From contig NZ_PXYJ01000002.1 of NCBI RefSeq assembly GCF_003012815.1, positions 434,001 through 498,000 of the forward strand: a stretch of DNA of 64,000 bases, in the 5' to 3' direction. This DNA is from Allosphingosinicella vermicomposti (GTDB lineage Bacteria; Pseudomonadota; Alphaproteobacteria; Sphingomonadales; Sphingomonadaceae). The notes beneath the pieces were generated by a model. It saw only the letters and a list, made by a program, of their open reading frames with translations. It ran no database searches and had not been told where the DNA came from. This document shows positions 1-64,000 of the stretch, one piece after another; the first letter of the stretch is position 1; each line of letters starts with the position of its first letter. A program made the translations under genes and the position numbers.

Positions 1-1
1 T

Positions 2-1180
2 TCTTATCATGGCGCGGGCACCTGCACCTTCTACGGCACCGCCAATTCGAACCAGATGATGATGGAGGTGATGGGCCTCCACATGCCGGGCGCGGCCTTC
101 GTCAATCCGGGCACGAAGCTGCGTCAGGAATTGACCCGCGCCGCCGTCCACCGGCTTAGCCAGATCGGTTGGAAGGGCGAGGATTATCGGCCACTTGGCC
201 AGTGTGTGGATGAGAAGGCGATTGTGAATGCCGCAGTCGGACTGCTCGCGACCGGCGGATCGACCAATCACGCGATCCATTTGCCCGCCATCGCGCGGGC
301 GGCCGGGATTGTGATCGATTGGGAGGATTTGGATCGCCTGTCCGCCGCCGTGCCGCTGATCGCGCGCGTCTACCCGAATGGTTCGGGCGACGTGAACCAT
401 TTCCAGGCGGCGGGCGGCATCGGTTTTACGATCCGCACTTTGCTGGAGAGCGGTCTGCTTCATGACGACATCATGACGGTGGCGGGCGAGCGCCTCGCCG
501 ATCATGCCCGGGAGCCGGTGCTGGATGGCGATAAGGCCGTGTGGCGCGATGGGGCGGCCGAAAGCCTCGACGAGACCATGCTTCGCCCGGCGAGCAATCC
601 GTTCCAGCCCGATGGCGGCATGCGCCTCCTAAAGGGCAATCTCGGTCGCGGGGTCATCAAGACGAGCGCGGTTGAGCGCTCGCGCTGGACGATCGAGGCG
701 CCCGCGCGGGTCTTCGCCGATCAGGATGAAGTGCTGGCCGCGTTCAAGGCGGGCGAGCTTGAGAAGGATGTGATCGTCGTCGTCCGCTTCCAGGGGCCCC
801 GCGCCAACGGCATGCCGGAACTTCACAAGCTGACTCCCGCGCTCGGCGTTCTTCAGGATCGCGGGTTCAAGGTCGCTTTGGTGACGGACGGCCGCATGTC
901 CGGCGCATCGGGCAAGGTGCCCGCCGCCATCCACGTGACGCCCGAAGCGCTGGGTGGCGGTCCGCTCGCCAAGCTGCGGGATGGCGACATCGTGCGGATG
1001 TCGGCTGAAATGGGAGAGATCGTGGCTTTGGTCGACGATTTGGACGCGCGCGAACCGGCCAAGGCGCCACCCGCGCCGATCGGCACCGGACGAGAATTGT
1101 TCGCCTTGATGCGCCATACCGCCGACAGCGCGGAAAAAGGCGCGTCGGCGATGCTGAATGCCATGGAGGAGGTAGCGTGA
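2..1180 (+). CDS. edd: Phosphogluconate dehydratase, 3' part
   Basis: This Entner-Doudoroff enzyme dehydrates 6-phosphogluconate to 2-keto-3-deoxy-6-phosphogluconate in the cytoplasm, using a [4Fe-4S] cluster. The 5' end lies outside the window, and the frame is open from base 2. The first visible residues include the IlvD/Edd signature [14 protein letters not shown], whose cysteine is a cluster ligand. Further on come [20 protein letters not shown] and, near the C-terminus, [20 protein letters not shown], both characteristic of Edd. About 390 of the usual ~605 residues are present. The stop overlaps the GTG start of glk in a GTGA junction, so the genes are translationally coupled. The family assignment is secure. 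Confidence 0.96.
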
Positions 1181-2148
1181 CGGAAATCGTAGCGGTCGAC
1201 ATTGGGGGCACGCACGCACGCTTCGCGCTGGCGGAGGTCGAAAATGGCCGCGTGACATCGCTCGGCGACGAAGTGGTACTGAAGACCGCCGAACATGCCA
1301 GCCTGCAGACCGCATGGGAGGATTTCGGCAACCGCGTCGGACGCCCCCTCCCCCGCGCCGCCGGCATCGCTTTTGCCGGGCCGGTGCAGGGCGACCTTCT
1401 GAAGCTCACCAATAATCCGTGGGTGATCCGACCCGCGCTGATCAAGGAAAAGCTGAACGTCGACCGCTATGCCCTGGTCAACGATTTCGGCGCGGTCGCC
1501 CATGCCGTGGCGCAGCTTGGCCCGGAATATTTCCAGCATCTGTGTGGCCCCAAGCGCGACCTTCCCGAAGAGGGCGTGATCAGCATCGTCGGCCCGGGCA
1601 CCGGCCTTGGCGTTGCGCAATTGCTGAAGCGGAATGGCCGCTATCATGTCATCGAGACCGAGGGCGGTCATATCGATTTCGCGCCGCTGGACGGGCTTGA
1701 AGACAAAATCTTGGGCAAACTGCGCGAACGCTATCGCCGCGTGTCGGTGGAGCGGATCGCCGCCGGGCCGGGCCTTGCCAATCTCTACGAAGCGCTCGCC
1801 GCGATCGAGAACCGGCAGGTGCAATATCGCGACGACAAGGCGCTGTGGACGGCGGCGCTCGAAGGGCATGACAGCCTTGCCGCAGCCGCGCTCGACCGCT
1901 TCTGCCTCAGCCTTGGCGCGGTGGCGGGCGACCTGGCCCTCGCCCATGGCGCATCCGCCGTCGTGATCGCGGGCGGCGTCGGCCTTCGCGTCGCCGACCA
2001 TCTGCCGCGCTCGGGTTTCGCCGACCGCTTCATTGCCAAGGGCCGGTTCGAACGCCGCATGGACGAAATGGCGGTGAAGCTCATCACCTATGACCAACCG
2101 GGTCTGTTCGGCGCCGCCGCCGCCTTTGCCGGGGAATTTCACGAATGA
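1177..2148 (+). CDS. glk: Glucokinase (Glk family)
   Basis: This kinase phosphorylates glucose with ATP to glucose-6-phosphate, feeding the Entner-Doudoroff route encoded around it. It has 323 residues, the normal length for the bacterial Glk family. The N-terminal phosphate-binding motif [14 protein letters not shown], the middle motif NDFGAVAHA with the catalytic Asp, and [11 protein letters not shown] are visible, as is a C-terminal glycine-rich [10 protein letters not shown] segment. The GTG start overlaps the edd stop by 4 bp, and its own stop overlaps the eda ATG by 4 bp. This places it firmly in the middle of one operon. Confidence 0.96.
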
Positions 2149-2759
2149 CGAAGATTGAGACGATCATGCGCACATCGCCGGTCATTCCGGTGCTGGTGGT
2201 GGAAGACGCCGCTCATGCCCGCCCGATCGCGCAGGCGCTGGTGAATGGCGGCCTTAAGGTGCTGGAAGTGACGCTGCGCACGCAAGCGGCGCTCGACGTG
2301 ATCCGCGAGATGAGGCAGGTGGAAGGCGCCATCGTCGGCGCAGGCACCGTCCTTAACGAACAGGATCTACGCCGCAGCGTGGATGCGGGCGCCGAGTTCA
2401 TCGTGTCGCCGGGCCTCACCGAACCGTTGGGCAGGGCCGCGATTGCGAGCGGCATCCCCTTCCTCCCGGGCATCGCCAATGCGGGCGACATCATGCGCGG
2501 CCTCGACCTTGGGCTTAACCGCTTCAAATTCTTCCCGGCCGAAGCATCGGGCGGTTTGAAGGCGCTGAAGGCGCTGGCCGGACCGTTCGGCAATGTCCGC
2601 TTCTGCCCGACCGGCGGCATCACCTCCGACACGGCGCCGTCCTGGCTGGCGGAGGATGCGGTGCTCTGCGTCGGTGGCAGCTGGATCGTCGGCAAGGGCG
2701 CCCCCGATGTCGCGGCGATCGAAGCGAGCGCGCGGGCGGCGGCGGCGCTCCAGGTTTGA
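2145..2759 (+). CDS. eda: KDPG aldolase (2-dehydro-3-deoxy-phosphogluconate aldolase)
   Basis: Eda cleaves 2-keto-3-deoxy-6-phosphogluconate to pyruvate and glyceraldehyde-3-phosphate, the last step of the Entner-Doudoroff pathway. It has 204 residues, the usual length. Class I aldolase features are visible: the Schiff-base lysine K128 in RFKFFPAEASGG and the general acid/base glutamate E41 in LEVTLRT. The TIM-barrel phosphate-binding segment FCPTGGI also matches. The ATG overlaps the glk stop (ATGA). The end overlaps a small downstream frame that starts with TTG. Confidence 0.97.
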   Translation: MTKIETIMRTSPVIPVLVVEDAAHARPIAQALVNGGLKVLEVTLRTQAALDVIREMRQVEGAIVGAGTVLNEQDLRRSVDAGAEFIVSPGLTEPLGRAAIASGIPFLPGIANAGDIMRGLDLGLNRFKFFPAEASGGLKALKALAGPFGNVRFCPTGGITSDTAPSWLAEDAVLCVGGSWIVGKGAPDVAAIEASARAAAALQV

Positions 2760-2995
2760 CCGTCTTCGTCTTCCTGCCTGCAATTTTCTTTGCGATGATG
2801 CTGGCATTGTTTTGGGTGCCAGCAGGAAAGCGGCTGCGCCGGGGGCGGAAGAAAGCCGCGGCTATTCTGCTCATCGCCCCCGTTGCGCTGTTCGGAATGC
2901 TCGCCATCGTCAGCCCCGATTTCGCTGTGGCGGTGGCGGCAGCATTGCTCCTTCCCTTCATCATGCTCTTCGGTCCGCCGCTGCTGCCAGCCTAG
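2756..2995 (+). CDS. Small two-helix membrane protein at the end of the ED operon
   Basis: A 79-residue frame whose TTG start overlaps the last codon and stop of eda. It is almost entirely hydrophobic: one predicted membrane helix lies at residues 3-20, an Arg/Lys-rich loop (GKRLRRGRKK) at about 24-33, then two further hydrophobic stretches. I do not recognise a family. The stop-start overlap follows the pattern of the preceding genes, which argues that it is translated. There is no homology I can name, so its existence as a gene is moderately supported and its role is unknown. Confidence 0.5.
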   Translation: MTVFVFLPAIFFAMMLALFWVPAGKRLRRGRKKAAAILLIAPVALFGMLAIVSPDFAVAVAAALLLPFIMLFGPPLLPA

Positions 2996-3060
2996 CAGCT
3001 CCAAGGAACCGGTTGCTTTCCGGGATGTTCGAAGTGGGACGTTCCTGCCGGAGATTATCA

Positions 3061-3492
3061 ATGGAAGCGCAACAATTGCATCGCGGGCGGCTCATCGATC
3101 ATATCCAGCTGGTCGTGAAGGATCTCCCGGCTAGCCGCCGCTTTTACGAAGCGGTTTTCAATGTGCTCGACATCCCGATCGGCGGAACGGCGGACGATTA
3201 TTTTTGGGCGGATGAGCTCTTCATTTCGACCGCGAACAGCGAGGCTGCGCAGGGCAAGCTGACCGGGCGCCATCACCTCGCCTTCCAGGCGGCCGACAAG
3301 GCGATGGTCGATGCTTTTTACACGGCGGCGCTGGACAATGGCGGGACGGATAATGGCGCGCCGGGTGAGCGGCCCATCTACCATCCCGGCTATTATGGCG
3401 CCTTCGTGCTCGACCCGGACGGGAATAATATCGAGGCGGTCTATCATGGCGAGGCGAACCGTTCCGCGCCGAGTGTTACTGTCGATTTTTAG
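3061..3492 (+). CDS. VOC-family (glyoxalase/dioxygenase-fold) protein
   Basis: A 143-residue protein with the vicinal-oxygen-chelate fold. It begins LIDHIQLVVKDLPASRRFYEAVF, the standard first beta-alpha unit with a metal-ligand His. A second half carries HHLAFQA, and the protein ends in YYGAFVLDPDGNNIEAVYH with the conserved Asp-Pro-Asp-Gly-Asn turn and a terminal Glu ligand. The start is the ATG preceded by GGAG eight bases upstream. Such small VOC proteins include metalloenzymes and resistance proteins, and the substrate cannot be told from the sequence. It stands alone, followed by a palindromic repeat. Confidence 0.85.
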   Translation: MEAQQLHRGRLIDHIQLVVKDLPASRRFYEAVFNVLDIPIGGTADDYFWADELFISTANSEAAQGKLTGRHHLAFQAADKAMVDAFYTAALDNGGTDNGAPGERPIYHPGYYGAFVLDPDGNNIEAVYHGEANRSAPSVTVDF

Positions 3493-3499
3493 TCCGCTC

Positions 3500-3583
3500 G
3501 TCATTGCGAGCGAAGCAATCCAGCGGCGCCGGACCTAGCCGCAAGATGGATTGCTTCGTCGCTGCGCTCCTCGCAATGACGAA
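3500..3583. repeat. Intergenic palindromic element (CGTCATTGCGAGCG family)
   Basis: Inverted repeat with arms beginning CGTCATTGCGAGCGAAGCAA (left) and the reverse complement of TCGTCATTGCGAGGAGCGCA (right), separated by a GC-rich centre. It lies between two convergent genes. The transcript would fold into a long imperfect hairpin that could also act as a terminator for both. Confidence 0.85.
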
Positions 3584-4402
3584 CTAGCTGCTGTGGCAGG
3601 CAGGACAGCTAATGCCTTCGACATAGAGCGGTGACTTCTGCTCCTCCGCGTTGACCGGGCGGCCGCAGGGCTTGCAGAGGACGTGGGTGCCGAGTTCCAG
3701 CCCGTGGCCCACCGAGACGCGCTCGTCGAAGACGAAACATTCGCCTTCCCACAGGCTTTGGTCGGCGGGAACGGTTTCCAGATATTTGAGGATGCCGCCG
3801 TCGAGGTGGTAGACCTCATCAATCCCTTCCGACTTCAGGAAGGCGGTGGATTTTTCACAGCGTATGCCGCCGGTGCAGAACATGGCGACCTTGGGGGCCT
3901 TGGCGATTTCGTCGCGATGGGCGCGGAACCAGGCGGGGAAGTCGCGGAAGCTCTCCGTCTTGGGATCGACCGCGCCCTTGAAGGTACCGATGCCGACTTC
4001 ATAATCGTTGCGCGTGTCGATGAGAATTGTGCCTGGATCGGAGATGAGGGCGTTCCAATCCTGCGGCGCGACATAGTGGCCGGTGCCCTGCAGCGGATCG
4101 ACGTCCGGCTCGCCCATCGTCACGATTTCCTTCTTCAGCCGCACCTTCATGCGGCCGAAGGGCATGGTTTGCGCGTGACTGTCCTTGAAGCTTAAGTCCG
4201 CGCAGCCGGGGAGCGCGCGGATCGCGGCGAGCGCCGCTTCGATGCCTTCGTGGGTTCCAGCGATGGTGCCGTTAATGCCCTCACGGGCGACGAGGAGGGT
4301 GCCCTTGATCCCGGCTGCGGCGCAGGCGTCATCGAGCCGCGCCTTGATCGCGGCGGGGTCTTCAAAGGGAGTGAATTTGTAGAGGGCGGTGACGCGGATC
4401 AT
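3584..4402 (-). CDS. trhO: tRNA uridine-34 hydroxylase, rhodanese family (TrhO/YceA)
   Basis: TrhO makes 5-hydroxyuridine at the wobble position of certain tRNAs using O2. The 272-residue protein has the family architecture. An N-terminal acylphosphatase-like domain (about 1-95) contains [11 protein letters not shown] rhodanese domain (about 115-215) has the active-site loop [12 protein letters not shown]-terminal segment carries CKPCGRPV and CPAC, a likely metal-binding Cys set. The ATG overlaps the stop of the upstream transporter by 4 bp (ATGA), so the two minus-strand genes are co-transcribed although the functions look unrelated. Confidence 0.93.
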
Positions 4403-5892
4403 TTCGTGGTTCGGCTGAGCCTTAGGGATGCGAGCGCCGCCGCGACCATGAAGCCGCCGCCGATCAAGAAGGAGATGACCGGGGCTTGCGGATAAAGGTT
4501 GCGGACGAGGGCGCCCATCACCGTCGCGACCACAAGCTGCGGCAGGACGATGAAGATGTTGAAGAGGCCCATATAGATGCCGAGCTTGTTCTGCGGCAAC
4601 GCGCCGCAGAGGATGGAATAAGGCAGGCTGAGGATCGAGGCCCAGGCCATGCCGATGCCGGCCATGGAGAGCATCAGCATGTTCGGGTCGGCGATCACCG
4701 CGAAGGAGGCGAGGCCGAGGCCGCCCGCAACGAGGTTTACGGCGTGGAGGCGGGCGGTGCCGATCCGGGCGGCGAGCTTCGGGATCAGGAAGGCATAGAG
4801 GGCGGCGATGCCGTTATAGACGGCGAAGAGCACGCCGACATAATCCGCGCCTTCATTATAGGCGGCGGAGGTCGTTTCGGTGGAGCCGAATTGGTACTGG
4901 GTGACGATCGGGGTGGCGTAGACCCAGAGGATGAAGAGGGCGAACCAGGACAGGAACTGGATCACCGCGAGGCGACGCATGGTCTGCGGCATCGCCCAAA
5001 GGTCGCTCAATATCTGGCCCAAGGCGCCGCCCGACCCGCCGGAGCGGCGGCGGAGATTGTTGACGATCTGCAGGATCCCGAAGGCGGCAAGGCCGAAGCC
5101 GAGGATGTAGAGCGGGTTGTCGAGGCCGAATTCAGCGACGACCAGAACAATGGCGGCGCCCGCGACGATCCAGGGCAGTGCGCCGCCGATCGAGGGGATG
5201 ATCGAGGCGTGAGTTACTGTAGGGTTGGCTGTATGCTCGAAAGCGGCCATTTCGTCGGGCGAATATTCCTTTGTCGAGAAGATGGTCCAGAGGACTGCGC
5301 CGAGCGCCATCGCCGCACCTAAGTAGAAGGAATATTTGACGGAATCGGGCACGACGCCGGGCGCGGCGGTGTTCGACACTTCGAACACATTGTTGAGAAT
5401 GGTGGGGGCGAGCGAGGCCGCGACCGCCCCCGCGCCGATGAAGACGGTCTGAAAAGCGTAGCCTGCGGTGCGCTGTTTTTCATCGAGCATGTCGCCGACG
5501 AAGGCGCGGAACGGCTCCATCGCGATGTTCAAGGAGGCGTCGAGCATCCAGAACAGGCTTGCCGCCATCCACAATTCCGAGCTGTGCGGCATGAAGATGA
5601 GGGCGATCGAGCAGAGCAAGGCCCCGGCGAGGAAATAGGGACGGCGGCGGCCTAAGGGGCCCCAGGTGCGGTCGCTGAAATAGCCGATGATCGGCTGGAC
5701 GAGGAGGCCGGTGACCGGACCCGCAATCCAGAGAATGGGAAGCTCGTCAATCGAGGCGCCGAGCGTCTGGAAGATGCGGCTGACGTTCGCGTTCTGCAAC
5801 GCGAAGGCGATCTGGATTCCGAAGAAGCCGAAGGAGATGTTCCACAGGCCCCAGAAGCCGAGCGTCGGCTTTTTCTTCGGCATCATCGTCAC
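4399..5892 (-). CDS. MFS transporter, SLC45/GPH-like sugar:proton symporter
   Basis: An inner-membrane transporter of about 497 residues with some twelve hydrophobic segments. The N-terminal region [21 protein letters not shown] and the loop motif [17 protein letters not shown] are typical of the SLC45/sucrose-maltose type symporters found in alphaproteobacteria. The start is a GTG preceded by GGGTGGGGA six bases upstream. An in-frame ATG two codons later (position 5886) is an equally possible start. The open frame extends about 70 codons further upstream, but that stretch reads like non-coding sequence. An oligosaccharide or disaccharide substrate would suit the nearby glucokinase/ED genes; this is inference. 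Confidence 0.88.
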
Positions 5893-6095
5893 GGCAAATC
5901 CCCACCCTTCAAAGCCGCTGACATGTGCAAGCGGCGAATTCAGTTTGGAAATTGGCCAAGGCTGGCGCCCAAGTCCAGCAGATTCCCATGTCCTACAGGC
6001 GGCGGCTTTGCTATCGAAACCGCTCGGCTCAACGGGGGAGTCGGTCTTGTAGAGCGAGACACGAGGGGGAGAAAAGATGGGATCGCTTCGAATCG

Positions 6096-6128
6096 CTGTC
6101 ACAAAACAGTCTTATGACTGTCACCAAA
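6096..6128 (+). promoter_or_regulatory. Three-unit Pho box (PhoB binding site) upstream of gspC
   Basis: Three heptamers spaced exactly 11 bp apart: CTGTCAC at 6096, CAGTCTT at 6107 and CTGTCAC at 6118. They are separated by the A-rich tetramers AAAA and ATGA and followed by CAAA. This matches the PhoB consensus of CTGTCAT-type direct repeats with 4-bp AT-rich spacers. A TATCTT hexamer at 6133-6138 could be the -10, since Pho boxes replace the -35. The site ends about 35 bp before the gspC ATG. It predicts induction of the secretion operon under phosphate starvation. Confidence 0.8.
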
Positions 6129-6162
6129 TGCTTATCTTTGCATCCTAGGCCGTGACGAGACG

Positions 6163-6906
6163 ATGAGCGGGGACGCGGTTCAGGACGGCGATGGCCAACA
6201 AAGTGAGGGCGATGCGCGGCGCGTGACGCTCCGCCCGGCCGCGCTGCGCATCCTGCGATCCTTGCCGCGCACCACTGTCTATACCGGCCTTGAAATCCTG
6301 TTCCTCGCCCTGCTTGCCATCCAGTGCGCGCGGCTGTTCTGGACCCTCGCAACCCCGGTGGGGCCGTTGGGGGAATGGCGCGCGACGGGTATTCAGCCGC
6401 CACGCGCGATCGATCCGCAGGCCTTTGCCGTGTTCGACCCCTTCTTCCGCCTCGACGGCGGCGGCGGACCGATGCAGGTGACCGCGCTCGCGATCAAATT
6501 GTTCGGCGTGCGCGAGGATCAGGCGTCGGGCCGGGGATCGGCGATCATCAGCACGCCCGATGGGCAACAAAGAAGTTTCGCGGTGGGCGATGAAATCATG
6601 CCGGGCGTGGTGCTGAAGAGCGTCGCATTCGACAGCGTGACGATCAGCCGGTCGGGCAGCGACGAGCAATTGTTCCTCGACCAATCATCCCCTGCCCCGG
6701 CTTCGGCGCCTGTTCAGGGCGTGGTCGGCCCCACAACGTCGGTATCTTCAATCCCGCCCTCTCCGCCTCCGCCCGTGCCGGTGCGCCCATCCTCGCAGGT
6801 GCCCGTCATCACCATGGCGCCCCCAAATGCCGTCCCGCCGCGCACCACGCGCGCCGTAGGGCCCTTGAGGCCAGTATCAAATGCGGCCGTGCCGCCCGGA
6901 AAGTAA
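6163..6906 (+). CDS. gspC: Type II secretion system protein GspC
   Basis: GspC is the inner-membrane clamp that joins the GspLM platform to the GspD secretin. The 247-residue protein has a cytoplasmic N-terminus, one membrane helix (about residues 45-65, LEILFLALLAIQCARLF) and a periplasmic homology region. The latter includes LDGGGGPMQVTALAIKLFGVRED and FAVGDEIMPGVVLKSVAFDSVTI, typical of the HR domain. A proline-rich tail follows from about residue 185. No PDZ domain is evident, as in several alphaproteobacterial GspCs. It is the first gene of the gsp operon, 3 bp before gspD. Confidence 0.9.
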   Translation: MSGDAVQDGDGQQSEGDARRVTLRPAALRILRSLPRTTVYTGLEILFLALLAIQCARLFWTLATPVGPLGEWRATGIQPPRAIDPQAFAVFDPFFRLDGGGGPMQVTALAIKLFGVREDQASGRGSAIISTPDGQQRSFAVGDEIMPGVVLKSVAFDSVTISRSGSDEQLFLDQSSPAPASAPVQGVVGPTTSVSSIPPSPPPPVPVRPSSQVPVITMAPPNAVPPRTTRAVGPLRPVSNAAVPPGK

Positions 6907-6909
6907 CAC

Positions 6910-9054
6910 ATGAAGCGTTTCATCATCGGCCTTTTGATCGCGACGGCGCCGGTTCCGGCCTGGTCGCAATATGTCCTGAATTTCCGCGAAGCGGACGTGC
7001 GCGCCTTCGTTGAGGATGCGGCGCGCGTCACGGGGCGCACCTTCGTCGTCGATCCCGCCGTGCAGGGTAAGGTTTCGGTGGTGAGCGAGCGGCCGCTGTC
7101 GCGTTCGGAATATTTCGAACTGGTCCTCTCGACGCTCCGCGCCAACGGCCTGGTTGCCGTGCCGATTTCGGGAGGCGGCTTCCGCATCCAACCGTCCGCA
7201 ACGGCGGCGTCATCGGGCGGGCGCGTTGGCGGCAGCACCGTCAGCCCCAACCGCTTCGTCACCGAGATTTTCCGGCTGCGGAATATCGACGCGGCTTCCG
7301 CCGTCGAGACCTTGCGCCCGCTGGTGAGCCGCGAAGGATCGATCACCGCCAACCGCAACACATTGGTGGTCGCCGACTTTGGCGACAATGTGAACCGCAT
7401 CCGTCAACTTATCGCGCAGATCGACCGCAGCACGGCGACCACCACGCTCGTTACGCTGAACAATGCCGGGGCGCGGGAGATTGCCGAATCCCTCGCGCAG
7501 CTGGCCGGGGGCGAGCGCGGGCCCGCGATTTCGATCGTCGCCATCGACAGTTCCAATTCCCTCGCCCTGCGCGGTGAGGCACCGGAAGTGGCGCGCTTTG
7601 CCGAGCTGGCCCGCGATCTCGACGTTCGCGCGGCGAGCGGGGCGGAAGTGCGCGTGGTGTTCCTGGAACATGCCGATGCCGAGCAGCTTTTGCCCGTTCT
7701 CCAGCAGCTTCTGGGCCAGCAAGTGACGCCGCCGTCGACGCGCACCAACCGCACGACGCGGAGCGGGGGCACGAGCAGCCAATCCGCGACAACCAATGCG
7801 GGCACGGTGCAGCCAGCCGCCACCTCCAGCGCGGTAGCGGCGCCTGCGACCGGCGAAAGCGTGTTCGGGCAGAAGAGCGCGGTGGTCACCCGCTTTGAAG
7901 GCGCGAACGCCATCGTCATCGCAGCGTCGCCCGACATTCAGCGGCAATTGGGCGAAGTGATCCGGCAGCTCGATACGCGGCGCCAGCAGGTGCTGGTCGA
8001 GGCGATCATCGTCGAGATTTCGGACAATGCGGCCAAGCAGCTTGGCGTGCAATTGCTGCTCGCCGGCCTTAAGGGGAGCAACATTCCCTTTGCCGTCACC
8101 AATTATTCGAACGCGTCGCCCAACATCCTGACCGTCGCGGGCGCAATCGCCGCCGAAAAGCTGCGCAAGACGACGACGACGGTGAACGGCCAAGTTGTCA
8201 CGACACAGCAGAATTCGGCGGTTGCCGATGCGCTTCAGCAGGCGGCGGTTGGCGAAATCCTGAATTCGCCGGGCGGGCTCGGCGGCATGGGCTTCCGCGC
8301 GGGCAATGCGATTTTCGGCGCGATCATCAACGCGGTGAATTCGGACAACAAATCGAACGTGCTGTCGACGCCGTCGATCATGACATTGGACAATCAGGAA
8401 GCTCGCCTGCTGGTCGGCCAGGAAATTCCGATTACCACCGGCGAGGCGCTGTCCGACAATTTCGACAATGCGTTCCGGACTGTTCAGCGGCAGAATGTCG
8501 GCATCAGCCTGGAAGTGAAGCCGCAGATCAATGCAGGCGGCACGATCAAGCTCGACCTGCGGCAGGAAGTGAGCTCGATCGCCGGGCCGGTGTCGCGCGA
8601 TTTTTCAGACCTCATCCTCAACAAGCGCGAGCTTGAGACGACCATCACCGTGGATGACGGCGAGATTGTCGGCATTGGCGGCCTGCTGGACGACAATGAG
8701 CGGCGGACGATCGAGAAGATCCCGTTCCTTGGCGACCTTCCGGTGCTCGGCAATCTGTTCAAATCGAAGGGCAAGGCGCGGGCGAAAACCAATTTGATGG
8801 TCTTCATCCGCCCGACGATCCTGAAGACCACCGAAGATGCTCGGGCGATGAGCGGCCGCCGCTACGATTATATCCGGAACATGCAATATCAGCAGGATCC
8901 GGAAAGCGAGCCGACGATCGATGAACTGGTGCGCGATTATATGGGCGCCGTGCCGCCGGGCGCGGTGGCCGCGCCGCAGCCCGCCCCTGCCCTGCCACAG
9001 ACGCAGACGGTGATCGAGGCCGTTCCGGTGCCGGTGAGCGAACCGGGGCAATGA
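6910..9054 (+). CDS. gspD: Type II secretion secretin GspD
   Basis: The outer-membrane secretin channel of the type II system. The 714-residue precursor has a signal peptide (MKRFIIGLLIATAPVPAWS). An N0 domain starting YVLNFREADVRAFVEDAARVT and repeated N1-N3 domains follow. A Ser/Thr/Gly-rich insert lies around residues 278-320. The C-terminal secretin domain includes VLVEAIIVEIS, SNVLSTPSIMTLDNQEA and VGQEIPI, and ends with VDDGEIVGIGGLL and PFLGDLPVLGNLF. A Pro/Ala-rich tail closes the protein. No adjacent pilotin is seen. The stop overlaps the gspE ATG. Confidence 0.97.
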   Translation: MKRFIIGLLIATAPVPAWSQYVLNFREADVRAFVEDAARVTGRTFVVDPAVQGKVSVVSERPLSRSEYFELVLSTLRANGLVAVPISGGGFRIQPSATAASSGGRVGGSTVSPNRFVTEIFRLRNIDAASAVETLRPLVSREGSITANRNTLVVADFGDNVNRIRQLIAQIDRSTATTTLVTLNNAGAREIAESLAQLAGGERGPAISIVAIDSSNSLALRGEAPEVARFAELARDLDVRAASGAEVRVVFLEHADAEQLLPVLQQLLGQQVTPPSTRTNRTTRSGGTSSQSATTNAGTVQPAATSSAVAAPATGESVFGQKSAVVTRFEGANAIVIAASPDIQRQLGEVIRQLDTRRQQVLVEAIIVEISDNAAKQLGVQLLLAGLKGSNIPFAVTNYSNASPNILTVAGAIAAEKLRKTTTTVNGQVVTTQQNSAVADALQQAAVGEILNSPGGLGGMGFRAGNAIFGAIINAVNSDNKSNVLSTPSIMTLDNQEARLLVGQEIPITTGEALSDNFDNAFRTVQRQNVGISLEVKPQINAGGTIKLDLRQEVSSIAGPVSRDFSDLILNKRELETTITVDDGEIVGIGGLLDDNERRTIEKIPFLGDLPVLGNLFKSKGKARAKTNLMVFIRPTILKTTEDARAMSGRRYDYIRNMQYQQDPESEPTIDELVRDYMGAVPPGAVAAPQPAPALPQTQTVIEAVPVPVSEPGQ

Positions 9055-10589
9055 AGATCGGCCGGGGTGAAGAGGCAATAGCGGACGACGCGCTGCCGGT
9101 GGCGGACCTGCCGCTGCCGGTGACGATCCCTTATGCCTTCGCCCGGCGTTTCGGCGTTGCCTTGCTTCGGGAAGAGGACGGGCATCTGGCCATCGCGATG
9201 CGGGAGGGTTCCGATCCGCGCGCCCTGATCGAATTGCGCCGCTATCTCGCGCGGCCGTTCGATGTGCAGTTCACGCCAGCGCCCGAGTTCGACGATATCC
9301 TGTCCGAGCGTTATGCGATGGACGGGCAGGCGGCGGCGGACGCGGCGGGGTCGCTGGGACTTGGCGACGATCTGGCCATACTCGCCACCGATTTGCCGAC
9401 GGCGGACGACCTGCTGGACAGCGCGGACGATGCGCCTGCAATCCGCCTGATCAACGGCATCATTGCCGACGCGGCGCGGCAGGGCGTGTCGGATATCCAT
9501 ATCGAGCCCTATGAGACAGGGCTGTTCGTGCGGATGCGGGTGGATGGCGTGCTGCGCGAAACCCTGCGCATGCCGCCGCACGTGGCGCCGGTGGTGGTGA
9601 GCCGCATCAAGGTGATGGCGCGGCTCGACATTGCCGAGCGGCGGATACCGCAGGATGGGCGGATTTCCTTAAAGCTCGGCGGCAAATTGCTCGATGTGCG
9701 CGTGTCGACGCTCCCGAGCCGCGCGGGCGAGCGGGTGGTGCTGCGTATCCTGGACAAGGACAATGCGGGCATCGACCTCGATGTTCTGGGCATGCCCGAG
9801 CATATCAATGCGCTGTTCCGCGAGGCGATGTCGGAGCCCAATGGCATCGTGCTGGTCACCGGGCCGACGGGATCGGGCAAGACGACGACGCTCTATGCGG
9901 GTTTGCGGCTACTGAACGACGGGACGCGTAACCTGCTGACCGTCGAAGATCCGGTCGAATATGCGGTGGAAGGCGTCGGACAGACGCAGGTTAATTCCAA
10001 GGTGGGGCTGACGTTCGCGACCGGGCTGCGCGCGATCCTGCGCCAGGACCCGGACGTGGTGATGGTCGGCGAAATCCGCGATCGCGAGACGGCGGATATT
10101 GCGGTGCAGGCGTCCTTGACCGGCCATTTGGTTCTCTCGACCGTGCATACGAATGACGCGATCGGGGCGATTACGCGGCTTCGCGACATGAAGGTGGAGC
10201 CGTTCCTGCTCGCTTCGACTTTGCGCGCGGTGATCGCGCAGCGGCTGGTGCGGCGGCTGTGCCCGGCGTGCCGGGAGCCGGTGCAGGCGGAGGGGTCGGC
10301 GGGAGCTTTGCTCGGCTTCGACGCGGGCACGATCATCTACAAGGCCACGGGCTGCGGCGAGTGCAACCACACCGGCTATAAGGGCCGGATCGGCGTGTTC
10401 GAGGCGGTGCGGATCGACGAGACGATCCGGCGCCTGATCAACAGCGGCGGCGATGAAGCGGTGATCGCCAGTCACGCCTTCCGCAATGCGCCGAACCTTG
10501 GTGCGGCGGCGCGGGCGCTGGTGCGCGAAGGCGTAACGACGGCGGAGGAAGCGGTGCGCGTGTCGCGGCGCGAGGCGGACGATGCCTGA
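9051..10589 (+). CDS. gspE: Type II secretion ATPase GspE
   Basis: The cytoplasmic hexameric ATPase that powers pseudopilus assembly. The 512-residue protein has an N-terminal GspL-binding domain and then the core ATPase. The core carries Walker A GPTGSGKTT, the Asp box SDIHIEPYE, Walker B VVMVGEIRDRETA and the His box TGHLVLSTVHTNDA. A zinc-binding insert, LCPAC followed by GCGEC, supplies four cysteines. It overlaps gspD by 4 bp (ATGA) and gspF by 8 bp. Confidence 0.97.
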   Translation: MKIGRGEEAIADDALPVADLPLPVTIPYAFARRFGVALLREEDGHLAIAMREGSDPRALIELRRYLARPFDVQFTPAPEFDDILSERYAMDGQAAADAAGSLGLGDDLAILATDLPTADDLLDSADDAPAIRLINGIIADAARQGVSDIHIEPYETGLFVRMRVDGVLRETLRMPPHVAPVVVSRIKVMARLDIAERRIPQDGRISLKLGGKLLDVRVSTLPSRAGERVVLRILDKDNAGIDLDVLGMPEHINALFREAMSEPNGIVLVTGPTGSGKTTTLYAGLRLLNDGTRNLLTVEDPVEYAVEGVGQTQVNSKVGLTFATGLRAILRQDPDVVMVGEIRDRETADIAVQASLTGHLVLSTVHTNDAIGAITRLRDMKVEPFLLASTLRAVIAQRLVRRLCPACREPVQAEGSAGALLGFDAGTIIYKATGCGECNHTGYKGRIGVFEAVRIDETIRRLINSGGDEAVIASHAFRNAPNLGAAARALVREGVTTAEEAVRVSRREADDA

Positions 10590-11808
10590 TTTCGCCTATG
10601 TCGCGCTCGATCCCGCAGGCCGCGAGCGGCGTGGCGCGGTGCGCGCGGAGACGCAGGAAGCGGCGCAGATTTTGCTCGCCGGGCGGCGATTGTTCGTCAC
10701 GAAGATCGAGGCCTCGGCGCAGGGTGCGGCGCCATCCTTGCTGTCGCATGGACTGTTCCGGCGGAAGAAATTGTCGGCGAAACAGCTGACCTTGTTCACG
10801 CGGCAGCTGGCGACTTTAACGCAGGTGAGCCCGCTCGAAGAAGCGCTGCGCACGATCGCGCGGCAATCGGAGCAGGAGCATGTGCGCGCGGTATTGCTCA
10901 ACGTGCATGGCGCGGTGACGGAAGGGCGGCGGCTGTCCGACGCGATGGCGCGCGAGGCGGGAAGCTTTCCGGGCCTCTATCGCGCGATGATTTCGGCCGG
11001 TGAAAGTTCGGGCACCTTGCCGCAGATTTTGGAGCGGCTGGCGGATTTGCTCGAGCGGCAGGCGCAGGTGCGGTCGAAGGTGCTGAGCGCGCTGGCCTAT
11101 CCAGTGATTCTTGCGGTCGTCGCGACCTTCGTGGTGTTCGCGCTGATGATCTTCGTCGTGCCTAAGGTGGTCGAACAATTCGACACGGTGGGGCAGCAAT
11201 TGCCGCTGCTGACGCGGATCGTCATCGCGCTCTCCGATTTCCTTTCGAGCTATTGGTGGGCGCTGATTGCCGGGGTCGTGGCGGCGGGCGTGATTGGCGC
11301 GCGGGCAATGCGGAGCGAGGGGCTGCGGCTTGGCGTCGATACGCGGCTGCTCCGTCTGCCACTGTTCGGGCGGCTGATCCGCGACCTTCACGCCGCGCGG
11401 ATGGCGCGGACGCTGTCGACCATGGTGGGAAGTCGCCTGCCCTTGCTCGAGGGGCTGAAGCTTACCACGCAGACGGTGCACAATCGCGCGCTGCGGGCGG
11501 CGTCGGCGCAGATTACCGAGGCGATCCGCACCGGCGGCAGCCTGTCGGCGGCGTTGAAGCGGGCGGGCGTGTTTCCGTCTTTGCTCGTCTATCTCGCCGC
11601 GAGCGGGGAGGCTTCGGGGAAACTGGACGTGATGCTGGAGCGCGCGGCCGATTATCTCGAACGCGAGTTCGACGGATTTACCGCGACGGCCCTGTCGCTG
11701 CTGGAACCTGCTATCATCGTCTTCATGGGCGGGATCGTCGCCACCATCGTGCTGTCGATCCTGCTTCCGATCCTGCAACTCAATACCCTCGCCGGAGGTG
11801 GTTTTTAG
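10582..11808 (+). CDS. gspF: Type II secretion inner-membrane protein GspF
   Basis: The polytopic platform protein of the secretion machine. The 408-residue length is standard. Two repeated T2SSF domains are visible: the first contains FTRQLATLTQVSPLEEALR and ISAGESSGTLPQILERLADL, the second ARTLSTMVGSRLPLLEGL and AASGEASGKLDVMLERAADY. Hydrophobic segments lie near residues 170-190, 220-235 and 375-400. The gene starts inside the end of gspE and its stop directly abuts the gspG ATG. Confidence 0.97.
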   Translation: MPDFAYVALDPAGRERRGAVRAETQEAAQILLAGRRLFVTKIEASAQGAAPSLLSHGLFRRKKLSAKQLTLFTRQLATLTQVSPLEEALRTIARQSEQEHVRAVLLNVHGAVTEGRRLSDAMAREAGSFPGLYRAMISAGESSGTLPQILERLADLLERQAQVRSKVLSALAYPVILAVVATFVVFALMIFVVPKVVEQFDTVGQQLPLLTRIVIALSDFLSSYWWALIAGVVAAGVIGARAMRSEGLRLGVDTRLLRLPLFGRLIRDLHAARMARTLSTMVGSRLPLLEGLKLTTQTVHNRALRAASAQITEAIRTGGSLSAALKRAGVFPSLLVYLAASGEASGKLDVMLERAADYLEREFDGFTATALSLLEPAIIVFMGGIVATIVLSILLPILQLNTLAGGGF

Positions 11809-12297
11809 ATGTTCTCTTTTTTTAAAGTTCGTCGCTTGGGCGCGGGGCGGAAGATTCCGTGTAAATCTCGACGAGATTCCGGCTTTCGCCGGAATGACGT
11901 TGATGGGAAGCGTAAGAGCGAGGACGGCTTTACCCTCGTCGAACTGATGGTGGTGATCGTCATTATCGGGCTGCTTGCCACCGTGGTCGTTATCAATGTG
12001 ATGCCCGCGCAGGATACGGCGCGGGTGAAGAAGGCCGAGGCGGATATTGCGCTGCTGGAGCAGGCGGCAGAGATGTATCGGCTGAGCCGCCTCAACTATC
12101 CGACCGGGGAACAGGGGTTGCAGGCGCTGGTCGCGGAAGGGTTCGTGAAGCGGCTGCCCGACGACCCGTGGGGCAATGCCTATCGCTACACGGCGCCGGG
12201 CCGGAACGGGGCGCCGTTCGACATCTATAGCCTGGGCGCCGACAATGCCGAAGGCGGTGAGGGAGACGATGCCGATATCGGCACCTGGGCGAACTGA
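11809..12297 (+). CDS. gspG: Major pseudopilin GspG with repeat-extended leader
   Basis: GspG forms the body of the type II pseudopilus. After cleavage by the prepilin peptidase at G40|F the mature protein starts FTLVELMVVIVIIGLLA with the key Glu at +5. The C-terminal part has LNYPTGEQGLQAL, DDPWGNAY and the Ca-binding-type tail seen in GspG. The leader is 40 residues instead of the usual 6-10. Its codons 16-31 read through a palindromic element of the ATTCCGGC family (residues DSGFRRND). The start abuts the gspF stop, and no ATG, GTG or TTG lies in frame between the element and the leader core. Confidence 0.94.
   Translation: MFSFFKVRRLGAGRKIPCKSRRDSGFRRNDVDGKRKSEDGFTLVELMVVIVIIGLLATVVVINVMPAQDTARVKKAEADIALLEQAAEMYRLSRLNYPTGEQGLQALVAEGFVKRLPDDPWGNAYRYTAPGRNGAPFDIYSLGADNAEGGEGDDADIGTWAN
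11860..11901 (+). repeat. Palindromic element inside the gspG leader codons
   Basis: The hairpin ATTCCGGCTTTCGCCGGAAT followed by GACG, the same motif found in intergenic copies near 29.9 kb and 37.1 kb. Here it is embedded in frame in gspG, between the start codon and the prepilin leader core, and is translated. Confidence 0.8.
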
Positions 12298-12724
12298 TCG
12301 CGGCGCGGAGGGCGGTTTTACGCTGATCGAGCTACTCGTCGTGCTCGTCATCATGGGCCTGCTTTCCGCCGCCGTGGTCGTCGCCTTGCCCGATAGCCGG
12401 GGGTCGGTGGTGAGCGAGGCGCAGCGCTTCGCCGCGCGCGCCAAGGCGGCGCAGGACAAGGCGATTATCGACGGGCGCGCGGTGATCGTGCGGATCGACG
12501 CGGAGGGCTATCGCTTCGAGCAGCGCGCGCGCGGCGAATGGCGGGCGATGGCCGAGCCTTACACACATTATGAATGGACGGTGGGCACGGCGCCGGATGG
12601 CCCTGCCTATCTTTTGCTCGATTCCACGGGGCTGACCGAGCCCGCGAGGCTGATCCTGCGCCGGGATGAAGATCAGGCGACGGTGGCCGTCGACGCCGGG
12701 GGTGCGATCCGTGTCGGGGCGTGA
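12269..12724 (+). CDS. gspH: Minor pseudopilin GspH
   Basis: A minor pseudopilin thought to join GspI-J-K at the pseudopilus tip. The 151-residue precursor starts at an ATG preceded by GAGGGA and overlapping the gspG end by 29 bp. The leader is 16 residues (cut after GAEGG), then FTLIELLVVLVIMGLLSAAVVV with Glu+5. The body ends in strands typical of GspH, such as AFARL-like ARAKAAQDKAII and LILRRDEDQATVAVD. Unlike its neighbours it carries no repeat insertion. Confidence 0.92.
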   Translation: MPISAPGRTDRGAEGGFTLIELLVVLVIMGLLSAAVVVALPDSRGSVVSEAQRFAARAKAAQDKAIIDGRAVIVRIDAEGYRFEQRARGEWRAMAEPYTHYEWTVGTAPDGPAYLLLDSTGLTEPARLILRRDEDQATVAVDAGGAIRVGA

Positions 12725-12725
12725 G

Positions 12726-13160
12726 ATGTACTCCTGCGAAAGTAGGAGCCTAGCCGCACAACCCGAACGACTGGGTTCCTGCTTTCGCAGGAACACAAGA
12801 GAGGCAGGCTTTACCCTCGTCGAAATGCTGGTCGCGCTGGCGATCTTCAGCCTTGCGGCGCTGGCGCTGCTGCGCCTCGAGGGCGCGACGGTGGCGACGA
12901 CCGCGCGGCTTGGGGATCAGACCATCGCGCAGATGGTGGCGCGCAATATCGCGGTCGAGACGATGACCGATCCGGTGCCGCCCGCCTTCGGGACAGAGAG
13001 TGGCGAAGTGGTGAACGGCAATCGCCGCTGGCTGTGGACGCGCGTGACCGGCCGTTCGCCCGAGGCGCGGATCCAGCAGATCGAGATCGAAGTGCGCAGC
13101 CCCACCGGGCCGGAAGCGGCGCGGATGACCATCTTCCGCGATGCGGATGTTCCGGCGTGA
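12726..13160 (+). CDS. gspI: Minor pseudopilin GspI with repeat-derived leader
   Basis: Minor pseudopilin; mature N-terminus FTLVEMLVALAIFSLAALALL with Glu+5, then a GspI-type body ending VRSPTGPEAARMTIFRD. The present reading frame uses ATG 12726, one base after the gspH stop, and yields a 28-residue leader. About 24 of those residues (including LGSCFRRNT) are encoded by a palindromic element. Removing roughly 74 bp would restore GTG-AGA-GAG-GCA-GGC, i.e. MREAG|F, with GTGA coupling to gspH. The functional frame therefore seems to have survived the insertion by a change of start codon. Confidence 0.9.
   Translation: MYSCESRSLAAQPERLGSCFRRNTREAGFTLVEMLVALAIFSLAALALLRLEGATVATTARLGDQTIAQMVARNIAVETMTDPVPPAFGTESGEVVNGNRRWLWTRVTGRSPEARIQQIEIEVRSPTGPEAARMTIFRDADVPA
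12727..12800 (+). repeat. Palindromic element inserted at the gspI start
   Basis: Contains CTCCTGCGAAAGTAGGAGCC on the left and GGTTCCTGCTTTCGCAGGAA on the right, each a small hairpin. It is flanked by AGA on both sides (12724-12726 and 12798-12800), a possible short target duplication. It lies wholly within the translated leader of gspI. Confidence 0.75.
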
Positions 13161-13825
13161 GGGGTGCCCAATCCCGGTGTTCCTGCAAAAGCAGGAACCC
13201 AACGGCGCAAAAGCCTGGGCTCCCGCTTTCGCAGGAGCACAACGCGCGGGAAGCGGGCTTCACAATCGTGGAGCTGCTTGTCGCCTTGCTTATCTTCGGG
13301 ATGCTGTCGGCGGCGGGGGTCGCGCTTTTGTCGTTCAGCGTGAATACGCAGGACCGGGCGGCGGAACGGATGGAGGAATTGAGCGGGCTTCGGCGTATGG
13401 GGGCGCTGCTGACCGGCGATTTAGCGCAGGTCGTGCCGCGTATTGCCCGCGATGAAGAGGGGCGCCCCCGTGCCGCCTTCGAAGGGGGCAATGGCAGCGG
13501 GCTTCTCTTCACCTTCGTGCGGGCGGGATGGGACAATCCCGGAGACGCGCCGCGCGGCACGCTTCAAAAAGTCGATTACCGCCTGTCCGGAACGACGCTT
13601 GAGCGCGTTGCCTATCCGCATGTTGACGGCGCCTTCCCGCTCGATCCGGTGGCGCTGGTGCAGAATGTGCGCGCGGTTCGTGTGCGTTTTCGTGACGCAA
13701 ATGGCGCGTGGCTCGACCGCTGGCTTGCCGAGCGCGCCACCGATCTGCCCCGCGCTGTGGAGCTGGAAGTGGATACGGAACGCGACGGCAGGCTGCGCCA
13801 ACTTTTCCTGGTGGGCGGCGCATGA
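13157..13825 (+). CDS. gspJ: Minor pseudopilin GspJ with repeat-derived leader
   Basis: Minor pseudopilin at the tip complex. The GTG start overlaps the gspI stop (GTGA). It gives a 34-residue leader, MRG... to NAREAG, cut before FTIVELLVALLIFGMLSAAGVALL (Glu+5). The body is of normal GspJ length and contains LVQNVRAVRVRFRDANGAW. Residues of about 4-30 come from a palindromic element of the same family as in gspI. Excision would leave GTG-AGG...GAA-GCG-GGC, i.e. MREAG|F, nearly identical to the reconstructed GspI leader. Total 222 residues. Confidence 0.92.
   Translation: MRGAQSRCSCKSRNPTAQKPGLPLSQEHNAREAGFTIVELLVALLIFGMLSAAGVALLSFSVNTQDRAAERMEELSGLRRMGALLTGDLAQVVPRIARDEEGRPRAAFEGGNGSGLLFTFVRAGWDNPGDAPRGTLQKVDYRLSGTTLERVAYPHVDGAFPLDPVALVQNVRAVRVRFRDANGAWLDRWLAERATDLPRAVELEVDTERDGRLRQLFLVGGA
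13163..13246 (+). repeat. Palindromic element inserted in the gspJ leader codons
   Basis: Left hairpin GTTCCTGCAAAAGCAGGAAC at 13179-13198 and right hairpin GCTCCCGCTTTCGCAGGAGC, the same two-hairpin structure as in gspI. The insertion keeps the frame of gspJ open. Element edges are estimated from the reconstructed ancestral leader. Confidence 0.75.
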
Positions 13826-14820
13826 AGCGGTTCGTTCCTCCCAAAGGTGAGCGCGGCGCGGCGTTGTTGACCGTCTTGCTGCTCGTCGCGGTGATGGGCG
13901 CGCTGGCGGCGGTGGCGCTGGAACGGATGCGGCTCGCGACGAGCATTGCGGTCAACACCGCCGCGCTCGATCAGGCGCGTGCCTATGCTTTTGGCGTCGA
14001 GCGGCTGATGCTGCTTGCCATGAACGACCTGCTCGCTGCGGAGTCCGAGCGGACGAGCCTGCAAAGCGGCTGGCAGGATCAGCAACGGCAAATCCCTTTG
14101 CCCGGAGGCGGCATAGCGCTGGCACGAGCCACGGACGGCGGCAATTGCTTCAATCTGAATAGTCTCGCCACGGCGCCTGAAGGTGCACCGGGCACGGTGT
14201 CGAACCCAACCGCCATCGTGCAATTTGCCGGGCTGATGCAGGTTCTTGAAGTGCCGCAGGGCCAAGCGGTGCGCATCGCGGAATCGGCGGCCGACTGGGT
14301 TGACGGCGACGGCGCGGCCAATCCGCAGGGCGGCGAGGACAGCGCCTATCGCGGTGGCGGCACACCCTATCTTCCCGCCAATGCACCCTTCGCCGATGCG
14401 AGCGAGATCCGCGCGGTGCAGGGCATGACGACGGACATCTACGCGCGCGTCCGCCCCTATCTGTGCGCCCTGCCCGACCACGAATTATCGCCGATCAACG
14501 TCAATACGCTGACGCCGGAGCAGGCGCCCCTCATCTCGATGCTCGAGCCGCGCATGATCCCGTTGGACGTCGCCCGCCGGGTGATTGCCGAGCGGCCTGC
14601 GGGCGGCTGGTCGAACCTCGCCGATTTCTGGACGGGCGGCGCGCTTGCGGGCATCACGCTCCCCATGGACGTACAGAGCCAGCCTCAGCTAAAGACCGGC
14701 TGGTTCAAGCTCAGCCTCGACGTGACGCTGGCGGGAGCGGAGCTGGCCGGAACGGCCCTGGTGGATGCACGCGAAGCGCCGGCGCGAGTGATCGCGCGGC
14801 AATGGGGGACTGACGAGTGA
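13822..14820 (+). CDS. gspK: Minor pseudopilin GspK
   Basis: The large minor pseudopilin that caps the pseudopilus. 332 residues; leader MKRFVPPKGERG, then AALLTVLLLVAVMGALAAVALE. As usual for GspK it lacks the Glu at +5. The body contains NCFNLNSL, DWVDGD with acidic Ca-binding-type residues, and the helix-hairpin-like ELSPINVNTLTPEQAPLI segment typical of the GspK alpha domain. ATGA overlap with gspJ and GTGA overlap with gspL. Confidence 0.95.
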   Translation: MKRFVPPKGERGAALLTVLLLVAVMGALAAVALERMRLATSIAVNTAALDQARAYAFGVERLMLLAMNDLLAAESERTSLQSGWQDQQRQIPLPGGGIALARATDGGNCFNLNSLATAPEGAPGTVSNPTAIVQFAGLMQVLEVPQGQAVRIAESAADWVDGDGAANPQGGEDSAYRGGGTPYLPANAPFADASEIRAVQGMTTDIYARVRPYLCALPDHELSPINVNTLTPEQAPLISMLEPRMIPLDVARRVIAERPAGGWSNLADFWTGGALAGITLPMDVQSQPQLKTGWFKLSLDVTLAGAELAGTALVDAREAPARVIARQWGTDE

Positions 14821-15902
14821 GCGCGGGCATCCTGCTTTTTTTCATGGGTGACGATGGGCCGGAGCGCTGGCTCCGGATTGCGAACGATGCTGTCGTCGCA
14901 CGCGGCGAAGGGCTGGAAGGTCTGCCGCCGCTGTCTGACGCGCAGGGCGAGAAGAGCATCGTCGCGGCCGTGCTGCCCGGCGATGCCGTGTCGCTGCATT
15001 GGGCCGAACTGCCGCTCGGCCTGTCCGAGCCGCAGGCGCAGGCGGCGGCGCGGATGATCGCGGCCGAACTTGGCGCGCAATCCGTGGACGAACTTCATGT
15101 CGCGGTTGGGCCGGAGCAGGATGGCGTGCGCTGCGTCGCGCTTACGTCCAATCTGCTCGTCGCGCAGGTGATCGGCAGGCTGGCGGATGCGGGCTATGAC
15201 CCCGATCTGATCGTGCCCGCCCCGCTCCTGCTGACCGCGCCGGACGCGGGGTTGCTGCGTTATGACGGCCTCAAGCTGCCGCTGATCCGCGGGCGATCCG
15301 AAGCCTATAGCGTCGAGCCTGAGCTGGCGGCGCTTGTCACCGGCGGCGTGGCCATGACGCCCATGGACGAAGCGGCGCTCGAGGCCGGGCTTCCAGCAGC
15401 GCTTGCCGCCCTGCCCGTCAATTTACGCCAGGGGCCATTCGCCAAGAGACGGCGGTGGAAGATCGACTGGAAACGCGCGCGGCGGATTGCGATGCTGGCC
15501 GCCGCCATCCTGCTCGTCACCGGCGCCATCCAGATTGCGGCGATCATCAAGACAAGCCTTGCCACCGACCGCGCCGAGCAGGAAGCGCGGGCATTGGCGC
15601 AGACGGTTGCGCCGGGGGCGAGCCCGGCGACGCTGGACGCGCGGCTTGCTGCGCTGGGCGGGGGCGGTGCCTTCTCGCCACTCGCCGCGCACCTATTCGA
15701 CGCAATCCGCGCTGTGCCCAATGTGCAGGTGACGGCAATCGCTTACGAACGCGGCGGGCTTCGCGCGACGGTGAACGCTGACGCGGCGGGGAGCATTGCC
15801 GCCGTACAGCAGCGGCTCAATTCCTTGTCGCGCGCGGAAGCCGGGCCGATGCGGATGGAAGGCGGCCGGTCGATCACCGAAATCACGATGAGGGCGCGAT
15901 GA
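14817..15902 (+). CDS. gspL: Type II secretion protein GspL
   Basis: A bitopic inner-membrane protein that recruits GspE. 361 residues. An actin-like cytoplasmic domain (about 1-215) contains SLHWAELPLGLSEPQAQAAA, a single membrane helix spans about 222-242 (IAMLAAAILLVTGAIQIAAI), and a periplasmic ferredoxin-like domain follows at the end. The GTG start overlaps the gspK stop, and its stop overlaps the ATG of gspM. Confidence 0.9.
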   Translation: MSAGILLFFMGDDGPERWLRIANDAVVARGEGLEGLPPLSDAQGEKSIVAAVLPGDAVSLHWAELPLGLSEPQAQAAARMIAAELGAQSVDELHVAVGPEQDGVRCVALTSNLLVAQVIGRLADAGYDPDLIVPAPLLLTAPDAGLLRYDGLKLPLIRGRSEAYSVEPELAALVTGGVAMTPMDEAALEAGLPAALAALPVNLRQGPFAKRRRWKIDWKRARRIAMLAAAILLVTGAIQIAAIIKTSLATDRAEQEARALAQTVAPGASPATLDARLAALGGGGAFSPLAAHLFDAIRAVPNVQVTAIAYERGGLRATVNADAAGSIAAVQQRLNSLSRAEAGPMRMEGGRSITEITMRAR

Positions 15903-16384
15903 TGAAAAACGCGATCCGCGATTGGTGGACGAGCCGAACGTTGCGCGAGCAAAGGATGCTGCTTGGCCTAGCCCTCGCGCTTGGCCTGACATTGGGCTGG
16001 CTGCTGATCGTGCGTCCGCTTGCCGATGCGCGTACGGATGTGTTGCGGCGGTATGAGGTTGCGATCACCCAACTTGCTGAAACGCGGGCGCGGGCGGCGG
16101 TGATCCGCAGCCTAAATTCGACGGCAGCGCCCGTGTCGTCTGGCCCGGTTGCGGCGGTGGTAAGCGGCGCGGCGACCGATGCGGGTTTCACCATCGCCCG
16201 GCTCGACAGCGGCGCGGACGGCAGCGCAACGCTCAGCATCGCCGCAGTGCGCCCGCAGGCCTTTTTCGCCTGGATCGCCGAATTGGAAGCGCGGCGCGGC
16301 GTTGCCGTGCAGCGTCTGTCGGCGACGACCAATACGGACCAGACATTGAGCGTCCAGGCCACCTTCGCGCGGAAGGGCGGCTGA
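15899..16384 (+). CDS. gspM: Type II secretion protein GspM
   Basis: A small bitopic partner of GspL, 161 residues. The cytoplasmic start has WWTSRTLREQRML, as in other GspM proteins. One helix (about 20-38, LGLALALGLTLGWLLIV) follows, then a coiled segment and a periplasmic domain ending with FFAWIAELEARRGVAVQRL, a recognisable GspM feature. It is coupled by short overlaps to gspL and gspN (TGATG). Confidence 0.9.
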   Translation: MMKNAIRDWWTSRTLREQRMLLGLALALGLTLGWLLIVRPLADARTDVLRRYEVAITQLAETRARAAVIRSLNSTAAPVSSGPVAAVVSGAATDAGFTIARLDSGADGSATLSIAAVRPQAFFAWIAELEARRGVAVQRLSATTNTDQTLSVQATFARKGG

Positions 16385-17094
16385 TGCGCTTTCGCCTGCC
16401 GCTGGGCCGCTCGCTTTTCTTCGGCTGCGCGACGATCGCGGCCTTGGCTGCTTTCCTGCCGCTACGGATCGTGGTTTCGTGGCTCGACCTCGACGAACAA
16501 GGCCTTGCTGCGCGGGAGGTTGAAGGGAGCCTGTGGAGCGGCACGATCCGCGAAGCGCAATTTACCGGGCTTCCACTCGGCGACCTTGACGCGCGGCTGC
16601 AGATCCTGCCGCTCCTGACACTGCGCGCACGGATGGACGTCGAAAGCCCGGCGAACCCGGAGCAGGTCAAAGGGGGTATCAGCGTCACCCGCACGAGCAG
16701 CGGGATCGACGACATGAATGCGCGGATCGACACCGCAGCCTTGTTCGCCCCTTTGCCGTTGATGGCGCTGACGCTGAGCGATGTTTCGGTGCGCTTTACG
16801 AACGGAGCGTGCGACAAGGCCGGAGGCCGGGTGAGCGCGACGCTCGCGGCGATGCCGGGGTTGCCCGCCCTCCCCTCACCTTCGGGAGATGTGCGCTGCG
16901 ATGGCGGGGCATTGCTGCTGCCGCTGGCGGCGGGGTCGAGCGAGCGAGTGGATATCCGGCTTCATGCCGACGGGCGATATGAAGCGCGACTTCAGACTGC
17001 TGGCGGTGGGCCGGAAATGGCGCCGGTGCTGACCGCTGCGGGATTTACCGCCGGTGCGGGTGGCTACGTGCTGGAGCGGCGGGGAAAGTTCTAA
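16384..17094 (+). CDS. gspN: Type II secretion protein GspN
   Basis: An accessory inner-membrane protein of the type II system. 236 residues with one N-terminal helix (about 10-30) followed by a beta-rich periplasmic part. VEGSLWSGTIREAQFTGLPLGDLDARL is the typical GspN core, and paired cysteines are at about 141 and 173. It is the last gene of the twelve-gene run, and a bidirectional hairpin terminator follows 36 bp later. Confidence 0.88.
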   Translation: MRFRLPLGRSLFFGCATIAALAAFLPLRIVVSWLDLDEQGLAAREVEGSLWSGTIREAQFTGLPLGDLDARLQILPLLTLRARMDVESPANPEQVKGGISVTRTSSGIDDMNARIDTAALFAPLPLMALTLSDVSVRFTNGACDKAGGRVSATLAAMPGLPALPSPSGDVRCDGGALLLPLAAGSSERVDIRLHADGRYEARLQTAGGGPEMAPVLTAAGFTAGAGGYVLERRGKF

Positions 17095-17130
17095 CCTAGA
17101 CCGCTTCTTTTTAGCGGACAGAACCCAGCA

Positions 17131-17163
17131 AAAAGGGCGGGAGTCGAGGCCCCCGCCCTTTTC
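17131..17163. terminator. Bidirectional terminator between gspN and the autotransporter
   Basis: An 11-bp perfect stem AAAAGGGCGGG / CCCGCCCTTTT with a 10-base loop. The A and T runs flank both sides, so it can end transcription of both convergent units. Confidence 0.88.
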
Positions 17164-17183
17164 TGTTTCCAGCTCTTGTCCGT

Positions 17184-20100
17184 TTAGAAAGCGACGCCGA
17201 GCGAGACTTGGCCGCCGTCGCTATTCCACTGATTGGACAGCATCCCGCGATAGGAGACGCCGACGCGGACATTGCCCGCGCGGAGGGCGACGCCGACATC
17301 GAGGTCGAGCGCGTTCTTCGGCAGGCGTGCGCCGGTGATGCCGAAGCTGTCGCTATCCTCGAACGCGGCGGTCGAGCGACCCGCAAGGTCGCCCCAGCCA
17401 TGGCGCCAGGCGGCGGACATGCTCGGTTCGACGGTCATCGTTGCCGAGGCCGGAATCGAACCGGTTGCGCGGAGGCCGAGCGAGGCGAAGTTCACCTTGC
17501 GGACGTCCTCTTCCACCAAAAGCGCGGCGCTGTCGCCAGTTTCGGTGAAGCCGTCCGTCTTCATCCGCACATGTTCGACGCGGGCGAAAGGTTCGAACGT
17601 CATCGCGCCCATCGGCATTGCATAGCCGACTTCGCCGAAGAGCTGCGTCGTCTTTGCATCATAGGTGGACGAGGCGGTTTCGGAGAATCCCGGGAAGGCG
17701 ATGGTGCGGCTGGCTTCGATATCGTGCCAGGAATAGCTGCCGCCGATCCGGGCGGTGACCGGGCCCGCGCCGTAACCGGCGTGGAGGGCGGCCATCTTCG
17801 TGTCGACCTCCGCATTGCTGCTGCGGCTGCCGTAGCGATAATCGGACCGGGTGGCGCCGATTGCGGCACCGACGGTGAAGCCGCCTGCACCGAAATTGAC
17901 ACCGCCGATTACGCCTTGCTGATCGCCATCGACGCCCGCGACACCATTCGCGCTATCGAAGCTGCCCCAATCGCCAAGCGCACGCGCCCAAACGCCGGTG
18001 CCGCCCATGTCGCGGCCCGCGTCGAGCACGGCGTCGACCACCTGGTGGCCATCGACGATCAGGTTCGACCCGAGGCTCGCATAAGCTTCACCCGACAGAG
18101 CATCGAAAGCCTGGCGGGCGCTGGCTTCGGTCAGCAGGGAAATGTCTGCGTAAAGATCGTTGGTAATGCCGAGGCCTTCGATCGCGGCGGCGACATTTTC
18201 CTGGTTCGTTGTTTGCGCCACGTCTTCGAAATTGATGTTGTTGCGGCGCAGCTCCAAGCGCACTTCATTGGCGCTGTAGGTAAGCGTCGGGGTGAGGAAG
18301 GCGGAGTCCGATCGTACCTCATCGAATTCGCCGTCCACGCCGCCATCGGCGCGGATGATCAGATATTCGGTGAAGGGACGGAAGGTGCCCGCTTCGGCGA
18401 TGACCGAAACGATCCCGCCGTCGATGAGCGCCTGGCCGGTTGCCAGAATCTGGTCGCTCCGGCCATCGGCGTTGACTTCGACTTCGAAGATCGAGCCGAC
18501 CGCGAAGCTGATGTCCCCTGCGACATTGAGCGTGCCGATCGAGTTGCCGGGAGCGAGCGTGCCGTTGCCGGTGATAACCGCGCCGCCGATCGTGCCGCTG
18601 CCCATCAGGGTGCCGCCTTCGTTCACGCGGACTGTCGAAACGATCGAGCCGTTCACCGCGATCGCGCCTTCGTTCACCACCGTCGGGCCGGTATAGGTGC
18701 TGTTGCCGGTGAGGTTGAGGCGGCCGCTGCCCGACTTGATGAGCGCACCGTCGCCGGCGATGTCGCCGCCGAACGCCGTGTTCACGCTCTGGTTGACGGT
18801 GAGTTCGCTGTCGTCGACCACGATGGATCCGCCCGTGCCGGACAGTTCGGCGATGGTCTGCGGCGTGCCGGAAATGTCGAAGGTGCCGCCGTCTTTCAGA
18901 ACGACTTCGGTTTCGGGATCGATCGCGCCGGTGAACCTCACCGTGCCCCCTTCGATCAAGGTCGTGCCGGTATAGCTATAATCGCCCATGAAGGTGAGCG
19001 TGCCGTCGCCCCGCTTCACGAACGAGCCGGTGCCGGAGAAATCGCCGAGGAAGTCGTAGTCGCCGGCCTGGGCGAAGATGAAGCGGCCATTGTTGACGAG
19101 GTCGCCTTCGAAGCTGCCGCCTTCGCCGAGCACGAAGGTGCCGTCGCCGGTCGTCGTGAGATCGCCGGTGAGGCGCGCGTCGCCCATCAGGGTCAGCGAT
19201 CCGTTGGCGATGGTGGTGAGGCCGGTGAAGGTGAGCGAATTCTGGTCGGCGACGAAATTCGCCTCACCCGCCAGTGTCACCCCGCCGGTGCCGGAAATGG
19301 CGAGATAGTCGATATCGGCCAGATCGTCGCTGTTGAAATTGAGGATGAGGAGCCCGTTGTTGACGACATTTTCGGTGACGATCGCGCTCGTCGCGCCGCC
19401 GCCGACCGAGACTTCGCGGACATCGAGCGTCGCGCCTTGCGCGATGGTGACTTTTTCGAAAAGGCTGGCCGCGCCTGCGGTGTTGGCGAGCCAGTAGCCC
19501 GACGAGACGAGCAGTTCCTCGAAGCCGAAGACGGCCGATACGGCCTGCTGGGCCGTAAGAGCGCCGTTTGCCCCGGCGAGCGCAAGGATATCCATCCCCT
19601 CCCCGCCCGAAATCGCACCCGTGATCGACGAGCCGGTCTGGAGAACCATCACATCGTCAAGCGCGCTCAAGGTGACACCGCCGGTTATCGTACCGCTGTT
19701 GGTCAGCTCGATCGCGCCCTGCGAAACGAAATCGCCGTTGATTGTCCCGCTGTTCTGGGCGGTCGCTTCGGCAAGGTTGATGAGGACACCGCCGTTGATC
19801 GTGCCGCTGTTCAGCAGGGAACCGGTCTTTCCGGCAAAGTTCTGGTTGGAAAGGACCACGCCAGTGGTGCCGCCCGTGATCGTCCCGGCATTTTCGATCG
19901 TGCCCCCGCCAGCAAGCAGGATGCCGTAGCGAACGCCTGAGATCGTGCCGTCCGACTGATTGACGATGCCGCCGATCTGTTCCTCGCCGTTATCCTGGCC
20001 AGGGTAATATTGGAGCTGAATGCCGTCCGACGCCGACCCGGCCAAGGCCTGGATCGTACCGCTATTGACCACCGACCCTTTCCCGAAGATCAGGATCGCG

Positions 20101-23033
20101 TCGTTATTTTCACCGGCAATCGTACCACGGTTGACGATATCGGTGTTGATAACGTTCCAGCTGGTGGTCTGCGTCGCGCTATCGTAGCTTGAGGTCGTCA
20201 CGATCCCGTATTCCGCACCGGAAATAGTGCCGCGATTTTCGATCGCATTCTCACCATATTCGATGATCACGCCGCCGCGCGCCTGCCCGGCGGGGGTTAG
20301 GCGTCCGTCGCCGCGGATTGTGCCGTCGTTGACAATTTGGGTCGAGCCAAAGCGCAGCGCGATGCCTGATCCCGCGCCGACGATCCGGCCATTAGCGGCA
20401 TTTTCGATTGTCATATCGGCAGCCGAAGCCTGGTCGATACCATAACCGGCGGTTCCTTCGATGAAGCCGCTATTGGCCACCGTCGCGCTGTCCAGATTAC
20501 CCCAGATGCGGACGCTATCGCCGCCGCGCATCGTGCCCGTGTTAGTGACAGTGGCAGTCTTGCCGGTCTGCGTCGCCGTCTGCGTCTGGATAAGCGCTGC
20601 CGCGACGCCACCCGTGATCGTGCCAGCATTCGTTACTTCCGCGCCGCCCGAAATGATGACCCCTAGGCGCGAGCCGGATATCGTTGCACCGGCATTGTTT
20701 GACACGGTGCCGACAATCGCCGCGCCCGACGTGTCCTGCCCGTTGAGCTCGAACATCGAAATGCCGTCGGTCAGTTCGCCCGCAACACCGGCGATCGTGC
20801 CGTTATTGGTCACCGAGCCGCCGCCGATCAGGCGGATCGCGTCATTCGCATCACCACGGATGGTCCCATTGTTGGTGATTTCCGTGCCGGTCGCGAGCGG
20901 CTCCAGCGCATTGGTTTCAGGATTCAAATAATAGGCCGTCGAGATGCCGAAGCCCGCGCCGGAAATGGTCCCGTTATTGACAATCCGGTTGTCGCCCATG
21001 GCAAGCGTCACACCGGCCGACGGCGGCGCGTCGAGGCTATCCAGCGTTCCGTTACCCCGGATCGCTCCATCGTTAGTAAGGTGCAGCGTTCCGCCTCCGG
21101 CGAAAATGCCAATCTGGCCACCGGTGACAGTGCTGTCTGCCTGAACCGCGACGGTCGCGATGCCAGCCTCGCGAATACTGATGCCGTAAAGATCGCGGGA
21201 GGTGATATCGCCGGTAGCGGTAACCGTCGCGGCACCGCCCGAGAGAACGATGATTCCTTCACGTCCGACATTGATATCGTCCGCGAGAACGTCCACGCCC
21301 GCCTGGCCGCGCGCAAGAATTCCGTAAGCTTCGTTGCTGGTCGCGGTGATCGTTCCGCTGCGAACGATAGCCTTGCCCTTCTGGCTGACCGCATCGATGC
21401 CGCCGCCGCCATTGCCGGTCATTTCGATCGCGCCGCTATCGACCGTTACCGTGCCGCCTTCGCCAACGGCGGTCGCGGAGATGTTACCGGAAAAATCGGC
21501 GCTTGAAATAACGCGCTCGCTCGTCACTGACACGGTCGCGCCGCGCGCGGCGATGCCCGATGCATAGTCGCCTGCAACCGACGCGGTGCCGCTGATGATG
21601 GTGACATTGCCCGTTTGGGAGATGCCGGAAACGGCGTCGGCATAGAAACCGTAAAGAACAGGGACCGAGGTCGTCGTCGTATTCGCAGCGGTGATGTTGA
21701 TGTCGCCGCTGGAGGTTTCGACGTAAATACCTGCATCGCCCTGCTCGCCGATCAGAACAGTGCCGCTGCCGACAGTGACGTCGCCCGCGCCGCCATAAAC
21801 GACAATGCCGGGGCCCGCGTTCGTGGTGACACTTCCGGAGGTGATATCAACCGTGTCGTTTGCCCAGATATAGATACCCGAGCCGGTGCTTTCGACCGCT
21901 TCACTTTCAACGCTGATCGGCCCACGGTGATCAATGATAATGCCGCGCCCATTGGGCCCGCTGGCCTTGATCGATCCGCTAACGATGGAAAGAGCGCCGG
22001 TTCCGGCGGTTTCCGAAACCGGGCGATATTCATAGGTCGGGTTGGGATTGGCAGCCACGACGATGCCGTGGGAATTGGTGCCGGACGTGGTGATCGCATC
22101 GCTGGTGATCGTAACCGGGCCTGCCCCGAAGACCGGCGCGAAAATCGCCGTGCTGTTATTACCAGTGGTCGTGACAGTACCGCTGTCCAGGATGATCGAA
22201 GCCGGTTCGGCTTGATAACCTTCAACATAGATGCCGAACGACTCCTCGCCAGATGTGGAAACCGTGCCGCTCTCAATGTCGGCATTTCCGGTCACGACAA
22301 CGTAGAGGCCGCGACCATATTCGCCATCGGTCGTCACTGATTCGCTGACAACCCGCGCGTCGCCGTCAGAATAGACATTGAGGCCCCATTGGCCGTAACC
22401 ATGGGCGACGGTTTCGCCCACATCGACGTCGGCACCACCCTTGCCCGCGCTTACATATACGGTGCTCGCATAAGTGGGGATCGCCGATCCGGATACGTAA
22501 TCGGCATCGAGTGTCACCGCATAACCTTGCGCGACGATGCCGTTGCCAGCCGCAGCCGTAACGGAGCCTGCGCGAATGGTCGTGCTTCCGGTTGTGAAAC
22601 CTTGTTCCGGATTAGCGAACAATGTGCGGGTAAAAATGCCGCGCTGACCGGCATTCACCGTATCGACGTCGATCACGATGTCGCCGCCATTTGTACGGAC
22701 TTCGATAGCGCTTGCGTCTGTCGTGATCGAGCCAAGGTCTACGGAAGCGTTACCGGTTTCGGTCTGGGCGTAGACGGTCGACCCAGTGGTGGCGCTGTCC
22801 TGGACAGTTGGAGCAGTGATCGAGACGTTACCACCAGTCGATTGGCCGCGGATGCTGGTAGCGCTGGGGGTTACGATTTCGACATCGCCAGCAGAGGTCT
22901 GGTCGATGACCTGAGCCGCTGCCGGTGCCGCGAAAATCGAGCAGCTGAGGGCAGTTCCGGCGAGGAGGGTTCGCAGGCGGCGGCTGTTCGCGCCAACGTT
23001 GTTGCTGCCCGAAAGCTGATTCAGTTTCGTCAT
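17184..23033 (-). CDS. Large type V (autotransporter) outer-membrane protein
   Basis: A 1949-residue self-secreted surface protein. Signal peptide about 1-41 (RTLLAGTALSCSIFAAPAAAQ). A very long Gly/Ser/Thr/Asn-rich passenger of repeated beta-helix rungs (runs such as NNGTI, NSGTI) extends to about residue 1530. An autotransporter stalk with GNGTLAPGNSIGTLNVAGDI follows. The beta-barrel occupies about the last 270 residues, starting near GGTGVWARALGDWGSFDS and ending in VSLGVAF with the required C-terminal Phe. No protease motif is obvious in the passenger. The gene stands alone on this strand and is divergent from a LuxR-type regulator. Confidence 0.93.
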   Translation of the reverse strand: MTKLNQLSGSNNVGANSRRLRTLLAGTALSCSIFAAPAAAQVIDQTSAGDVEIVTPSATSIRGQSTGGNVSITAPTVQDSATTGSTVYAQTETGNASVDLGSITTDASAIEVRTNGGDIVIDVDTVNAGQRGIFTRTLFANPEQGFTTGSTTIRAGSVTAAAGNGIVAQGYAVTLDADYVSGSAIPTYASTVYVSAGKGGADVDVGETVAHGYGQWGLNVYSDGDARVVSESVTTDGEYGRGLYVVVTGNADIESGTVSTSGEESFGIYVEGYQAEPASIILDSGTVTTTGNNSTAIFAPVFGAGPVTITSDAITTSGTNSHGIVVAANPNPTYEYRPVSETAGTGALSIVSGSIKASGPNGRGIIIDHRGPISVESEAVESTGSGIYIWANDTVDITSGSVTTNAGPGIVVYGGAGDVTVGSGTVLIGEQGDAGIYVETSSGDINITAANTTTTSVPVLYGFYADAVSGISQTGNVTIISGTASVAGDYASGIAARGATVSVTSERVISSADFSGNISATAVGEGGTVTVDSGAIEMTGNGGGGIDAVSQKGKAIVRSGTITATSNEAYGILARGQAGVDVLADDINVGREGIIVLSGGAATVTATGDITSRDLYGISIREAGIATVAVQADSTVTGGQIGIFAGGGTLHLTNDGAIRGNGTLDSLDAPPSAGVTLAMGDNRIVNNGTISGAGFGISTAYYLNPETNALEPLATGTEITNNGTIRGDANDAIRLIGGGSVTNNGTIAGVAGELTDGISMFELNGQDTSGAAIVGTVSNNAGATISGSRLGVIISGGAEVTNAGTITGGVAAALIQTQTATQTGKTATVTNTGTMRGGDSVRIWGNLDSATVANSGFIEGTAGYGIDQASAADMTIENAANGRIVGAGSGIALRFGSTQIVNDGTIRGDGRLTPAGQARGGVIIEYGENAIENRGTISGAEYGIVTTSSYDSATQTTSWNVINTDIVNRGTIAGENNDAILIFGKGSVVNSGTIQALAGSASDGIQLQYYPGQDNGEEQIGGIVNQSDGTISGVRYGILLAGGGTIENAGTITGGTTGVVLSNQNFAGKTGSLLNSGTINGGVLINLAEATAQNSGTINGDFVSQGAIELTNSGTITGGVTLSALDDVMVLQTGSSITGAISGGEGMDILALAGANGALTAQQAVSAVFGFEELLVSSGYWLANTAGAASLFEKVTIAQGATLDVREVSVGGGATSAIVTENVVNNGLLILNFNSDDLADIDYLAISGTGGVTLAGEANFVADQNSLTFTGLTTIANGSLTLMGDARLTGDLTTTGDGTFVLGEGGSFEGDLVNNGRFIFAQAGDYDFLGDFSGTGSFVKRGDGTLTFMGDYSYTGTTLIEGGTVRFTGAIDPETEVVLKDGGTFDISGTPQTIAELSGTGGSIVVDDSELTVNQSVNTAFGGDIAGDGALIKSGSGRLNLTGNSTYTGPTVVNEGAIAVNGSIVSTVRVNEGGTLMGSGTIGGAVITGNGTLAPGNSIGTLNVAGDISFAVGSIFEVEVNADGRSDQILATGQALIDGGIVSVIAEAGTFRPFTEYLIIRADGGVDGEFDEVRSDSAFLTPTLTYSANEVRLELRRNNINFEDVAQTTNQENVAAAIEGLGITNDLYADISLLTEASARQAFDALSGEAYASLGSNLIVDGHQVVDAVLDAGRDMGGTGVWARALGDWGSFDSANGVAGVDGDQQGVIGGVNFGAGGFTVGAAIGATRSDYRYGSRSSNAEVDTKMAALHAGYGAGPVTARIGGSYSWHDIEASRTIAFPGFSETASSTYDAKTTQLFGEVGYAMPMGAMTFEPFARVEHVRMKTDGFTETGDSAALLVEEDVRKVNFASLGLRATGSIPASATMTVEPSMSAAWRHGWGDLAGRSTAAFEDSDSFGITGARLPKNALDLDVGVALRAGNVRVGVSYRGMLSNQWNSDGGQVSLGVAF

Positions 23034-23287
23034 ATAACCCCCTTACTGCCGGTGTCGCCCACCGGATTTCCACGACTGATCAAATATTTGGCACCCCGCT
23101 GCCGTAAAGGTTTGGGGGCTCAGGCCGAGCGCCTAGCGATCTTTCCGGGTGCCAACATCACCCGATCAGGGTATGAGGCGCGCCTTCGTCCGAAAATGAC
23201 ACGCCGGGTTGGAACAAATTCATCTGTGTTTCCAAGATTTTTCGGTTAGTTTGAGGGGATGGACGATTTGAAGCCCTGGGGGAGCGG
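23034..23287. other. Divergent intergenic region, autotransporter / LuxR-type gene
   Basis: 254 bp with no gene. It must hold the promoters of both divergent genes. A TTTGGGGGCT-type purine-rich tract and a clear GGGGGAG ribosome-binding site for the regulator (23278-23284) are visible. I see no convincing palindromic operator. Confidence 0.5.
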
Positions 23288-24403
23288 GTGAGACTTTCGA
23301 GCCAAACTGCGCTGGATATCGGCAGGCAGATCCTGCGCGCGCCGTTCGAGGATAATGGTTGGGACAGCGCGTTGAAGGCGCTCGCGTCGCACACGCGGTC
23401 TGCGCGTGGCGAACTCGTCATATTCGGTGACGACAATAGCGTTCCTTTCAATTGGATCACCGATTTGGGGGAGGATGGACATCGCGAGTTCGTGGAGATC
23501 GGCGGCGGCAACCCTGACTTGAACGTCCGCATCGCGGCCTCAAAGGGGCCCTTCGAAATCTCTTACGAAGCCGATTATGACGCGGTTCGCACGCGCATCG
23601 ATTCCCGTGTCTACGACGATTATGCCCATCGCCACGATATGCTTTACGGCTGTCAGGCGGTTCTCGCACGCGGCAAGGGGCAACTCGTCGGGCTTGCCGC
23701 CTTACGGACAGAGAAAAATGGGCGGACCACCGATGAAGACCGCCAAGCCTTTGCTGAACTCGCGCCGTTCGTACTGAATGCGGTCGAACTCCAGCAGTCC
23801 GTCAAGCATCAAGGCGCGTTGATGATCGCCGGTACGTTCGACGCGATGGACACCGCCGCCTTCATTCTCGACGCGCGGCGGGCCGTGCAGGCTCAGAGCA
23901 ATGCGGCCACATCGCTCCTTCGCGCGGACAAGAGGTTGACGGTGTCGGGCGGGCGGCTATCCGCGCTCACGGCTGATGACGACCGACGGCTTCAGGCGGC
24001 GATCCACCGCGCCCTTACCGCAAATGAAAGCGGCCTGCCCGGCGGAACACGCGTGGTCCTGCGCGGCGATTGCGGCCCGCTCAGCAGCCTGATCGTCGAA
24101 GTCCACCCCCTGCCCCCACAGGATTGGGCACTGGGTTTCGAACCCCGCGCGGTTGCCGTCGCGAAGCCAACGGGCGCGAGCGAAATGGCGGGGCGGATGA
24201 CCTTGATGGAAATGCTGGACCTGACGCCGGCCGAAGCCGATGTTGCCCTGGCCGTCGCCAGCGGACTTTCCCGCGAGCAGATTGCAATGCGGCGCGGCAC
24301 ATCGCTCGACACCGTTAACACGCAGATGAAGAGTCTTTTCCGCAAATCGGACGTCAATCGCGAGGCCCATCTGGTCGCGATCCTCAACCAGATTCTGCGC
24401 TAG
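23288..24403 (+). CDS. LuxR-type helix-turn-helix transcriptional regulator
   Basis: A 371-residue cytoplasmic regulator. The C-terminal 60 residues form a LuxR/GerE-type HTH: LTPAEADVALAVASGLSREQ then TSLDTVNTQMKSLFRKSDVN. The N-terminal 300 residues look like sensory PAS/GAF-type folds (RGELVIFGDDNSVPFNWITD; a second part after FDAMDTAAFILDARRAVQAQ), but no ligand motif is evident. The start is GTG with GGGGGAG six bases upstream. Its position, divergent from the giant autotransporter, suggests that it controls that gene; this is inference. Confidence 0.86.
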   Translation: MRLSSQTALDIGRQILRAPFEDNGWDSALKALASHTRSARGELVIFGDDNSVPFNWITDLGEDGHREFVEIGGGNPDLNVRIAASKGPFEISYEADYDAVRTRIDSRVYDDYAHRHDMLYGCQAVLARGKGQLVGLAALRTEKNGRTTDEDRQAFAELAPFVLNAVELQQSVKHQGALMIAGTFDAMDTAAFILDARRAVQAQSNAATSLLRADKRLTVSGGRLSALTADDDRRLQAAIHRALTANESGLPGGTRVVLRGDCGPLSSLIVEVHPLPPQDWALGFEPRAVAVAKPTGASEMAGRMTLMEMLDLTPAEADVALAVASGLSREQIAMRRGTSLDTVNTQMKSLFRKSDVNREAHLVAILNQILR

Positions 24404-24424
24404 GCGGTTTGCTGCAGATAAAAA

Positions 24425-24458
24425 GAAAGGGCGGCATCAATAAGATGCACGCCCTTTC
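24425..24458. terminator. Terminator between LuxR-type gene and lipoprotein 1
   Basis: Stem GAAAGGGC..GCATC / GATGC..GCCCTTTC with a short AATAA loop, between convergent genes. Its sequence matches the hairpin downstream of the second lipoprotein gene (25752-25783). Confidence 0.8.
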
Positions 24459-24472
24459 CGATGCCAGCAGGA

Positions 24473-25486
24473 TCAGCTCTTCTTGAACGTCCAGTTGGTG
24501 CCGCCTGAATCCTTGAGGTTCAGGGTGTTGCCGGTCCGCGTGAAATTATAGGTTTCTGAGCGGTTCGGGAACGGACTGCGGCGGTTGCGCTGCGGTTCGC
24601 CGCACGGATTGGTAAGGCTCGAAAAACCGCCGGTGATCGACAATGTAACCTTGGATCCGTTGATGCGGGCCTGGCCCAGGCGCTCTTCATGCACCTGTTC
24701 CACACAAGACTTGCCGCGCGGGGCGCCGCGATCGACGATCCACTTGAACGACCCGTCCGGATTGATGGTCAGCGATTGAGCGCGGTCGCTGCCCTTCACC
24801 GACTTATATTCATTGACGATTACGGTATTGGTCTGAGAACCAGCGCCGAACGTACCGCCCATATCCAAACCGTTGCCAGTCGCTATGCTGGGCTGGAACT
24901 TGACGGTCGGCGTCATCTTGAGCTCCGAACCGCCGCCGCTCTGCGACTTCCATGTGCCCGCCAGCATGGTGGGGGCACCGCCACGGGCGCCCTTGTCATC
25001 GACCTCGGTCGTGGTGCCAAACGCGCCCTGGGTCAGCATCTTGATCCGCTCGCCGTAGCCGGTCGGCACCGCTGCGGCGTTATTCATGATGCCCAGAGTA
25101 TCCCCGACATCCGCGTCGTCATTGTTGTTGACGTCCATCCAGGCGAGAACCTGATACTTTTTGGCGGGATTGAGGCCCTTGAAGACGAAACCGCCGTCGC
25201 GATCGTCATAACCCCAGCCCGCCTGCGGGCTATCGGACAGGCGCACGGCCTTGACCTTGATTTCGCGGCCTTCACATTCCTGGAAAGGCTCTTCGCAGGC
25301 GATAATTTTCGCCTTGGTGACGTCCAAGCCTTCCGGCACGCGGAATTCGCCAACGATCGCGTTGGACGCCTTGTTGGCGTCGATAAAGCTCTTGCCGCCA
25401 GCCTGGCTGCTGGCAGGACTGCACGCGATGAGCATGGCGGTCGATCCGAGCAATGCGGCACCGAATAAACGCGTAGATTTGATCAT
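24473..25486 (-). CDS. Lipoprotein of unknown function, paralogue 1
   Basis: A 337-residue exported lipoprotein. Signal MIKSTRLFGAALLGSTAML with lipobox LIAC, cysteine at 22. An early domain has DDRDGGFVFKGLNPAKKYQV and an Asp/Asn-rich loop DVNNNDDADVGD that resembles a calcium-binding turn. The later half contains LAGTWKSQSGGGSELKM, a Cys-containing region (SCVEQVHEERLG; TNPCGE) and the ending SGGTNWTFKKS, suggesting a lipocalin-like barrel. The ATG at 25486 is chosen because the signal peptide begins there. I know no function. It is closely similar over its full length to the next gene. Confidence 0.82.
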   Translation of the reverse strand: MIKSTRLFGAALLGSTAMLIACSPASSQAGGKSFIDANKASNAIVGEFRVPEGLDVTKAKIIACEEPFQECEGREIKVKAVRLSDSPQAGWGYDDRDGGFVFKGLNPAKKYQVLAWMDVNNNDDADVGDTLGIMNNAAAVPTGYGERIKMLTQGAFGTTTEVDDKGARGGAPTMLAGTWKSQSGGGSELKMTPTVKFQPSIATGNGLDMGGTFGAGSQTNTVIVNEYKSVKGSDRAQSLTINPDGSFKWIVDRGAPRGKSCVEQVHEERLGQARINGSKVTLSITGGFSSLTNPCGEPQRNRRSPFPNRSETYNFTRTGNTLNLKDSGGTNWTFKKS

Positions 25487-25521
25487 ATTATTTCCCCGAT
25501 TCTCGAGCGGCACCCGCCACT

Positions 25522-25567
25522 CTATTTGCAAAGGCTCCCGCGTTTCAAAGCGCTTAGGAGCTTAAGT
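25522..25567 (-). promoter_or_regulatory. Conserved upstream element of lipoprotein 1
   Basis: A 46-base block that recurs with four mismatches at 26844-26889 in front of the paralogue, at a similar distance from the start codon. It contains AAGGCTCC and GGAGCTT, which can pair into a hairpin. It could be a promoter/operator or an mRNA leader. Confidence 0.6.
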
Positions 25568-25751
25568 CTCAGCCATTGCTATCCGGAAAGGTGATCGGGT
25601 GGATAAATGTGCGATAAGTACCATTTTAGCGCGACGAACGGGATGACGGCAATCGCAAAGCAGCTCTCCCCAGCAGGCACATATTGGCGCTACTCAATCA
25701 GATCCTGCATCCAATGTTTTACTACGCGCACAGACGTGGCTTGCTCATAAA

Positions 25752-25783
25752 GAAGGGCGGCATCGATGGAGATGCCGCCCTTC
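25752..25783 (-). terminator. Terminator after lipoprotein 2
   Basis: Perfect 13-bp stem GAAGGGCGGCATC / GATGCCGCCCTTC with a 6-base loop, 16 bases after the stop of the gene at 25799-26809. It is the counterpart of the hairpin at 24425-24458. Confidence 0.85.
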
Positions 25784-25798
25784 CCGAACTCAACGTAG

Positions 25799-26809
25799 TC
25801 AGCTCTTCTTGAACGTCCAGTTCACACCACCGGAGGCCTTGAAGTTCAAAGTGTTTCCACTCCGGATGAAGTCATATTCCTCCGTCCGCTTGGGAAAATC
25901 GTCACGCCGGTTACGGAACGTTTCACCGCACGGGTTGGTCAAAGTCGTAAAGCCGCCGGTAATCGCCAGCGTAACCTTGGATCCGTTGACGCGCGCGGTG
26001 CCCAGACGCTCCTCATGCACCTGTTCCACACAAGAGGATCCGCGCGGCGCGCCGCGATCGACGATCCACTTGAACGATCCGTCGGGATTGATCGTGAGAG
26101 ATTGAACGCGGTCGCCGCCCTTCACCGACTTATATTCATTGACGATGACGGTATTGGTCGGCGAACCGGGGCCCATCGTGCCGCCCATGTCGAAGCCGCC
26201 ACCGGCGGAGATCGACGGTTGGATCTTGATGGTCGGCGTCATCTTCAATTCCGATCCGCCGCTGCCCTGCATTTTCCAGGTTCCCACCAGCATCGTCGGA
26301 GCACTGCCCAGCGCGCGGTCGTCATCGACCGAAGTATTCTGGAACGACCCCTTGGTCGCCATCTTGATCTGCTCGACATAACCAGGGGAAACAGCCGCGC
26401 CGCCTTTCATTGTGCCGAACGTATCGCCAACGTCAGCTTCGGCATTGTTGTCGGCGTCGTACCAGACCACCACCTGATATTTGCCGCCTGGGTTCAGTCC
26501 CTTGGCCACGAAACCGCCATCACGATCGTCATAGCCATAAGCGGCGGTGCGATCCTGCGACAGGCGAACCGGCTTCACCTTGATTTCACGGCCTTCGCAC
26601 TGGTCAACCGGCTCTTGACAAAGGATGACTTGAGCGGCGGTTACGTCCGCACCCTTCGGCAGGCGAAACTCACCCACGATTGCGTTCGACGCCTTGTTAG
26701 TCTCGATAAAGCTCTTGCTTCCCGACTGGCTGCTGGCAGGGCTACATGCGAGGAGCATGGCGGTCGATCCGAGCAATGTGGCCCCGAATAAACGCGTGAA
26801 TTTGATCAT
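25799..26809 (-). CDS. Lipoprotein of unknown function, paralogue 2
   Basis: A 336-residue lipoprotein, full-length paralogue of the gene at 24473-25486. Same signal and lipobox (STAMLLACS), same KASNAIVGEFR segment, the acidic loop DADNNAEADVGD, VGTWKMQGSGGSELKM, SSCVEQVHEERLG and the terminal SGGVNWTFKKS. Differences are scattered single residues rather than blocks, so this is an old but conserved tandem duplication. Function unknown. The duplicated upstream block and terminator show that each gene is its own transcription unit. Confidence 0.82.
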   Translation of the reverse strand: MIKFTRLFGATLLGSTAMLLACSPASSQSGSKSFIETNKASNAIVGEFRLPKGADVTAAQVILCQEPVDQCEGREIKVKPVRLSQDRTAAYGYDDRDGGFVAKGLNPGGKYQVVVWYDADNNAEADVGDTFGTMKGGAAVSPGYVEQIKMATKGSFQNTSVDDDRALGSAPTMLVGTWKMQGSGGSELKMTPTIKIQPSISAGGGFDMGGTMGPGSPTNTVIVNEYKSVKGGDRVQSLTINPDGSFKWIVDRGAPRGSSCVEQVHEERLGTARVNGSKVTLAITGGFTTLTNPCGETFRNRRDDFPKRTEEYDFIRSGNTLNFKASGGVNWTFKKS

Positions 26810-26843
26810 AGTCTTTCCCCGATCTTTCAGGCGGCACCGCCGC

Positions 26844-26889
26844 CTATTTGCAAAGGCTCCTGCGTTTCAAAGAACTTAGGAGCTTGAGT
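26844..26889 (-). promoter_or_regulatory. Conserved upstream element of lipoprotein 2
   Basis: The second copy of the 46-base block (four mismatches to 25522-25567). It lies 34-80 bases upstream of the start codon. The conservation outside the coding region argues for a shared regulatory function. Confidence 0.6.
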
Positions 26890-27004
26890 TCTCGGTCATC
26901 CCTATCTGGACACAGATGCGGGATGCACGATTGTGCGACGAGCACGATGTTAGCGCGACGAAGAATGACATGACGATGTCGTACCCGCTTTTTCCCGCAG
27001 CCGT

Positions 27005-28336
27005 TCACGAACGCCTTCGGGCGAGAGCCGATGTCGCTTTATCGAAAATAAGAAGCAGGAGGAGGGACGCGCCGAATAACGGCAGGATGACCGCAAGAAG
27101 GGTAACAGCGCCGATGGCGCGGCGGGACTGGACGCGCCCTCCGCTTGGCGGGCTGCCCACCTTTCCATGCGGACGCCTTTTCAGCCACATTAGGACGCCC
27201 GCCAGGCTGAGCGCGATGAGGACGATGGCTGTCGCGAGGCCAAGCAGCTGGTTCGCAAGGCCAAAAAGCTGCCCCTCATGCCAAGCGATGCCTGTACTCA
27301 CGACGCGGTCGATGACGTGCTTGTCGGCAAATCCGCTGCGGCCGACCTCCGCGCCGGTGGATGGATCATAGCTGATCTGGCGGGCAAGCGGGCGGTTCTG
27401 CGTTTCCGATTTCACCGTCCAGACCGCGCCCGTGGGCGGGCCGAAACGCTGTGGCGTGTGGGGCGGGAGAATAAGAACGGGTGGCGCCATCTTCTCCGCC
27501 TCCGCACGGACGACGAAGGCGGATAGCGGCAGACCCGGCGGCATCGCGGCCTGCGGGGCGCCTTCCGCCGCGGCATGATGGTCGTGCGCATCGTGCTCCG
27601 TCCCGGCGCCGATCTTCCAATCCTGCCGCCCTTCGATCAGGCCCAATTCGGTGCGCGCCCAATCGAAGGCGCCGCCCCAAACGCCCGCCCAGGGGAGCCC
27701 GCTCGCGAGCATCACCAGCACCAGCCCCGCAATCCAGAAGCCGGTGACGCGATGGATGTCCTTGAGCAGGGGCCTTCCTTTCAGCGAGAGGCGCGGCCAG
27801 AGCGCGCCTGCCGCCCGGAATGGACGCGGCCACCAGAGATAGAGGCCGGTGAAGATGAGGACGATGGTCCAGCTCGCGGCCAGCTCGACAAGGCGGTCGC
27901 CCCACGTGCCGAGCAATAACGAGCCGTGGATCAGCGCCACCATGTCCGAAATGCGGGTGCCGGGTTCGATTGCGCCCAGCACCTTGCCCTGCGGCGAGAC
28001 AAAGATGTCGCGCTGACCGCCTTCCGGGAGGCCGATCTGGATCATCGCCGCATCGCCCTTTTCTTCGGGCAAGCGATAATATTGGAAGCGGGCGTCGGGG
28101 TTAGAGGCGAGCGCCGCCTCCAATTGCCGTTCGGGTGAAACGGTGCCTTCCAGGGACAGGCCCTGATAGGCGCGCTCTTCCCAACGATCGATCTGCGGTT
28201 TGAACAGATAGACCGCGCCCGTCACAGACAGGATCAGGATGAAGGGCAGCACGAACAGGCCGGCATAAAAATGCCAGCGCCAGATCGTGCGGTAGAACGC
28301 TGCCGATGTGTTGGGCGCGGGATCGATTGCCATCAT
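27005..28336 (-). CDS. PepSY-domain iron-regulated-type membrane protein
   Basis: A 443-residue inner-membrane protein of the PepSY_TM family, often encoded beside siderophore or heme receptors and thought to act in periplasmic reduction. Membrane helices: about 20-42 (FYAGLFVLPFILILSVTGAVYLF), 155-175, 205-225, 355-375 and a C-terminal one near 410-430. The family motifs RWHFYAGLF and HGSLLLGTWGDR are present. A His-rich patch (EHDAHDHHAAAEG) lies in the periplasmic loop. Start at ATG 28336 or the adjacent ATG, with GGTGAG upstream. An ATG at 28351 is also in frame but overlaps the upstream receptor remnant. Confidence 0.88.
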   Translation of the reverse strand: MMAIDPAPNTSAAFYRTIWRWHFYAGLFVLPFILILSVTGAVYLFKPQIDRWEERAYQGLSLEGTVSPERQLEAALASNPDARFQYYRLPEEKGDAAMIQIGLPEGGQRDIFVSPQGKVLGAIEPGTRISDMVALIHGSLLLGTWGDRLVELAASWTIVLIFTGLYLWWPRPFRAAGALWPRLSLKGRPLLKDIHRVTGFWIAGLVLVMLASGLPWAGVWGGAFDWARTELGLIEGRQDWKIGAGTEHDAHDHHAAAEGAPQAAMPPGLPLSAFVVRAEAEKMAPPVLILPPHTPQRFGPPTGAVWTVKSETQNRPLARQISYDPSTGAEVGRSGFADKHVIDRVVSTGIAWHEGQLFGLANQLLGLATAIVLIALSLAGVLMWLKRRPHGKVGSPPSGGRVQSRRAIGAVTLLAVILPLFGASLLLLLIFDKATSALARRRS

Positions 28337-28344
28337 GCCACCGC

Positions 28345-28683
28345 TCACCATTTGTAACGCAACCCGCCGAAGACGGCGCGGCCCGTGCCCGGGTTGAAGA
28401 TTTCCGATGCCTCGCTCGCTTCCCCGGCGAGGGCGGCGGTCGATATATAACGCTTATCGGTGAGGTTGCGGCCGTCGATGTAGAAGGACCAATGCGCGTC
28501 CGCGTCATAGCCCGCCTTGAGGTTCGACAGCGTGTAGGAGTCTACGGCCAGAGCGTTGGCATTATCCGCATAATGATGGCCGGGCGCCCATTCGACATTG
28601 GGTCCGGCGTAAAAGCCCGACGCATGTTTGTAGAGCAGTTCGGCGCGCAGGGAAGCCACGGGTGCGGCGAGAAGAGTTTTCAC
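28345..28683 (-). pseudogene. TonB-dependent receptor remnant (C-terminal barrel end only)
   Basis: This 112-codon frame encodes just the last strands of a TonB-dependent receptor: LRAELLYKHASGFYAGPNVE, SYTLSNLKAGYD, FYIDGRNLTDKRYI and the terminal FGGLRYKW. A complete receptor is 650-750 residues with a plug domain, none of which is present. The frame opens with GTG and MKTLLAAP, which could be the first residues of a lost signal peptide. An AAAGAGG site precedes it, so an internal in-frame deletion may have joined the two ends. It sits directly before the PepSY gene, the usual partner of such receptors. It is probably non-functional. Confidence 0.8.
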
Positions 28684-28811
28684 GTAGTGCCTCTTTACCT
28701 GACATGATGATGCGCCGCTTGGCGGCGCGAGACGTCATTCCGGCCAAGCGATGAGGAAGCGCCGTGAGCCGCGCGAAGCGCAGCTACGACCCGTCTCCAC
28801 CGGTAGCCGGG

Positions 28812-29207
28812 TCAGGAAAAAGCTGGCGGCCCCCTCAAGGGCGGGCGCAGAAAGGGCGTTATCGCCGAGACTGGCGCGATAAGCGGGCGCAGCCCGAGCG
28901 CCAGTATGAAGACTATGGCGGCCGCGATCAGGGCTGGCGGAATCGATCCAAGCAATGGCGCTGCCAGGCCGGAAAAGGCGCAAGGCATATCCGCCTTGCT
29001 CTCATGTCCGCTTTCGCCGTGCTTCAGGCCAGGAACGGCCACCACGATCATATCCGGTCCGGATTCCGTACAAAGCTGGACGATCATTTGGCCGTCAGCG
29101 GCGGGCATATAGCCAGCCGGGATCAGCGCCTTCATGGCCAACGCAAGCGCAACCAGCCAGATAGCCAGCACGCGATGCTGAAAAAGGTAGCGGCGCAAAA
29201 CGGTCAC
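28812..29207 (-). CDS. DUF2946-family protein
   Basis: A 131-residue protein with an N-terminal signal/anchor (HRVLAIWLVALALAMKALIP), a short extracytoplasmic loop that contains AADGQMIVQLCTESGP and a Met/Cys pair (ADMPCAFSG), and a second hydrophobic segment (PPALIAAAIVFILALGLRPL). DUF2946 proteins typically precede TonB-dependent receptors and PepSY proteins in metal-uptake loci, which is what remains here. GTG start at 29207. No biochemical role is established that I can name. Confidence 0.75.
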   Translation of the reverse strand: MTVLRRYLFQHRVLAIWLVALALAMKALIPAGYMPAADGQMIVQLCTESGPDMIVVAVPGLKHGESGHESKADMPCAFSGLAAPLLGSIPPALIAAAIVFILALGLRPLIAPVSAITPFLRPPLRGPPAFS

Positions 29208-29273
29208 GACCGCGCCACTTAGCCATGCATTCCGGCCGTGTCACTCCAAAGCCGCAAGCATCGCTGGGAAGAC

Positions 29274-29363
29274 TGGCGGAGAGGGTGGGATTCGAACCCA
29301 CGATACAGTTGCCCGTATGCCGCATTTCGAGTGCGGTGCTTTCGACCACTCAGCCACCTCTCC
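29274..29363 (-). tRNA. tRNA-Ser (anticodon CGA)
   Basis: A 90-nt class II tRNA with acceptor GGAGAGG/CCTCTCC, D-loop GGCTGAGTGGTCGAAAG, anticodon loop CTCGAAA, an extended variable arm, T-arm GGGTTCGAATCCC and an encoded GCCA 3' end. CGA reads the UCG serine codon. Confidence 0.97.
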
Positions 29364-29479
29364 GCGAGGAACGATGCGGGCGTGCCCGCACGGCTGGTCG
29401 GGGGCGGCCTCTAACGGATGGAAACGGGCTTGCCAAGCGTCCTCCTTGCGCAAATCGTGGCAAATCCTAAATCGAGCCT

Positions 29480-29860
29480 ATGAACAGGCCCGATTCCTTC
29501 TACATCGACATCGCAGCCGCCATGAAGGCGCCGCCCGTCACGCACGCCCGTTTTGCGATCGGCGAGGTCGTGCAGCATCGGCGCTTCGGGTTTCGCGGCG
29601 TAATCTTCGACGTCGACCCGGTCTTCGCCAATAGCGAGGAATGGTATGAGGCCATCCCCGAAGAGATCCGTCCGTCCAAGGACCAACCCTTCTACCACCT
29701 CCTCGCCGACAATGGCGATGGGAGCTATGTCGCTTATGTCAGCCAGCAGAATCTGGTGGAGGACGATAGCGACGAGCCGGTCGAGCATCCGGCGATTCCC
29801 GGCATGTTCGAAGGCTATCAGGACGGCCGCTACCGCCTGCGGGCGGAGCATCGGCACTGA
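29480..29860 (+). CDS. hspQ: Heat-shock protein HspQ (YccV-like)
   Basis: A 126-residue cytoplasmic protein with the hemimethylated-DNA-binding (YccV) fold. The core reads FAIGEVVQHRRFGFRGVIFD, DPVFANSEEWY, KDQPFYHLL and GSYVAYVSQQNLVED, all hallmark blocks. HspQ is known in enterobacteria as a small heat-shock factor and Lon specificity enhancer. Whether this copy has that role is inferred. ATG start, monocistronic, followed by a palindromic repeat. Confidence 0.9.
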   Translation: MNRPDSFYIDIAAAMKAPPVTHARFAIGEVVQHRRFGFRGVIFDVDPVFANSEEWYEAIPEEIRPSKDQPFYHLLADNGDGSYVAYVSQQNLVEDDSDEPVEHPAIPGMFEGYQDGRYRLRAEHRH

Positions 29861-29883
29861 TACTCACGTCACCAAGCGTCACG

Positions 29884-29963
29884 TCACCCCAGCGAAAGCC
29901 GGGTCTCGGGGCGAGAGGGTGCAATCTCGTCATGAAATTCCGGCTTGCGCCGGAATGACGGGA
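29884..29963. repeat. Intergenic palindromic element (ATTCCGGC family)
   Basis: Contains CACCCCAGCGAAAGCCGGGT on the left and ATTCCGGCTTGCGCCGGAAT followed by GACG on the right. It is the same family as the block inside gspG and the copy near 37.1 kb. Confidence 0.8.
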
Positions 29964-30076
29964 GAGGAAGAAGTTGACATGGACAGACTCGTCAAGTAGC
30001 AGCCCGGCTTTCCGCGGGGCCTCTTGGCTCCAGCCTTGTCTCGCGGGTTTAGCTTTAAGGTAATTGGAAAAAGCCC

Positions 30077-30514
30077 ATGTTCGCTATCGTGCGCACGGGC
30101 GGCAAGCAATATCGCGTCGCCGCCGGAGACAAGATCGCCGTTGAAAAGCTCGCAGGCAATGCGGGTGACACCATTTCCCTGGGCGACGTTCTGCTCGCTG
30201 GCGAAGGCTCGGACCTGAAGTCGACCGCCGGCCTCACCGTCTCTGCCGAGATCATCGCGCAGGCGAAGGGCGAGAAGGTCATCGTCTTCAAGAAGCGCCG
30301 CCGGCACAATTACCGCCGCAAGAACGGCCACCGCCAGCAGTATACGATCCTGCGCATCACCGCGATCGGCGATCAGAAAGCTGCCGCGCCGAAGAAGGCC
30401 GCCGCCAAGAAGGAAGCGCCCGCTGCCGAGACCGCTCAGGCGGAAGCTCCGGTGAAGGCCGCTGCCACCAAAAAGGCAGCGACAAAGAAGCCGGCCGCTG
30501 ATAAGACCGCGTAA
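30077..30514 (+). CDS. rplU: Ribosomal protein L21
   Basis: A 50S subunit protein. The first ~100 residues are the conserved L21 core: [49 protein letters not shown] 40-residue Ala/Lys/Pro-rich tail ([12 protein letters not shown] and similar) follows, an extension often seen in sphingomonad L21. Transcribed with rpmA, which begins 44 bp downstream. Confidence 0.98.
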
Positions 30515-30558
30515 ATTTCACGCACATCACGACAGATTCGAAGAGTTAGAGACGCAAG

Positions 30559-30828
30559 ATGGCACATAAAAAAGCAGGTGGTTCATCCCGCAACGGTCGC
30601 GATTCGGCAGGCCGTCGTCTTGGCGTGAAGAAGTTCGGCGGCGAAGCAGTCGTTCCGGGCAACATCATCGTGCGTCAGCGCGGCACCAAATATTATCCGG
30701 GCGCGAACGTGGGCATGGGCAAGGACCATACCCTCTTTGCGCTTACCGGCGGTCGCGTGGCGTTCCGCGACGGTAAGCTTGGTCGCAAGTTCGTATGTAT
30801 TGATATGTGGAACGAAGCGGCTGAATAA
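30559..30828 (+). CDS. rpmA: Ribosomal protein L27
   Basis: A 50S protein at the peptidyl-transferase centre. 89 residues beginning [16 protein letters not shown], the standard N-terminus that reaches the active site, without the cleaved extension found in Firmicutes. Also contains [15 protein letters not shown] and [15 protein letters not shown] strong terminator follows 63 bp after the stop. Confidence 0.98.
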
Positions 30829-30891
30829 AGGGTAGCCGATGACGGGCTGCCCCCAAGGGGTGGCCCCGGTGCTCAACAGAGAACCAATTCG

Positions 30892-30923
30892 AGGGAGAAG
30901 GGCCACCCCCTTCTCCCTTTTTT
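30892..30923 (+). terminator. Rho-independent terminator after rplU-rpmA
   Basis: An 11-bp stem AGGGAGAAGGG / CCCTTCTCCCT with a 5-base loop, followed by a run of six T. Confidence 0.95.
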
Positions 30924-31000
30924 ATTTCTCCCTCGAAACTGTCGCCGCTTCGTAACCCTCGCGGGCCAATGGAGCGGCAAAACGGAAGAGAGGGAAATCC

Positions 31001-31558
31001 ATGTTCGCAAGAACCGACAGACTGCTGTTACGCCCCGCCTGGGCCGAGGATGCTACCGCCCTTGCGGCGGGAATCGCCGACGAAGCGATTGTCCGCAACC
31101 TCGCGAGCGCGCCCTGGCCCTATCATCTGACCGACGCCAAGGCCTTCATCGCCGCGACGCGCGATTCCTCGCTCCCCAGCTTCATCATCACCCGCCGCAC
31201 CGATGGCGCGCCTGAAGTGATCGGCGCGACCGGCCTTGCGCGCACGGACTGTGGCGAAGTGGAACTCGGCTATTGGATCGCGAAGGACCATTGGGGCCAG
31301 GGCTATGCGACGGAAGCGGCGGCTGCGGTGGTCGAGATTGCTCGCGACGGCCTGCGCCTGAAGCGCCTTATCGCCTCGCATTTCGTCGACAACCCCGCCT
31401 CGGGCCGCGTGCTCGAGAAGCTGGGCTTCGAACCGACGGGCGACTTCGCCTGCCGCTTCAGCAAGGGCCGTGGCCAAGCGTCGCCAGCCAAGCTTTTCGA
31501 CCGCACCTTTCGCGCTGCGCCGAAACTGAAGCTGGTGCCGCAAATGATTGCGGCGTGA
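31001..31558 (+). CDS. GNAT acetyltransferase, RimJ/RimL-like
   Basis: A 185-residue N-acetyltransferase. The beginning RTDRLLLRPAWAEDA and the blocks IGATGLARTDCGEVELGYWI, HWGQGYATEAAAAVVEIA (acetyl-CoA binding, Gly-rich pocket) and NPASGRVLEKLGFEPTGDF are typical of the RimJ/RimL branch. The target amine cannot be told. ATG with AGAGGGA seven bases upstream. Encoded alone, followed by a palindromic repeat. Confidence 0.88.
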   Translation: MFARTDRLLLRPAWAEDATALAAGIADEAIVRNLASAPWPYHLTDAKAFIAATRDSSLPSFIITRRTDGAPEVIGATGLARTDCGEVELGYWIAKDHWGQGYATEAAAAVVEIARDGLRLKRLIASHFVDNPASGRVLEKLGFEPTGDFACRFSKGRGQASPAKLFDRTFRAAPKLKLVPQMIAA

Positions 31559-31566
31559 TGAAAACT

Positions 31567-31660
31567 ACACCGTTCGGGCTGAGCCTGTCGAAGACCTGTC
31601 TTTTCTTTTGCTTTGGGAAGATGAAGGGCAGCCCTTCGACAGGCTCAGGGCGAACGGCGG
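31567..31660. repeat. Intergenic palindromic element (GAGCCTGTCGAAG family)
   Basis: Inverted arms CCGTTCGGGCTGAGCCTGTC and the reverse complement of the right-hand end, which reads CTTCGACAGGCTCAGGGCGA then ACGG. It lies between convergent genes. Confidence 0.85.
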
Positions 31661-31661
31661 G

Positions 31662-32519
31662 TTAAGCGTAAACCTCTTCCGACGACCGCGCCGCTGACAG
31701 GCGCTTCTCTTCCCGCTCGATCAGCGCGCGGTCGTCATGATTCCAGGGGTGGAAGCCGGGCAGGAAATAGCTCGCCCAGGCGCCCAATATCTTCCGCATC
31801 ATCCCGGGATTGCCGAACGCGAACCAGAAAAGCCGCGCCCAGACGCGCGGACCTGCGAGGCCATCCTGCCGCAACAGTTCCAGGGCCCCCTTCGTCCGGT
31901 CGACCAGGAAATTGTGGGTGACGAGCAGCATCACCTTCGCCTTCACCTTCCAACGGGCAAAGCGCGGCCAATCCCTCGTCGCGTGCATCCAGGTGTCGTA
32001 GGCGACGCCCTTATGCTCGATCTCCTCGATCGCATGCCAGCGCCAGAGCGCCGCCGATTCGGCATCTGCATCGGCCAAGTGCCGCGGATCGCGCAGCAAT
32101 TCGTGGGCGAGGATCGCGGTGAAATGTTCGAGTGCCATGGTCGCGGCGAGCGCGGCGATGGGGTGACGCACCCGCACGATATCGAGCCGGTAGTCGACCT
32201 GCTCGTCCAAGGGCCTGAGATCGTATCCCGCCTCTACCGCGCGCTTGTTGAAGGCTACATGTTCGCGGCTGTGCATCACTTCTTGGCGGACGAAGGCCTT
32301 GATCTCCGCCGCCAATTTCGGACTCGCGCCCTCGCGGAAGGCTCGCACGCTCTCGACAAAGAAGGCTTCCCCCTTCGGAAATGTCGCGGACAAAGCATTG
32401 TAAAGCGCCGTCCCCACGGGATCGCCGCCCAACCACCAGCGCGCGGTCTTGTCCTGCCGCCCGAAGCGGCGGTCGCGCGGGGTGATCGTCAGGTCAGAGG
32501 GTGTCGCATCACGCGCCAT
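31662..32519 (-). CDS. PF10118-type metal-dependent hydrolase-like protein
   Basis: A 285-residue protein of the predicted metal-dependent hydrolase family PF10118, which has a ferritin-like di-metal helical core. Candidate ligands are in RQEVMHSREH, ALEHFTAI and the classic HAIEEIEHKG (E-x-x-H). The start is ATG 32519 with AAGGAG upstream. Longer in-frame starts run into the divergent TetR gene and are unlikely. Substrate unknown. The divergent TetR regulator 43 bp away probably controls it. Confidence 0.82.
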   Translation of the reverse strand: MARDATPSDLTITPRDRRFGRQDKTARWWLGGDPVGTALYNALSATFPKGEAFFVESVRAFREGASPKLAAEIKAFVRQEVMHSREHVAFNKRAVEAGYDLRPLDEQVDYRLDIVRVRHPIAALAATMALEHFTAILAHELLRDPRHLADADAESAALWRWHAIEEIEHKGVAYDTWMHATRDWPRFARWKVKAKVMLLVTHNFLVDRTKGALELLRQDGLAGPRVWARLFWFAFGNPGMMRKILGAWASYFLPGFHPWNHDDRALIEREEKRLSAARSSEEVYA

Positions 32520-32522
32520 CGT

Positions 32523-32554
32523 GTATCTCCTTGTAGACGAAAAATGAGAGATAC
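32523..32554. promoter_or_regulatory. Candidate operator between PF10118 gene and tetR
   Basis: A perfect 7-bp inverted repeat GTATCTC-N18-GAGATAC in the 43-bp gap between divergent genes. One arm overlaps the ribosome-binding site of the minus-strand gene. Consistent with a TetR operator but not proven. Confidence 0.4.
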
Positions 32555-32562
32555 TTACATCA

Positions 32563-33156
32563 ATGTCAATAACCCGGTCCCGCCTCAGCCCTGAAGAGAG
32601 CCGGTCCGCGGCGCTGGAAGCGGCCCGCGCCTTGCTGATCGAGGATGGCCCCCAAGCGCTGACGCTGAAGGCCGTCGCAGCGCGCATGGGCCGGACGCAC
32701 GCCAATCTGCTCCACCATTTCGGCTCGGCAGCGGACCTTCAGAGCGCGCTCGCCCGGCACATCAGCGAGCGGGTAATCGCAGGCATTGCAGGCGCAGTTC
32801 AACGCGCCCGCGAAGGCACGACCGATCCCCGGGAGATCGTCGACCGCACGTTCGACGCGTTCGACAAGGAAGGCGGCGGCGCCCTCTTCGCCTGGATGAT
32901 CTTGTCCGGCAATCATGAAGCGCTCAAACCCATTCTCGACGCCATCCACGCCCTCGTCGATCAGCTCGGCGACGGCCACGGCGACCATCCGGTGCATGAG
33001 ACGACCTTGTGGCTGGTGCTGGCGGCGCTTGGCGATTCCCTCCTCGGAGCCCCCATGGCCGACGCCCTCTCCCTCCCCCGCGACAAGGCCCGCTTGCTTG
33101 CCCGCGCGCAACTGCTCCACGCCTTGGGGGTGGCTCCTTCGCCGCCAACAGGCTAA
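32563..33156 (+). CDS. TetR-family transcriptional regulator
   Basis: A 197-residue regulator. N-terminal HTH: SRSAALEAARALLIEDGPQA, then LTLKAVAARMGRTHANLLHH and FGSAADLQSALARH, the TetR DNA-binding module. The C-terminal ligand domain is helical, with ALFAWMILSGNHEALKPIL. The ATG lies close to the divergent PF10118 gene, the likely target besides itself. The ligand is unknown. Confidence 0.9.
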   Translation: MSITRSRLSPEESRSAALEAARALLIEDGPQALTLKAVAARMGRTHANLLHHFGSAADLQSALARHISERVIAGIAGAVQRAREGTTDPREIVDRTFDAFDKEGGGALFAWMILSGNHEALKPILDAIHALVDQLGDGHGDHPVHETTLWLVLAALGDSLLGAPMADALSLPRDKARLLARAQLLHALGVAPSPPTG

Positions 33157-33185
33157 GGAACCGGCAACTCCGCCCGTGAAGGCGA

Positions 33186-33300
33186 AGCCCTCCCCCTCGA
33201 TGGGGGGAGGGTTGGGTGGGGGTGATGCTGGGGACATTCACCGCCCTATGTCGAACATCACCCCCACCCGGCCTCCCCCATCAAGGGGGAGGGGCTCACC
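33186..33300. repeat. Long palindromic element (CCCTCCCC / GGGGAGGG family) before obgE
   Basis: Arms CCCTCCCCCTCGATGGGGGG with GGGTTGGGTGGGGGTGATG on the left, and CATCACCCCCACCCGGCC with TCCCCCATCAAGGGGGAGGG on the right. The arms enclose about 40 bp. The same family occurs at 35761-35865. Confidence 0.85.
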
Positions 33301-33339
33301 CTCGCGCGCATCAAACGACATCCTATATCCGGACCTGAC

Positions 33340-34374
33340 ATGCATTTTCTCGATCAAGCCAAAATCTATGTGAAGTCCGGTTCCGGCGGCCCCGGCGCGG
33401 TCAGCTTCCGGCGCGAAAAGTTCATCGAATATGGCGGACCGGACGGCGGCAATGGCGGCAAGGGCGGTGACATCGTGTTCGAAGCGGTCGCCGGCCTCAA
33501 CACACTTATCGACTTCCGCTACACCCAGCATTTCAAGGCGCCGCGCGGCAAGGGCGGCGCTGGCTCCAACATGACCGGCGCGGGCGGCGATGATCTCGTC
33601 ATCAAAGTGCCGGTCGGAACCCAGGTACTGTCGGAAGACAAGGAGCATGTCCTCCTCGATTTCACCAAGATCGGCCAACGCGAAGTCTTCCTGCGCGGCG
33701 GCGACGGCGGACGCGGCAATGCGAGCTACAAGACTTCCACCAACCGCGCGCCGCGTCAGCACGGCACCGGCTGGCCCGCTGAGGAAGCTTGGGTCTGGCT
33801 GCGGCTGAAGCTGCTGGCTGACGCGGGCCTTGTCGGCCTCCCGAATGCGGGCAAATCGACCTTCATCAACGCCGTCACCAACGCCAAAGCGAAGGTCGGC
33901 GAATATGCCTTCACCACCACGCGGCCCCAACTCGGCGTCGTCAGCCATCGCGGTCGTGAATTCGTGATGGCCGACATTCCGGGCCTTATCGAAGGCGCGG
34001 CGGACGGCGCGGGGATCGGCGACCGCTTCCTCGGCCATATCGAACGCTGCCGGGTTCTCCTTCACCTTGTCGATGCGAATGCCGAGGATGTGGCCGAAGC
34101 CTATGCCATCGTCCGTGGCGAGCTCGAAGCCTATGGCGCGGGCCTCACCGACAAGCCGGAAGTCGTCGCCTTGAACAAGTCCGACACGATGGACGACGAA
34201 CTGCTCGACGCCCTGTCCGACGAACTGGAAGCAGAATGCGGTGTTCGCCCGCTCCGTCTGTCCGGCGCGACCGGCGCGGGTTTGGATGCGGTGCTCGACG
34301 CGCTCCAAGCCCACATCCAGACCTTGGATGCCGAAGATGGCGAAGAGGAAGAAACAAAGTGGTCGCCCCTCTAA
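33340..34374 (+). CDS. obgE: GTPase Obg
   Basis: A large-subunit assembly and stress GTPase. 344 residues. The Gly-rich Obg fold (about 1-158) has [19 protein letters not shown] and [19 protein letters not shown]. The G domain follows with G1 GLPNAGKST, switch [11 protein letters not shown]3 [10 protein letters not shown]4 NKSD and G5 SGATGAG. The acidic tail is short, and no separate C-terminal OCT domain is evident. Confidence 0.97.
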
Positions 34375-34402
34375 AACCCTCCTCGGTACGGGGAGGATTT
34401 GA

Positions 34403-35308
34403 GTGACCACCCTCGCCATTACCGGCGGCACCGGCTTCGTCGGCCAGCATCTGCTGCGCATGGCCGTCGAACAGGGCCATCAGGTTCGCGCCCTCACCCG
34501 CCGCGCTCAGGATTCGTCCGATGGCATCGCCTGGGTTGAAGGCGCCCTCGATAAGCCCGACAGCCTCGCGCACCTCGTGGAAAATGCCGATACGGTCATC
34601 CACGTCGCCGGGCGCATCGCGGGCACGCGCCGGCAATTTGAAGAGGCGAATGTCACCGGCACCGCCAACATGATCGAAGCCGCGCGGGCCGCTGGTGTCC
34701 GGCGCTTCATCCACATATCCTCCCTCGCCGCGCGCGAGCCGCATCTCTCCGATTATGGCTGGTCGAAGAAGCTGTCCGAAACGGTCGTCGCCGATTCCGG
34801 TCTCGACTGGACGATCATCCGCCCGCCCGCCGTCTACGGCCCTGGCGACAGGGAAACGCTGGAACTATTCAAGATGGCGAAGCGCGGCTTCGTCGCCTTG
34901 CCGCCCGCAGGCCATTTCTCGGTCATTCACGTCGCGGACCTGTGCCGCCTGATCCTCGCTCTTCCCCAAGGCCCAGAATCCCTCGGCCAGACCTACGAGC
35001 CTGACGATGGGCGCGAGGGCGGCTGGGAACATCGCGACTTTGCGCGTACCCTCGGCCACCTCTTCGACCGCCGCGCAACGACACTTTCGGTGCCCAAGCC
35101 CGTCCTCCACGGCGCCTCGGCCCTCGACCGCCTGTTCCGGCGCGGAAACGCCAAGCTTACCGCCGACCGCGTCCGCTATTTCTGCCACCCCGATTGGGTC
35201 GTGACCGCGCACAAACGGCCGCCGCAGCGCTTGTGGACACCCCAGATCGGTACGGCCGCCGGTCTTAGGGGCACAGCTGAATGGTATCTCCAGCAGGGTT
35301 GGCTCTGA
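34403..35308 (+). CDS. NAD-dependent epimerase/dehydratase, ceramide reductase-like (CerR type)
   Basis: A 301-residue extended short-chain dehydrogenase. The Rossmann motif ITGGTGFVGQHLLRMA is at the N-terminus; VIHVAGRIAGTRRQFEEANV and a later YGWSKKLSE give the Tyr-x-x-x-Lys catalytic pair; then WTIIRPPAVYGPGDRETL. It lies directly upstream of ACP and serine palmitoyltransferase, the same grouping as in the Caulobacter ceramide locus. There the epimerase CerR reduces the 3-keto group of the acylated sphingoid base. That function is inferred from context. GTG start preceded by GGAGGA. Confidence 0.82.
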   Translation: MTTLAITGGTGFVGQHLLRMAVEQGHQVRALTRRAQDSSDGIAWVEGALDKPDSLAHLVENADTVIHVAGRIAGTRRQFEEANVTGTANMIEAARAAGVRRFIHISSLAAREPHLSDYGWSKKLSETVVADSGLDWTIIRPPAVYGPGDRETLELFKMAKRGFVALPPAGHFSVIHVADLCRLILALPQGPESLGQTYEPDDGREGGWEHRDFARTLGHLFDRRATTLSVPKPVLHGASALDRLFRRGNAKLTADRVRYFCHPDWVVTAHKRPPQRLWTPQIGTAAGLRGTAEWYLQQGWL

Positions 35309-35317
35309 GGAAAAGAT

Positions 35318-35406
35318 ACCGTTGGGGCTGGGCCTGTCGAAGGCTTGCCATTCACTTTCGACGGGAAAGAAGGACAGCCCTTCGACACGCTCAGGGCGAA
35401 CGGCAT
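35318..35406. repeat. Intergenic palindromic element (GAGCCTGTCGAAG family)
   Basis: Left arm ACCGTTGGGGCTGGGCCTGT-CGAAGG, right arm CCTTCGACACGCTCAGGGCG-AACGG, a diverged member. It sits between the dehydrogenase and the ACP gene, so the three-gene set may not be one simple transcript. Confidence 0.75.
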
Positions 35407-35504
35407 GGGTGGCAGCCTTTACCTTTCCGCGCATCGTCACCGCCCCGCCCCTTTCTCGCCCAAATCGCTTGGCAGGGGGCGGCAGGACACGATAAGGATT
35501 GTTC

Positions 35505-35756
35505 ATGACCGATAGAGATGAAACCTTCGCCAAGGTCGGCGAGCTGATCGCACCGTTCAACAAGAAGGGTGTCGAGCTTTCCGAAGCCACTACCTTTGCG
35601 GGCGACCTTGAATGGGACAGCCTGACCGTGATGGATTTCGTCGCGGCGATCGAGGACGAATTCGACATCCTCATCACCATGAACATGCAGGCCGAAATCG
35701 AAACCGTTGGCCAGCTCGTCAACGCCGTTGAAGATCTCCGCAACGGCGGAGAATAA
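35505..35756 (+). CDS. Acyl carrier protein for sphingolipid synthesis
   Basis: An 83-residue dedicated ACP. The phosphopantetheine serine lies in the motif EWDSLTVMDF (Asp-Ser-Leu), and helix II continues VAAIEDEFDILI. Start at ATG 35505 with AAGGA seven bases upstream. In Caulobacter and sphingomonads a dedicated ACP next to serine palmitoyltransferase is thought to deliver the acyl chain for sphingoid-base formation. That role is inferred here from position, 130 bp before the transferase. Confidence 0.88.
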   Translation: MTDRDETFAKVGELIAPFNKKGVELSEATTFAGDLEWDSLTVMDFVAAIEDEFDILITMNMQAEIETVGQLVNAVEDLRNGGE

Positions 35757-35760
35757 TCAT

Positions 35761-35865
35761 AGCCCCTCCCCTTCAGGGGAGGGGTTGGGGTGAGGCATGT
35801 CTCCGGAAGACTCTGAACTCTACGTCGCAGATCGCCCCCACCCAACCCTCCCCTGAAGGGGAGAG
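35761..35865. repeat. Long palindromic element between ACP and serine palmitoyltransferase genes
   Basis: Arms CCCTCCCCTTCAGGGGAGGG + GTTGGGGTGA and CCCCCACCCAACCCTCCCCT + GAAGGGGAG. It is the second copy of the family seen at 33186-33300. A hairpin this strong inside the presumed operon could lower expression of the downstream gene or end the ACP transcript. Confidence 0.85.
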
Positions 35866-35886
35866 CTCAACATTCGGAACCCAACG

Positions 35887-37089
35887 ATGACCGATCTCTT
35901 TTCCAAATTCGATCCGCTGATCGCCGAGCGTCAGGCCCTGCTCGACACGGGCGTGCGCGATCCCTTTGCCATCGTCATGGACAGGGTGCTTTCCCCGACG
36001 CAGGCGATCATCCAGGGCAAGGAAACCATCCTCCTTGGCACCTATAATTATATGGGCATGACCTTCGATCCCGACGTGATCGAAGCGGGGAAGAAGGCGC
36101 TCGACGAATTTGGCTCCGGCACCACGGGCAGCCGCGTCCTCAACGGCACCTATCAGGGCCATAAGGCGTGCGAGGACGCGCTGAAGGAATTTTACGGCAC
36201 GAAGCACGCCATGGTCTTTTCGACCGGCTATCAGGCGAACCTCGGCCTCATGTCCACGATTGCGGGCAAGGACGATTACATCATCCTCGACGCCGACAGC
36301 CACGCCTCCATCTATGACGGCTGCGCGCTCGGTAACGCGAACATCGTCCGCTTCCGCCACAATAGCGTCGAAGATCTCGACAAGCGCCTTGGCCGCCTGC
36401 CCGCCGAGGGCGGACGCCTCGTCGTCCTCGAAGGCGTCTATTCGATGCTTGGCGACATCGCGCCGCTCAAAGAAATGGTCGCGGTCGCCAAGAAACATGG
36501 CGCCATGATCGCCGTCGACGAGGCCCACGGCATGGGCTTTTTCGGCGCCAATGGCCGCGGCGTGTTCGAGGAAGCGGGCGTGGAAGCCGACGTCGATTTC
36601 GTCATCGGCACCTTCTCGAAATCGGTCGGCACGGTCGGCGGCTTCATCGTTTCGAACCACCCGAAGTTCGACGTGCTGCGCCTCGTCTGCCGCCCCTATG
36701 TCTTCACCGCTTCGCTGCCGCCGAGCGTCGTCGCGACCGCCGCGACCTCGATCCGCAAGCTCATGCATGCGGAGAATAAGCGCGCGCACCTTTGGAAGAA
36801 CAGCAAGCGCCTCCACCAGGGCCTGCGTGACCTCGGCTATAACATCGCGACCAAGGAAGCCGAAAGCGCGATCATCGCCGTCCTCCTTCCCGATCAGGAA
36901 AAGGCCGTGATGACCTGGCAGGCTCTGCTCGAACAGGGCGTCTATGTGAACATGGCCCGCCCGCCCGCGACGCCCGCCGGCATGTTCCTGCTGCGCTGCT
37001 CGCTCTGCGCCGAGCATACGGACGAGCAGGTCGATCTGATCCTCGAGCGTTTCGCCAATGCGGGGCGGATTGCCGGGGTTATTGGTTAA
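35887..37089 (+). CDS. spt: Serine palmitoyltransferase
   Basis: A PLP enzyme that condenses L-serine with an acyl thioester to 3-ketodihydrosphingosine, the first step of sphingolipid synthesis. 400 residues, alpha-oxoamine synthase family. The PLP-site residues are H139 (DSHASIYDGC), D211 and H214 (VDEAHGMGFFG) and the Schiff-base K245 (GTFSKSVGTVGG). Each is exactly 20 below the residue numbers known for the soluble Sphingomonas paucimobilis enzyme (H159, D231, H234, K265). This separates it from 5-aminolevulinate or AON synthases. No membrane helix is present, as expected for the bacterial form. Confidence 0.95.
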   Translation: MTDLFSKFDPLIAERQALLDTGVRDPFAIVMDRVLSPTQAIIQGKETILLGTYNYMGMTFDPDVIEAGKKALDEFGSGTTGSRVLNGTYQGHKACEDALKEFYGTKHAMVFSTGYQANLGLMSTIAGKDDYIILDADSHASIYDGCALGNANIVRFRHNSVEDLDKRLGRLPAEGGRLVVLEGVYSMLGDIAPLKEMVAVAKKHGAMIAVDEAHGMGFFGANGRGVFEEAGVEADVDFVIGTFSKSVGTVGGFIVSNHPKFDVLRLVCRPYVFTASLPPSVVATAATSIRKLMHAENKRAHLWKNSKRLHQGLRDLGYNIATKEAESAIIAVLLPDQEKAVMTWQALLEQGVYVNMARPPATPAGMFLLRCSLCAEHTDEQVDLILERFANAGRIAGVIG

Positions 37090-37105
37090 GCTCCTCCTTT
37101 TCCAC

Positions 37106-37188
37106 GTCACCCCGGCGAAAGCCGGGGTCTCATGACGAAAAGGGCGCTTAATTCCCGACTAGATTCCGGCTTTCGCCGGAATGACGCA
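37106..37188. repeat. Intergenic palindromic element (ATTCCGGC family)
   Basis: CACCCCGGCGAAAGCCGGGG-TCTC on the left and AGATTCCGGCTTTCGCCGGA-ATGACG on the right. The right half is nearly identical to the block embedded in gspG. Confidence 0.85.
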
Positions 37189-37295
37189 TTTGTGGCTAGA
37201 CGTGCGGTTCAGACGCCTTCCAATTGAGGCCAATCGAGAAATACGGGGATTTTCCGCCGCTTTCTCTTGCCAGCCGCTTGGGTTAAGGTGGGCTG

Positions 37296-39305
37296 ATGTC
37301 TGACGAGGATCTGGACGGCCGGGCCGAGGGGCCATCCGCTGGCTGGCGCCGGGGATGGGCGAGCATCGGTGCCATTCTGGCTACCCTCGCGCTCATCGGC
37401 CTCGTCACCATGGTCACGCTGACCAATCAGGCGCGGGACCGGGCGCTCGATTGGGAGCGGCATACCTATGACGTGATGCTGCTCACCCGCACGGTAGACG
37501 CCAGCATCGCCCGCTCCGAGGCGGCGCTTGGCCGTTACGTCCTCGACGAACAGCGGACGACCGGCACGATCTATTATAATGAATGGCGCCTCGCCGCGCG
37601 GCAGATCGACCAGTTGCAGAAGCTCGTCAATCGCGACGGCGCGCAGGCAACGCGCGTCGACGAGCTTAAAAAGGTGTTTGAGGAACGCGGCGCCGAGCTC
37701 GCCACCGCGGCGGCGCAGGCGGCGCGCGGCAAGGAAGCGGGCGGTGTCCCCTATTTCTATCAGGCGGGCATGTCGAAGACCGGCCCGGCGCTGCGCGGCA
37801 AGCTCGACGAAATCGCGCGCAACGAGCAAGAGGCACTGCGCCAGCGCATGGCCGAAACCAGTATGTTCGCGCAGCAAGCCGATCAGCTCACCAACTGGCT
37901 GAGCTGGATCGGCATTTTCATCGCCATTGCCGCTATCGCCTTGGGCGCTGCGGCCTTCCGCGCCGCCTCGCAATGGCTGGCGGCGCGCCGGGAGGCGGAT
38001 GACGAATTTCGCCGCGCGGGCGCCCTTGAATATGCAGTCGCCGAACGCACGCGCGAGCTTCGCGAGGCGAACGAGCGGCTGCGTGAGGAAGCCGCAGAGC
38101 GCGCCGCTGCCGAAGCGCAGCTCCATCAGGTGCAGAAGATGGAGGCGGTCGGCCAGCTGACCGGCGGCATCGCGCACGATTTCAACAATATGCTTGCCGT
38201 CATCGTCGGCGGCCTTGATCTTGCGAAGCGCAAGCTCGGCGTCTCGCGTGAAGAGGCGGAGATGCAGATCGATCACGCGATGGAAGGCGCGACGCGCGCA
38301 GCCGCCCTCACCCGCCGCCTCCTCGCCTTCGCGCGGTCTGAACCCTTGCTGCCGAAGGGGATCGCGCCCGCAGCGCTCGTCCGCAATATGCTGGACCTGG
38401 TCGACCGCGCGATCGGCGAACGGATCGTGGTGGAAACGCGATTACCGGTCGATGCTTGGCACGTTTGGGCGGACTCCAGCCAGCTTGAGAATGCGATCCT
38501 CAACCTTTGCGTCAACGCGCGCGACGCGATGGGCGGCGAAGGGACGCTGATTATCGGTGTCGATCAGGTGGCGCTAAAAGATAGTGAAGTCGGCAAGCTG
38601 CCGTCGGGCGATTATGTGCGGATCAGCGTCGAAGACAGCGGTTGCGGCATCCCGCCCGAACATCTCGCGCGCGTCGCCGAACCCTTCTTCACCACCAAGC
38701 CCGTCGGCAAGGGCACCGGTCTTGGCCTCAGCCAGATATTCGGGTTCGCGCGCCAGTCCGGCGGCGACATCGCCATCCAATCGGACGTGGGAGTGGGCAC
38801 GATCGTGTCGATCTTGCTGCCGCGCGCTAAAGAAGGGACCTTGCGCCAATCCGCTACGGCGCCGGTACAAGAGGGCGGAGCCGATCCACAATTCCTGCCC
38901 GACAATATGGCCATATTGGTCGTGGAGGACGACCCCCGCGTCAGCCGCGCGACGACAGGGGCGCTCAAGGAATTGGGCTATGATCCCGTCGCCTGTTCGG
39001 GCGGCACGGAAGCTTTGGCAATTCTTGAGCGACGGCGTGATATCGCACTCGTCATCACCGACGTGATGATGCCGGAAATGACGGGGCCGCAGCTCGCGCG
39101 CGCCATTGCCGAGCTATATCCCCATGTCGCATTGCTGTTCGTCACCGGATTTGTTGGCGAAGCCGGCGATGCGGACGAGCTGGCGGGCTACGATATCGTA
39201 CGAAAGCCGTTCACGATCCCGGTCCTCGCGAGCGCCGTCCAGGCCGCCCTCGCCCGCCGGGTCAGCGGATTGCCCGTCCCTTCAGCAACCGAGGCAGCAG
39301 AATAA
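37296..39305 (+). CDS. Hybrid sensor histidine kinase with CHASE3-like input
   Basis: A 669-residue membrane sensor. TM1 is about 23-43. A periplasmic helical CHASE3-like domain (RTVDASIARSEAALGRYVLD) runs to about 195, and TM2 is at about 200-220. A coiled linker with ERTRELREANERLREEAAER follows. HisKA has phospho-acceptor H294 in LTGGIAHDFNNML, HATPase has N-box NLCVNARDAM and GTGLGLSQIFGF, and a receiver domain carries D589 in VITDVMMPEM. Such kinases with a fused receiver often act in general stress or cell-cycle phosphorelays. The partner is unknown. The last 44 bp overlap the convergent next gene. Confidence 0.92.
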   Translation: MSDEDLDGRAEGPSAGWRRGWASIGAILATLALIGLVTMVTLTNQARDRALDWERHTYDVMLLTRTVDASIARSEAALGRYVLDEQRTTGTIYYNEWRLAARQIDQLQKLVNRDGAQATRVDELKKVFEERGAELATAAAQAARGKEAGGVPYFYQAGMSKTGPALRGKLDEIARNEQEALRQRMAETSMFAQQADQLTNWLSWIGIFIAIAAIALGAAAFRAASQWLAARREADDEFRRAGALEYAVAERTRELREANERLREEAAERAAAEAQLHQVQKMEAVGQLTGGIAHDFNNMLAVIVGGLDLAKRKLGVSREEAEMQIDHAMEGATRAAALTRRLLAFARSEPLLPKGIAPAALVRNMLDLVDRAIGERIVVETRLPVDAWHVWADSSQLENAILNLCVNARDAMGGEGTLIIGVDQVALKDSEVGKLPSGDYVRISVEDSGCGIPPEHLARVAEPFFTTKPVGKGTGLGLSQIFGFARQSGGDIAIQSDVGVGTIVSILLPRAKEGTLRQSATAPVQEGGADPQFLPDNMAILVVEDDPRVSRATTGALKELGYDPVACSGGTEALAILERRRDIALVITDVMMPEMTGPQLARAIAELYPHVALLFVTGFVGEAGDADELAGYDIVRKPFTIPVLASAVQAALARRVSGLPVPSATEAAE

Positions 39306-40155
39306 ACGCCGCGACGAGCGGTACTTTGCGATGCCAGGGGCGGATGCGGATGCTCGTCCCGGCGTGGCGATTGATCTTCCATGCGAGATAATCGATGCCG
39401 CCTGCGAAGGTGAAGCTCGCCTTGGCAAGACGCAGGACGGACAGCCACTTCCCCTTTCGCTGCATCTTCCGCCACCGCCGCGTCATGATGTCATGGGAAG
39501 GGAGCGTGTTCCGTCTGACGGTCTCAAGGGCGGCCTTGCCGAATTGTTCGTAGCGCGACCGGTCCGCTTCGACGACGTCAGATGAGCGCGACTTTCGCTC
39601 GGCCCTCAATTCCGCGCCATAGGTCAATGCGAAACCGCGCTTCCACACATCATCCGGCGCCGGTTCTGCGTTATCCGCGATCATTGGCAGGGTGAACTCG
39701 AACAAGGTGGGTGCAGCCTGCGCGACGCTTTCGACCACCTTCTGTCGCGCTTCATCATCTTTCGCCCACACTAGGCGTGCGGGCTGCGCGAAGCGGGCCC
39801 AGACCGAAACGCTTCGGGCGTCCAAACCGGTTTCGCGCTGAAAATCCGCCTCGCTCAGCACCGCATATTTAGCGGCGAGCCCATGATGTTCGAAAGGGAA
39901 GACATTGGGCGGGATGAGGCTGTTCGCCGTCGCCAGCCATCGGCGGCCATAAGCGGCGCGATAATCCGAAACGATCAGGTAGAAATCGAGCATCTGCCCA
40001 TCGAGCTCGGCAGTGCGCAAGCAGGAGCCGTAGAAGAGAACGGCACGAGCCGCACCCGGATAGAGGGCCGCGATCGCCTCAGCCATCGCTGCAACGCGCG
40101 GCTGGACGGGCTCGGCAAGCTCCGCCGCGACGAGGGACGTCAGGGCCGGGGTCAC
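39262..40155 (-). CDS. Nucleotidyltransferase-fold protein of the lipid-kinase pair
   Basis: A 297-residue protein with a nucleotidyltransferase-like N-terminus: FYGSCLRTAELDGQMLDFYLIVSDY has the GS motif and one catalytic Asp. The second acidic residue of the canonical D-x-D is Tyr, so the chemistry may differ or be lost. The C-terminal 100 residues are basic with a possible membrane-associated segment (VPLVAAFILLPRLL). Its ATG overlaps... the stop of the upstream lipid kinase (40152-40155), so the two are co-translated. A phospholipid- or ceramide-headgroup step is a reasonable guess from context. Confidence 0.72.
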   Translation of the reverse strand: MTPALTSLVAAELAEPVQPRVAAMAEAIAALYPGAARAVLFYGSCLRTAELDGQMLDFYLIVSDYRAAYGRRWLATANSLIPPNVFPFEHHGLAAKYAVLSEADFQRETGLDARSVSVWARFAQPARLVWAKDDEARQKVVESVAQAAPTLFEFTLPMIADNAEPAPDDVWKRGFALTYGAELRAERKSRSSDVVEADRSRYEQFGKAALETVRRNTLPSHDIMTRRWRKMQRKGKWLSVLRLAKASFTFAGGIDYLAWKINRHAGTSIRIRPWHRKVPLVAAFILLPRLLKGRAIR

Positions 40156-41123
40156 GCCGCGAGGCGGAGAAAAGGCACCGGCGCGGTATGTTTGAGGATG
40201 ATCGGCGCGCCGTCATTCGCCTCAAACAATTCGCCGTCGAGGATCACGCTGGAATGATCGCCCTCGATCAAGATTTCGTCGCCGCGCTGGACATGGACGC
40301 CGGTCAAGTGACGGCGGCCGAGCTTGCCCATGATCGCGGCAATGCCCGCCCGGGCCATGGCGGCAAAACGGCCCTCGACAACCAGCATCTGAAGCGCACC
40401 CTTCTTGCCGCCGCCTTGGGGCGTATGGCCGCCGAGCAGCAACCGCTCCAGCGTCGTTACCATCATGAAGGCGAAGCGTCCCTGGATCTGGCCTTGCCGC
40501 ATGACGGAAATCGTGACCGGCTTCGGGCGCGGCGGCAGGAAGGCGAAGCGCAGGCCCAGGAACAGGGACAGAAACAAAGCCAATGCCGTCAACGCGTGGC
40601 TAAACCCGTTTGGAAGGCCCAAAGGATAGATTTTGTGGCGGCAGAACAGGATCGTATCGGCCAATCCCGCGCCGCCCAGAAACATGCCGAGCACAGGCCG
40701 CGCCGCTGCGCCACCCGACAAGGAAATCAGCTCGCGTGAGACGATATGCGGCGCAAGATCGGCGCGGGCGATTTCCAGTACCCGTTCAAGCGCGGTGAGC
40801 GGATCGCCCACAGCGCCGAGATCGAGGGCAATCAGGTTGGTCTTGCCGTTGGGAAGAACGGCGACCGGCGGCGGGGCATCGCCAAAATGCCCGCCTTGGT
40901 AAAGTTCGGTCAGGGCTGCCTGAACCGTGCCGTCGCCGCCGTTGATGACCAGCACCTTGGGATCGACACGAGCAATAGTTCGCAGCGCAAGGCCGATCTG
41001 GCTCACATCTTCCACCTCATAATGGAAGATGTCTTCGTGCCGCGCGCAAAAGCTCCGCACCTCCGGCAGCAGGGACTTATTTCCCGTCGACCGCGGATTG
41101 GAAAGGAGCGCGACTCTAGCCAT
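40152..41123 (-). CDS. Diacylglycerol/ceramide kinase-family lipid kinase
   Basis: A 323-residue lipid kinase of the DAGK/sphingosine-kinase superfamily. The nucleotide-binding motif VINGGDGTVQAAL (GGDGT) and the following LPNGKTNLIALDLG are present, then FLGGAGLADTI and a C-terminal beta-sandwich with ILIEGDHSSVILDGELFEA. The Caulobacter ceramide kinase CpgB belongs to this superfamily. The closeness to serine palmitoyltransferase suggests a sphingolipid substrate, but diacylglycerol remains possible. Overlaps the downstream nucleotidyltransferase-like gene by 4 bp. Confidence 0.8.
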   Translation of the reverse strand: MARVALLSNPRSTGNKSLLPEVRSFCARHEDIFHYEVEDVSQIGLALRTIARVDPKVLVINGGDGTVQAALTELYQGGHFGDAPPPVAVLPNGKTNLIALDLGAVGDPLTALERVLEIARADLAPHIVSRELISLSGGAAARPVLGMFLGGAGLADTILFCRHKIYPLGLPNGFSHALTALALFLSLFLGLRFAFLPPRPKPVTISVMRQGQIQGRFAFMMVTTLERLLLGGHTPQGGGKKGALQMLVVEGRFAAMARAGIAAIMGKLGRRHLTGVHVQRGDEILIEGDHSSVILDGELFEANDGAPIILKHTAPVPFLRLAA

Positions 41124-41125
41124 TC

Positions 41126-41620
41126 TTATCCCTTGACTGGCCTGATCGAAAGGCCGTTGCGATAGTTCATCACGACGTTGATCCGCGTCACGCCTTCGCC
41201 GGCGTTGAACGCGACCTTGCTGTAAGCTGGCTTCAAATTGGTCAGGGATAAATTGGGGTTGCCAGAAAAGCCGCCGCCATCGCTCCAGCCCGATTTGCCG
41301 TCGCCATTGGCGTCATGCCGTACCGCGATCGCATAACGGCCGGCCTTGGGCACCGCGATGCAGACCGGCATGGATGATCCGCGCGCGGACACTTCTACCC
41401 GGCGCATCTTCTTGCCCTTGGCAAGGAAATCGGCCGGATTGCTGCCGTAAAGCTGGACCCGCACCTTGCCGACATTGTTCTTGAGGCCGCTGACATTGAC
41501 GAGAACGGCAGGGCCGTTGCCGCTGTTGCACGATGCCGCGTCGGAGCCGACGGCACTCTGCGCCGCGGCCGGAACCGCAAGCAGCATAGCCGCTGCGGCG
41601 AGGGACATCAGTTTGAACAT
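41126..41620 (-). CDS. Exported DUF2141-domain protein
   Basis: A 164-residue secreted protein; signal peptide MFKLMSLAAAAMLLAVPAAAQ. The DUF2141 body has VNVSGLKNNVGKVRVQLYGS, the Asp-rich turn HDANGDGKSGWSDGGGFSGN and VVMNYRNG near the end. The start is ATG 41620 with AGGAGC upstream; a GTG ten codons earlier is less likely. Two bases separate its stop from the lipid-kinase start, so it leads a three-gene minus-strand operon. Function of the family is unknown. Confidence 0.82.
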   Translation of the reverse strand: MFKLMSLAAAAMLLAVPAAAQSAVGSDAASCNSGNGPAVLVNVSGLKNNVGKVRVQLYGSNPADFLAKGKKMRRVEVSARGSSMPVCIAVPKAGRYAIAVRHDANGDGKSGWSDGGGFSGNPNLSLTNLKPAYSKVAFNAGEGVTRINVVMNYRNGLSIRPVKG

Positions 41621-41746
41621 GACCAAGACGCTCCTGGAAGCTATAGCCACCCGCCTGTTGGCGTGATCGCCGAGTTGACTCAGCCCCCTGAGCTTTCAAA
41701 GTGGGTGAAGGTTGCGGCCAAAATGTGGTCAAGGGACGTCTAAAAG

Positions 41747-42958
41747 TTGAGAATTGGCACGCAAATCGACCGCTATCTCGCCCGCCTGATTGCGGTGCCG
41801 TTGCTTGCGACCCTCGTTCTCGCCGCCATGCTTCTGCTCCTGGACAAGATGCTGCGCCTTTTCGACTTCGTGGTGACTGAGGGCGGCCCTGTCGGCGTCG
41901 TGTGGAAGATGCTGGCGAACCTCATCCCCGAATATCTTTCGCTTGGCATCCCCATCGGACTGATGCTGGGCATCCTGCTTGCCTTCCGCAAGCTCGCTTT
42001 ATCGTCGGAACTCGATACGCTGCGTGGCGTCGGCCTGGGTTATGGCCAGCTGCTTCGCGCGCCCTATCTCTACACTTTCGCGTTAATGGCGCTCAACCTC
42101 GCCATCGTGGGCTTCGTGCAGCCTTATGCGCGTTATGCCTATGAGGGGTTACGCTACGAATTGCGATCGGGCGCACTTGGCGCTTCGATCAAGGTTGGCG
42201 AATTCACCAATCTCGGCAAGCGGATGACCGTGCGGATCGAGCGAACCGCCGATGAAGGGCGGCGCCTTTACAGCGTTTTCGTCCGCGCGGATTCCGATGA
42301 TGGCAAGACGCTCGCGGTGACTGCCGACGAGGGCCAGTTCCTTGCAACCGACGATCCCGACACGATCCTCCTGCGCCTTAAGGACGGCCGCCTCGTCCAT
42401 GACGCGCCGGACTACAGGGTTCCGCGCGTGCTCAGCTTTGCCAATCACGATCTCCCCATCGACCTTCCGGTAATCGAAGCGTTTCGCAACCGGGGCGATG
42501 GCGATGTCGAGCTGACGATCCCGGAATTGATGCGGATCGGGCGGGACGACCGGGTGAGCGAGGATCGCCGGGACGAAGTACGCGCCAATTTCCATTTCCG
42601 GGTGGTGGAGGTGGCGATGATGCTCCTCCTCCCCCTCCTTGCCGTCGCCTTGGCGGTACCGCCGAAGCGGTCGACGTCGGGCCTTGGCATCTTCCTGTCG
42701 ATCGTAATGGTCGTCACCTACCACAAGGTGAACCAATATGCCGAGCAGATGGGCGCGCAGGGTCGGATCGACCCGATCATCGCCCTTTGGGTGCCGTTCT
42801 TCCTGTTTGCGGCGCTCATCCTGTGGATGTTCCACACCCTCGCGTACAAGCCGGGCGGCCAGCCGATCGGCGCGCTTGAAAGAGGGGCCGCCAAGGTTGG
42901 CAAGGCGATCGGTTCGATCCTGAAACTCCGCTTCCGCCGGGGAGCCGCCACGGCATGA
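41747..42958 (+). CDS. lptF: LptF-type permease (LPS/lipid export)
   Basis: An inner-membrane permease of the YjgP/YjgQ (LptF/LptG) family, 403 residues with the family topology. Helices are near residues 14-34 and 60-85 (LIPEYLSLGIPIGLMLGILLAF) and 100-120, followed by a large periplasmic beta-jellyroll (about 130-265), then three C-terminal helices. The family normally extracts LPS with the LptB ATPase. In sphingomonads glycosphingolipid replaces LPS as a main outer-leaflet lipid. The frame begins with TTG at 41747. Overlaps lptG by 4 bp. Confidence 0.88.
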   Translation: MRIGTQIDRYLARLIAVPLLATLVLAAMLLLLDKMLRLFDFVVTEGGPVGVVWKMLANLIPEYLSLGIPIGLMLGILLAFRKLALSSELDTLRGVGLGYGQLLRAPYLYTFALMALNLAIVGFVQPYARYAYEGLRYELRSGALGASIKVGEFTNLGKRMTVRIERTADEGRRLYSVFVRADSDDGKTLAVTADEGQFLATDDPDTILLRLKDGRLVHDAPDYRVPRVLSFANHDLPIDLPVIEAFRNRGDGDVELTIPELMRIGRDDRVSEDRRDEVRANFHFRVVEVAMMLLLPLLAVALAVPPKRSTSGLGIFLSIVMVVTYHKVNQYAEQMGAQGRIDPIIALWVPFFLFAALILWMFHTLAYKPGGQPIGALERGAAKVGKAIGSILKLRFRRGAATA

Positions 42959-44052
42959 TGAATGTTCATTTCTTCCCGTCGAAACGCATCGCCTTCTACA
43001 TGGCGAAGCTGTTCGTATTGCGAAGCCTCGCGGTTCTCGCCGCCCTCGTCATCATCCTGCAGACGCTCGACCTTCTCGGCGAATCCGGAAAGATCCTCGC
43101 CGTTGAGGGCAACGGTGATCCGGAGCTATGGCGATATGTGTCGCTACGTGTGCCTCAGCTCGTTTCCCGCTTCCTGCCTTTTTCCGTGCTGCTCGGCACG
43201 CTCATCACCCTCGCGACCCTCAACCAGAATAGCGAAGTGGTGAGCATGAAGGCCGCCGGAATATCGGCCCACCAGATCATCGCGCCTTTGATGGTCGCGA
43301 GCCTGGGCATTGCCGCCTTCACCTTCGTGTTTCAGGAACGTGTGGTGACGCGCGCCACGGCCGAGCTCAACCGCTGGACGAAGGTGGATTACGGCCCGGT
43401 CCCGCCTGACAGCGGCACGCTGACCGACGTCTGGGTGCGCCATGGCGACGACATAATTTTTGCTGGCGAGGTCACTGGCAAAGGCGCGGCGACGCGGCTT
43501 GCCAACGTGAAAGTCTATGAGCGCGAGGGCGGGACGCTTCGCGCGATCATCGAGGCGCAGCGGGGCGTTCCCGTCAATCAAGGATGGCGACTTGAGCAGG
43601 CGCGCCGCTTCGACGTGACGGCGGGCACGGAAACGCAGGCTGCGGCGATCGACCTTCCCAATGATGCGGAGCCCGACCAGTTCACCCTCGCCCGCGTCGA
43701 TGCGGGGGAGATGGATTTCATGACGCTTCGCGCCGCAATTGCGGACCTTAAAGTCGCGGGTCGGCCGACAGGGCCGCTGGAAGCGGGTTTATGGCACAAG
43801 CTGTCGGGTCCGCTGTCTGCAGTATTAATGCCGCTCCTCGCCGGAATCGCGGCGTTCGGCCTTGCCCGTTCCGGCCAGCTCTTCATTCGCGCCGTGGCGG
43901 GCATGGCATTGGGTTTCGCCTATTTCGTGGTCGACAATTTCGCGCTGGCGATGGGAAATTTCGGGGCTTACCCACCGGTGCTCGCGGCGTGGGCGCCGTT
44001 TTTCCTGTTTCTGCTGATCGGCGAAACGGTGCTGGTGCGGACCGAGGAATGA
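42955..44052 (+). CDS. lptG: LptG-type permease (LPS/lipid export)
   Basis: The second half-permease, 365 residues. TM1 is in residues 14-36 (MAKLFVLRSLAVLAALVIIL), TM2-3 lie near 60-125 (LPFSVLLGTLITLATLNQNSE is the typical cytoplasmic coupling region before VSMKAAGIS), then the periplasmic domain and three C-terminal helices ending LFLLIGETVLVRTEE. Paired with lptF by an ATGA overlap, as in the normal LptBFG complex. No LptB ATPase is in the window. Confidence 0.9.
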   Translation: MMNVHFFPSKRIAFYMAKLFVLRSLAVLAALVIILQTLDLLGESGKILAVEGNGDPELWRYVSLRVPQLVSRFLPFSVLLGTLITLATLNQNSEVVSMKAAGISAHQIIAPLMVASLGIAAFTFVFQERVVTRATAELNRWTKVDYGPVPPDSGTLTDVWVRHGDDIIFAGEVTGKGAATRLANVKVYEREGGTLRAIIEAQRGVPVNQGWRLEQARRFDVTAGTETQAAAIDLPNDAEPDQFTLARVDAGEMDFMTLRAAIADLKVAGRPTGPLEAGLWHKLSGPLSAVLMPLLAGIAAFGLARSGQLFIRAVAGMALGFAYFVVDNFALAMGNFGAYPPVLAAWAPFFLFLLIGETVLVRTEE

Positions 44053-44200
44053 CGGGTGCTATCCCACTGAGTCTCTCACGCAACACCCACGGAAATCCCC
44101 ACTTTCGTCCTATTGCTGCCTTATTGCCATTTCATGACGAAGACACATATGGGCTCGCATAAAGTGGCAATTGCCGGGGCCGACACGTGAAGGATTTGTT

Positions 44201-44977
44201 GTGAAAAGCGCCGAAACCCTGCGTCCCGGCTTCTGGAACCGGTCGCACCACCTCGACAAGATGACGCTGAAAGAGCTGGTCGTCGCCTATTTCCAATATC
44301 CGGCGATCATCGCCTATCTGTCGCTGTCGGCGATCGCGCTGGCCTTCTTCGTTTCGCACCCGGCGCCGATCGTCCCCTCACTTCTTGCCGTTGGCGTTTC
44401 GATGTTGGCCTATCCACTGGCCTGGTATCTGCTGCATCGCTGGGTGCTGCATAGCCGCTGGATGTTCAAGGTGCCCGCATTGGCCTCAACCTGGAAGCGC
44501 ATCCATTACGATCATCATCAGGATCCGAACCACCTGGAAGTGCTGTTCGGCGCGCTTCACACGACCTTGCCGACAATCGCGCTTGTCACCGCGCCGCTTG
44601 GCTATTGGATCGGCAGCTTCTGGAATGCAGGGTTGAGCGGTGCGGCCATCGCCTTTGCAACCGGCCTGCTCACCACCTGCTTCTACGAATTCTGCCACTG
44701 TATTCAGCATCTGGCCTACAAGCCGAAGTCGAAGTGGTTGGCGGAGATGAAGAAGAAGCACATGGCCCACCATTTCCATGACGAAAATGGAAATTACGGC
44801 ATCACCACCTTCTTCTGGGACAAGCTGTTCGGTACGCATTACGACCGCGCCGAGCGTCCGGAAAAAAGCCCGACCGTCTTCAACCTCGGCTACACGCCGG
44901 AGGTCGCGCAGCAATATCCCAAGGTTGCTCAGCTGTCCGGCGGCGTTGCCACGGGCCACCCGCGCCAGCGCGGATAA
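44201..44977 (+). CDS. Sterol-desaturase/fatty-acid-hydroxylase family membrane protein
   Basis: A 258-residue integral membrane di-iron enzyme. Histidine boxes typical of the family are visible: HRWVLH, HYDHHQDPNH, HCIQH and HMAHHFH. Four hydrophobic helices separate them. The family hydroxylates sterols, fatty acids or sphingolipids. The neighbourhood suggests hydroxylation of a ceramide fatty acid or sphingoid base, which fits the 2-hydroxy fatty acids of sphingomonad glycosphingolipids (inference). Start: GTG 44201 with GAAGGA seven bases upstream, preferred over a TTG ten codons earlier. Confidence 0.87.
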   Translation: MKSAETLRPGFWNRSHHLDKMTLKELVVAYFQYPAIIAYLSLSAIALAFFVSHPAPIVPSLLAVGVSMLAYPLAWYLLHRWVLHSRWMFKVPALASTWKRIHYDHHQDPNHLEVLFGALHTTLPTIALVTAPLGYWIGSFWNAGLSGAAIAFATGLLTTCFYEFCHCIQHLAYKPKSKWLAEMKKKHMAHHFHDENGNYGITTFFWDKLFGTHYDRAERPEKSPTVFNLGYTPEVAQQYPKVAQLSGGVATGHPRQRG

Positions 44978-45051
44978 AGCAAGGCGGCGGGGGCCGCGTA
45001 TTTTTGGTTTCCGCAACGCAACGAAGTGTCGCTTTGTCCGTTCAGCGCGCC

Positions 45052-45849
45052 ATGAACAACGAACGCCCCCTCGCCGCCGCTCTGGCTCTCACTGCTTCCC
45101 TTTTCCTGTTGAGCGGGCCCGCTGCCGCCCAGGACGAAGGCGATACGACGCGTGTCCGGATCGGGGTCGGCGCGCAGGTCGTACCAAGTTATCCCGGCGC
45201 GGACGAGGTAAGATGGCGCCCACTTTGGGATGTTGGCCGCGCCCGTCCGGGCGAAACATTCGGCTTTGAGGCGCCTGACGAAAGCTTCGGTATTCCCGTC
45301 ATCAGCACAAACGGGTTCGAGATCGGCCCGATCCTCAATTATGAGGGCAGCCGTAAACCGGATGAAGTCGGCGCACCGCTCGACAAGGTGAAGGCGACGT
45401 TCGAAGCGGGCGTCGGCGCCGATTATTACCTTTCGGACAATTTCCGTCTGCGTGCCGAAGCCCGGCGCGGCATTGGCGGGCACGACGGCTGGATTGGCGT
45501 CGTGGGCGGCGATTATATCATGCGCGATGGCGATGACTATCTCTTCTCGATCGGCCCGCGCGTGACGCTCGCCAATGGCCGCTATCACCGCGCCTATTTC
45601 GGCGTGACGCCGGAGGAGAGCGTGCGGACCGGCCTCTCCGCCTATCGTCCCGGCGGCGGCATACAGACGGCTGGTGCTTCGGCGAGCTTCCTTTATCAGC
45701 TGACGCCGCGATGGGGACTTTACAGCTACGCGAAATACGACCGCCTGGTGGGCGATGCGGCGGACTCCCCGATCGTCCGCGCCTTTGGCTCGCGCGACCA
45801 GTTTTCCGGCGGCCTTGCCGTTACCTACACCTTTAACTGGACCAAGTAG
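45052..45849 (+). CDS. MipA/OmpV-family outer-membrane protein
   Basis: A 265-residue outer-membrane barrel; signal peptide about 1-27 (ALTASLFLLSGPAAAQ). The body reads VRIGVGAQVVPSYPGADEVR (typical MipA/OmpV opening), then FGIPVISTNGFEIGPIL, LRAEARRGIGGHDGW and ends in GGLAVTYTFNWTK. The ATG at 45052 is used because the signal sequence starts there. Family members bind peptidoglycan enzymes or act as porins; the exact role is unknown. Confidence 0.83.
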   Translation: MNNERPLAAALALTASLFLLSGPAAAQDEGDTTRVRIGVGAQVVPSYPGADEVRWRPLWDVGRARPGETFGFEAPDESFGIPVISTNGFEIGPILNYEGSRKPDEVGAPLDKVKATFEAGVGADYYLSDNFRLRAEARRGIGGHDGWIGVVGGDYIMRDGDDYLFSIGPRVTLANGRYHRAYFGVTPEESVRTGLSAYRPGGGIQTAGASASFLYQLTPRWGLYSYAKYDRLVGDAADSPIVRAFGSRDQFSGGLAVTYTFNWTK

Positions 45850-45921
45850 AAGGTCCGCACCATCGGTCAGGCGTTGCTCCCCGCTGGCGCCTAAACCGGC
45901 CCCGTGTCAGGGACAGGGCCG

Positions 45922-46806
45922 ATGGAAACGAAGATCGCCAATCATTACCGCGCGCGGATGGAGCGGGTGCTTGCTCATATTGACGCGCATCTGGACGAGA
46001 ATCTTAGCGTCGATCGCTTGAGCGGCGTGGCCTGCTTCTCACGCTACCATTTCCAGCGGCAATTTTCGGCGCTTTTCGGGATCGGCGTACACCGCTACGT
46101 CCAGCTTCTGCGCCTGAAACGCGCATCCTACCGGCTTGCGTTTCGGCAGGGTGAAAGCGTCACGGCGATTGCGCTCGACAGCGGGTATGAGGGGCCGGAG
46201 GCGTTCTCGCGCGCATTTCGCCAGCGCCTCGGCCAAAGTCCGAGCGCGTTTCGCGCAGAGCCCGATTGGTCCCCCTGGCACGCGGCCACCGCGCCGCTCA
46301 CACAAGCCAGGAGTACAATCATGACACAATCTCTTACCGTCGATAACGTACGCATCATCGATTTTCCGGAAACCCATGTTGCGATGATGGAGCATCGCGG
46401 CGATCCGCGCCGCATCGGAGATACGGTGCGCCGTTTCATCGACTGGCGGCGGGCCAATGGCCTCCATCCCGGCAAAAGCTCGACCTTAAACATCTTTCAC
46501 GACGATCCGGACAGCACCCCGCCTGCGGGCTATCGGATGAGCCTGTGCGCAGGCGTTACCGCCCATTTCACGGCTAATGCCGATGACATTGAAATCGGCA
46601 CGATCCCCGAGGGCCGCTGCGCAGTCCTGCGCCTGACCGGGTCGAGCGACAATCTTCAGCCAGCCTTCGCATACCTTTATGGCGAATGGCTTCCCGAGAG
46701 CGGGCAGGAATTGCGGGACTTTCCGCCTTTTGCGCAACGCGTCCGCTTCTTTCCCGACGTTCCCGAGCATGAAGCGGTGACGGACATCTTCCTGCCGATC
46801 GCGTAG
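45922..46806 (+). CDS. AraC-family regulator with GyrI-like effector domain
   Basis: A 294-residue regulator. The N-terminal AraC double HTH (about 10-110) contains LSVDRLSGVACFSRYHFQRQ and AIALDSGYEGPEAFSRAFRQ. The C-terminal GyrI/SOUL-like effector domain has IDFPETHVAMMEHRGDPRR and AVLRLTGSSDNL. This arrangement is like Rob and related multidrug-sensing activators. ATG 45922 after AGGGACAGGG; a GTG six codons upstream is also open. The target is not evident. Confidence 0.9.
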   Translation: METKIANHYRARMERVLAHIDAHLDENLSVDRLSGVACFSRYHFQRQFSALFGIGVHRYVQLLRLKRASYRLAFRQGESVTAIALDSGYEGPEAFSRAFRQRLGQSPSAFRAEPDWSPWHAATAPLTQARSTIMTQSLTVDNVRIIDFPETHVAMMEHRGDPRRIGDTVRRFIDWRRANGLHPGKSSTLNIFHDDPDSTPPAGYRMSLCAGVTAHFTANADDIEIGTIPEGRCAVLRLTGSSDNLQPAFAYLYGEWLPESGQELRDFPPFAQRVRFFPDVPEHEAVTDIFLPIA

Positions 46807-46886
46807 GGCTGCTTCGCGGGTTATAGCGTGAGGAGAGCGGCCGCGTAGCCGATCCCTCTCCTCACTCAACCGTTGAAATCAATCCG

Positions 46887-46963
46887 CTAGGGCTGAGCCT
46901 GTCGAAGCCCGTGTGGATCGCGCGTTGCACACGCCCTTCGACAGGCTCAGGGCTAGCGGTTGT
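46887..46963. repeat. Intergenic palindromic element (GAGCCTGTCGAAG family)
   Basis: CGCTAGGGCTGAGCCTGTCG-AAGCCC on the left; CCCTTCGACAGGCTCAGGGC-TAGCGG on the right. An inverted repeat in the 282-bp gap between the AraC gene and the ceramide-synthase-like gene; nothing else is seen in that gap. Confidence 0.85.
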
Positions 46964-47088
46964 GGGAAATGGCGTTCTCAGTGAGATTGGGGTGGGCACG
47001 CGCCGATGAGCCTGGATGGGCTGGGGCATGACACACGCGGCTACAAGCCTTCGTGACAGCGCCCCATAGAGCGGCTAGGCAATGCGCC

Positions 47089-48225
47089 ATGAGCGATCTC
47101 ATCATCCGCCCGGTCCGCGGCAAGGCCGACCGCAACATGTTCGTCGATTTCGCCTGGGACGTTTATGCGGACGATCCGCATTGGGTGCCGCCGCTTAAGG
47201 ACGAAGCTCACGGACTTCTCGATCCGAAGAAAAATCCGTGGTTCGAACATGCGGAGGCCGAATTCTTCCTCGCCTTTCGCGGCGGCAAGGTGGTGGGGCG
47301 GATTTCGGCGCAGATCGACCGGCTGGTGCTTGAGGCTATGGGTGCCGGGACCGGCCAATGGGGCATGTTCGAAGCATGTGATGCCGGCACCGGCGCGGCC
47401 CTGATCGCCCAGGCGGAAGATTGGCTGAGGGAAAGAGGCATGAGCCGGGCGCTCGGCCCGTTCAGCCTGTCGGTATGGGACGAACCGGGCCTTCTGGTCC
47501 AAGGCGCGGACCATGCGCCTACGGTGATGATGGGCCACCATCGCCCGGATTATGCAGCATGGGTCGAAGCGGCGGGCTATGCCGGGGTCAAGGATCTCTA
47601 CACATACGAACTCGACATCACGAAGGACTTCCCGCCCATCGTGCAGAAGATCGTCGCAAGTGGCGAACGCAATGCCCGCATTACCATCCGCCGCGTCGAT
47701 AAGAGCCGTTTCGCGGAAGAAGCGGCATTGATCCTCGGCATCCTGAACGATGCATGGTCGGACAATTGGGGCTTCGTGCCGCTAACCGATGCGGAAATCG
47801 CATATGCTGGCAAGAAACTGAAGCCGATCGTGTTCGAGGATCTGATCCGCGTCGCGGAGGTGGAGGGAGAGCCGGTCGCCTTCATGATGACCTTGCCCGA
47901 TCTCAACGAGCTCACCCGCGATCTGAACGGCAGGCTGCTGCCCTTCGGCTGGGCGAAGCTGTTGTGGCGGCTGCACAAGCCGCAGGTGCGGACGATGCGC
48001 GTGCCGCTGATGGGGGTTGTGAAGCGCCTCCAGGCAAGCCGCCTTGCCAGCCAATTGGCCTTCATGATGATCGAATATATTCGCCGCGACGCCCTCGCCA
48101 AATATGGCGCATCGCGCGGCGAGATTGGCTGGGTTCTTGACGACAATCAGGGCATGAAGGCCATCGCCGAGACGATCGATAGCCGCGTGAACAAGGTCTA
48201 CCGGATTTACGAAAAGGTGTTGTGA
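47089..48225 (+). CDS. GNAT-fold N-acyltransferase-like protein, bacterial ceramide synthase candidate
   Basis: A 378-residue cytoplasmic protein. It opens DLIIRPVRGKADRNMFVDFA and shows the long double-GNAT layout, with AEFFLAFRGGKVVGRISAQID, GMFEACDAGTGAALIAQAED and a C-terminal half ending EIGWVLDDNQGMKAIAETID and NKVYRIYEKVL. Proteins of this kind include the bacterial ceramide synthase described in Caulobacter, which N-acylates the 3-keto sphingoid base. The assignment rests on family resemblance and the sphingolipid genes 10 kb upstream. Start ATG 47089. Confidence 0.72.
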   Translation: MSDLIIRPVRGKADRNMFVDFAWDVYADDPHWVPPLKDEAHGLLDPKKNPWFEHAEAEFFLAFRGGKVVGRISAQIDRLVLEAMGAGTGQWGMFEACDAGTGAALIAQAEDWLRERGMSRALGPFSLSVWDEPGLLVQGADHAPTVMMGHHRPDYAAWVEAAGYAGVKDLYTYELDITKDFPPIVQKIVASGERNARITIRRVDKSRFAEEAALILGILNDAWSDNWGFVPLTDAEIAYAGKKLKPIVFEDLIRVAEVEGEPVAFMMTLPDLNELTRDLNGRLLPFGWAKLLWRLHKPQVRTMRVPLMGVVKRLQASRLASQLAFMMIEYIRRDALAKYGASRGEIGWVLDDNQGMKAIAETIDSRVNKVYRIYEKVL

Positions 48226-48229
48226 GGCG

Positions 48230-48736
48230 TCAGTCGCCGAGCAGGCGCATCGCATAGCTTTTGATGTCGTCCGGCCAGGGCCCGATGATATCCGTCAGCC
48301 GTGCAGCTTCGCCGCGATAAAGCGCGCGGATCGCCTCCTCATAACCCGAACGATCGCCGGAGGTGGCGGTGAGAAAACGGTAGACGGCGTCGCGCCGTGC
48401 TTCTGGCGTGGCAGGCGCCGCCATGGCGTCATCGACGAGGCGGCGAAGCGCGGCTGATGCGCCGCCCTTTTGCCGCCGGAGCCAATCCCAATGGCGGGGA
48501 AGCAGGGTCACTTCGCGCGGCGTCACGCCAAGACTGGGGCGACCGCGGCCGCGCGCCGGGGCTGTCTTGCCCGCATCCCAATAATCCGCGTCAATCCGTG
48601 CACCCGTCGCATCGTCGAAGATATCGATGGCAGCAAAGTCGGCCTGTGCGTAGCCATCTTCAATCCGGTGCGTGACGGCCGCTTTCTCTCCCGAAGCGAT
48701 GATGCGGCCCTCAAAAAAAGCGGTGACGGTGGACAT
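48230..48736 (-). CDS. DUF2239-family protein
   Basis: A 168-residue cytoplasmic protein of DUF2239. It includes GRIIASGEKAAVTHRIEDGY, GRGRPSLGVTPREVTLLPRH and WDWLRRQKGGASAALRRLVD. The second half looks like a small HTH or helical bundle. The GRGRPSLGV AT-hook-like segment hints at nucleic-acid binding. ATG with AAAGGAG in front. Stop is 4 bp from the convergent previous gene. Function unknown. Confidence 0.78.
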   Translation of the reverse strand: MSTVTAFFEGRIIASGEKAAVTHRIEDGYAQADFAAIDIFDDATGARIDADYWDAGKTAPARGRGRPSLGVTPREVTLLPRHWDWLRRQKGGASAALRRLVDDAMAAPATPEARRDAVYRFLTATSGDRSGYEEAIRALYRGEAARLTDIIGPWPDDIKSYAMRLLGD

Positions 48737-48756
48737 GGGATCTCCTTTGCCGGAGA

Positions 48757-48796
48757 TCAATATATCCGGGTAGAATTCTTGTCAATTAAATCCGGG
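48757..48796 (-). promoter_or_regulatory. Promoter with tandem ACCCGGAT sites for the DUF2239 gene
   Basis: On the minus strand: TTGACA (48785-48780), a 17-bp spacer, TATTGA (48762-48757). ACCCGGAT occurs twice, once upstream of the -35 and once inside the spacer, 26 bp apart. The arrangement looks like a repressor operator with two direct sites around the promoter. The start of transcription would lie about 15 bp before the ATG. Confidence 0.65.
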
Positions 48797-48813
48797 TTAA
48801 AATCCGATAGGCG

Positions 48814-49593
48814 CTAGTCGTTCAGCACCACCCACGTCGCGGCATGGTCCGATGCTTTTTCGCGGCCGCGATAATCCTTGTCCACACCGGCATCGGCCAT
48901 GCGGTCGGCGGCCTGCGGACTCAGCAGCAGGTGGTCGATGCGAAAGCCCGCGTCGCGCTGCCACGCGCCCGCCGTATAATCCCAAAAGGTGTAGACGGCG
49001 CCGACGGGATAGCGAACGCGGATCGCGTCGGTCCACCCCTGATGGACGAGGGTGCGGAATGCGGCGCGGCTTTCAGGCTGCATCAGAGCGTCCTTCGCCA
49101 TGGCGCGAGCGGAAAAGACGTCGTCGGGATGATCGGTGGGGATGACGTTGTAATCGCCTGCGAGGACCACCGGCACTTCGGCGGCGAGGAGTTCTGCGGC
49201 ATGCGCCCGAAGCCGCTCGAACCAGGCGAGCTTATAGGCGAACTTCTCCGTGCCTACCGGATTGCCGTTGGGTAGATAGATGCTGCCGATGATGACGCCG
49301 TTCACCGCGGCTTCGATATAGCGGCTATGCGTATCGTCGGGATCGCCGGGCAAGCCCATACGGCAGAGTTGAGGCTCGGCATCGCGAGCGAGGATCGCTA
49401 CGCCGTTAAAGCCCTTCTGCCCATGCCAGACGGCGCCGTAGCCCGCCGCCTTGATGTCAGCGATGGGGAAATTGTCGTCGTCGCACTTCAGCTCCTGAAG
49501 GCAGACGGCGTCAGGCTTCTGCTCCTCCAGCCATTCGAGGAGGCGCGGCAGGCGGGCGCGGATGCCGTTCACATTGTAAGTGGCGATCTTCAT
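48814..49593 (-). CDS. xth: Exodeoxyribonuclease III
   Basis: A DNA-repair AP endonuclease/3'-phosphodiesterase. 259 residues. Family landmarks: IATYNVNGIRARLPRLLEWL, CLQELKCDDDNFP (metal-ligand Glu), GFNGVAIL, VLAGDYNVIPT (Asp and Asn of the active site) and the terminal SDHAATW with the catalytic Asp-His. A single gene with no visible partner. Confidence 0.95.
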   Translation of the reverse strand: MKIATYNVNGIRARLPRLLEWLEEQKPDAVCLQELKCDDDNFPIADIKAAGYGAVWHGQKGFNGVAILARDAEPQLCRMGLPGDPDDTHSRYIEAAVNGVIIGSIYLPNGNPVGTEKFAYKLAWFERLRAHAAELLAAEVPVVLAGDYNVIPTDHPDDVFSARAMAKDALMQPESRAAFRTLVHQGWTDAIRVRYPVGAVYTFWDYTAGAWQRDAGFRIDHLLLSPQAADRMADAGVDKDYRGREKASDHAATWVVLND

Positions 49594-49733
49594 GGGCCGG
49601 GAACGTAGCGGCTGGATCAGACCTCGTCACCCCATACCGTTTGGAGTGAACCTCCATTTGCTTAATGAGAGCAACAGATGAAGGAGGCATTGGCTGCCCC
49701 AGGCGCGGAAAAAGCCGGCCGATGCGCGCTGGG

Positions 49734-50069
49734 TCAGATGGAAAAGCTGGTGCCGCAGCCGCAGCCGGACGCCGCTTGCGGGTTCTTTACCTGGAAGGAG
49801 GCGCCGCCAAGGGATTCGACGTAGTCCACCGCCGATCCGCGCACGAGATCGAGGCTGATCGCATCCACCACCAAAGTCACGCCGTCCTGGCTGGTGGCCG
49901 CATCGTCCGCCTCGATGCTGTCGGCGAGGCCGAAGCGATATTGGAAACCGGCACAGCCTCCGCCGTCCACGGCGAGGCGGAGGATGGCGGGCTTGTCCTG
50001 TTTCTTCGCGATCGCCGCGACACGGGCGGCGGCGGCGGGGGTGAGGGCGATTTGCGCTGTTTCGCTCAT
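49734..50069 (-). CDS. erpA: Iron-sulfur cluster insertion protein ErpA
   Basis: An A-type Fe-S carrier, 111 residues. The three conserved cysteines are in GGCAGFQY and SGCGCGTSF. It opens with ETAQIALTPAAAARVAAIA. A-type proteins include IscA, SufA and ErpA; the sequence LRLAVDGGGCAGFQYRF fits ErpA best. Start ATG 50069; a longer frame exists upstream but lacks support. Confidence 0.9.
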   Translation of the reverse strand: MSETAQIALTPAAAARVAAIAKKQDKPAILRLAVDGGGCAGFQYRFGLADSIEADDAATSQDGVTLVVDAISLDLVRGSAVDYVESLGGASFQVKNPQAASGCGCGTSFSI

Positions 50070-50112
50070 GATGCGGAGATAGGGGATGAAGAGCACGCTC
50101 ACAAGATTGTCC

Positions 50113-50191
50113 CTTAATCTGCTAGTCCTGAGCTTGTCGAAGGACGGAACGAGCTGGGACCGTCCTTCGACAAGCTCAGGACTAGCGGTGG
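50113..50191. repeat. Intergenic palindromic element (CTAGTCCTGAGCTTGTCGAAG type)
   Basis: Inverted arms GCTAGTCCTGAGCTTGTCGA and its right-hand reverse complement GACAAGCTCAGGACTAGC, nearly perfect over 25 bp. Located between the divergent erpA and purS. Confidence 0.88.
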
Positions 50192-50282
50192 TGGGGCGGC
50201 TCTGGAAAGCCCCTCTCAGCGCTTGTCAGAATCCCCGCCAGCCGCCATAGAGCGCCCATTCCCGGCAAAGGAGCGTTCGCGC

Positions 50283-50519
50283 ATGAAGGTCCGCGTTTTC
50301 GTCACGCTGAAGAACGGCGTTCTCGATCCCCAGGGCAAGGCCATTCACCATGCGCTGGAAGGCCTCGGCTTTTCCGGCGTCAACGACGTGCGCCAGGGTA
50401 AGGTGATCGAGCTCGACGTTGCGGACAGCGTCAGCGATGCCGATATCGAAGGCATGTGCACGAAGCTGCTCGCCAACACCGTCATCGAGAATTTCCGCAT
50501 CGAACGCCTGGCGGCCTGA
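50283..50519 (+). CDS. purS: Phosphoribosylformylglycinamidine synthase subunit PurS
   Basis: The small adaptor subunit of the PurL-PurQ-PurS complex in purine synthesis. 78 residues: [36 protein letters not shown] and [16 protein letters not shown] are the PurS signature. Start ATG 50283. It lies 14 bp upstream of purQ. Confidence 0.96.
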
Positions 50520-50533
50520 AGGAGCCCGTTCCC

Positions 50534-51199
50534 ATGAAAAGCGCCGTCATCGTTTTCCCGGGTTCCAATTGCAACCGAGACTTGCAGGTGGCGCTGCGCG
50601 ACGTGAGCGGACAGGAACCGGCGATGATCTGGCACCGCGAAACGGCGCTTCCGGAAGGGCTTGATCTCATCGCTGTTCCGGGTGGCTTTTCCTATGGCGA
50701 CTATCTGCGCTCCGGCGCGATGGCGGCACGTTCGCCGGTCATGCGGGCGGTGAAGGACGCGGCTCACAAGGGCGTGTCGGTCCTCGGCATCTGCAATGGG
50801 TTCCAGATCCTCACCGAAGCCGGGATGCTGCCGGGCGCGCTTATGCGCAACGCCAACCTCTCCTTCGTCTGCCGCGATGTGGATCTGAAGGTGGAGAACA
50901 GCCAGTCGGCCTTCACCAGCCGCTACGAAGCGGGCGAAGAGATCGTCATTCCCGTCGCGCATCACGACGGCAATTATACGGCCGACGAAGAGACGCTCGA
51001 CCGTCTCGAAGGCGAAGGCCGCGTGGCATTCCGCTACAATTGCGCGGTGAATGGCTCAAAGCGCAACATTGCGGGCATCCTCAACGAAGCCGGCAATGTC
51101 CTTGGCATGATGCCGCATCCGGAGCGGATGATCGAGCGCGCCCATGGCCGCACCGACGGCCGCCGCCTGTTTGAAGGCCTGCTCGAAGCCCTTGGCTGA
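50534..51199 (+). CDS. purQ: Phosphoribosylformylglycinamidine synthase subunit PurQ
   Basis: The glutaminase subunit that feeds ammonia to PurL. 221 residues. Class I amidotransferase features: [12 protein letters not shown], the Cys nucleophile in [10 protein letters not shown] and the catalytic pair in [15 protein letters not shown] supplies a substrate-site loop. ATG 50534. The FNR-type gene starts with a TTG inside its last codons. Confidence 0.96.
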
Positions 51200-51887
51200 C
51201 CGGCCGGATCGCTGCGCCACCTGCGCCGTCCGCGACAGCGCCGTCTGCGCGGCCCTGAACGAGCGCGAGCTTGAAGACCTCTCTCGTATCGGCCGCACCC
51301 GCACCTTCCAACGCGGGGAGACGATCTTCGCGGCCGGCGAGCCGAGTTATGCTTGCGGAACGCTCGTTTCCGGTGCGGCCAAGCTATCCGCCATCGACGG
51401 CGACGGGGTCGAGCGCATCCTCGCCCTCATCCACCCCGCCGGTTTCCTCGGCCAGCTCTTCACGCCGACCAATAGCCACGAGATTATTGCGCTAACGGAA
51501 AGCACCATGTGCGTCTTCCCCCGCGCGGATTTCGAAAGGCTGATGGCGGCGCATCCAGCGCTTACCCGATCGATCCTCGACCGCACGCTTGCCGAACTCG
51601 ACGCGTCCCGCGCGCTCACCGGCCTCATCGGGCGCCGCGATATCAAGGCGCGCCTCGCGGGCCTCATCCTGGCCTTTGCTCGGGCGGCGGGCACGTCGCC
51701 ATGCGGCATCGCTACCGATTTCGAACTGCCCTTGTCGCGGGAAGAGATGGCGAGCCTGATCGGCACCACCATCGAAACCGTGAGCCGCCGCATGACCGAG
51801 CTTGAGCAGGCGGGAGCGATCGAAAGGCAGGGGCTTCGCGGCCTTGCGATCCGCGATCTCCCTGCCCTCGAACGCCTGGCTACCTAA
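51192..51887 (+). CDS. FNR-type oxygen-responsive regulator (Crp/Fnr family)
   Basis: A 231-residue Crp/Fnr regulator with all four [4Fe-4S] ligand candidates: C8, C11 and C19 in [12 protein letters not shown] and C107 in ESTMCVFPR, the position of the fourth FNR cysteine. The cyclic-nucleotide-like barrel (about 25-145) is followed by the dimer helix and HTH ([20 protein letters not shown]; recognition helix with E-x-x-S-R). The TTG start overlaps the end of purQ; an in-frame ATG farther upstream inside purQ is less likely. It should bind TTGAT-N4-ATCAA-like boxes under low oxygen, one of which lies 0.6 kb downstream. Confidence 0.9.
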
Positions 51888-51898
51888 GCTCCATCACC

Positions 51899-51967
51899 GC
51901 TAGGGCTGAGCTTGTCGAAGCCCGATCCAGCTGGAACCGTCCTTCGACAGGCTCAGGACTAGCGGTT
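51899..51967. repeat. Intergenic palindromic element (GAGCTTGTCGAAG family)
   Basis: CGCTAGGGCTGAGCTTGTCG-AAGCC and CCTTCGACAGGCTCAGGACT-AGCGG form the arms, between convergent genes. Confidence 0.82.
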
Positions 51968-51984
51968 ATGTGGATCAACTCAAC

Positions 51985-52404
51985 TTACAAAGTCGCCTTG
52001 ATCAGCGCGAAGACCATGGCCAGGCCGACCATCAAAGCGGGCAGGACCATGATCTGGGCCAGTGCCTGCGCGGCGGTGAACTTACCGGTGATACATTCGA
52101 CGCCTTCGGACAAGAACTCGGCCCAGCTTTGCTTGCGCGCGCCATCGTCCGGTACGACGCGGCTCCACCAGGCAGGCGTGATAAAGAGCGAGAGGATGCC
52201 GACCACGATAATACCGGCGGCAACCTTCAGGTCGTCGCCCATAAACGCCGTCATCAGGATGCCCGCAAAGGACAGATAGGCGCCGAGCAGCATGACATGA
52301 ACGGCCGGATGAATGTCGAACGCCCGCTCGCCGCGATTGGGGCGCGCCACCGGAACGATCGTGGCTTTTTCGTGAAGAGCGGCGACTGGCTGATGGATCG
52401 ACAT
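51985..52404 (-). CDS. Small inner-membrane protein with FNR-like upstream site
   Basis: A 139-residue protein with three to four membrane helices: about 36-53 (VMLLGAYLSFAGILMTAF), 60-76 (VAAGIIVVGILSLFI) and 115-135. An aromatic/charged cytoplasmic loop contains PAWWSRVVPDDGARKQSW. No family recognised with confidence. The FNR-type regulator gene lies immediately downstream, convergent to it. A TTGAC-N4-GTCAA site precedes its start by about 58 bp, suggesting low-oxygen expression. Confidence 0.72.
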   Translation of the reverse strand: MSIHQPVAALHEKATIVPVARPNRGERAFDIHPAVHVMLLGAYLSFAGILMTAFMGDDLKVAAGIIVVGILSLFITPAWWSRVVPDDGARKQSWAEFLSEGVECITGKFTAAQALAQIMVLPALMVGLAMVFALIKATL

Positions 52405-52461
52405 TTCGAAACTCCTTCTCGTCTATTGAGAAGGGATTATCCGTAGCGGGCCCGAGCCGCT

Positions 52462-52475
52462 TTGACGGGCGTCAA
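52462..52475 (-). promoter_or_regulatory. FNR/FixK-type box
   Basis: TTGACGGGCGTCAA, a perfect TTGAC-N4-GTCAA dyad, 58-71 bp upstream of the start of the small membrane-protein gene. It overlaps the stop codon of the upstream transporter gene. Matches the FNR/FixK consensus with C/G at the variable fifth position. Confidence 0.65.
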
Positions 52476-53200
52476 ACGGTGGTTTTGAACGGAGTGAAAT
52501 CGGTGCCCGTATCGTAAACGTCCACGCCCTCCCGCCGCTTCAGCCAGCCGACAACGGCATAAGTGACGGGGGTGAGCAAAACCTCCCAGCCCACCTTCAG
52601 CGCGAATTGGGTGGCAAGGACGATTAGCAGGGTCTGGTTGTCCCAAAGGCCGTAAAAAGCGAGCGGGTAGAAGATCAGGCTGTCGATCCCCTGGCCCACC
52701 ACGGTCGATCCGATCGTGCGGGTCCAGAGGTAGCGCCCCTTCGTCCAGACCTTCATGCGGGCAAGGACGTAGCTGTTCGCAAACTCGCCAGCCCAGAATG
52801 CGATGATTGACGCAAACACGATGCGCGGCACCTGGCCGAACACCGTCTCATAGGCCTGCTGCCCCGTCCATGTCGCGGCGGGCGGCAGCGCCACGACGAT
52901 GGCCGACATCGCGGCCATGAACAGCAAGGCCGCAAAGCCCGCCCAGATACACCGCCGCGCCCGGCCATAGCCATAGACTTCGGTCAGCACATCGCCGATC
53001 ACATAGGAAAGCGGAAAGAAGAGGATGCCCGCCCCGAACGGCCAGTCGCCAATGCCGGGCAAGTCGACTGTCGCCACCTTTCCGGCGCCGATCACGTTGG
53101 ACAGAAGGAGGATAGTGACGAACGCCGCCATCACAAAATCGAAATAACGCCGCTCCCCAAGCGCCGCGCCTTCCACCGACCTGATCTTGCCCCCATTCAT
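52472..53200 (-). CDS. Queuosine precursor transporter (YhhQ/VUT family)
   Basis: A 242-residue membrane protein with six helices. Family blocks: LLLSNVIGAGKV, FFPLSYVIGDVLTEVYGYGR (highly conserved), FWAGEFANSYVLARMK and RTIGSTVVGQGIDSLIFYPL. The YhhQ family imports the queuosine precursor for tRNA modification. No queuosine enzymes lie close by. Confidence 0.92.
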   Translation of the reverse strand: MNGGKIRSVEGAALGERRYFDFVMAAFVTILLLSNVIGAGKVATVDLPGIGDWPFGAGILFFPLSYVIGDVLTEVYGYGRARRCIWAGFAALLFMAAMSAIVVALPPAATWTGQQAYETVFGQVPRIVFASIIAFWAGEFANSYVLARMKVWTKGRYLWTRTIGSTVVGQGIDSLIFYPLAFYGLWDNQTLLIVLATQFALKVGWEVLLTPVTYAVVGWLKRREGVDVYDTGTDFTPFKTTV

Positions 53201-53256
53201 GGGTGGTAATTAGCGCAGTTTCACTCCGCCTCAAAGCGCGCTAGAGGGGCGCTAAC

Positions 53257-53333
53257 GCGTCCGTAGCTCAGTTGGATAGAGCACGAGCCTTCTAAGCTTG
53301 GGGCCGCAGGTTCGAATCCTGCCGGGCGCGCCA
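53257..53333 (+). tRNA. tRNA-Arg (anticodon TCT)
   Basis: 77 nt: acceptor GCGTCCG/CGGGCGC with one G-T pair, D-arm GCTCAGTTGGATAGAGC, anticodon loop CTTCTAA, T-arm CAGGTTCGAATCCTG and encoded GCCA. UCU reads AGA/AGG. Confidence 0.97.
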
Positions 53334-53515
53334 TTTCAGGCAGCTCCCCTGTCCGGTTAAATCCCCGGAAGATCACAGATTTTTGAGCCATTCGGGATTG
53401 GTCGCAGCAATTCCGATTTTGTCGATCTCTCTTTGCCGTCGCGTGCATTTCGCCGGACGAACCATCCTGGAACCAGTCCGGATCGTTTCGGGCTCATCAG
53501 GGGTGGATTGTAATT

Positions 53516-55333
53516 GTGACGAGCAACCATTTTGCGCCGCGTTCGGCGATGTTTTCTTTTGCGCGCGCGCGTTCTGCCGCGTGTCTGCTTGCTGGCGTGG
53601 CATTCCTCAATCCAGGTGTCGCTTTGGCGCAGGCCGCGCCGACGCCTCCGCCCGGTGCCCTGCCAAGTCGTGAGCAGGTTCTGCCGCCGGTGCCGCGCAG
53701 CGAGGCGCAATCGTCCGAGGTGCGCGTCGACAGCCGCAAGGCCTTCCGCGAAGTTGCCTGTCCGTTTGAAAATTCCACGGCGCAGGTCGCGATTGGGCAA
53801 GTGCAGTTCACTGGCATCAACGGTGCGCCGCTCGCGCCGGAGCTGGCCAATCTGCTCTCCGGCCTTCGCGCGCAAGGAGGGCCGCAATCGGTTGTGCAGG
53901 TTTGCGACATTCGCGACGAAGCCAACCGCATCCTGATCGACGCGGGCTATGTCGCGTCGGTTCAGATTCCCCCACAGAATATCGATAATGGCGGCGCGCT
54001 GACGCTGACCGTCGTATCCGCCAAGCTGGTCGACGTGAAGGTCGTGGGCGAGGCCGGCGGCCGCTATACGAAGCTGATCGCGGCGCGAGTCGAGCGATTG
54101 AAGAATATCGACCCTTTTAACGAGCGCGAGGCCGAACGCGTTCTCCTGCTTGCTGGCGATGTTCCGGGTCTCGATGTTCAGCTGACGCTTGCGCCTTCCG
54201 GCACGGGCATCGGCGAAGTCGCCGGGACTTTGACGGTCGCCTATCGCCCATATGCGATCGTCGGCAACGTCCAGAATTACAGCAGCAAGGCGATCGGCCG
54301 CGAGACGGCGTTCGTCCGCGCCGAAGCCTATGGCGTGACCGGGATGGCCGACATCACCTATGTCGGCGGTTCGGCGACGCTGGATTTCGAGGAGCAACGG
54401 GTTCTCCAAGTCGGCCATTCTATGGGCATCGATGACGAAGGCACCCGGCTAGAGGGCAGCTTCACTTATGCCTGGTCGCGCCCCGACATTGGCGGGCTGG
54501 ACCTTCGCTCCCGCTCGCTGGCCGTAACACTTGCGGCGTCCTCGCCGCTGCTGCGCACGGTGAATGAGAATGTCACCGTCACCGGTGGCCTGGATTTCAC
54601 CGAACAGCGCACGCGTCTTCACTTCGGCCGCGTCCTGCCGCTCACGCGGGACAAGATACGCGTATTGTTCGGGCGTCTTTCGGGCAACCTTGTCCGGCCT
54701 TCGGTCACGGGCTTCGGCTATGCGCTTTCGGGCGGGATCGAGATCCGCAAGGGATTGGATATCCTCGGCGCGACCGATCGCTTCGACTTCGATAGCTATG
54801 AAGGCGGGTATACGCCTTCTTCGCTCTACGGAAATCCCAATGCGCTGGTTGCCCGCGCCGACCTGGACGGCCAGATCGGGCTCGGCTCGATCTTCAGCCT
54901 CGCGGGCGCGGCGCGCGCGCAGGTGTCCAATGCGCCGCTCCTTAATTACGAAAAGTTCTCGATCGGCACGCTCACCATTGGCCGGGGCTACGATCCGGGC
55001 CTTGCCAGCGCCGACGAAGCGATCGGCCTGCGCGCGGAATTGCGCGGCGCAACCTATCGCGATGCCAATGTCGCGACGGAAGTATTCACCTTCTATGACC
55101 AAGCGTGGCTGTGGAACCATGATCGCTTCGCGCGCAATGGCGCCCTGGCGACGGAGCCGGATCGGAGCTTCGGATCTGTGGGCTTCGGGATGCGAGCTTC
55201 GCTGCCGCAGGGTCTGTTCCTGGAGGGCACCTATGCCCGCCCGCTCGACCGCGCCTTCCCAGGCGACACGCGCCCAGTCGGCGACCGCCTGCTCCTTTCG
55301 CTCACCGCCCAATTCTCGCCAGCTGCACGCTAA
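53516..55333 (+). CDS. Two-partner secretion transporter (TpsB, ShlB/FhaC family)
   Basis: A 605-residue outer-membrane Omp85-superfamily pore that exports its TpsA partner. Signal peptide ends near residue 39 (NPGVALAQA). POTRA domains (about 80-235) contain VQFTGINGAPLAPELANLL and NGGALTLTVVSAKLVDVKVV. The barrel follows, with the conserved loop-6 motif LTIGRGYDPGLASADEAIGL near residue 490. The chain ends FSPAAR rather than with the usual aromatic residue. GTG start. The adhesin gene begins 24 bp after the stop. The gene starts 180 bp after tRNA-Arg. Confidence 0.92.
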   Translation: MTSNHFAPRSAMFSFARARSAACLLAGVAFLNPGVALAQAAPTPPPGALPSREQVLPPVPRSEAQSSEVRVDSRKAFREVACPFENSTAQVAIGQVQFTGINGAPLAPELANLLSGLRAQGGPQSVVQVCDIRDEANRILIDAGYVASVQIPPQNIDNGGALTLTVVSAKLVDVKVVGEAGGRYTKLIAARVERLKNIDPFNEREAERVLLLAGDVPGLDVQLTLAPSGTGIGEVAGTLTVAYRPYAIVGNVQNYSSKAIGRETAFVRAEAYGVTGMADITYVGGSATLDFEEQRVLQVGHSMGIDDEGTRLEGSFTYAWSRPDIGGLDLRSRSLAVTLAASSPLLRTVNENVTVTGGLDFTEQRTRLHFGRVLPLTRDKIRVLFGRLSGNLVRPSVTGFGYALSGGIEIRKGLDILGATDRFDFDSYEGGYTPSSLYGNPNALVARADLDGQIGLGSIFSLAGAARAQVSNAPLLNYEKFSIGTLTIGRGYDPGLASADEAIGLRAELRGATYRDANVATEVFTFYDQAWLWNHDRFARNGALATEPDRSFGSVGFGMRASLPQGLFLEGTYARPLDRAFPGDTRPVGDRLLLSLTAQFSPAAR

Positions 55334-55357
55334 GCCATGCTTTCCGGAGTATATCCC

Positions 55358-58300
55358 ATGACCGCCAACCGCACCGCCCTCCGCCGTCGTCTTGCTTTAT
55401 CCACCGCCCTTTGCGTCGCCGCCTTCGCGGCTGCGCCTGCTGCTGCGCAGGTGATGACAGGATTTGGCACGATAAATTCGACCGTCGGCAACCCGAACCC
55501 ACAGGTTAACGGCAATGTGCTTGACGTTGTTGCGAGCGGTAACGCGATTATCAATTGGAACGACTTCAACGTTTCGAACGGCTACCGGGCAAATTATAGT
55601 CATGCTAATGGTGTCAATGCCCCGAACATCTCGATTTTGAATCGAGTACAAGGCAGCAATATCACCAATATCTTCGGTGAGGTTACGTCGGGAAAGAACG
55701 TTTCCGTCTATATCATTAATCCGAACGGTATCGTGTTCGGATCGTCCGCTAGGGTTAATGTTGGCGCGTTGGTAGCGAGTACACTTAACCTGACCAACGA
55801 TAACGACTTTTTGAATGGTAACAGCGCGTTGCGCTTCACCAGCCCGGTCGGAAGCACCCGGGGCATTGTTGTGGCGCCCGGCGCGGTTCTCAATACGGGA
55901 GGTGGTGGGGATATTGGCGACCTCGTCCTTCTCGCCAATCAGATATCATCTGCAGGAGATCTGACCGCGCAAGGCGATGTGGGCATCGTGGCAGGCGAAG
56001 ACATTACGGTGACGCGAACAGCCAATAGCCCTCTCGCTTTCCGGATCGACCGTGGAACAAGTGTCGCTAACGCGATGACCTTGGGCAGCAATATTACGGG
56101 AAAAAGCGTAATAGCTGGGTTTTTCTCGAAAGCGGGCGTGAATAACGCTCTTCTTAACATCAATGAAGACAGCGTCATTAAGGCAACCGGTGCAGTGGCA
56201 GACTGGAGCGGGGGTGTACATTTGCAAGGCGGCAAAGGATCATCGGCTCGCATCGACGGTCCAAGCGATACCGACAGCCGAAATAGCGTTAGCATCGCGG
56301 TCGGAAGTGGGTCAGAAATAACAGGCAATTTTTATAGCCAATCCACGGGGAATCAGTATCTCCTTGGTAAAATAAATGCCGGCGTTGCAACCATATATGG
56401 AAGTGATCTTGAGATCTCTGATCTTTCGTCAACTTATGCGGTGACGATATATGGCGATACGATCAATATCGGGAGTCTATATGACAATAGTGCCTTTGGG
56501 ACATCTATCCGCTATGATGAGTCTCTTTCTTTCGGCGCTATAGCGTCTAGAGATGACGTTATTATATCAACTCTTTCACCGCAAACTGCACAGAATATTT
56601 CTGGCGGATCTCTAACTGCAAGATTCGGTATTCAGATTGACGTTCCTGGAAGTGTTTCCATCTCTACCATCGATGGTGGAAGCAATAAGGTCCTAATAAA
56701 ATCTGGGTCAAACATCGATATTGATAGCTTGAAAAGCTGGTTATTCGATATGACCGCTGTGGGCGACATGACGATCCGTGGATTAAATGTAGGCTATGGC
56801 TCCCTTGTGGCCAACAACATAAATTTGTCCGGACCAGACGTAGCTGCCACATATAATCTTGAACTGTCTGCTAATAATTTAGTGCAGATTGATACGGACT
56901 TAAGCGCGTCCAGTATATCTATCGATGCCAAGAATGTAACAAGCAAGAAATTGTCCGCTACGGGCACGCTTGATGTATTCGCACGAGATGGAAATGCCAC
57001 GTTGGGGGATTTGTCAGGTAACTCGATTAGTGTCACCACAGGGGGTTCGGGAAATATAACGGTTGGCAATGTTGCAGCTGTCCGCGATTTTACGGCTGCC
57101 GGATCTGGCACCTTTACGGGGGGCCTGATTACGGCGGGCGGGGACGCGGAAGTGGCGGCCTCAAACGTAGCTCTTGCGGGCGACATGACGGCGGCGAGCA
57201 TCTTCCTTGATGGTCAAAATGTTACCGCGCAGAAGCTCACCTCGACCGGCAGCACCGTCGTAGTCCGTGCCTATAATGGCGACGCGAATGTTCAGGGCAT
57301 CGACGCCAAGGGCAGCGCGGCAATCAACACCGGCGGATCAGGCAATGTGGTCGTGACCGGCGACGTCAAGACTGGCGGCGATTTCGGTATAGGCGCAAGT
57401 GGCTCTGCGCGTGTCGATGGCAATGTCGATGTGGGCAATAATTATGACATAACCGCGCTCGCCATTTCGCTTGGCGGCGATGCCGACGCTGAAGTGCAGC
57501 GGGCTGGCAATGCCATCACGCTTAAGTCGACCGTTGGCAGCATCGTCGGCGGCGAGGGGCTGACACTTCAGGCGAACAGGAATCGTGGCCTGGGCGGGAG
57601 GCTCACCATGGACTCGGCAGCCGATATTTTCTTCGCGGACGGAACCACCCAGATCGTGGGTGGAGATGACGGCGACGGATATGGCGGGCTCGCCATCGAA
57701 GGGGGTACGCCTCAGCAATCCATCAAACTCGGCAACGTGCGTGCATACCAGCTTTTCTTCCGGCAATCATCTCTTGCCTCTGTCGTTATAGGTAATGCTG
57801 ACCTTGGGATGGACTTGAACATCAACGCTAGGTCCATTGAGACTGGCAACATCAAGGTATCAGCCGGATCCGTTAATTTGGCGGGTGCCAATAATGGGCT
57901 GGAAATTCACGGTAATGTTTCGGCCAGCGGAAGTGTTTCGCTAGACGGCTATGTTAGTGTCCAAGGCAATATCGCGGCGGGCAGCAACGTTACCGCCACA
58001 GGCTCCAACTTCTATGCTGGCGATGTGCGATCTTCGAACGGAAGTATCTCCATCACCGCAAATGACTCCCTGACGATGGGGAATTTGTTTGCGGCGACGG
58101 ACATCACCTTGGCCGGACCGTCCGCAAGTGGAAGTGGCAACATCAGAATGGGCGGTGCCGAGGCCGGCCGGAATTTGAATGTCAGCCTCGCCGGTGGGGG
58201 TAACGTGGAGATCAGCGGCAATATCAAGGCTGGCGGAAACGTTGATATCAGCTCGCACGGCGGAGTGGAGATGGCGGATGGTACGTCCATCACGGCCAAT

Positions 58301-60601
58301 CAGACCAACGGCAACATCAAAATCTTTGGCCGATATGGAGCCGACTTAGGCGCACTTGATGCACACGATATTTCGCTGTCCACGAGCACAGGCGGCTTGC
58401 TGGCGCTGGGCGGAAATATCAAGGCGGCCACGCTGGACCTCGAAGGCGCGAAGGTGGTGCAGCAGACGGATACGTCGGTTACTCTCGATAAGCTGACCGG
58501 TCGTAATCTGGGATCCGTGAATTTGGAGGGTAGCAACAAGATCAAGGAGATTGGCGACTTCGCCGCTTCCGGTAACTCCTATATCAAAAATATCGGGGAT
58601 GGTTTGCTCGTCTCCGGTGATATTTCGGCGCTCGGTCAGCACATTTTGTTATCAACGGATGGAAATCTGACGCTAGCCGCTGGGAGTTCTGTCTTTGGGC
58701 GTTACGTCCATCTCGGTGCTTTCCAAAATTTCATCAATAATGCCGGCGCAGATGCAGTTGTTGTAGACGGCTATTGGCGCATTTATTCTAATACGCCTGA
58801 AGGGAATGTTTATGGGGGTCTCGACAGTGGTAACACCGCAATCTGGGGCTGGGAAAATAGTGACGCCGTCGGCAGCGGTAGTCATTATGTTTTCAAATAT
58901 CGGCCGACGCTGACCTTCACTTCGATCGATTACGCGAAGACCTATGGAGATGATATCGCCGCTTTACTTGCCGGGCGCTATACAGTGTCGGGCCTCCATG
59001 AAGGCGTTGCAGGCGCGTTCTTGGGCGATACGCTCGCGGACGTGATTTCGGGCAGTCCGCTGCTCACTTCGCTCGGCGCGACGGCGCGGGCTTCCGTTGC
59101 TGGCGGTCCTTACGTCATCGAGATCGGGCAGGGTTCGTTGGTATCGAACGCTGGCTACAAGTTCGCGTTCAACAATGCGGGCCGCGTGACGGTCGCCAAA
59201 AAGGCGCTGACCGCGACCGTCGCCATCAAAGACAAGACCTATGACGGCACGACGCAGGCGACTGGCAGCTTCTCCAGCCTCAACGGCCTAGTGCAGGGCG
59301 ATGTCGTCGAAGTTGGCGGCAAGCTGACCTTCGCCAGCAAGAACGCCGGGACGCAGAAAGTGACGGTCGAAAATCTTGGCCTCGCTGGCGCAGATGCGGG
59401 CAATTATACGGTCACGATCAGCGTGCCCGATCAGCTCTCCGCCACCATCTTCAAGAAGGCGGTATCGGTGCAGGTCGCGGTCGACGACAAAACCTATGAC
59501 GGTACCAAGAACGCCACTGGTCACGCGAGCATCGACGGCAAGATTGCGGGCGACGATCTCACCGCGACCGGCGGCATCTATAGCTTCGGCGACAAGAATG
59601 CGGGGACGGGCAAGCTGGTTACGATCAGCAACATCGTGATCGGCGGCGCCGATGCTGGCAATTACGAGGTGACGATCCCCGCCTCGGTGCTGGCTGACAT
59701 CTTGAAGAAGGCGGTGACGGTCAACGTCTCGGTCGACAACAAGACTTATGATCAGACCACCACCGCCACCGGCCGCATCAACGGCATCGACGGACTTATT
59801 GCGGGCGACGATGTCGAGGCCACTGGTGGAAGCTATGCCTTCGCCGATAAGAATGCCGGCAAGGGCAAGACCGTGAACGTCAGTGGTATCCAGCTTTCGG
59901 GTGACGATCTCGCCAATTACGAGGTGACGATCCCGGCAACGATTTTGGCCGAGATCATGAAGAAGGCCGTCACGGTCAGCATCATTGTCGATGACAAGAC
60001 CTATGACGGCACGACTTCCGCCACCGGTCGGATTGCCGATATGGAAGGGGTGATCGCAGGCGATGACCTTGAAGTCACCGGCGGCACCTTCGCCTTCACC
60101 GACAAGAATGCCGGTCAGGACAAGGCGGCGACGGCCAGCGGCTTCACCTTCGCTGGGGACGATGCGGGCAATTATGAAACCGTGGTGGCACCGGGCGCGA
60201 CAGCGGATATCGCCAAGCGCACGATCGCCATTCGCGCCAATGATGCGACGGGCACGATCTTCTCACCCGCTGGCCTCACCTACACGATCACGAACGGCAG
60301 CCTTGCGCCGGGCGATGCCTTCACCGGCGCCCTTGCGCGGGAGCCGGGCTATACTCCGGGCGAATATGCCATCGGCATCGGCACGCTCAGCCTGTCTCCC
60401 AACTACGACATGACCTTTGAAGGCGGCACCTACACGCTGGAAATCGGGTCGATTCCGTCCTGGGCGCAGGTTCCGGATCTGTATCGGAACTTTGAACTGG
60501 GCGGCCGCGCGGCGGTTCTCCGCAACGAGCCACGTGCCCTCACGTGGGCCGCGGCCTTCGATTGCCAGGGCACGACCCAGCTTAGCGGGCAGTGTCAGTA
60601 A
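55358..60601 (+). CDS. Two-partner secretion adhesin (TpsA, filamentous-haemagglutinin-like)
   Basis: A 1747-residue exported surface protein. Signal peptide about 1-33 (ALSTALCVAAFAAAPAAAQ). The TPS domain (about 35-190) has the recognition motifs SNITNIFGEVTSG and VYIINPNGIVFGSSARVN. A long beta-helical centre (to about 1180) is Asn/Gly/Ser rich and visibly richer in A+T than the flanks. An MBG-type domain with YAKTYGDDIAALL follows. Then come four YDG repeats of 84-85 residues, each opening with a KTYDxTT-like motif (59230, 59485, 59737, 59992), and a last MBG-like module. ATG 55358 with GGAG upstream; ATG 55337 is also in frame. Confidence 0.92.
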   Translation: MTANRTALRRRLALSTALCVAAFAAAPAAAQVMTGFGTINSTVGNPNPQVNGNVLDVVASGNAIINWNDFNVSNGYRANYSHANGVNAPNISILNRVQGSNITNIFGEVTSGKNVSVYIINPNGIVFGSSARVNVGALVASTLNLTNDNDFLNGNSALRFTSPVGSTRGIVVAPGAVLNTGGGGDIGDLVLLANQISSAGDLTAQGDVGIVAGEDITVTRTANSPLAFRIDRGTSVANAMTLGSNITGKSVIAGFFSKAGVNNALLNINEDSVIKATGAVADWSGGVHLQGGKGSSARIDGPSDTDSRNSVSIAVGSGSEITGNFYSQSTGNQYLLGKINAGVATIYGSDLEISDLSSTYAVTIYGDTINIGSLYDNSAFGTSIRYDESLSFGAIASRDDVIISTLSPQTAQNISGGSLTARFGIQIDVPGSVSISTIDGGSNKVLIKSGSNIDIDSLKSWLFDMTAVGDMTIRGLNVGYGSLVANNINLSGPDVAATYNLELSANNLVQIDTDLSASSISIDAKNVTSKKLSATGTLDVFARDGNATLGDLSGNSISVTTGGSGNITVGNVAAVRDFTAAGSGTFTGGLITAGGDAEVAASNVALAGDMTAASIFLDGQNVTAQKLTSTGSTVVVRAYNGDANVQGIDAKGSAAINTGGSGNVVVTGDVKTGGDFGIGASGSARVDGNVDVGNNYDITALAISLGGDADAEVQRAGNAITLKSTVGSIVGGEGLTLQANRNRGLGGRLTMDSAADIFFADGTTQIVGGDDGDGYGGLAIEGGTPQQSIKLGNVRAYQLFFRQSSLASVVIGNADLGMDLNINARSIETGNIKVSAGSVNLAGANNGLEIHGNVSASGSVSLDGYVSVQGNIAAGSNVTATGSNFYAGDVRSSNGSISITANDSLTMGNLFAATDITLAGPSASGSGNIRMGGAEAGRNLNVSLAGGGNVEISGNIKAGGNVDISSHGGVEMADGTSITANQTNGNIKIFGRYGADLGALDAHDISLSTSTGGLLALGGNIKAATLDLEGAKVVQQTDTSVTLDKLTGRNLGSVNLEGSNKIKEIGDFAASGNSYIKNIGDGLLVSGDISALGQHILLSTDGNLTLAAGSSVFGRYVHLGAFQNFINNAGADAVVVDGYWRIYSNTPEGNVYGGLDSGNTAIWGWENSDAVGSGSHYVFKYRPTLTFTSIDYAKTYGDDIAALLAGRYTVSGLHEGVAGAFLGDTLADVISGSPLLTSLGATARASVAGGPYVIEIGQGSLVSNAGYKFAFNNAGRVTVAKKALTATVAIKDKTYDGTTQATGSFSSLNGLVQGDVVEVGGKLTFASKNAGTQKVTVENLGLAGADAGNYTVTISVPDQLSATIFKKAVSVQVAVDDKTYDGTKNATGHASIDGKIAGDDLTATGGIYSFGDKNAGTGKLVTISNIVIGGADAGNYEVTIPASVLADILKKAVTVNVSVDNKTYDQTTTATGRINGIDGLIAGDDVEATGGSYAFADKNAGKGKTVNVSGIQLSGDDLANYEVTIPATILAEIMKKAVTVSIIVDDKTYDGTTSATGRIADMEGVIAGDDLEVTGGTFAFTDKNAGQDKAATASGFTFAGDDAGNYETVVAPGATADIAKRTIAIRANDATGTIFSPAGLTYTITNGSLAPGDAFTGALAREPGYTPGEYAIGIGTLSLSPNYDMTFEGGTYTLEIGSIPSWAQVPDLYRNFELGGRAAVLRNEPRALTWAAAFDCQGTTQLSGQCQ
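59200..60200 (+). repeat. Four tandem YDG repeats in the adhesin C-terminus
   Basis: Four in-frame coding repeats of 252-255 bp, each encoding DDKTYDGTT-like, GDD-, KNAG- and GNYEVTI-like segments. The repeats are similar but not identical, and copies 2-4 are the closest. Confidence 0.88.
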
Positions 60602-60612
60602 GAGACTGGAGT

Positions 60613-60644
60613 GGCTGCCGGACGTATCCGCCGGCAGCCGCTTT
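60613..60644 (+). terminator. Likely terminator after the adhesin gene
   Basis: A 9-bp stem GGCTGCCGG / CCGGCAGCC with a 9-base loop followed by GCTTT. The T run is short, so it is a modest candidate. Confidence 0.55.
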
Positions 60645-60766
60645 AATGCCAATTTATCGAACAAGATGGGCCGTTGCCGCGTCGAACAGGGCGCGGCAAC
60701 GGCTCAAACTTTCTCCCGGCCTTCCCGGGATGGATTTCCTCCCCCGGAACGCGCTAACAAGGCGCC

Positions 60767-61132
60767 ATGAATGATGACATCATCATGTGGGCCCAAGCGC
60801 TGGAGGATTACGCCCGCGACTGGGACGCCACGTTCGAAAACCGGCCGGATTATTTCACGCAGGAATTCTGGTACCTGCTCGTCGGCTGCATGATCGCCAA
60901 CTGGCGTGGCCGACCGATGACGATCAGCGCCGCCTGTCAGGCGATGAAAAGCGGCTCCAACCGCACACGCGAAGAACGGATCAAGCGAGCGGTGGACGAC
61001 GGCTTTCTGGTGAAGGAGCGCACAGCGGACGATGGCCGTGCGACGATCATCAAACCCACGCCGATGCTGGAAGAACGGATGCGGGCCCATCTCGAACGCA
61101 CGCTCGCCGCGGTGCGAGCCGGGTTGAGCTGA
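60767..61132 (+). CDS. MarR-like winged-helix protein
   Basis: A 121-residue protein. The middle part reads MTISAACQAMKSGSNRTREE then RIKRAVDDGFLVKERTADDG and RATIIKPTPMLEERM. This is the recognition helix and wing of a MarR-like winged helix. The protein is shorter than a standard MarR (140-150 residues) because the N-terminal dimer helix is short. Direct target unknown; the TonB receptor that starts 124 bp downstream is the obvious candidate. Confidence 0.78.
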   Translation: MNDDIIMWAQALEDYARDWDATFENRPDYFTQEFWYLLVGCMIANWRGRPMTISAACQAMKSGSNRTREERIKRAVDDGFLVKERTADDGRATIIKPTPMLEERMRAHLERTLAAVRAGLS

Positions 61133-61255
61133 ATAGATCCCGGCAGATTCTGCGGACAATTTCTCCTGCAACTCTTCGCTATTCGCAAGCACGCGCTCAT
61201 GGTGTTCTTTGACGTCACGAGAGCCGCATGAAGCGGATCCGCGGAGGGGTTGTCC

Positions 61256-63487
61256 ATGAAAGAAGCTATTGGCCTTGGTGCCGCCATTTCCCGTTCCAGG
61301 CTGCTGCTCGGAACCTCATTCCTATCCCTGTCCATTCTGATCGGCGCTCCCGCCGCAGCACAAGAGGCTGCGGTCGAGACAACCGCCAATGCGGACGTGG
61401 CCCAAGATGATAGCGGTACGGCAGTCGAGGATATCGTCGTTACCGCCCAGCGCCGCGACGAGCGGCTGCAGGACGTGCCGATTGCTGTTACCGCGCTTTC
61501 CGAAACCGCGCTGCAAAATTTGCAGGCGAGCGACGTAGGCGACCTGGAAGGATCGGTTCCGAACCTCACTATCCATGAAGGTGATGCATCGAACGCCGTC
61601 GTCTACGTGCGCGGCGTCGGTCAGGTCGACAGCCTTGCGTTTGCCGATCCCGGCGTCGGCATTTATATCGACGACGTCTATCTGGGCCGCGCGCAGGGCG
61701 CTTTCCTGTCCGTTTATGATGTCGACCGGATCGAGGTGCTGCGCGGGCCGCAGGGCACGCTTTACGGCCGCAACACTATCGGCGGCGCGGTGAAGTTCGT
61801 ATCCTCGCCGCTCAGCAATGAACTCAACTACCGCGCCGAGGCAACCTACGGTAGCTACGACGAGCTCGAACTGAAGGGCAGCGTGGGCGGCGCCCTCGTC
61901 GATGACGTGCTGCTTGCCAAGGCCGCCATCTCCTACAGCCGCCGCGACGGCTATAGCGACAATGCGTTCGACGGCAGCGACGATGGCGACAAAAACCAGC
62001 TCGCCGGCCGCCTCGCGCTCGAATTCCGGCCGAGCAGCGACGTGCGTTTCCGCCTTAACGTCGATGCGTCGCGCGACCGCCCTGATCATTCGCGCACACC
62101 GGCCCGGGCCACGAGCGTATTTGGCCTTTACCCGGCAACGCTCGACGACCCGTTCGAAGTAGATGCCAATTTCAACGGCCTCAGTGATCTCGACACGTTC
62201 GGCGTCTCCCTGACCGGCGAATGGGATGTTTCGGACGCGCTGACGCTGAAGTCGATCTCCGCCTATCGCGAAATGGATTATGCGACCGAGCTCGATCTCG
62301 ACGCCACGCCGCTCGCCATCTTCGGCACCTATGTGGACGAACAGCAGCACCAGTACAGCCAGGAATTCCAGCTGAATTACAGTGGCGACCGGTTCAACGC
62401 GGTCGCTGGCATTTACTATTTCGACGAGAAAGACGTGACGATCAGCGGCATTTTTGGGCCGGTGATCGAATTTATCAGCGCCTCATTGAACGATCAGCAT
62501 AATCGCAGCGTCGCGGTCTACGGACAGGGCAGCTATGAGCTGACCGACAAGCTCTCGCTAACCGGCGGCCTGCGCTACACTTATGAGAAGAAGGATTTCT
62601 TCCGCACGCAGGAATTCTTCGCGGCGACCGCGCCCTATCCGGTTCCCTATGGCACGGGCGCGGAGGTGACGCGCATCGATACCGATAACAATTGGGACGC
62701 GCTGACGCCGAAGATCGGCATTGATTACAAAGCAAGCGACGACGTGCTTGCTTATGCAAGCGTCAGCCGCGGCTTTAAATCGGGTGGTTTTGATGGCCGC
62801 GCGAACAATGAAGACGGTGCGGTTCCCTACAATCCCGAAACCTTGTGGGCCTATGAAGTGGGCGTGAAGAGCACCTTGCTCGACCGCAAGCTGATCGCCA
62901 ACCTCGCTCTCTTCTGGAACGATTATAAAGACCTTCAGCTTTCGAGCTTCACGGCGGACGAGAATGGCGGCTTCACGGCCTTGTTCACAAACGCCGGCGC
63001 GGCGACGATTCGCGGGGCTGAGCTAGAGCTTCAGGCGCGGCCCGTTCCGGCGCTCAACCTGAACATGACGCTCGGCTACCTCGACGCCCATTATGACGAA
63101 TATATCGGCCCCGGCGGCGTGGACATCAGCGATGAACGTGAACTCGTCAATGCGCCGAAGTGGAGCGCCCGGTTTGGCGCGACCTATGTGTTCGACCTCG
63201 GCAACAATGGCGATCTGACTGCGGGCGCGGACGTCAGCTACCGTTCGAAGACCTATCCCGTTGTGTCGAGCAGCGAAGTGCTGGCGCAAGATAAATATGC
63301 GCTGGTCGATGCCTTCGTGCGCTGGAGCGACAAGGACGATCATTATTACGTCCAGGCCGGTGTCAAGAATCTCACCGACAAGCGTTATCGTGAACAGGGC
63401 TTCGACCTGTCCGACTCGCTTGGCTATCAGCTCGCTTATTACGGCGCGCCGCGGACCTTCCGCGTCACCCTTGGTACGCGCTTCTGA
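61256..63487 (+). CDS. TonB-dependent outer-membrane receptor
   Basis: A 743-residue receptor. Signal peptide about 1-36 (LSILIGAPAAAQ). TonB-box-like DIVVTAQRRDERLQDVPIAV, then the plug with VYVRGVGQVDS and RIEVLRGPQGTLYGRNTIGG. A 22-strand barrel ends in FRVTLGTRF with C-terminal Phe. Motifs in the barrel (YASVSRGFKSGGFDGR, ELELQARPVPALNLNMTLGY, GVKNLTDKRY) are typical of sphingomonad receptors. The ligand is unknown. Start ATG 61256 with GGAGGGG eight bases upstream. It overlaps the esterase start (TGATG). Confidence 0.94.
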   Translation: MKEAIGLGAAISRSRLLLGTSFLSLSILIGAPAAAQEAAVETTANADVAQDDSGTAVEDIVVTAQRRDERLQDVPIAVTALSETALQNLQASDVGDLEGSVPNLTIHEGDASNAVVYVRGVGQVDSLAFADPGVGIYIDDVYLGRAQGAFLSVYDVDRIEVLRGPQGTLYGRNTIGGAVKFVSSPLSNELNYRAEATYGSYDELELKGSVGGALVDDVLLAKAAISYSRRDGYSDNAFDGSDDGDKNQLAGRLALEFRPSSDVRFRLNVDASRDRPDHSRTPARATSVFGLYPATLDDPFEVDANFNGLSDLDTFGVSLTGEWDVSDALTLKSISAYREMDYATELDLDATPLAIFGTYVDEQQHQYSQEFQLNYSGDRFNAVAGIYYFDEKDVTISGIFGPVIEFISASLNDQHNRSVAVYGQGSYELTDKLSLTGGLRYTYEKKDFFRTQEFFAATAPYPVPYGTGAEVTRIDTDNNWDALTPKIGIDYKASDDVLAYASVSRGFKSGGFDGRANNEDGAVPYNPETLWAYEVGVKSTLLDRKLIANLALFWNDYKDLQLSSFTADENGGFTALFTNAGAATIRGAELELQARPVPALNLNMTLGYLDAHYDEYIGPGGVDISDERELVNAPKWSARFGATYVFDLGNNGDLTAGADVSYRSKTYPVVSSSEVLAQDKYALVDAFVRWSDKDDHYYVQAGVKNLTDKRYREQGFDLSDSLGYQLAYYGAPRTFRVTLGTRF

Positions 63488-64000
63488 TGGTCGAGGCCGA
63501 CTTCGATCAGCGGGTGGCGGAGCCTGACACCGCCGCCCTGCTGAACCGGATGGTCGTCGACTTCGCCGACGCGCCGCTCAACCCCAACGTGGCGGAGCGG
63601 CGCGCCGCGCTCGACAAGGCGGCCTTGCTTTATGGGCCCGAACCTGAACCCGTTGGCAAGATCGAAGACCGCGCGATTGACGGGCCCGGTGGACCGATCC
63701 CGCTGCGCATATACTGGCCGCAGGAAAGGGGAGCGCCCTACCCCATCCTCGTCAACCTCCATGGCGGTGGCTGGGTGCTTGGCGGGCCGGATGGCTACGA
63801 GCGGGTGGCGCGCGCTTATAGCGCCGCCGGCCAATGCATCGTCGTCGATGTCGATTATCGCCTCGCGCCGGAGAATAAGCATCCCGCAGCGCTGGATGAT
63901 TGCATGGCTGCTTTGTCCTGGGTCGCCGAGAATGCAGAGATGCTTGGCGGCGACCCGCGCCGGATCATCATTACCGGCGACAGCGCGGGCGGCTTCTTGG
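63487..64000 (+). CDS. Alpha/beta hydrolase, HSL-type esterase, 5' part
   Basis: The first 171 codons of an esterase that continues past the window. The HSL/acetyl-esterase signatures are clear: the oxyanion motif HGGGWVLGGPDGY, DYRLAPENKHPAALDD and the nucleophile elbow ITGDSAGG with the catalytic Ser. The ATG overlaps the receptor's stop in a TGATG junction, so uptake and hydrolysis are likely linked. An esterified or lactone substrate taken up by the receptor is a sensible inference. Confidence 0.92.
   Translation, partial: MVEADFDQRVAEPDTAALLNRMVVDFADAPLNPNVAERRAALDKAALLYGPEPEPVGKIEDRAIDGPGGPIPLRIYWPQERGAPYPILVNLHGGGWVLGGPDGYERVARAYSAAGQCIVVDVDYRLAPENKHPAALDDCMAALSWVAENAEMLGGDPRRIIITGDSAGGFL

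Follow-up and report, generated by a model that had tools for sequence, protein, structure and literature searches.

It is likely that three neighbouring pseudopilin genes, gspG, gspI and gspJ, received dispersed REP dimers at their 5' ends by insertion, and that these were kept because they lie within the class III (prepilin) leader. The window, i.e. the whole 64,000-nt stretch of DNA analysed here, is part of a 2.51-Mb genome (G000; G000:C2:434001-498000) and contains a type II secretion operon, whose genes gspE, F, G, H, I, J and K were identified with family models. A sequence-only reading of the window had described two-hairpin palindromic elements in the gspI and gspJ leaders, and both were recovered, shortly 5' of REAG/FTLVE and REAG/FTIVE, respectively (slash, prepilin cleavage site; Table 1). 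The third leader element, in gspG, had been overlooked. Overall, the earlier observation was confirmed in part and its interpretation supported in part.

Table 1. Pseudopilin genes, cleavage contexts and palindromic leader elements of the operon, in window positions.
Feature	Position	Strand	Evidence
gspG, major pseudopilin	11809..12297	+	TIGR01710 1.5e-40, PF08334, PF07963
CGTC-type REP hairpin, gspG leader (right half of dimer)	11872..11899	+	hairpin pattern
gspH, minor pseudopilin (start codon inferred)	12266..12724	+	TIGR01708 2.1e-24
gspI, minor pseudopilin	12711..13160	+	TIGR01707 1.2e-22
REP-like dimer, gspI leader, 69 nt	12728..12796	+	hairpins 12728-12751 and 12773-12796
Prepilin cleavage context REAG/F of gspI	12798..12812	+	PF07963 5.8e-9
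gspJ, minor pseudopilin (34-residue leader)	13157..13825	+	TIGR01711 5.2e-34
REP-like dimer, gspJ leader, 64 nt	13177..13240	+	hairpins 13177-13200 and 13217-13240
Prepilin cleavage context REAG/F of gspJ	13247..13261	+	PF07963 9e-7
gspK, minor pseudopilin	13822..14820	+	NF037980 1.2e-73

Folded on their own, the gspI and gspJ elements were far more stable than shuffled sequences (z -9.3 and -7.5, respectively), as they were with their flanks (z -5.2 and -4.6, with 0/200 shuffles as good). The gspG element with flanks folded only moderately better than shuffled sequences (z -2.2, 7/200 shuffles as good); the left half of its dimer (approximately 11830-11857) has decayed in G000 and is better preserved in the relative G008. 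The gspI and gspJ dimers, which had been described as lying at identical positions, are only similarly placed, with 17 and 20 nt, respectively, from the first base of the start codon to the first hairpin and 13 and 18 nt from the last hairpin to the Phe codon. REP-like hairpins occur at four places in the window, namely these three leaders and a pair at about 37105-37186; the window scan revealed no palindromic element in the gspH or gspK leader of G000, and Rfam models at gathering threshold found only two tRNAs in the window. Three elements in four adjacent leaders compare with 0.08 expected (P for at least three approximately 9e-5), an estimate that assumes a 180-nt target and 250 kb of non-coding DNA for a region picked because elements had already been seen there. 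Elsewhere in the window, the minus strand carries at 17184-23033 an ORF of 1949 aa that is repetitive, Gly/Thr/Asn-rich and autotransporter-like by eye.

The features of class III leaders are present (Gly/Phe at the cut, Glu at +5 and a hydrophobic stretch), PF07963 matches gspG, gspH, gspI and gspJ, and two PF01478 genes of G000 are candidate prepilin peptidases. The gspG leader comprises 40 residues and ends in KSEDG before FTLVE, with an in-frame TAG immediately 5' of the ATG at 11809. Between start and Phe codon, in-frame ATG, GTG or TTG codons are found at 11809 and 11836 in gspG, at 12711 and 12726 in gspI and at 13157 alone in gspJ, all of them ahead of the last hairpin. A downstream internal start, which the sequence-only reading had named as grounds for abandoning its view, was searched for between element and Phe codon of gspG, gspI and gspJ, and no in-frame ATG, GTG or TTG was found there, so that the elements should be translated in all three genes. 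The reading frame thus runs from an ordinary start codon through each element to the cleavage motif, and the proposal that the extra residues lie wholly 5' of the prepilin cut holds for these dispersed palindromic repeats, which are read in frame before Gly/Phe. The GTG at 12721 with which gspI had been said to begin is out of frame with that gene. Its start is probably the GTG at 12711, giving a 33-residue leader and aligning with a start of the form GTG/ATG-TC in five relatives (G008, G020, G018, G010 and G006), with the ATG at 12726 (28-residue leader) as a possible alternative. The GTGA coupling to the preceding gene claimed for both genes applies to gspJ, where GTG 13157 overlaps the gspI stop, and not to gspI.

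A pattern taken from the sequence-only reading, CTCCTGCG-N4-CGCAGGAG, gave 0 matches in the genome, the true loop and arms being different, and degenerate hairpin patterns were used in its place. Two hairpin patterns yielded 89 and 62 matches in G000 that merged into 114 places, 78 of them with a single hairpin; in 34 of the 36 places with more than one, the arrangement was exactly one minus-plus (head-to-head) pair. The elements thus belong to multicopy families. One kind of head-to-head pair, to which the gspI and gspJ copies belong, is present 22 times, always in minus-plus order (22/22). Its consensus is approximately GTG(C/T)TCCTGC-GAAA-GCAGGA(G/A)CCCAG, then a variable middle followed by the mirrored sequence, and single hairpins of this kind occupy 16 further places. 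The gspG hairpin pattern gave 66 matches in G000 with up to one mismatch. Candidate coding ORFs span 34 of the 114 places, and reading these left five judged to be truly within genes, in gspG, gspI, gspJ, an MtaB-like gene and rsmB, all of which were checked with family models. The copy in the minus-strand MtaB-like tRNA methylthiotransferase gene is an in-frame REP dimer (L022:1439-1522; G000:C1:816599-816682), and that in rsmB, also on the minus strand, is an in-frame REP-like dimer between the NusB and methyltransferase domains (L215:1501-1570; G000:C3:253371-253440). A further candidate at C1:194621 was rejected, as it sits between a fur-like and an acyltransferase-like ORF on the other strand (names from reading the ORFs). 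A search for the Y1 (RAYT) transposase gave no PF01797 match in G000, with 5 of 14 control genomes positive and such a gene present in 11 of 26 genomes of the genus. The second pilin-type cluster of G000 (L226) has short leaders, and no such hairpin was seen in its three leaders.

The closest relative by GspG identity, G008 (90%), shares the gspG and gspJ elements with G000. Another genome of the genus, G018, corresponds to a named record, an uncultured Sphingosinicella MAG (L084 and L055 agree throughout the 300 nt compared). Element-free leaders, proposed earlier as a check, were found in gspI of G008 and in gspJ of G020, G018, G010 and G006 (starts inferred). The distance from start to Phe codon in gspI is 99 nt in G000 (from GTG 12711) vs 27 nt in G008, an in-frame excess of 72 nt, and the absence of the element from G008 gspI implies that, after their split, either G000 gained it or G008 lost it. 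The element-free gspJ leaders are of 5-10 residues (MTRPQEAG in G020, MRSAG in G018, MIRASSGEGG in G010 and MNSASSREQG in G006, the first residue being set by the inferred start). The near-identical ancestral leaders MREAG postulated for the two genes were not borne out, the relatives showing MSxxx in gspI and varied short leaders in gspJ; in G010 gspI, one decayed REP arm is possibly present, as judged by eye. CGTC-type matches numbered 89 in G008, 35 in G006, 33 in G046, 8 in G020 and 17 in G018, so that the clean leaders of G020 and G018 are weaker evidence, these genomes having fewer REPs. For the GTG type, G008 gave 76 matches, and the genomes of loci L145 and L127 gave 36 and only 5, respectively, two of the five lying in leaders.

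The gspJ element is kept in both G000 and G008 at a dS of approximately 1.1, and its arms differ at paired places (TTCCTGC..GCAGGAA in G008 vs CTCCGGC..GCCGGAG in G000). Such paired changes would fit selection for the hairpin as well as replacement of the element by a different copy from the genome; persistence with compensatory changes exceeds what pure tolerance predicts, although REP replacement would look alike. The mature pseudopilin domains are under purifying selection, with dN/dS values for G, H, I and J of 0.095, 0.345, 0.221 and 0.222, respectively, against G008 and 0.113, 0.465, 0.261 and 0.417 against G020.

The analysis was extended to 107 distinct T2SS loci (369 G/H/I/J leaders), consisting of 110 loci minus three duplicates; the 110 were the best 30 places from one set (57 of 98 genomes matched, G000 included) and the best 80 of 446. 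Leader sites were located by a pilin regular expression with at least 80 following residues, by which other prepilins were perhaps counted and odd ones missed, and the leader was taken as the 120 nt before the cleavage site. In blind counts, hairpins with arms of at least 8 were 3.6 times denser in leaders (50; 1.10 per kb) than elsewhere (142; 0.31 per kb), and those with arms of at least 10 were 12 times denser, on small numbers (7, 0.15 per kb, vs 6, 0.01 per kb). Hairpins were borne by 41/369 G/H/I/J leaders vs 3/78 E/F junctions and 2/58 gspK leaders. A non-blind count of signature words, which were picked after viewing leaders, gave 74/369, 0/78 and 0/58, respectively, a few of the matches looking like chance (e.g. 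L152 and L161 gspH) at control rates of 36/8999 windows for REP-A words and 0 to 5 for the other words. From the E/F junction and gspK controls, the idea that any gene junction collects repeats was judged unlikely.

Four repeat-like peptide kinds, besides the 33-bp unit described below, were seen in 23, 10, 5 and 4 of the 369 leaders, dispersal across genomes having been tested for the hairpin kinds of G000 only. REPs are read in different frames depending on the species (FRRND, GESR and PAFAG, by eye), which argues that no particular peptide is what is kept. The notion that leader charge decides the frame was dropped on finding that the less charged PAFAG frames are likewise read in Sphingobium leaders. 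In Sphingobium quisquiliarum P25 (L127), the leaders of gspH and gspJ share a stretch of 66 nt without a difference and are 93% identical over 120 nt. Within genomes, 6 of 462 leader pairs reached 75% over 66 nt, compared with 0.1% of random between-genome pairs, which points to leader-to-leader copying between paralogous pseudopilin genes. The likeness of the L127 gspH and gspJ leaders extends further upstream and includes a REP-like stretch. Sphingobium sp. AP50 has two contigs (L145 and L147) with the same gspG-H-I-J leaders, all four of which contain repeat-like stretches of at least three kinds (by eye).

A second, different palindromic unit of 33 bp occurs in the leaders of many sphingomonads. 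It codes for the 11 residues GFTxxxRSAEH and contains the cleavage site (RSAEHG/F). With the slightly loosened motif.SA[EQ][HNQK]G[FL], 70 units were counted in 42 leaders of 23 of the 107 loci, the unit-to-unit spacing being 11 codons in 27 of 28 cases. Its 21-nt core, GTTCCGCC-S-AA-M-A-S-GGCTTCA, was present in 13 of 15 chosen genomes when one mismatch was allowed, and exact copies occurred in 25 of 397 genomes of the family (90 matches); the search with up to one mismatch found none in G000 or G008. Among the 73 of these 90 matches listed, those of each genome lie on one contig within about 2 kb, and the one genome with the core (up to one mismatch) on two contigs has T2SS genes on both (L145 and L147). 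All 97 core hits in the 34 loci fetched, a count that includes overlapping loci (G101 and G343 share coordinates and are probably one genome), encode RSA[EQ][HNQK]GF with a variable first residue, in frame before the pilin motif. Seven units stand in tandem from the contig edge in G212, for which 10 of the 27 core copies were among the matches listed. Examples of the unit can be seen at loci L228-L261 (e.g. L251:1-300, L246 and L250) and in the leaders of L127, L133 and L143.

The unit is conserved as DNA, with a codon use unlike that in the mature parts of the genes (Arg CGT 0.90 vs 0.09, Ser TCC 0.95 vs 0.14 and Glu GAA 0.94 vs 0.35). The would-be pairing bases of the 70 units were G-C in 43, C-G in 18, G-U in 4 and unpaired in 5, a pattern that could equally come from two inherited versions of the unit, and typed copies formed a 4+4 bp hairpin (z -2.4 and -3.6). 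On these data, we hold at about even weight that the G/H/I/J leaders of sphingomonads are a dedicated niche for palindromic DNA, which would comprise REPs and a tandem 33-bp unit with its own cleavage site, leader-only among the matches listed, kept as DNA (the paired exchange of SAEHG and SAQQG) and passed between paralogues. If so, the unit, as a repeat residing in the leader, would multiply the cleavage motifs of the prepilin and yet stay out of the mature protein. Its presence at prepilin cleavage sites raises the questions of what retains it and how it moves between genes.

It could be argued that the hairpins are selected as RNA, slowing translation at the gspI and gspJ starts and so setting the ratio of minor to major pseudopilins. 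The predicted structures are very stable and lie just after start codons, the gspJ hairpins are retained in G008 with paired changes, and the concentration of hairpins seen in G/H/I/J leaders is lacking at E/F junctions. However, the gspI dimer is absent from G008 and the gspJ dimer from G020, G018, G010 and G006, the major pseudopilin gene gspG also has an element, with a left half decayed in G000, and in other species the same place is held by other repeat kinds; such regulation is considered unlikely. More doubtful still is an advantage of longer leaders as such, for instance through positive charge or a hold on membrane or chaperone, with repeats as the available material. The close relatives with gspJ leaders of no more than ten residues, and a reading frame and composition that vary between species (by eye), speak against it, although the lengthening does recur in many species by way of different repeats.

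Least probable of all, and very improbable given the start codons listed above, are untranslated spacers with the true starts downstream of the elements. A start past the element would shorten the leader to only about five to ten residues and would require a rare start codon, for which the CTG at 12771 within the gspI element might be put forward; according to the available text of PMC3733652, REPs in NH2-terminal coding regions may for the most part be extragenic. More generally, the starts and leader lengths of sphingomonad pseudopilins may often be misjudged.

The preferred reading, insertion of dispersed REP dimers tolerated within the leader, would proceed as follows. REP dimers would insert widely in the genome and those in leaders would survive, as the extra 20-25 residues would lengthen only the cytoplasmic n-region, the prepilin peptidase would cut after Gly as usual and the insert would be absent from the pseudopilus; some repeats would then be copied from pseudopilin leader to leader by recombination. 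An n-region, Gly at -1 and the helix that follows are all that a prepilin leader requires. With the secretion genes tightly packed and overlapping, the leader would be almost the sole low-harm site for a 70-bp insertion, and its tolerance would let repeats of several kinds accumulate there across related bacteria. That prepilin peptidase removes the element is predicted from the candidate PF01478 enzymes and the intact motif, and we infer that the elements are neutral. Counting against this reading are the persistence of the gspJ element described above, the near absence of repeats from the gspK leaders of related operons, the hairpin-free short leaders of the second pilin-type cluster and the lack of a PF01797 match in G000. 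Three elements that are expected to be translated, in adjacent genes and in a part that is probably cut off, would represent a clean case of selfish DNA surviving in coding sequence.

REPINs are moved by RAYT transposases. The gspI and gspJ dimers are like them in that two inverted REPs form one unit of 64-70 nt, and G000 differs from the REPIN/RAYT system in having no PF01797 gene. Rickettsia palindromic elements lie mostly inside the final protein. The G000 elements resemble these in being in frame inside functional genes (function being judged from purifying selection), and the leader elements differ from them in that they lie in a part expected to be cut off.

CGTC REPs, as presented in the available text of Di Nocera, De Gregorio and Rocco 2013 (PMC3733652) with S. 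wittichii and S. chlorophenolicum among the hosts, have an unpaired CGTC (or TGTC/CCTC) end, an 8-9 bp stem beginning with AT, a loop of 4-5 bases and a short tail that is CCA in most but not all cases, and are predominantly arranged as head-to-head dimers. The gspG element shares the CGTC end (on the reverse strand of 11872-11899), the stem (ATTCCGGC, 8 bp, AT first, loop of 4, at 11876-11895), membership of a head-to-head dimer, an alphaproteobacterial host and the lack of a dedicated transposase, and differs in its tail, CTC and not CCA, a feature that is not absolute. The same text assigns RPE-6 of R. conorii to the CGTC-1 REPs and RPE-4 likewise to CGTC REPs, so that for gspG the resemblance to Rickettsia elements suggested earlier goes beyond likeness (CGTC tag, stem and loop of the class of RPE-6). 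The gspI and gspJ elements resemble CGTC REPs in their head-to-head arrangement and in the CCCAG that follows the first hairpin in most copies; in contrast, the 22 copies mostly begin with GTG(C/T)TCC and have neither the CGTC end nor the AT-first stem, and on these sequence features they are best classed only as REP-like head-to-head dimers.

REPs within genes are known, and the available text of PMC3733652 already lists such copies, RNA-modification genes included, ascribing in-gene palindromic repeats to linkers or termini that tolerate them, or to starts that were misannotated. The leader elements of G000, which should be translated, are set apart from the N-terminal REPs suspected there of being extragenic, and the words 'pilin' and 'leader' are absent from the main text of that paper. 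No report of repeats in pseudopilin or prepilin leaders, nor of the 33-bp unit, was found in the open-access literature, within which the recurrent prepilin-leader context is new. The nearest analogue of the latter is PARCEL (palindromic amphipathic repeat coding elements, PMC2996958), which in the available text of that paper is likewise palindromic, tandem and coding in frame; PARCEL has a unit of 25 residues and occurs in many ORFs of varied organisms, whereas the 33-bp unit codes for 11 residues and is seen only before prepilin cleavage sites.
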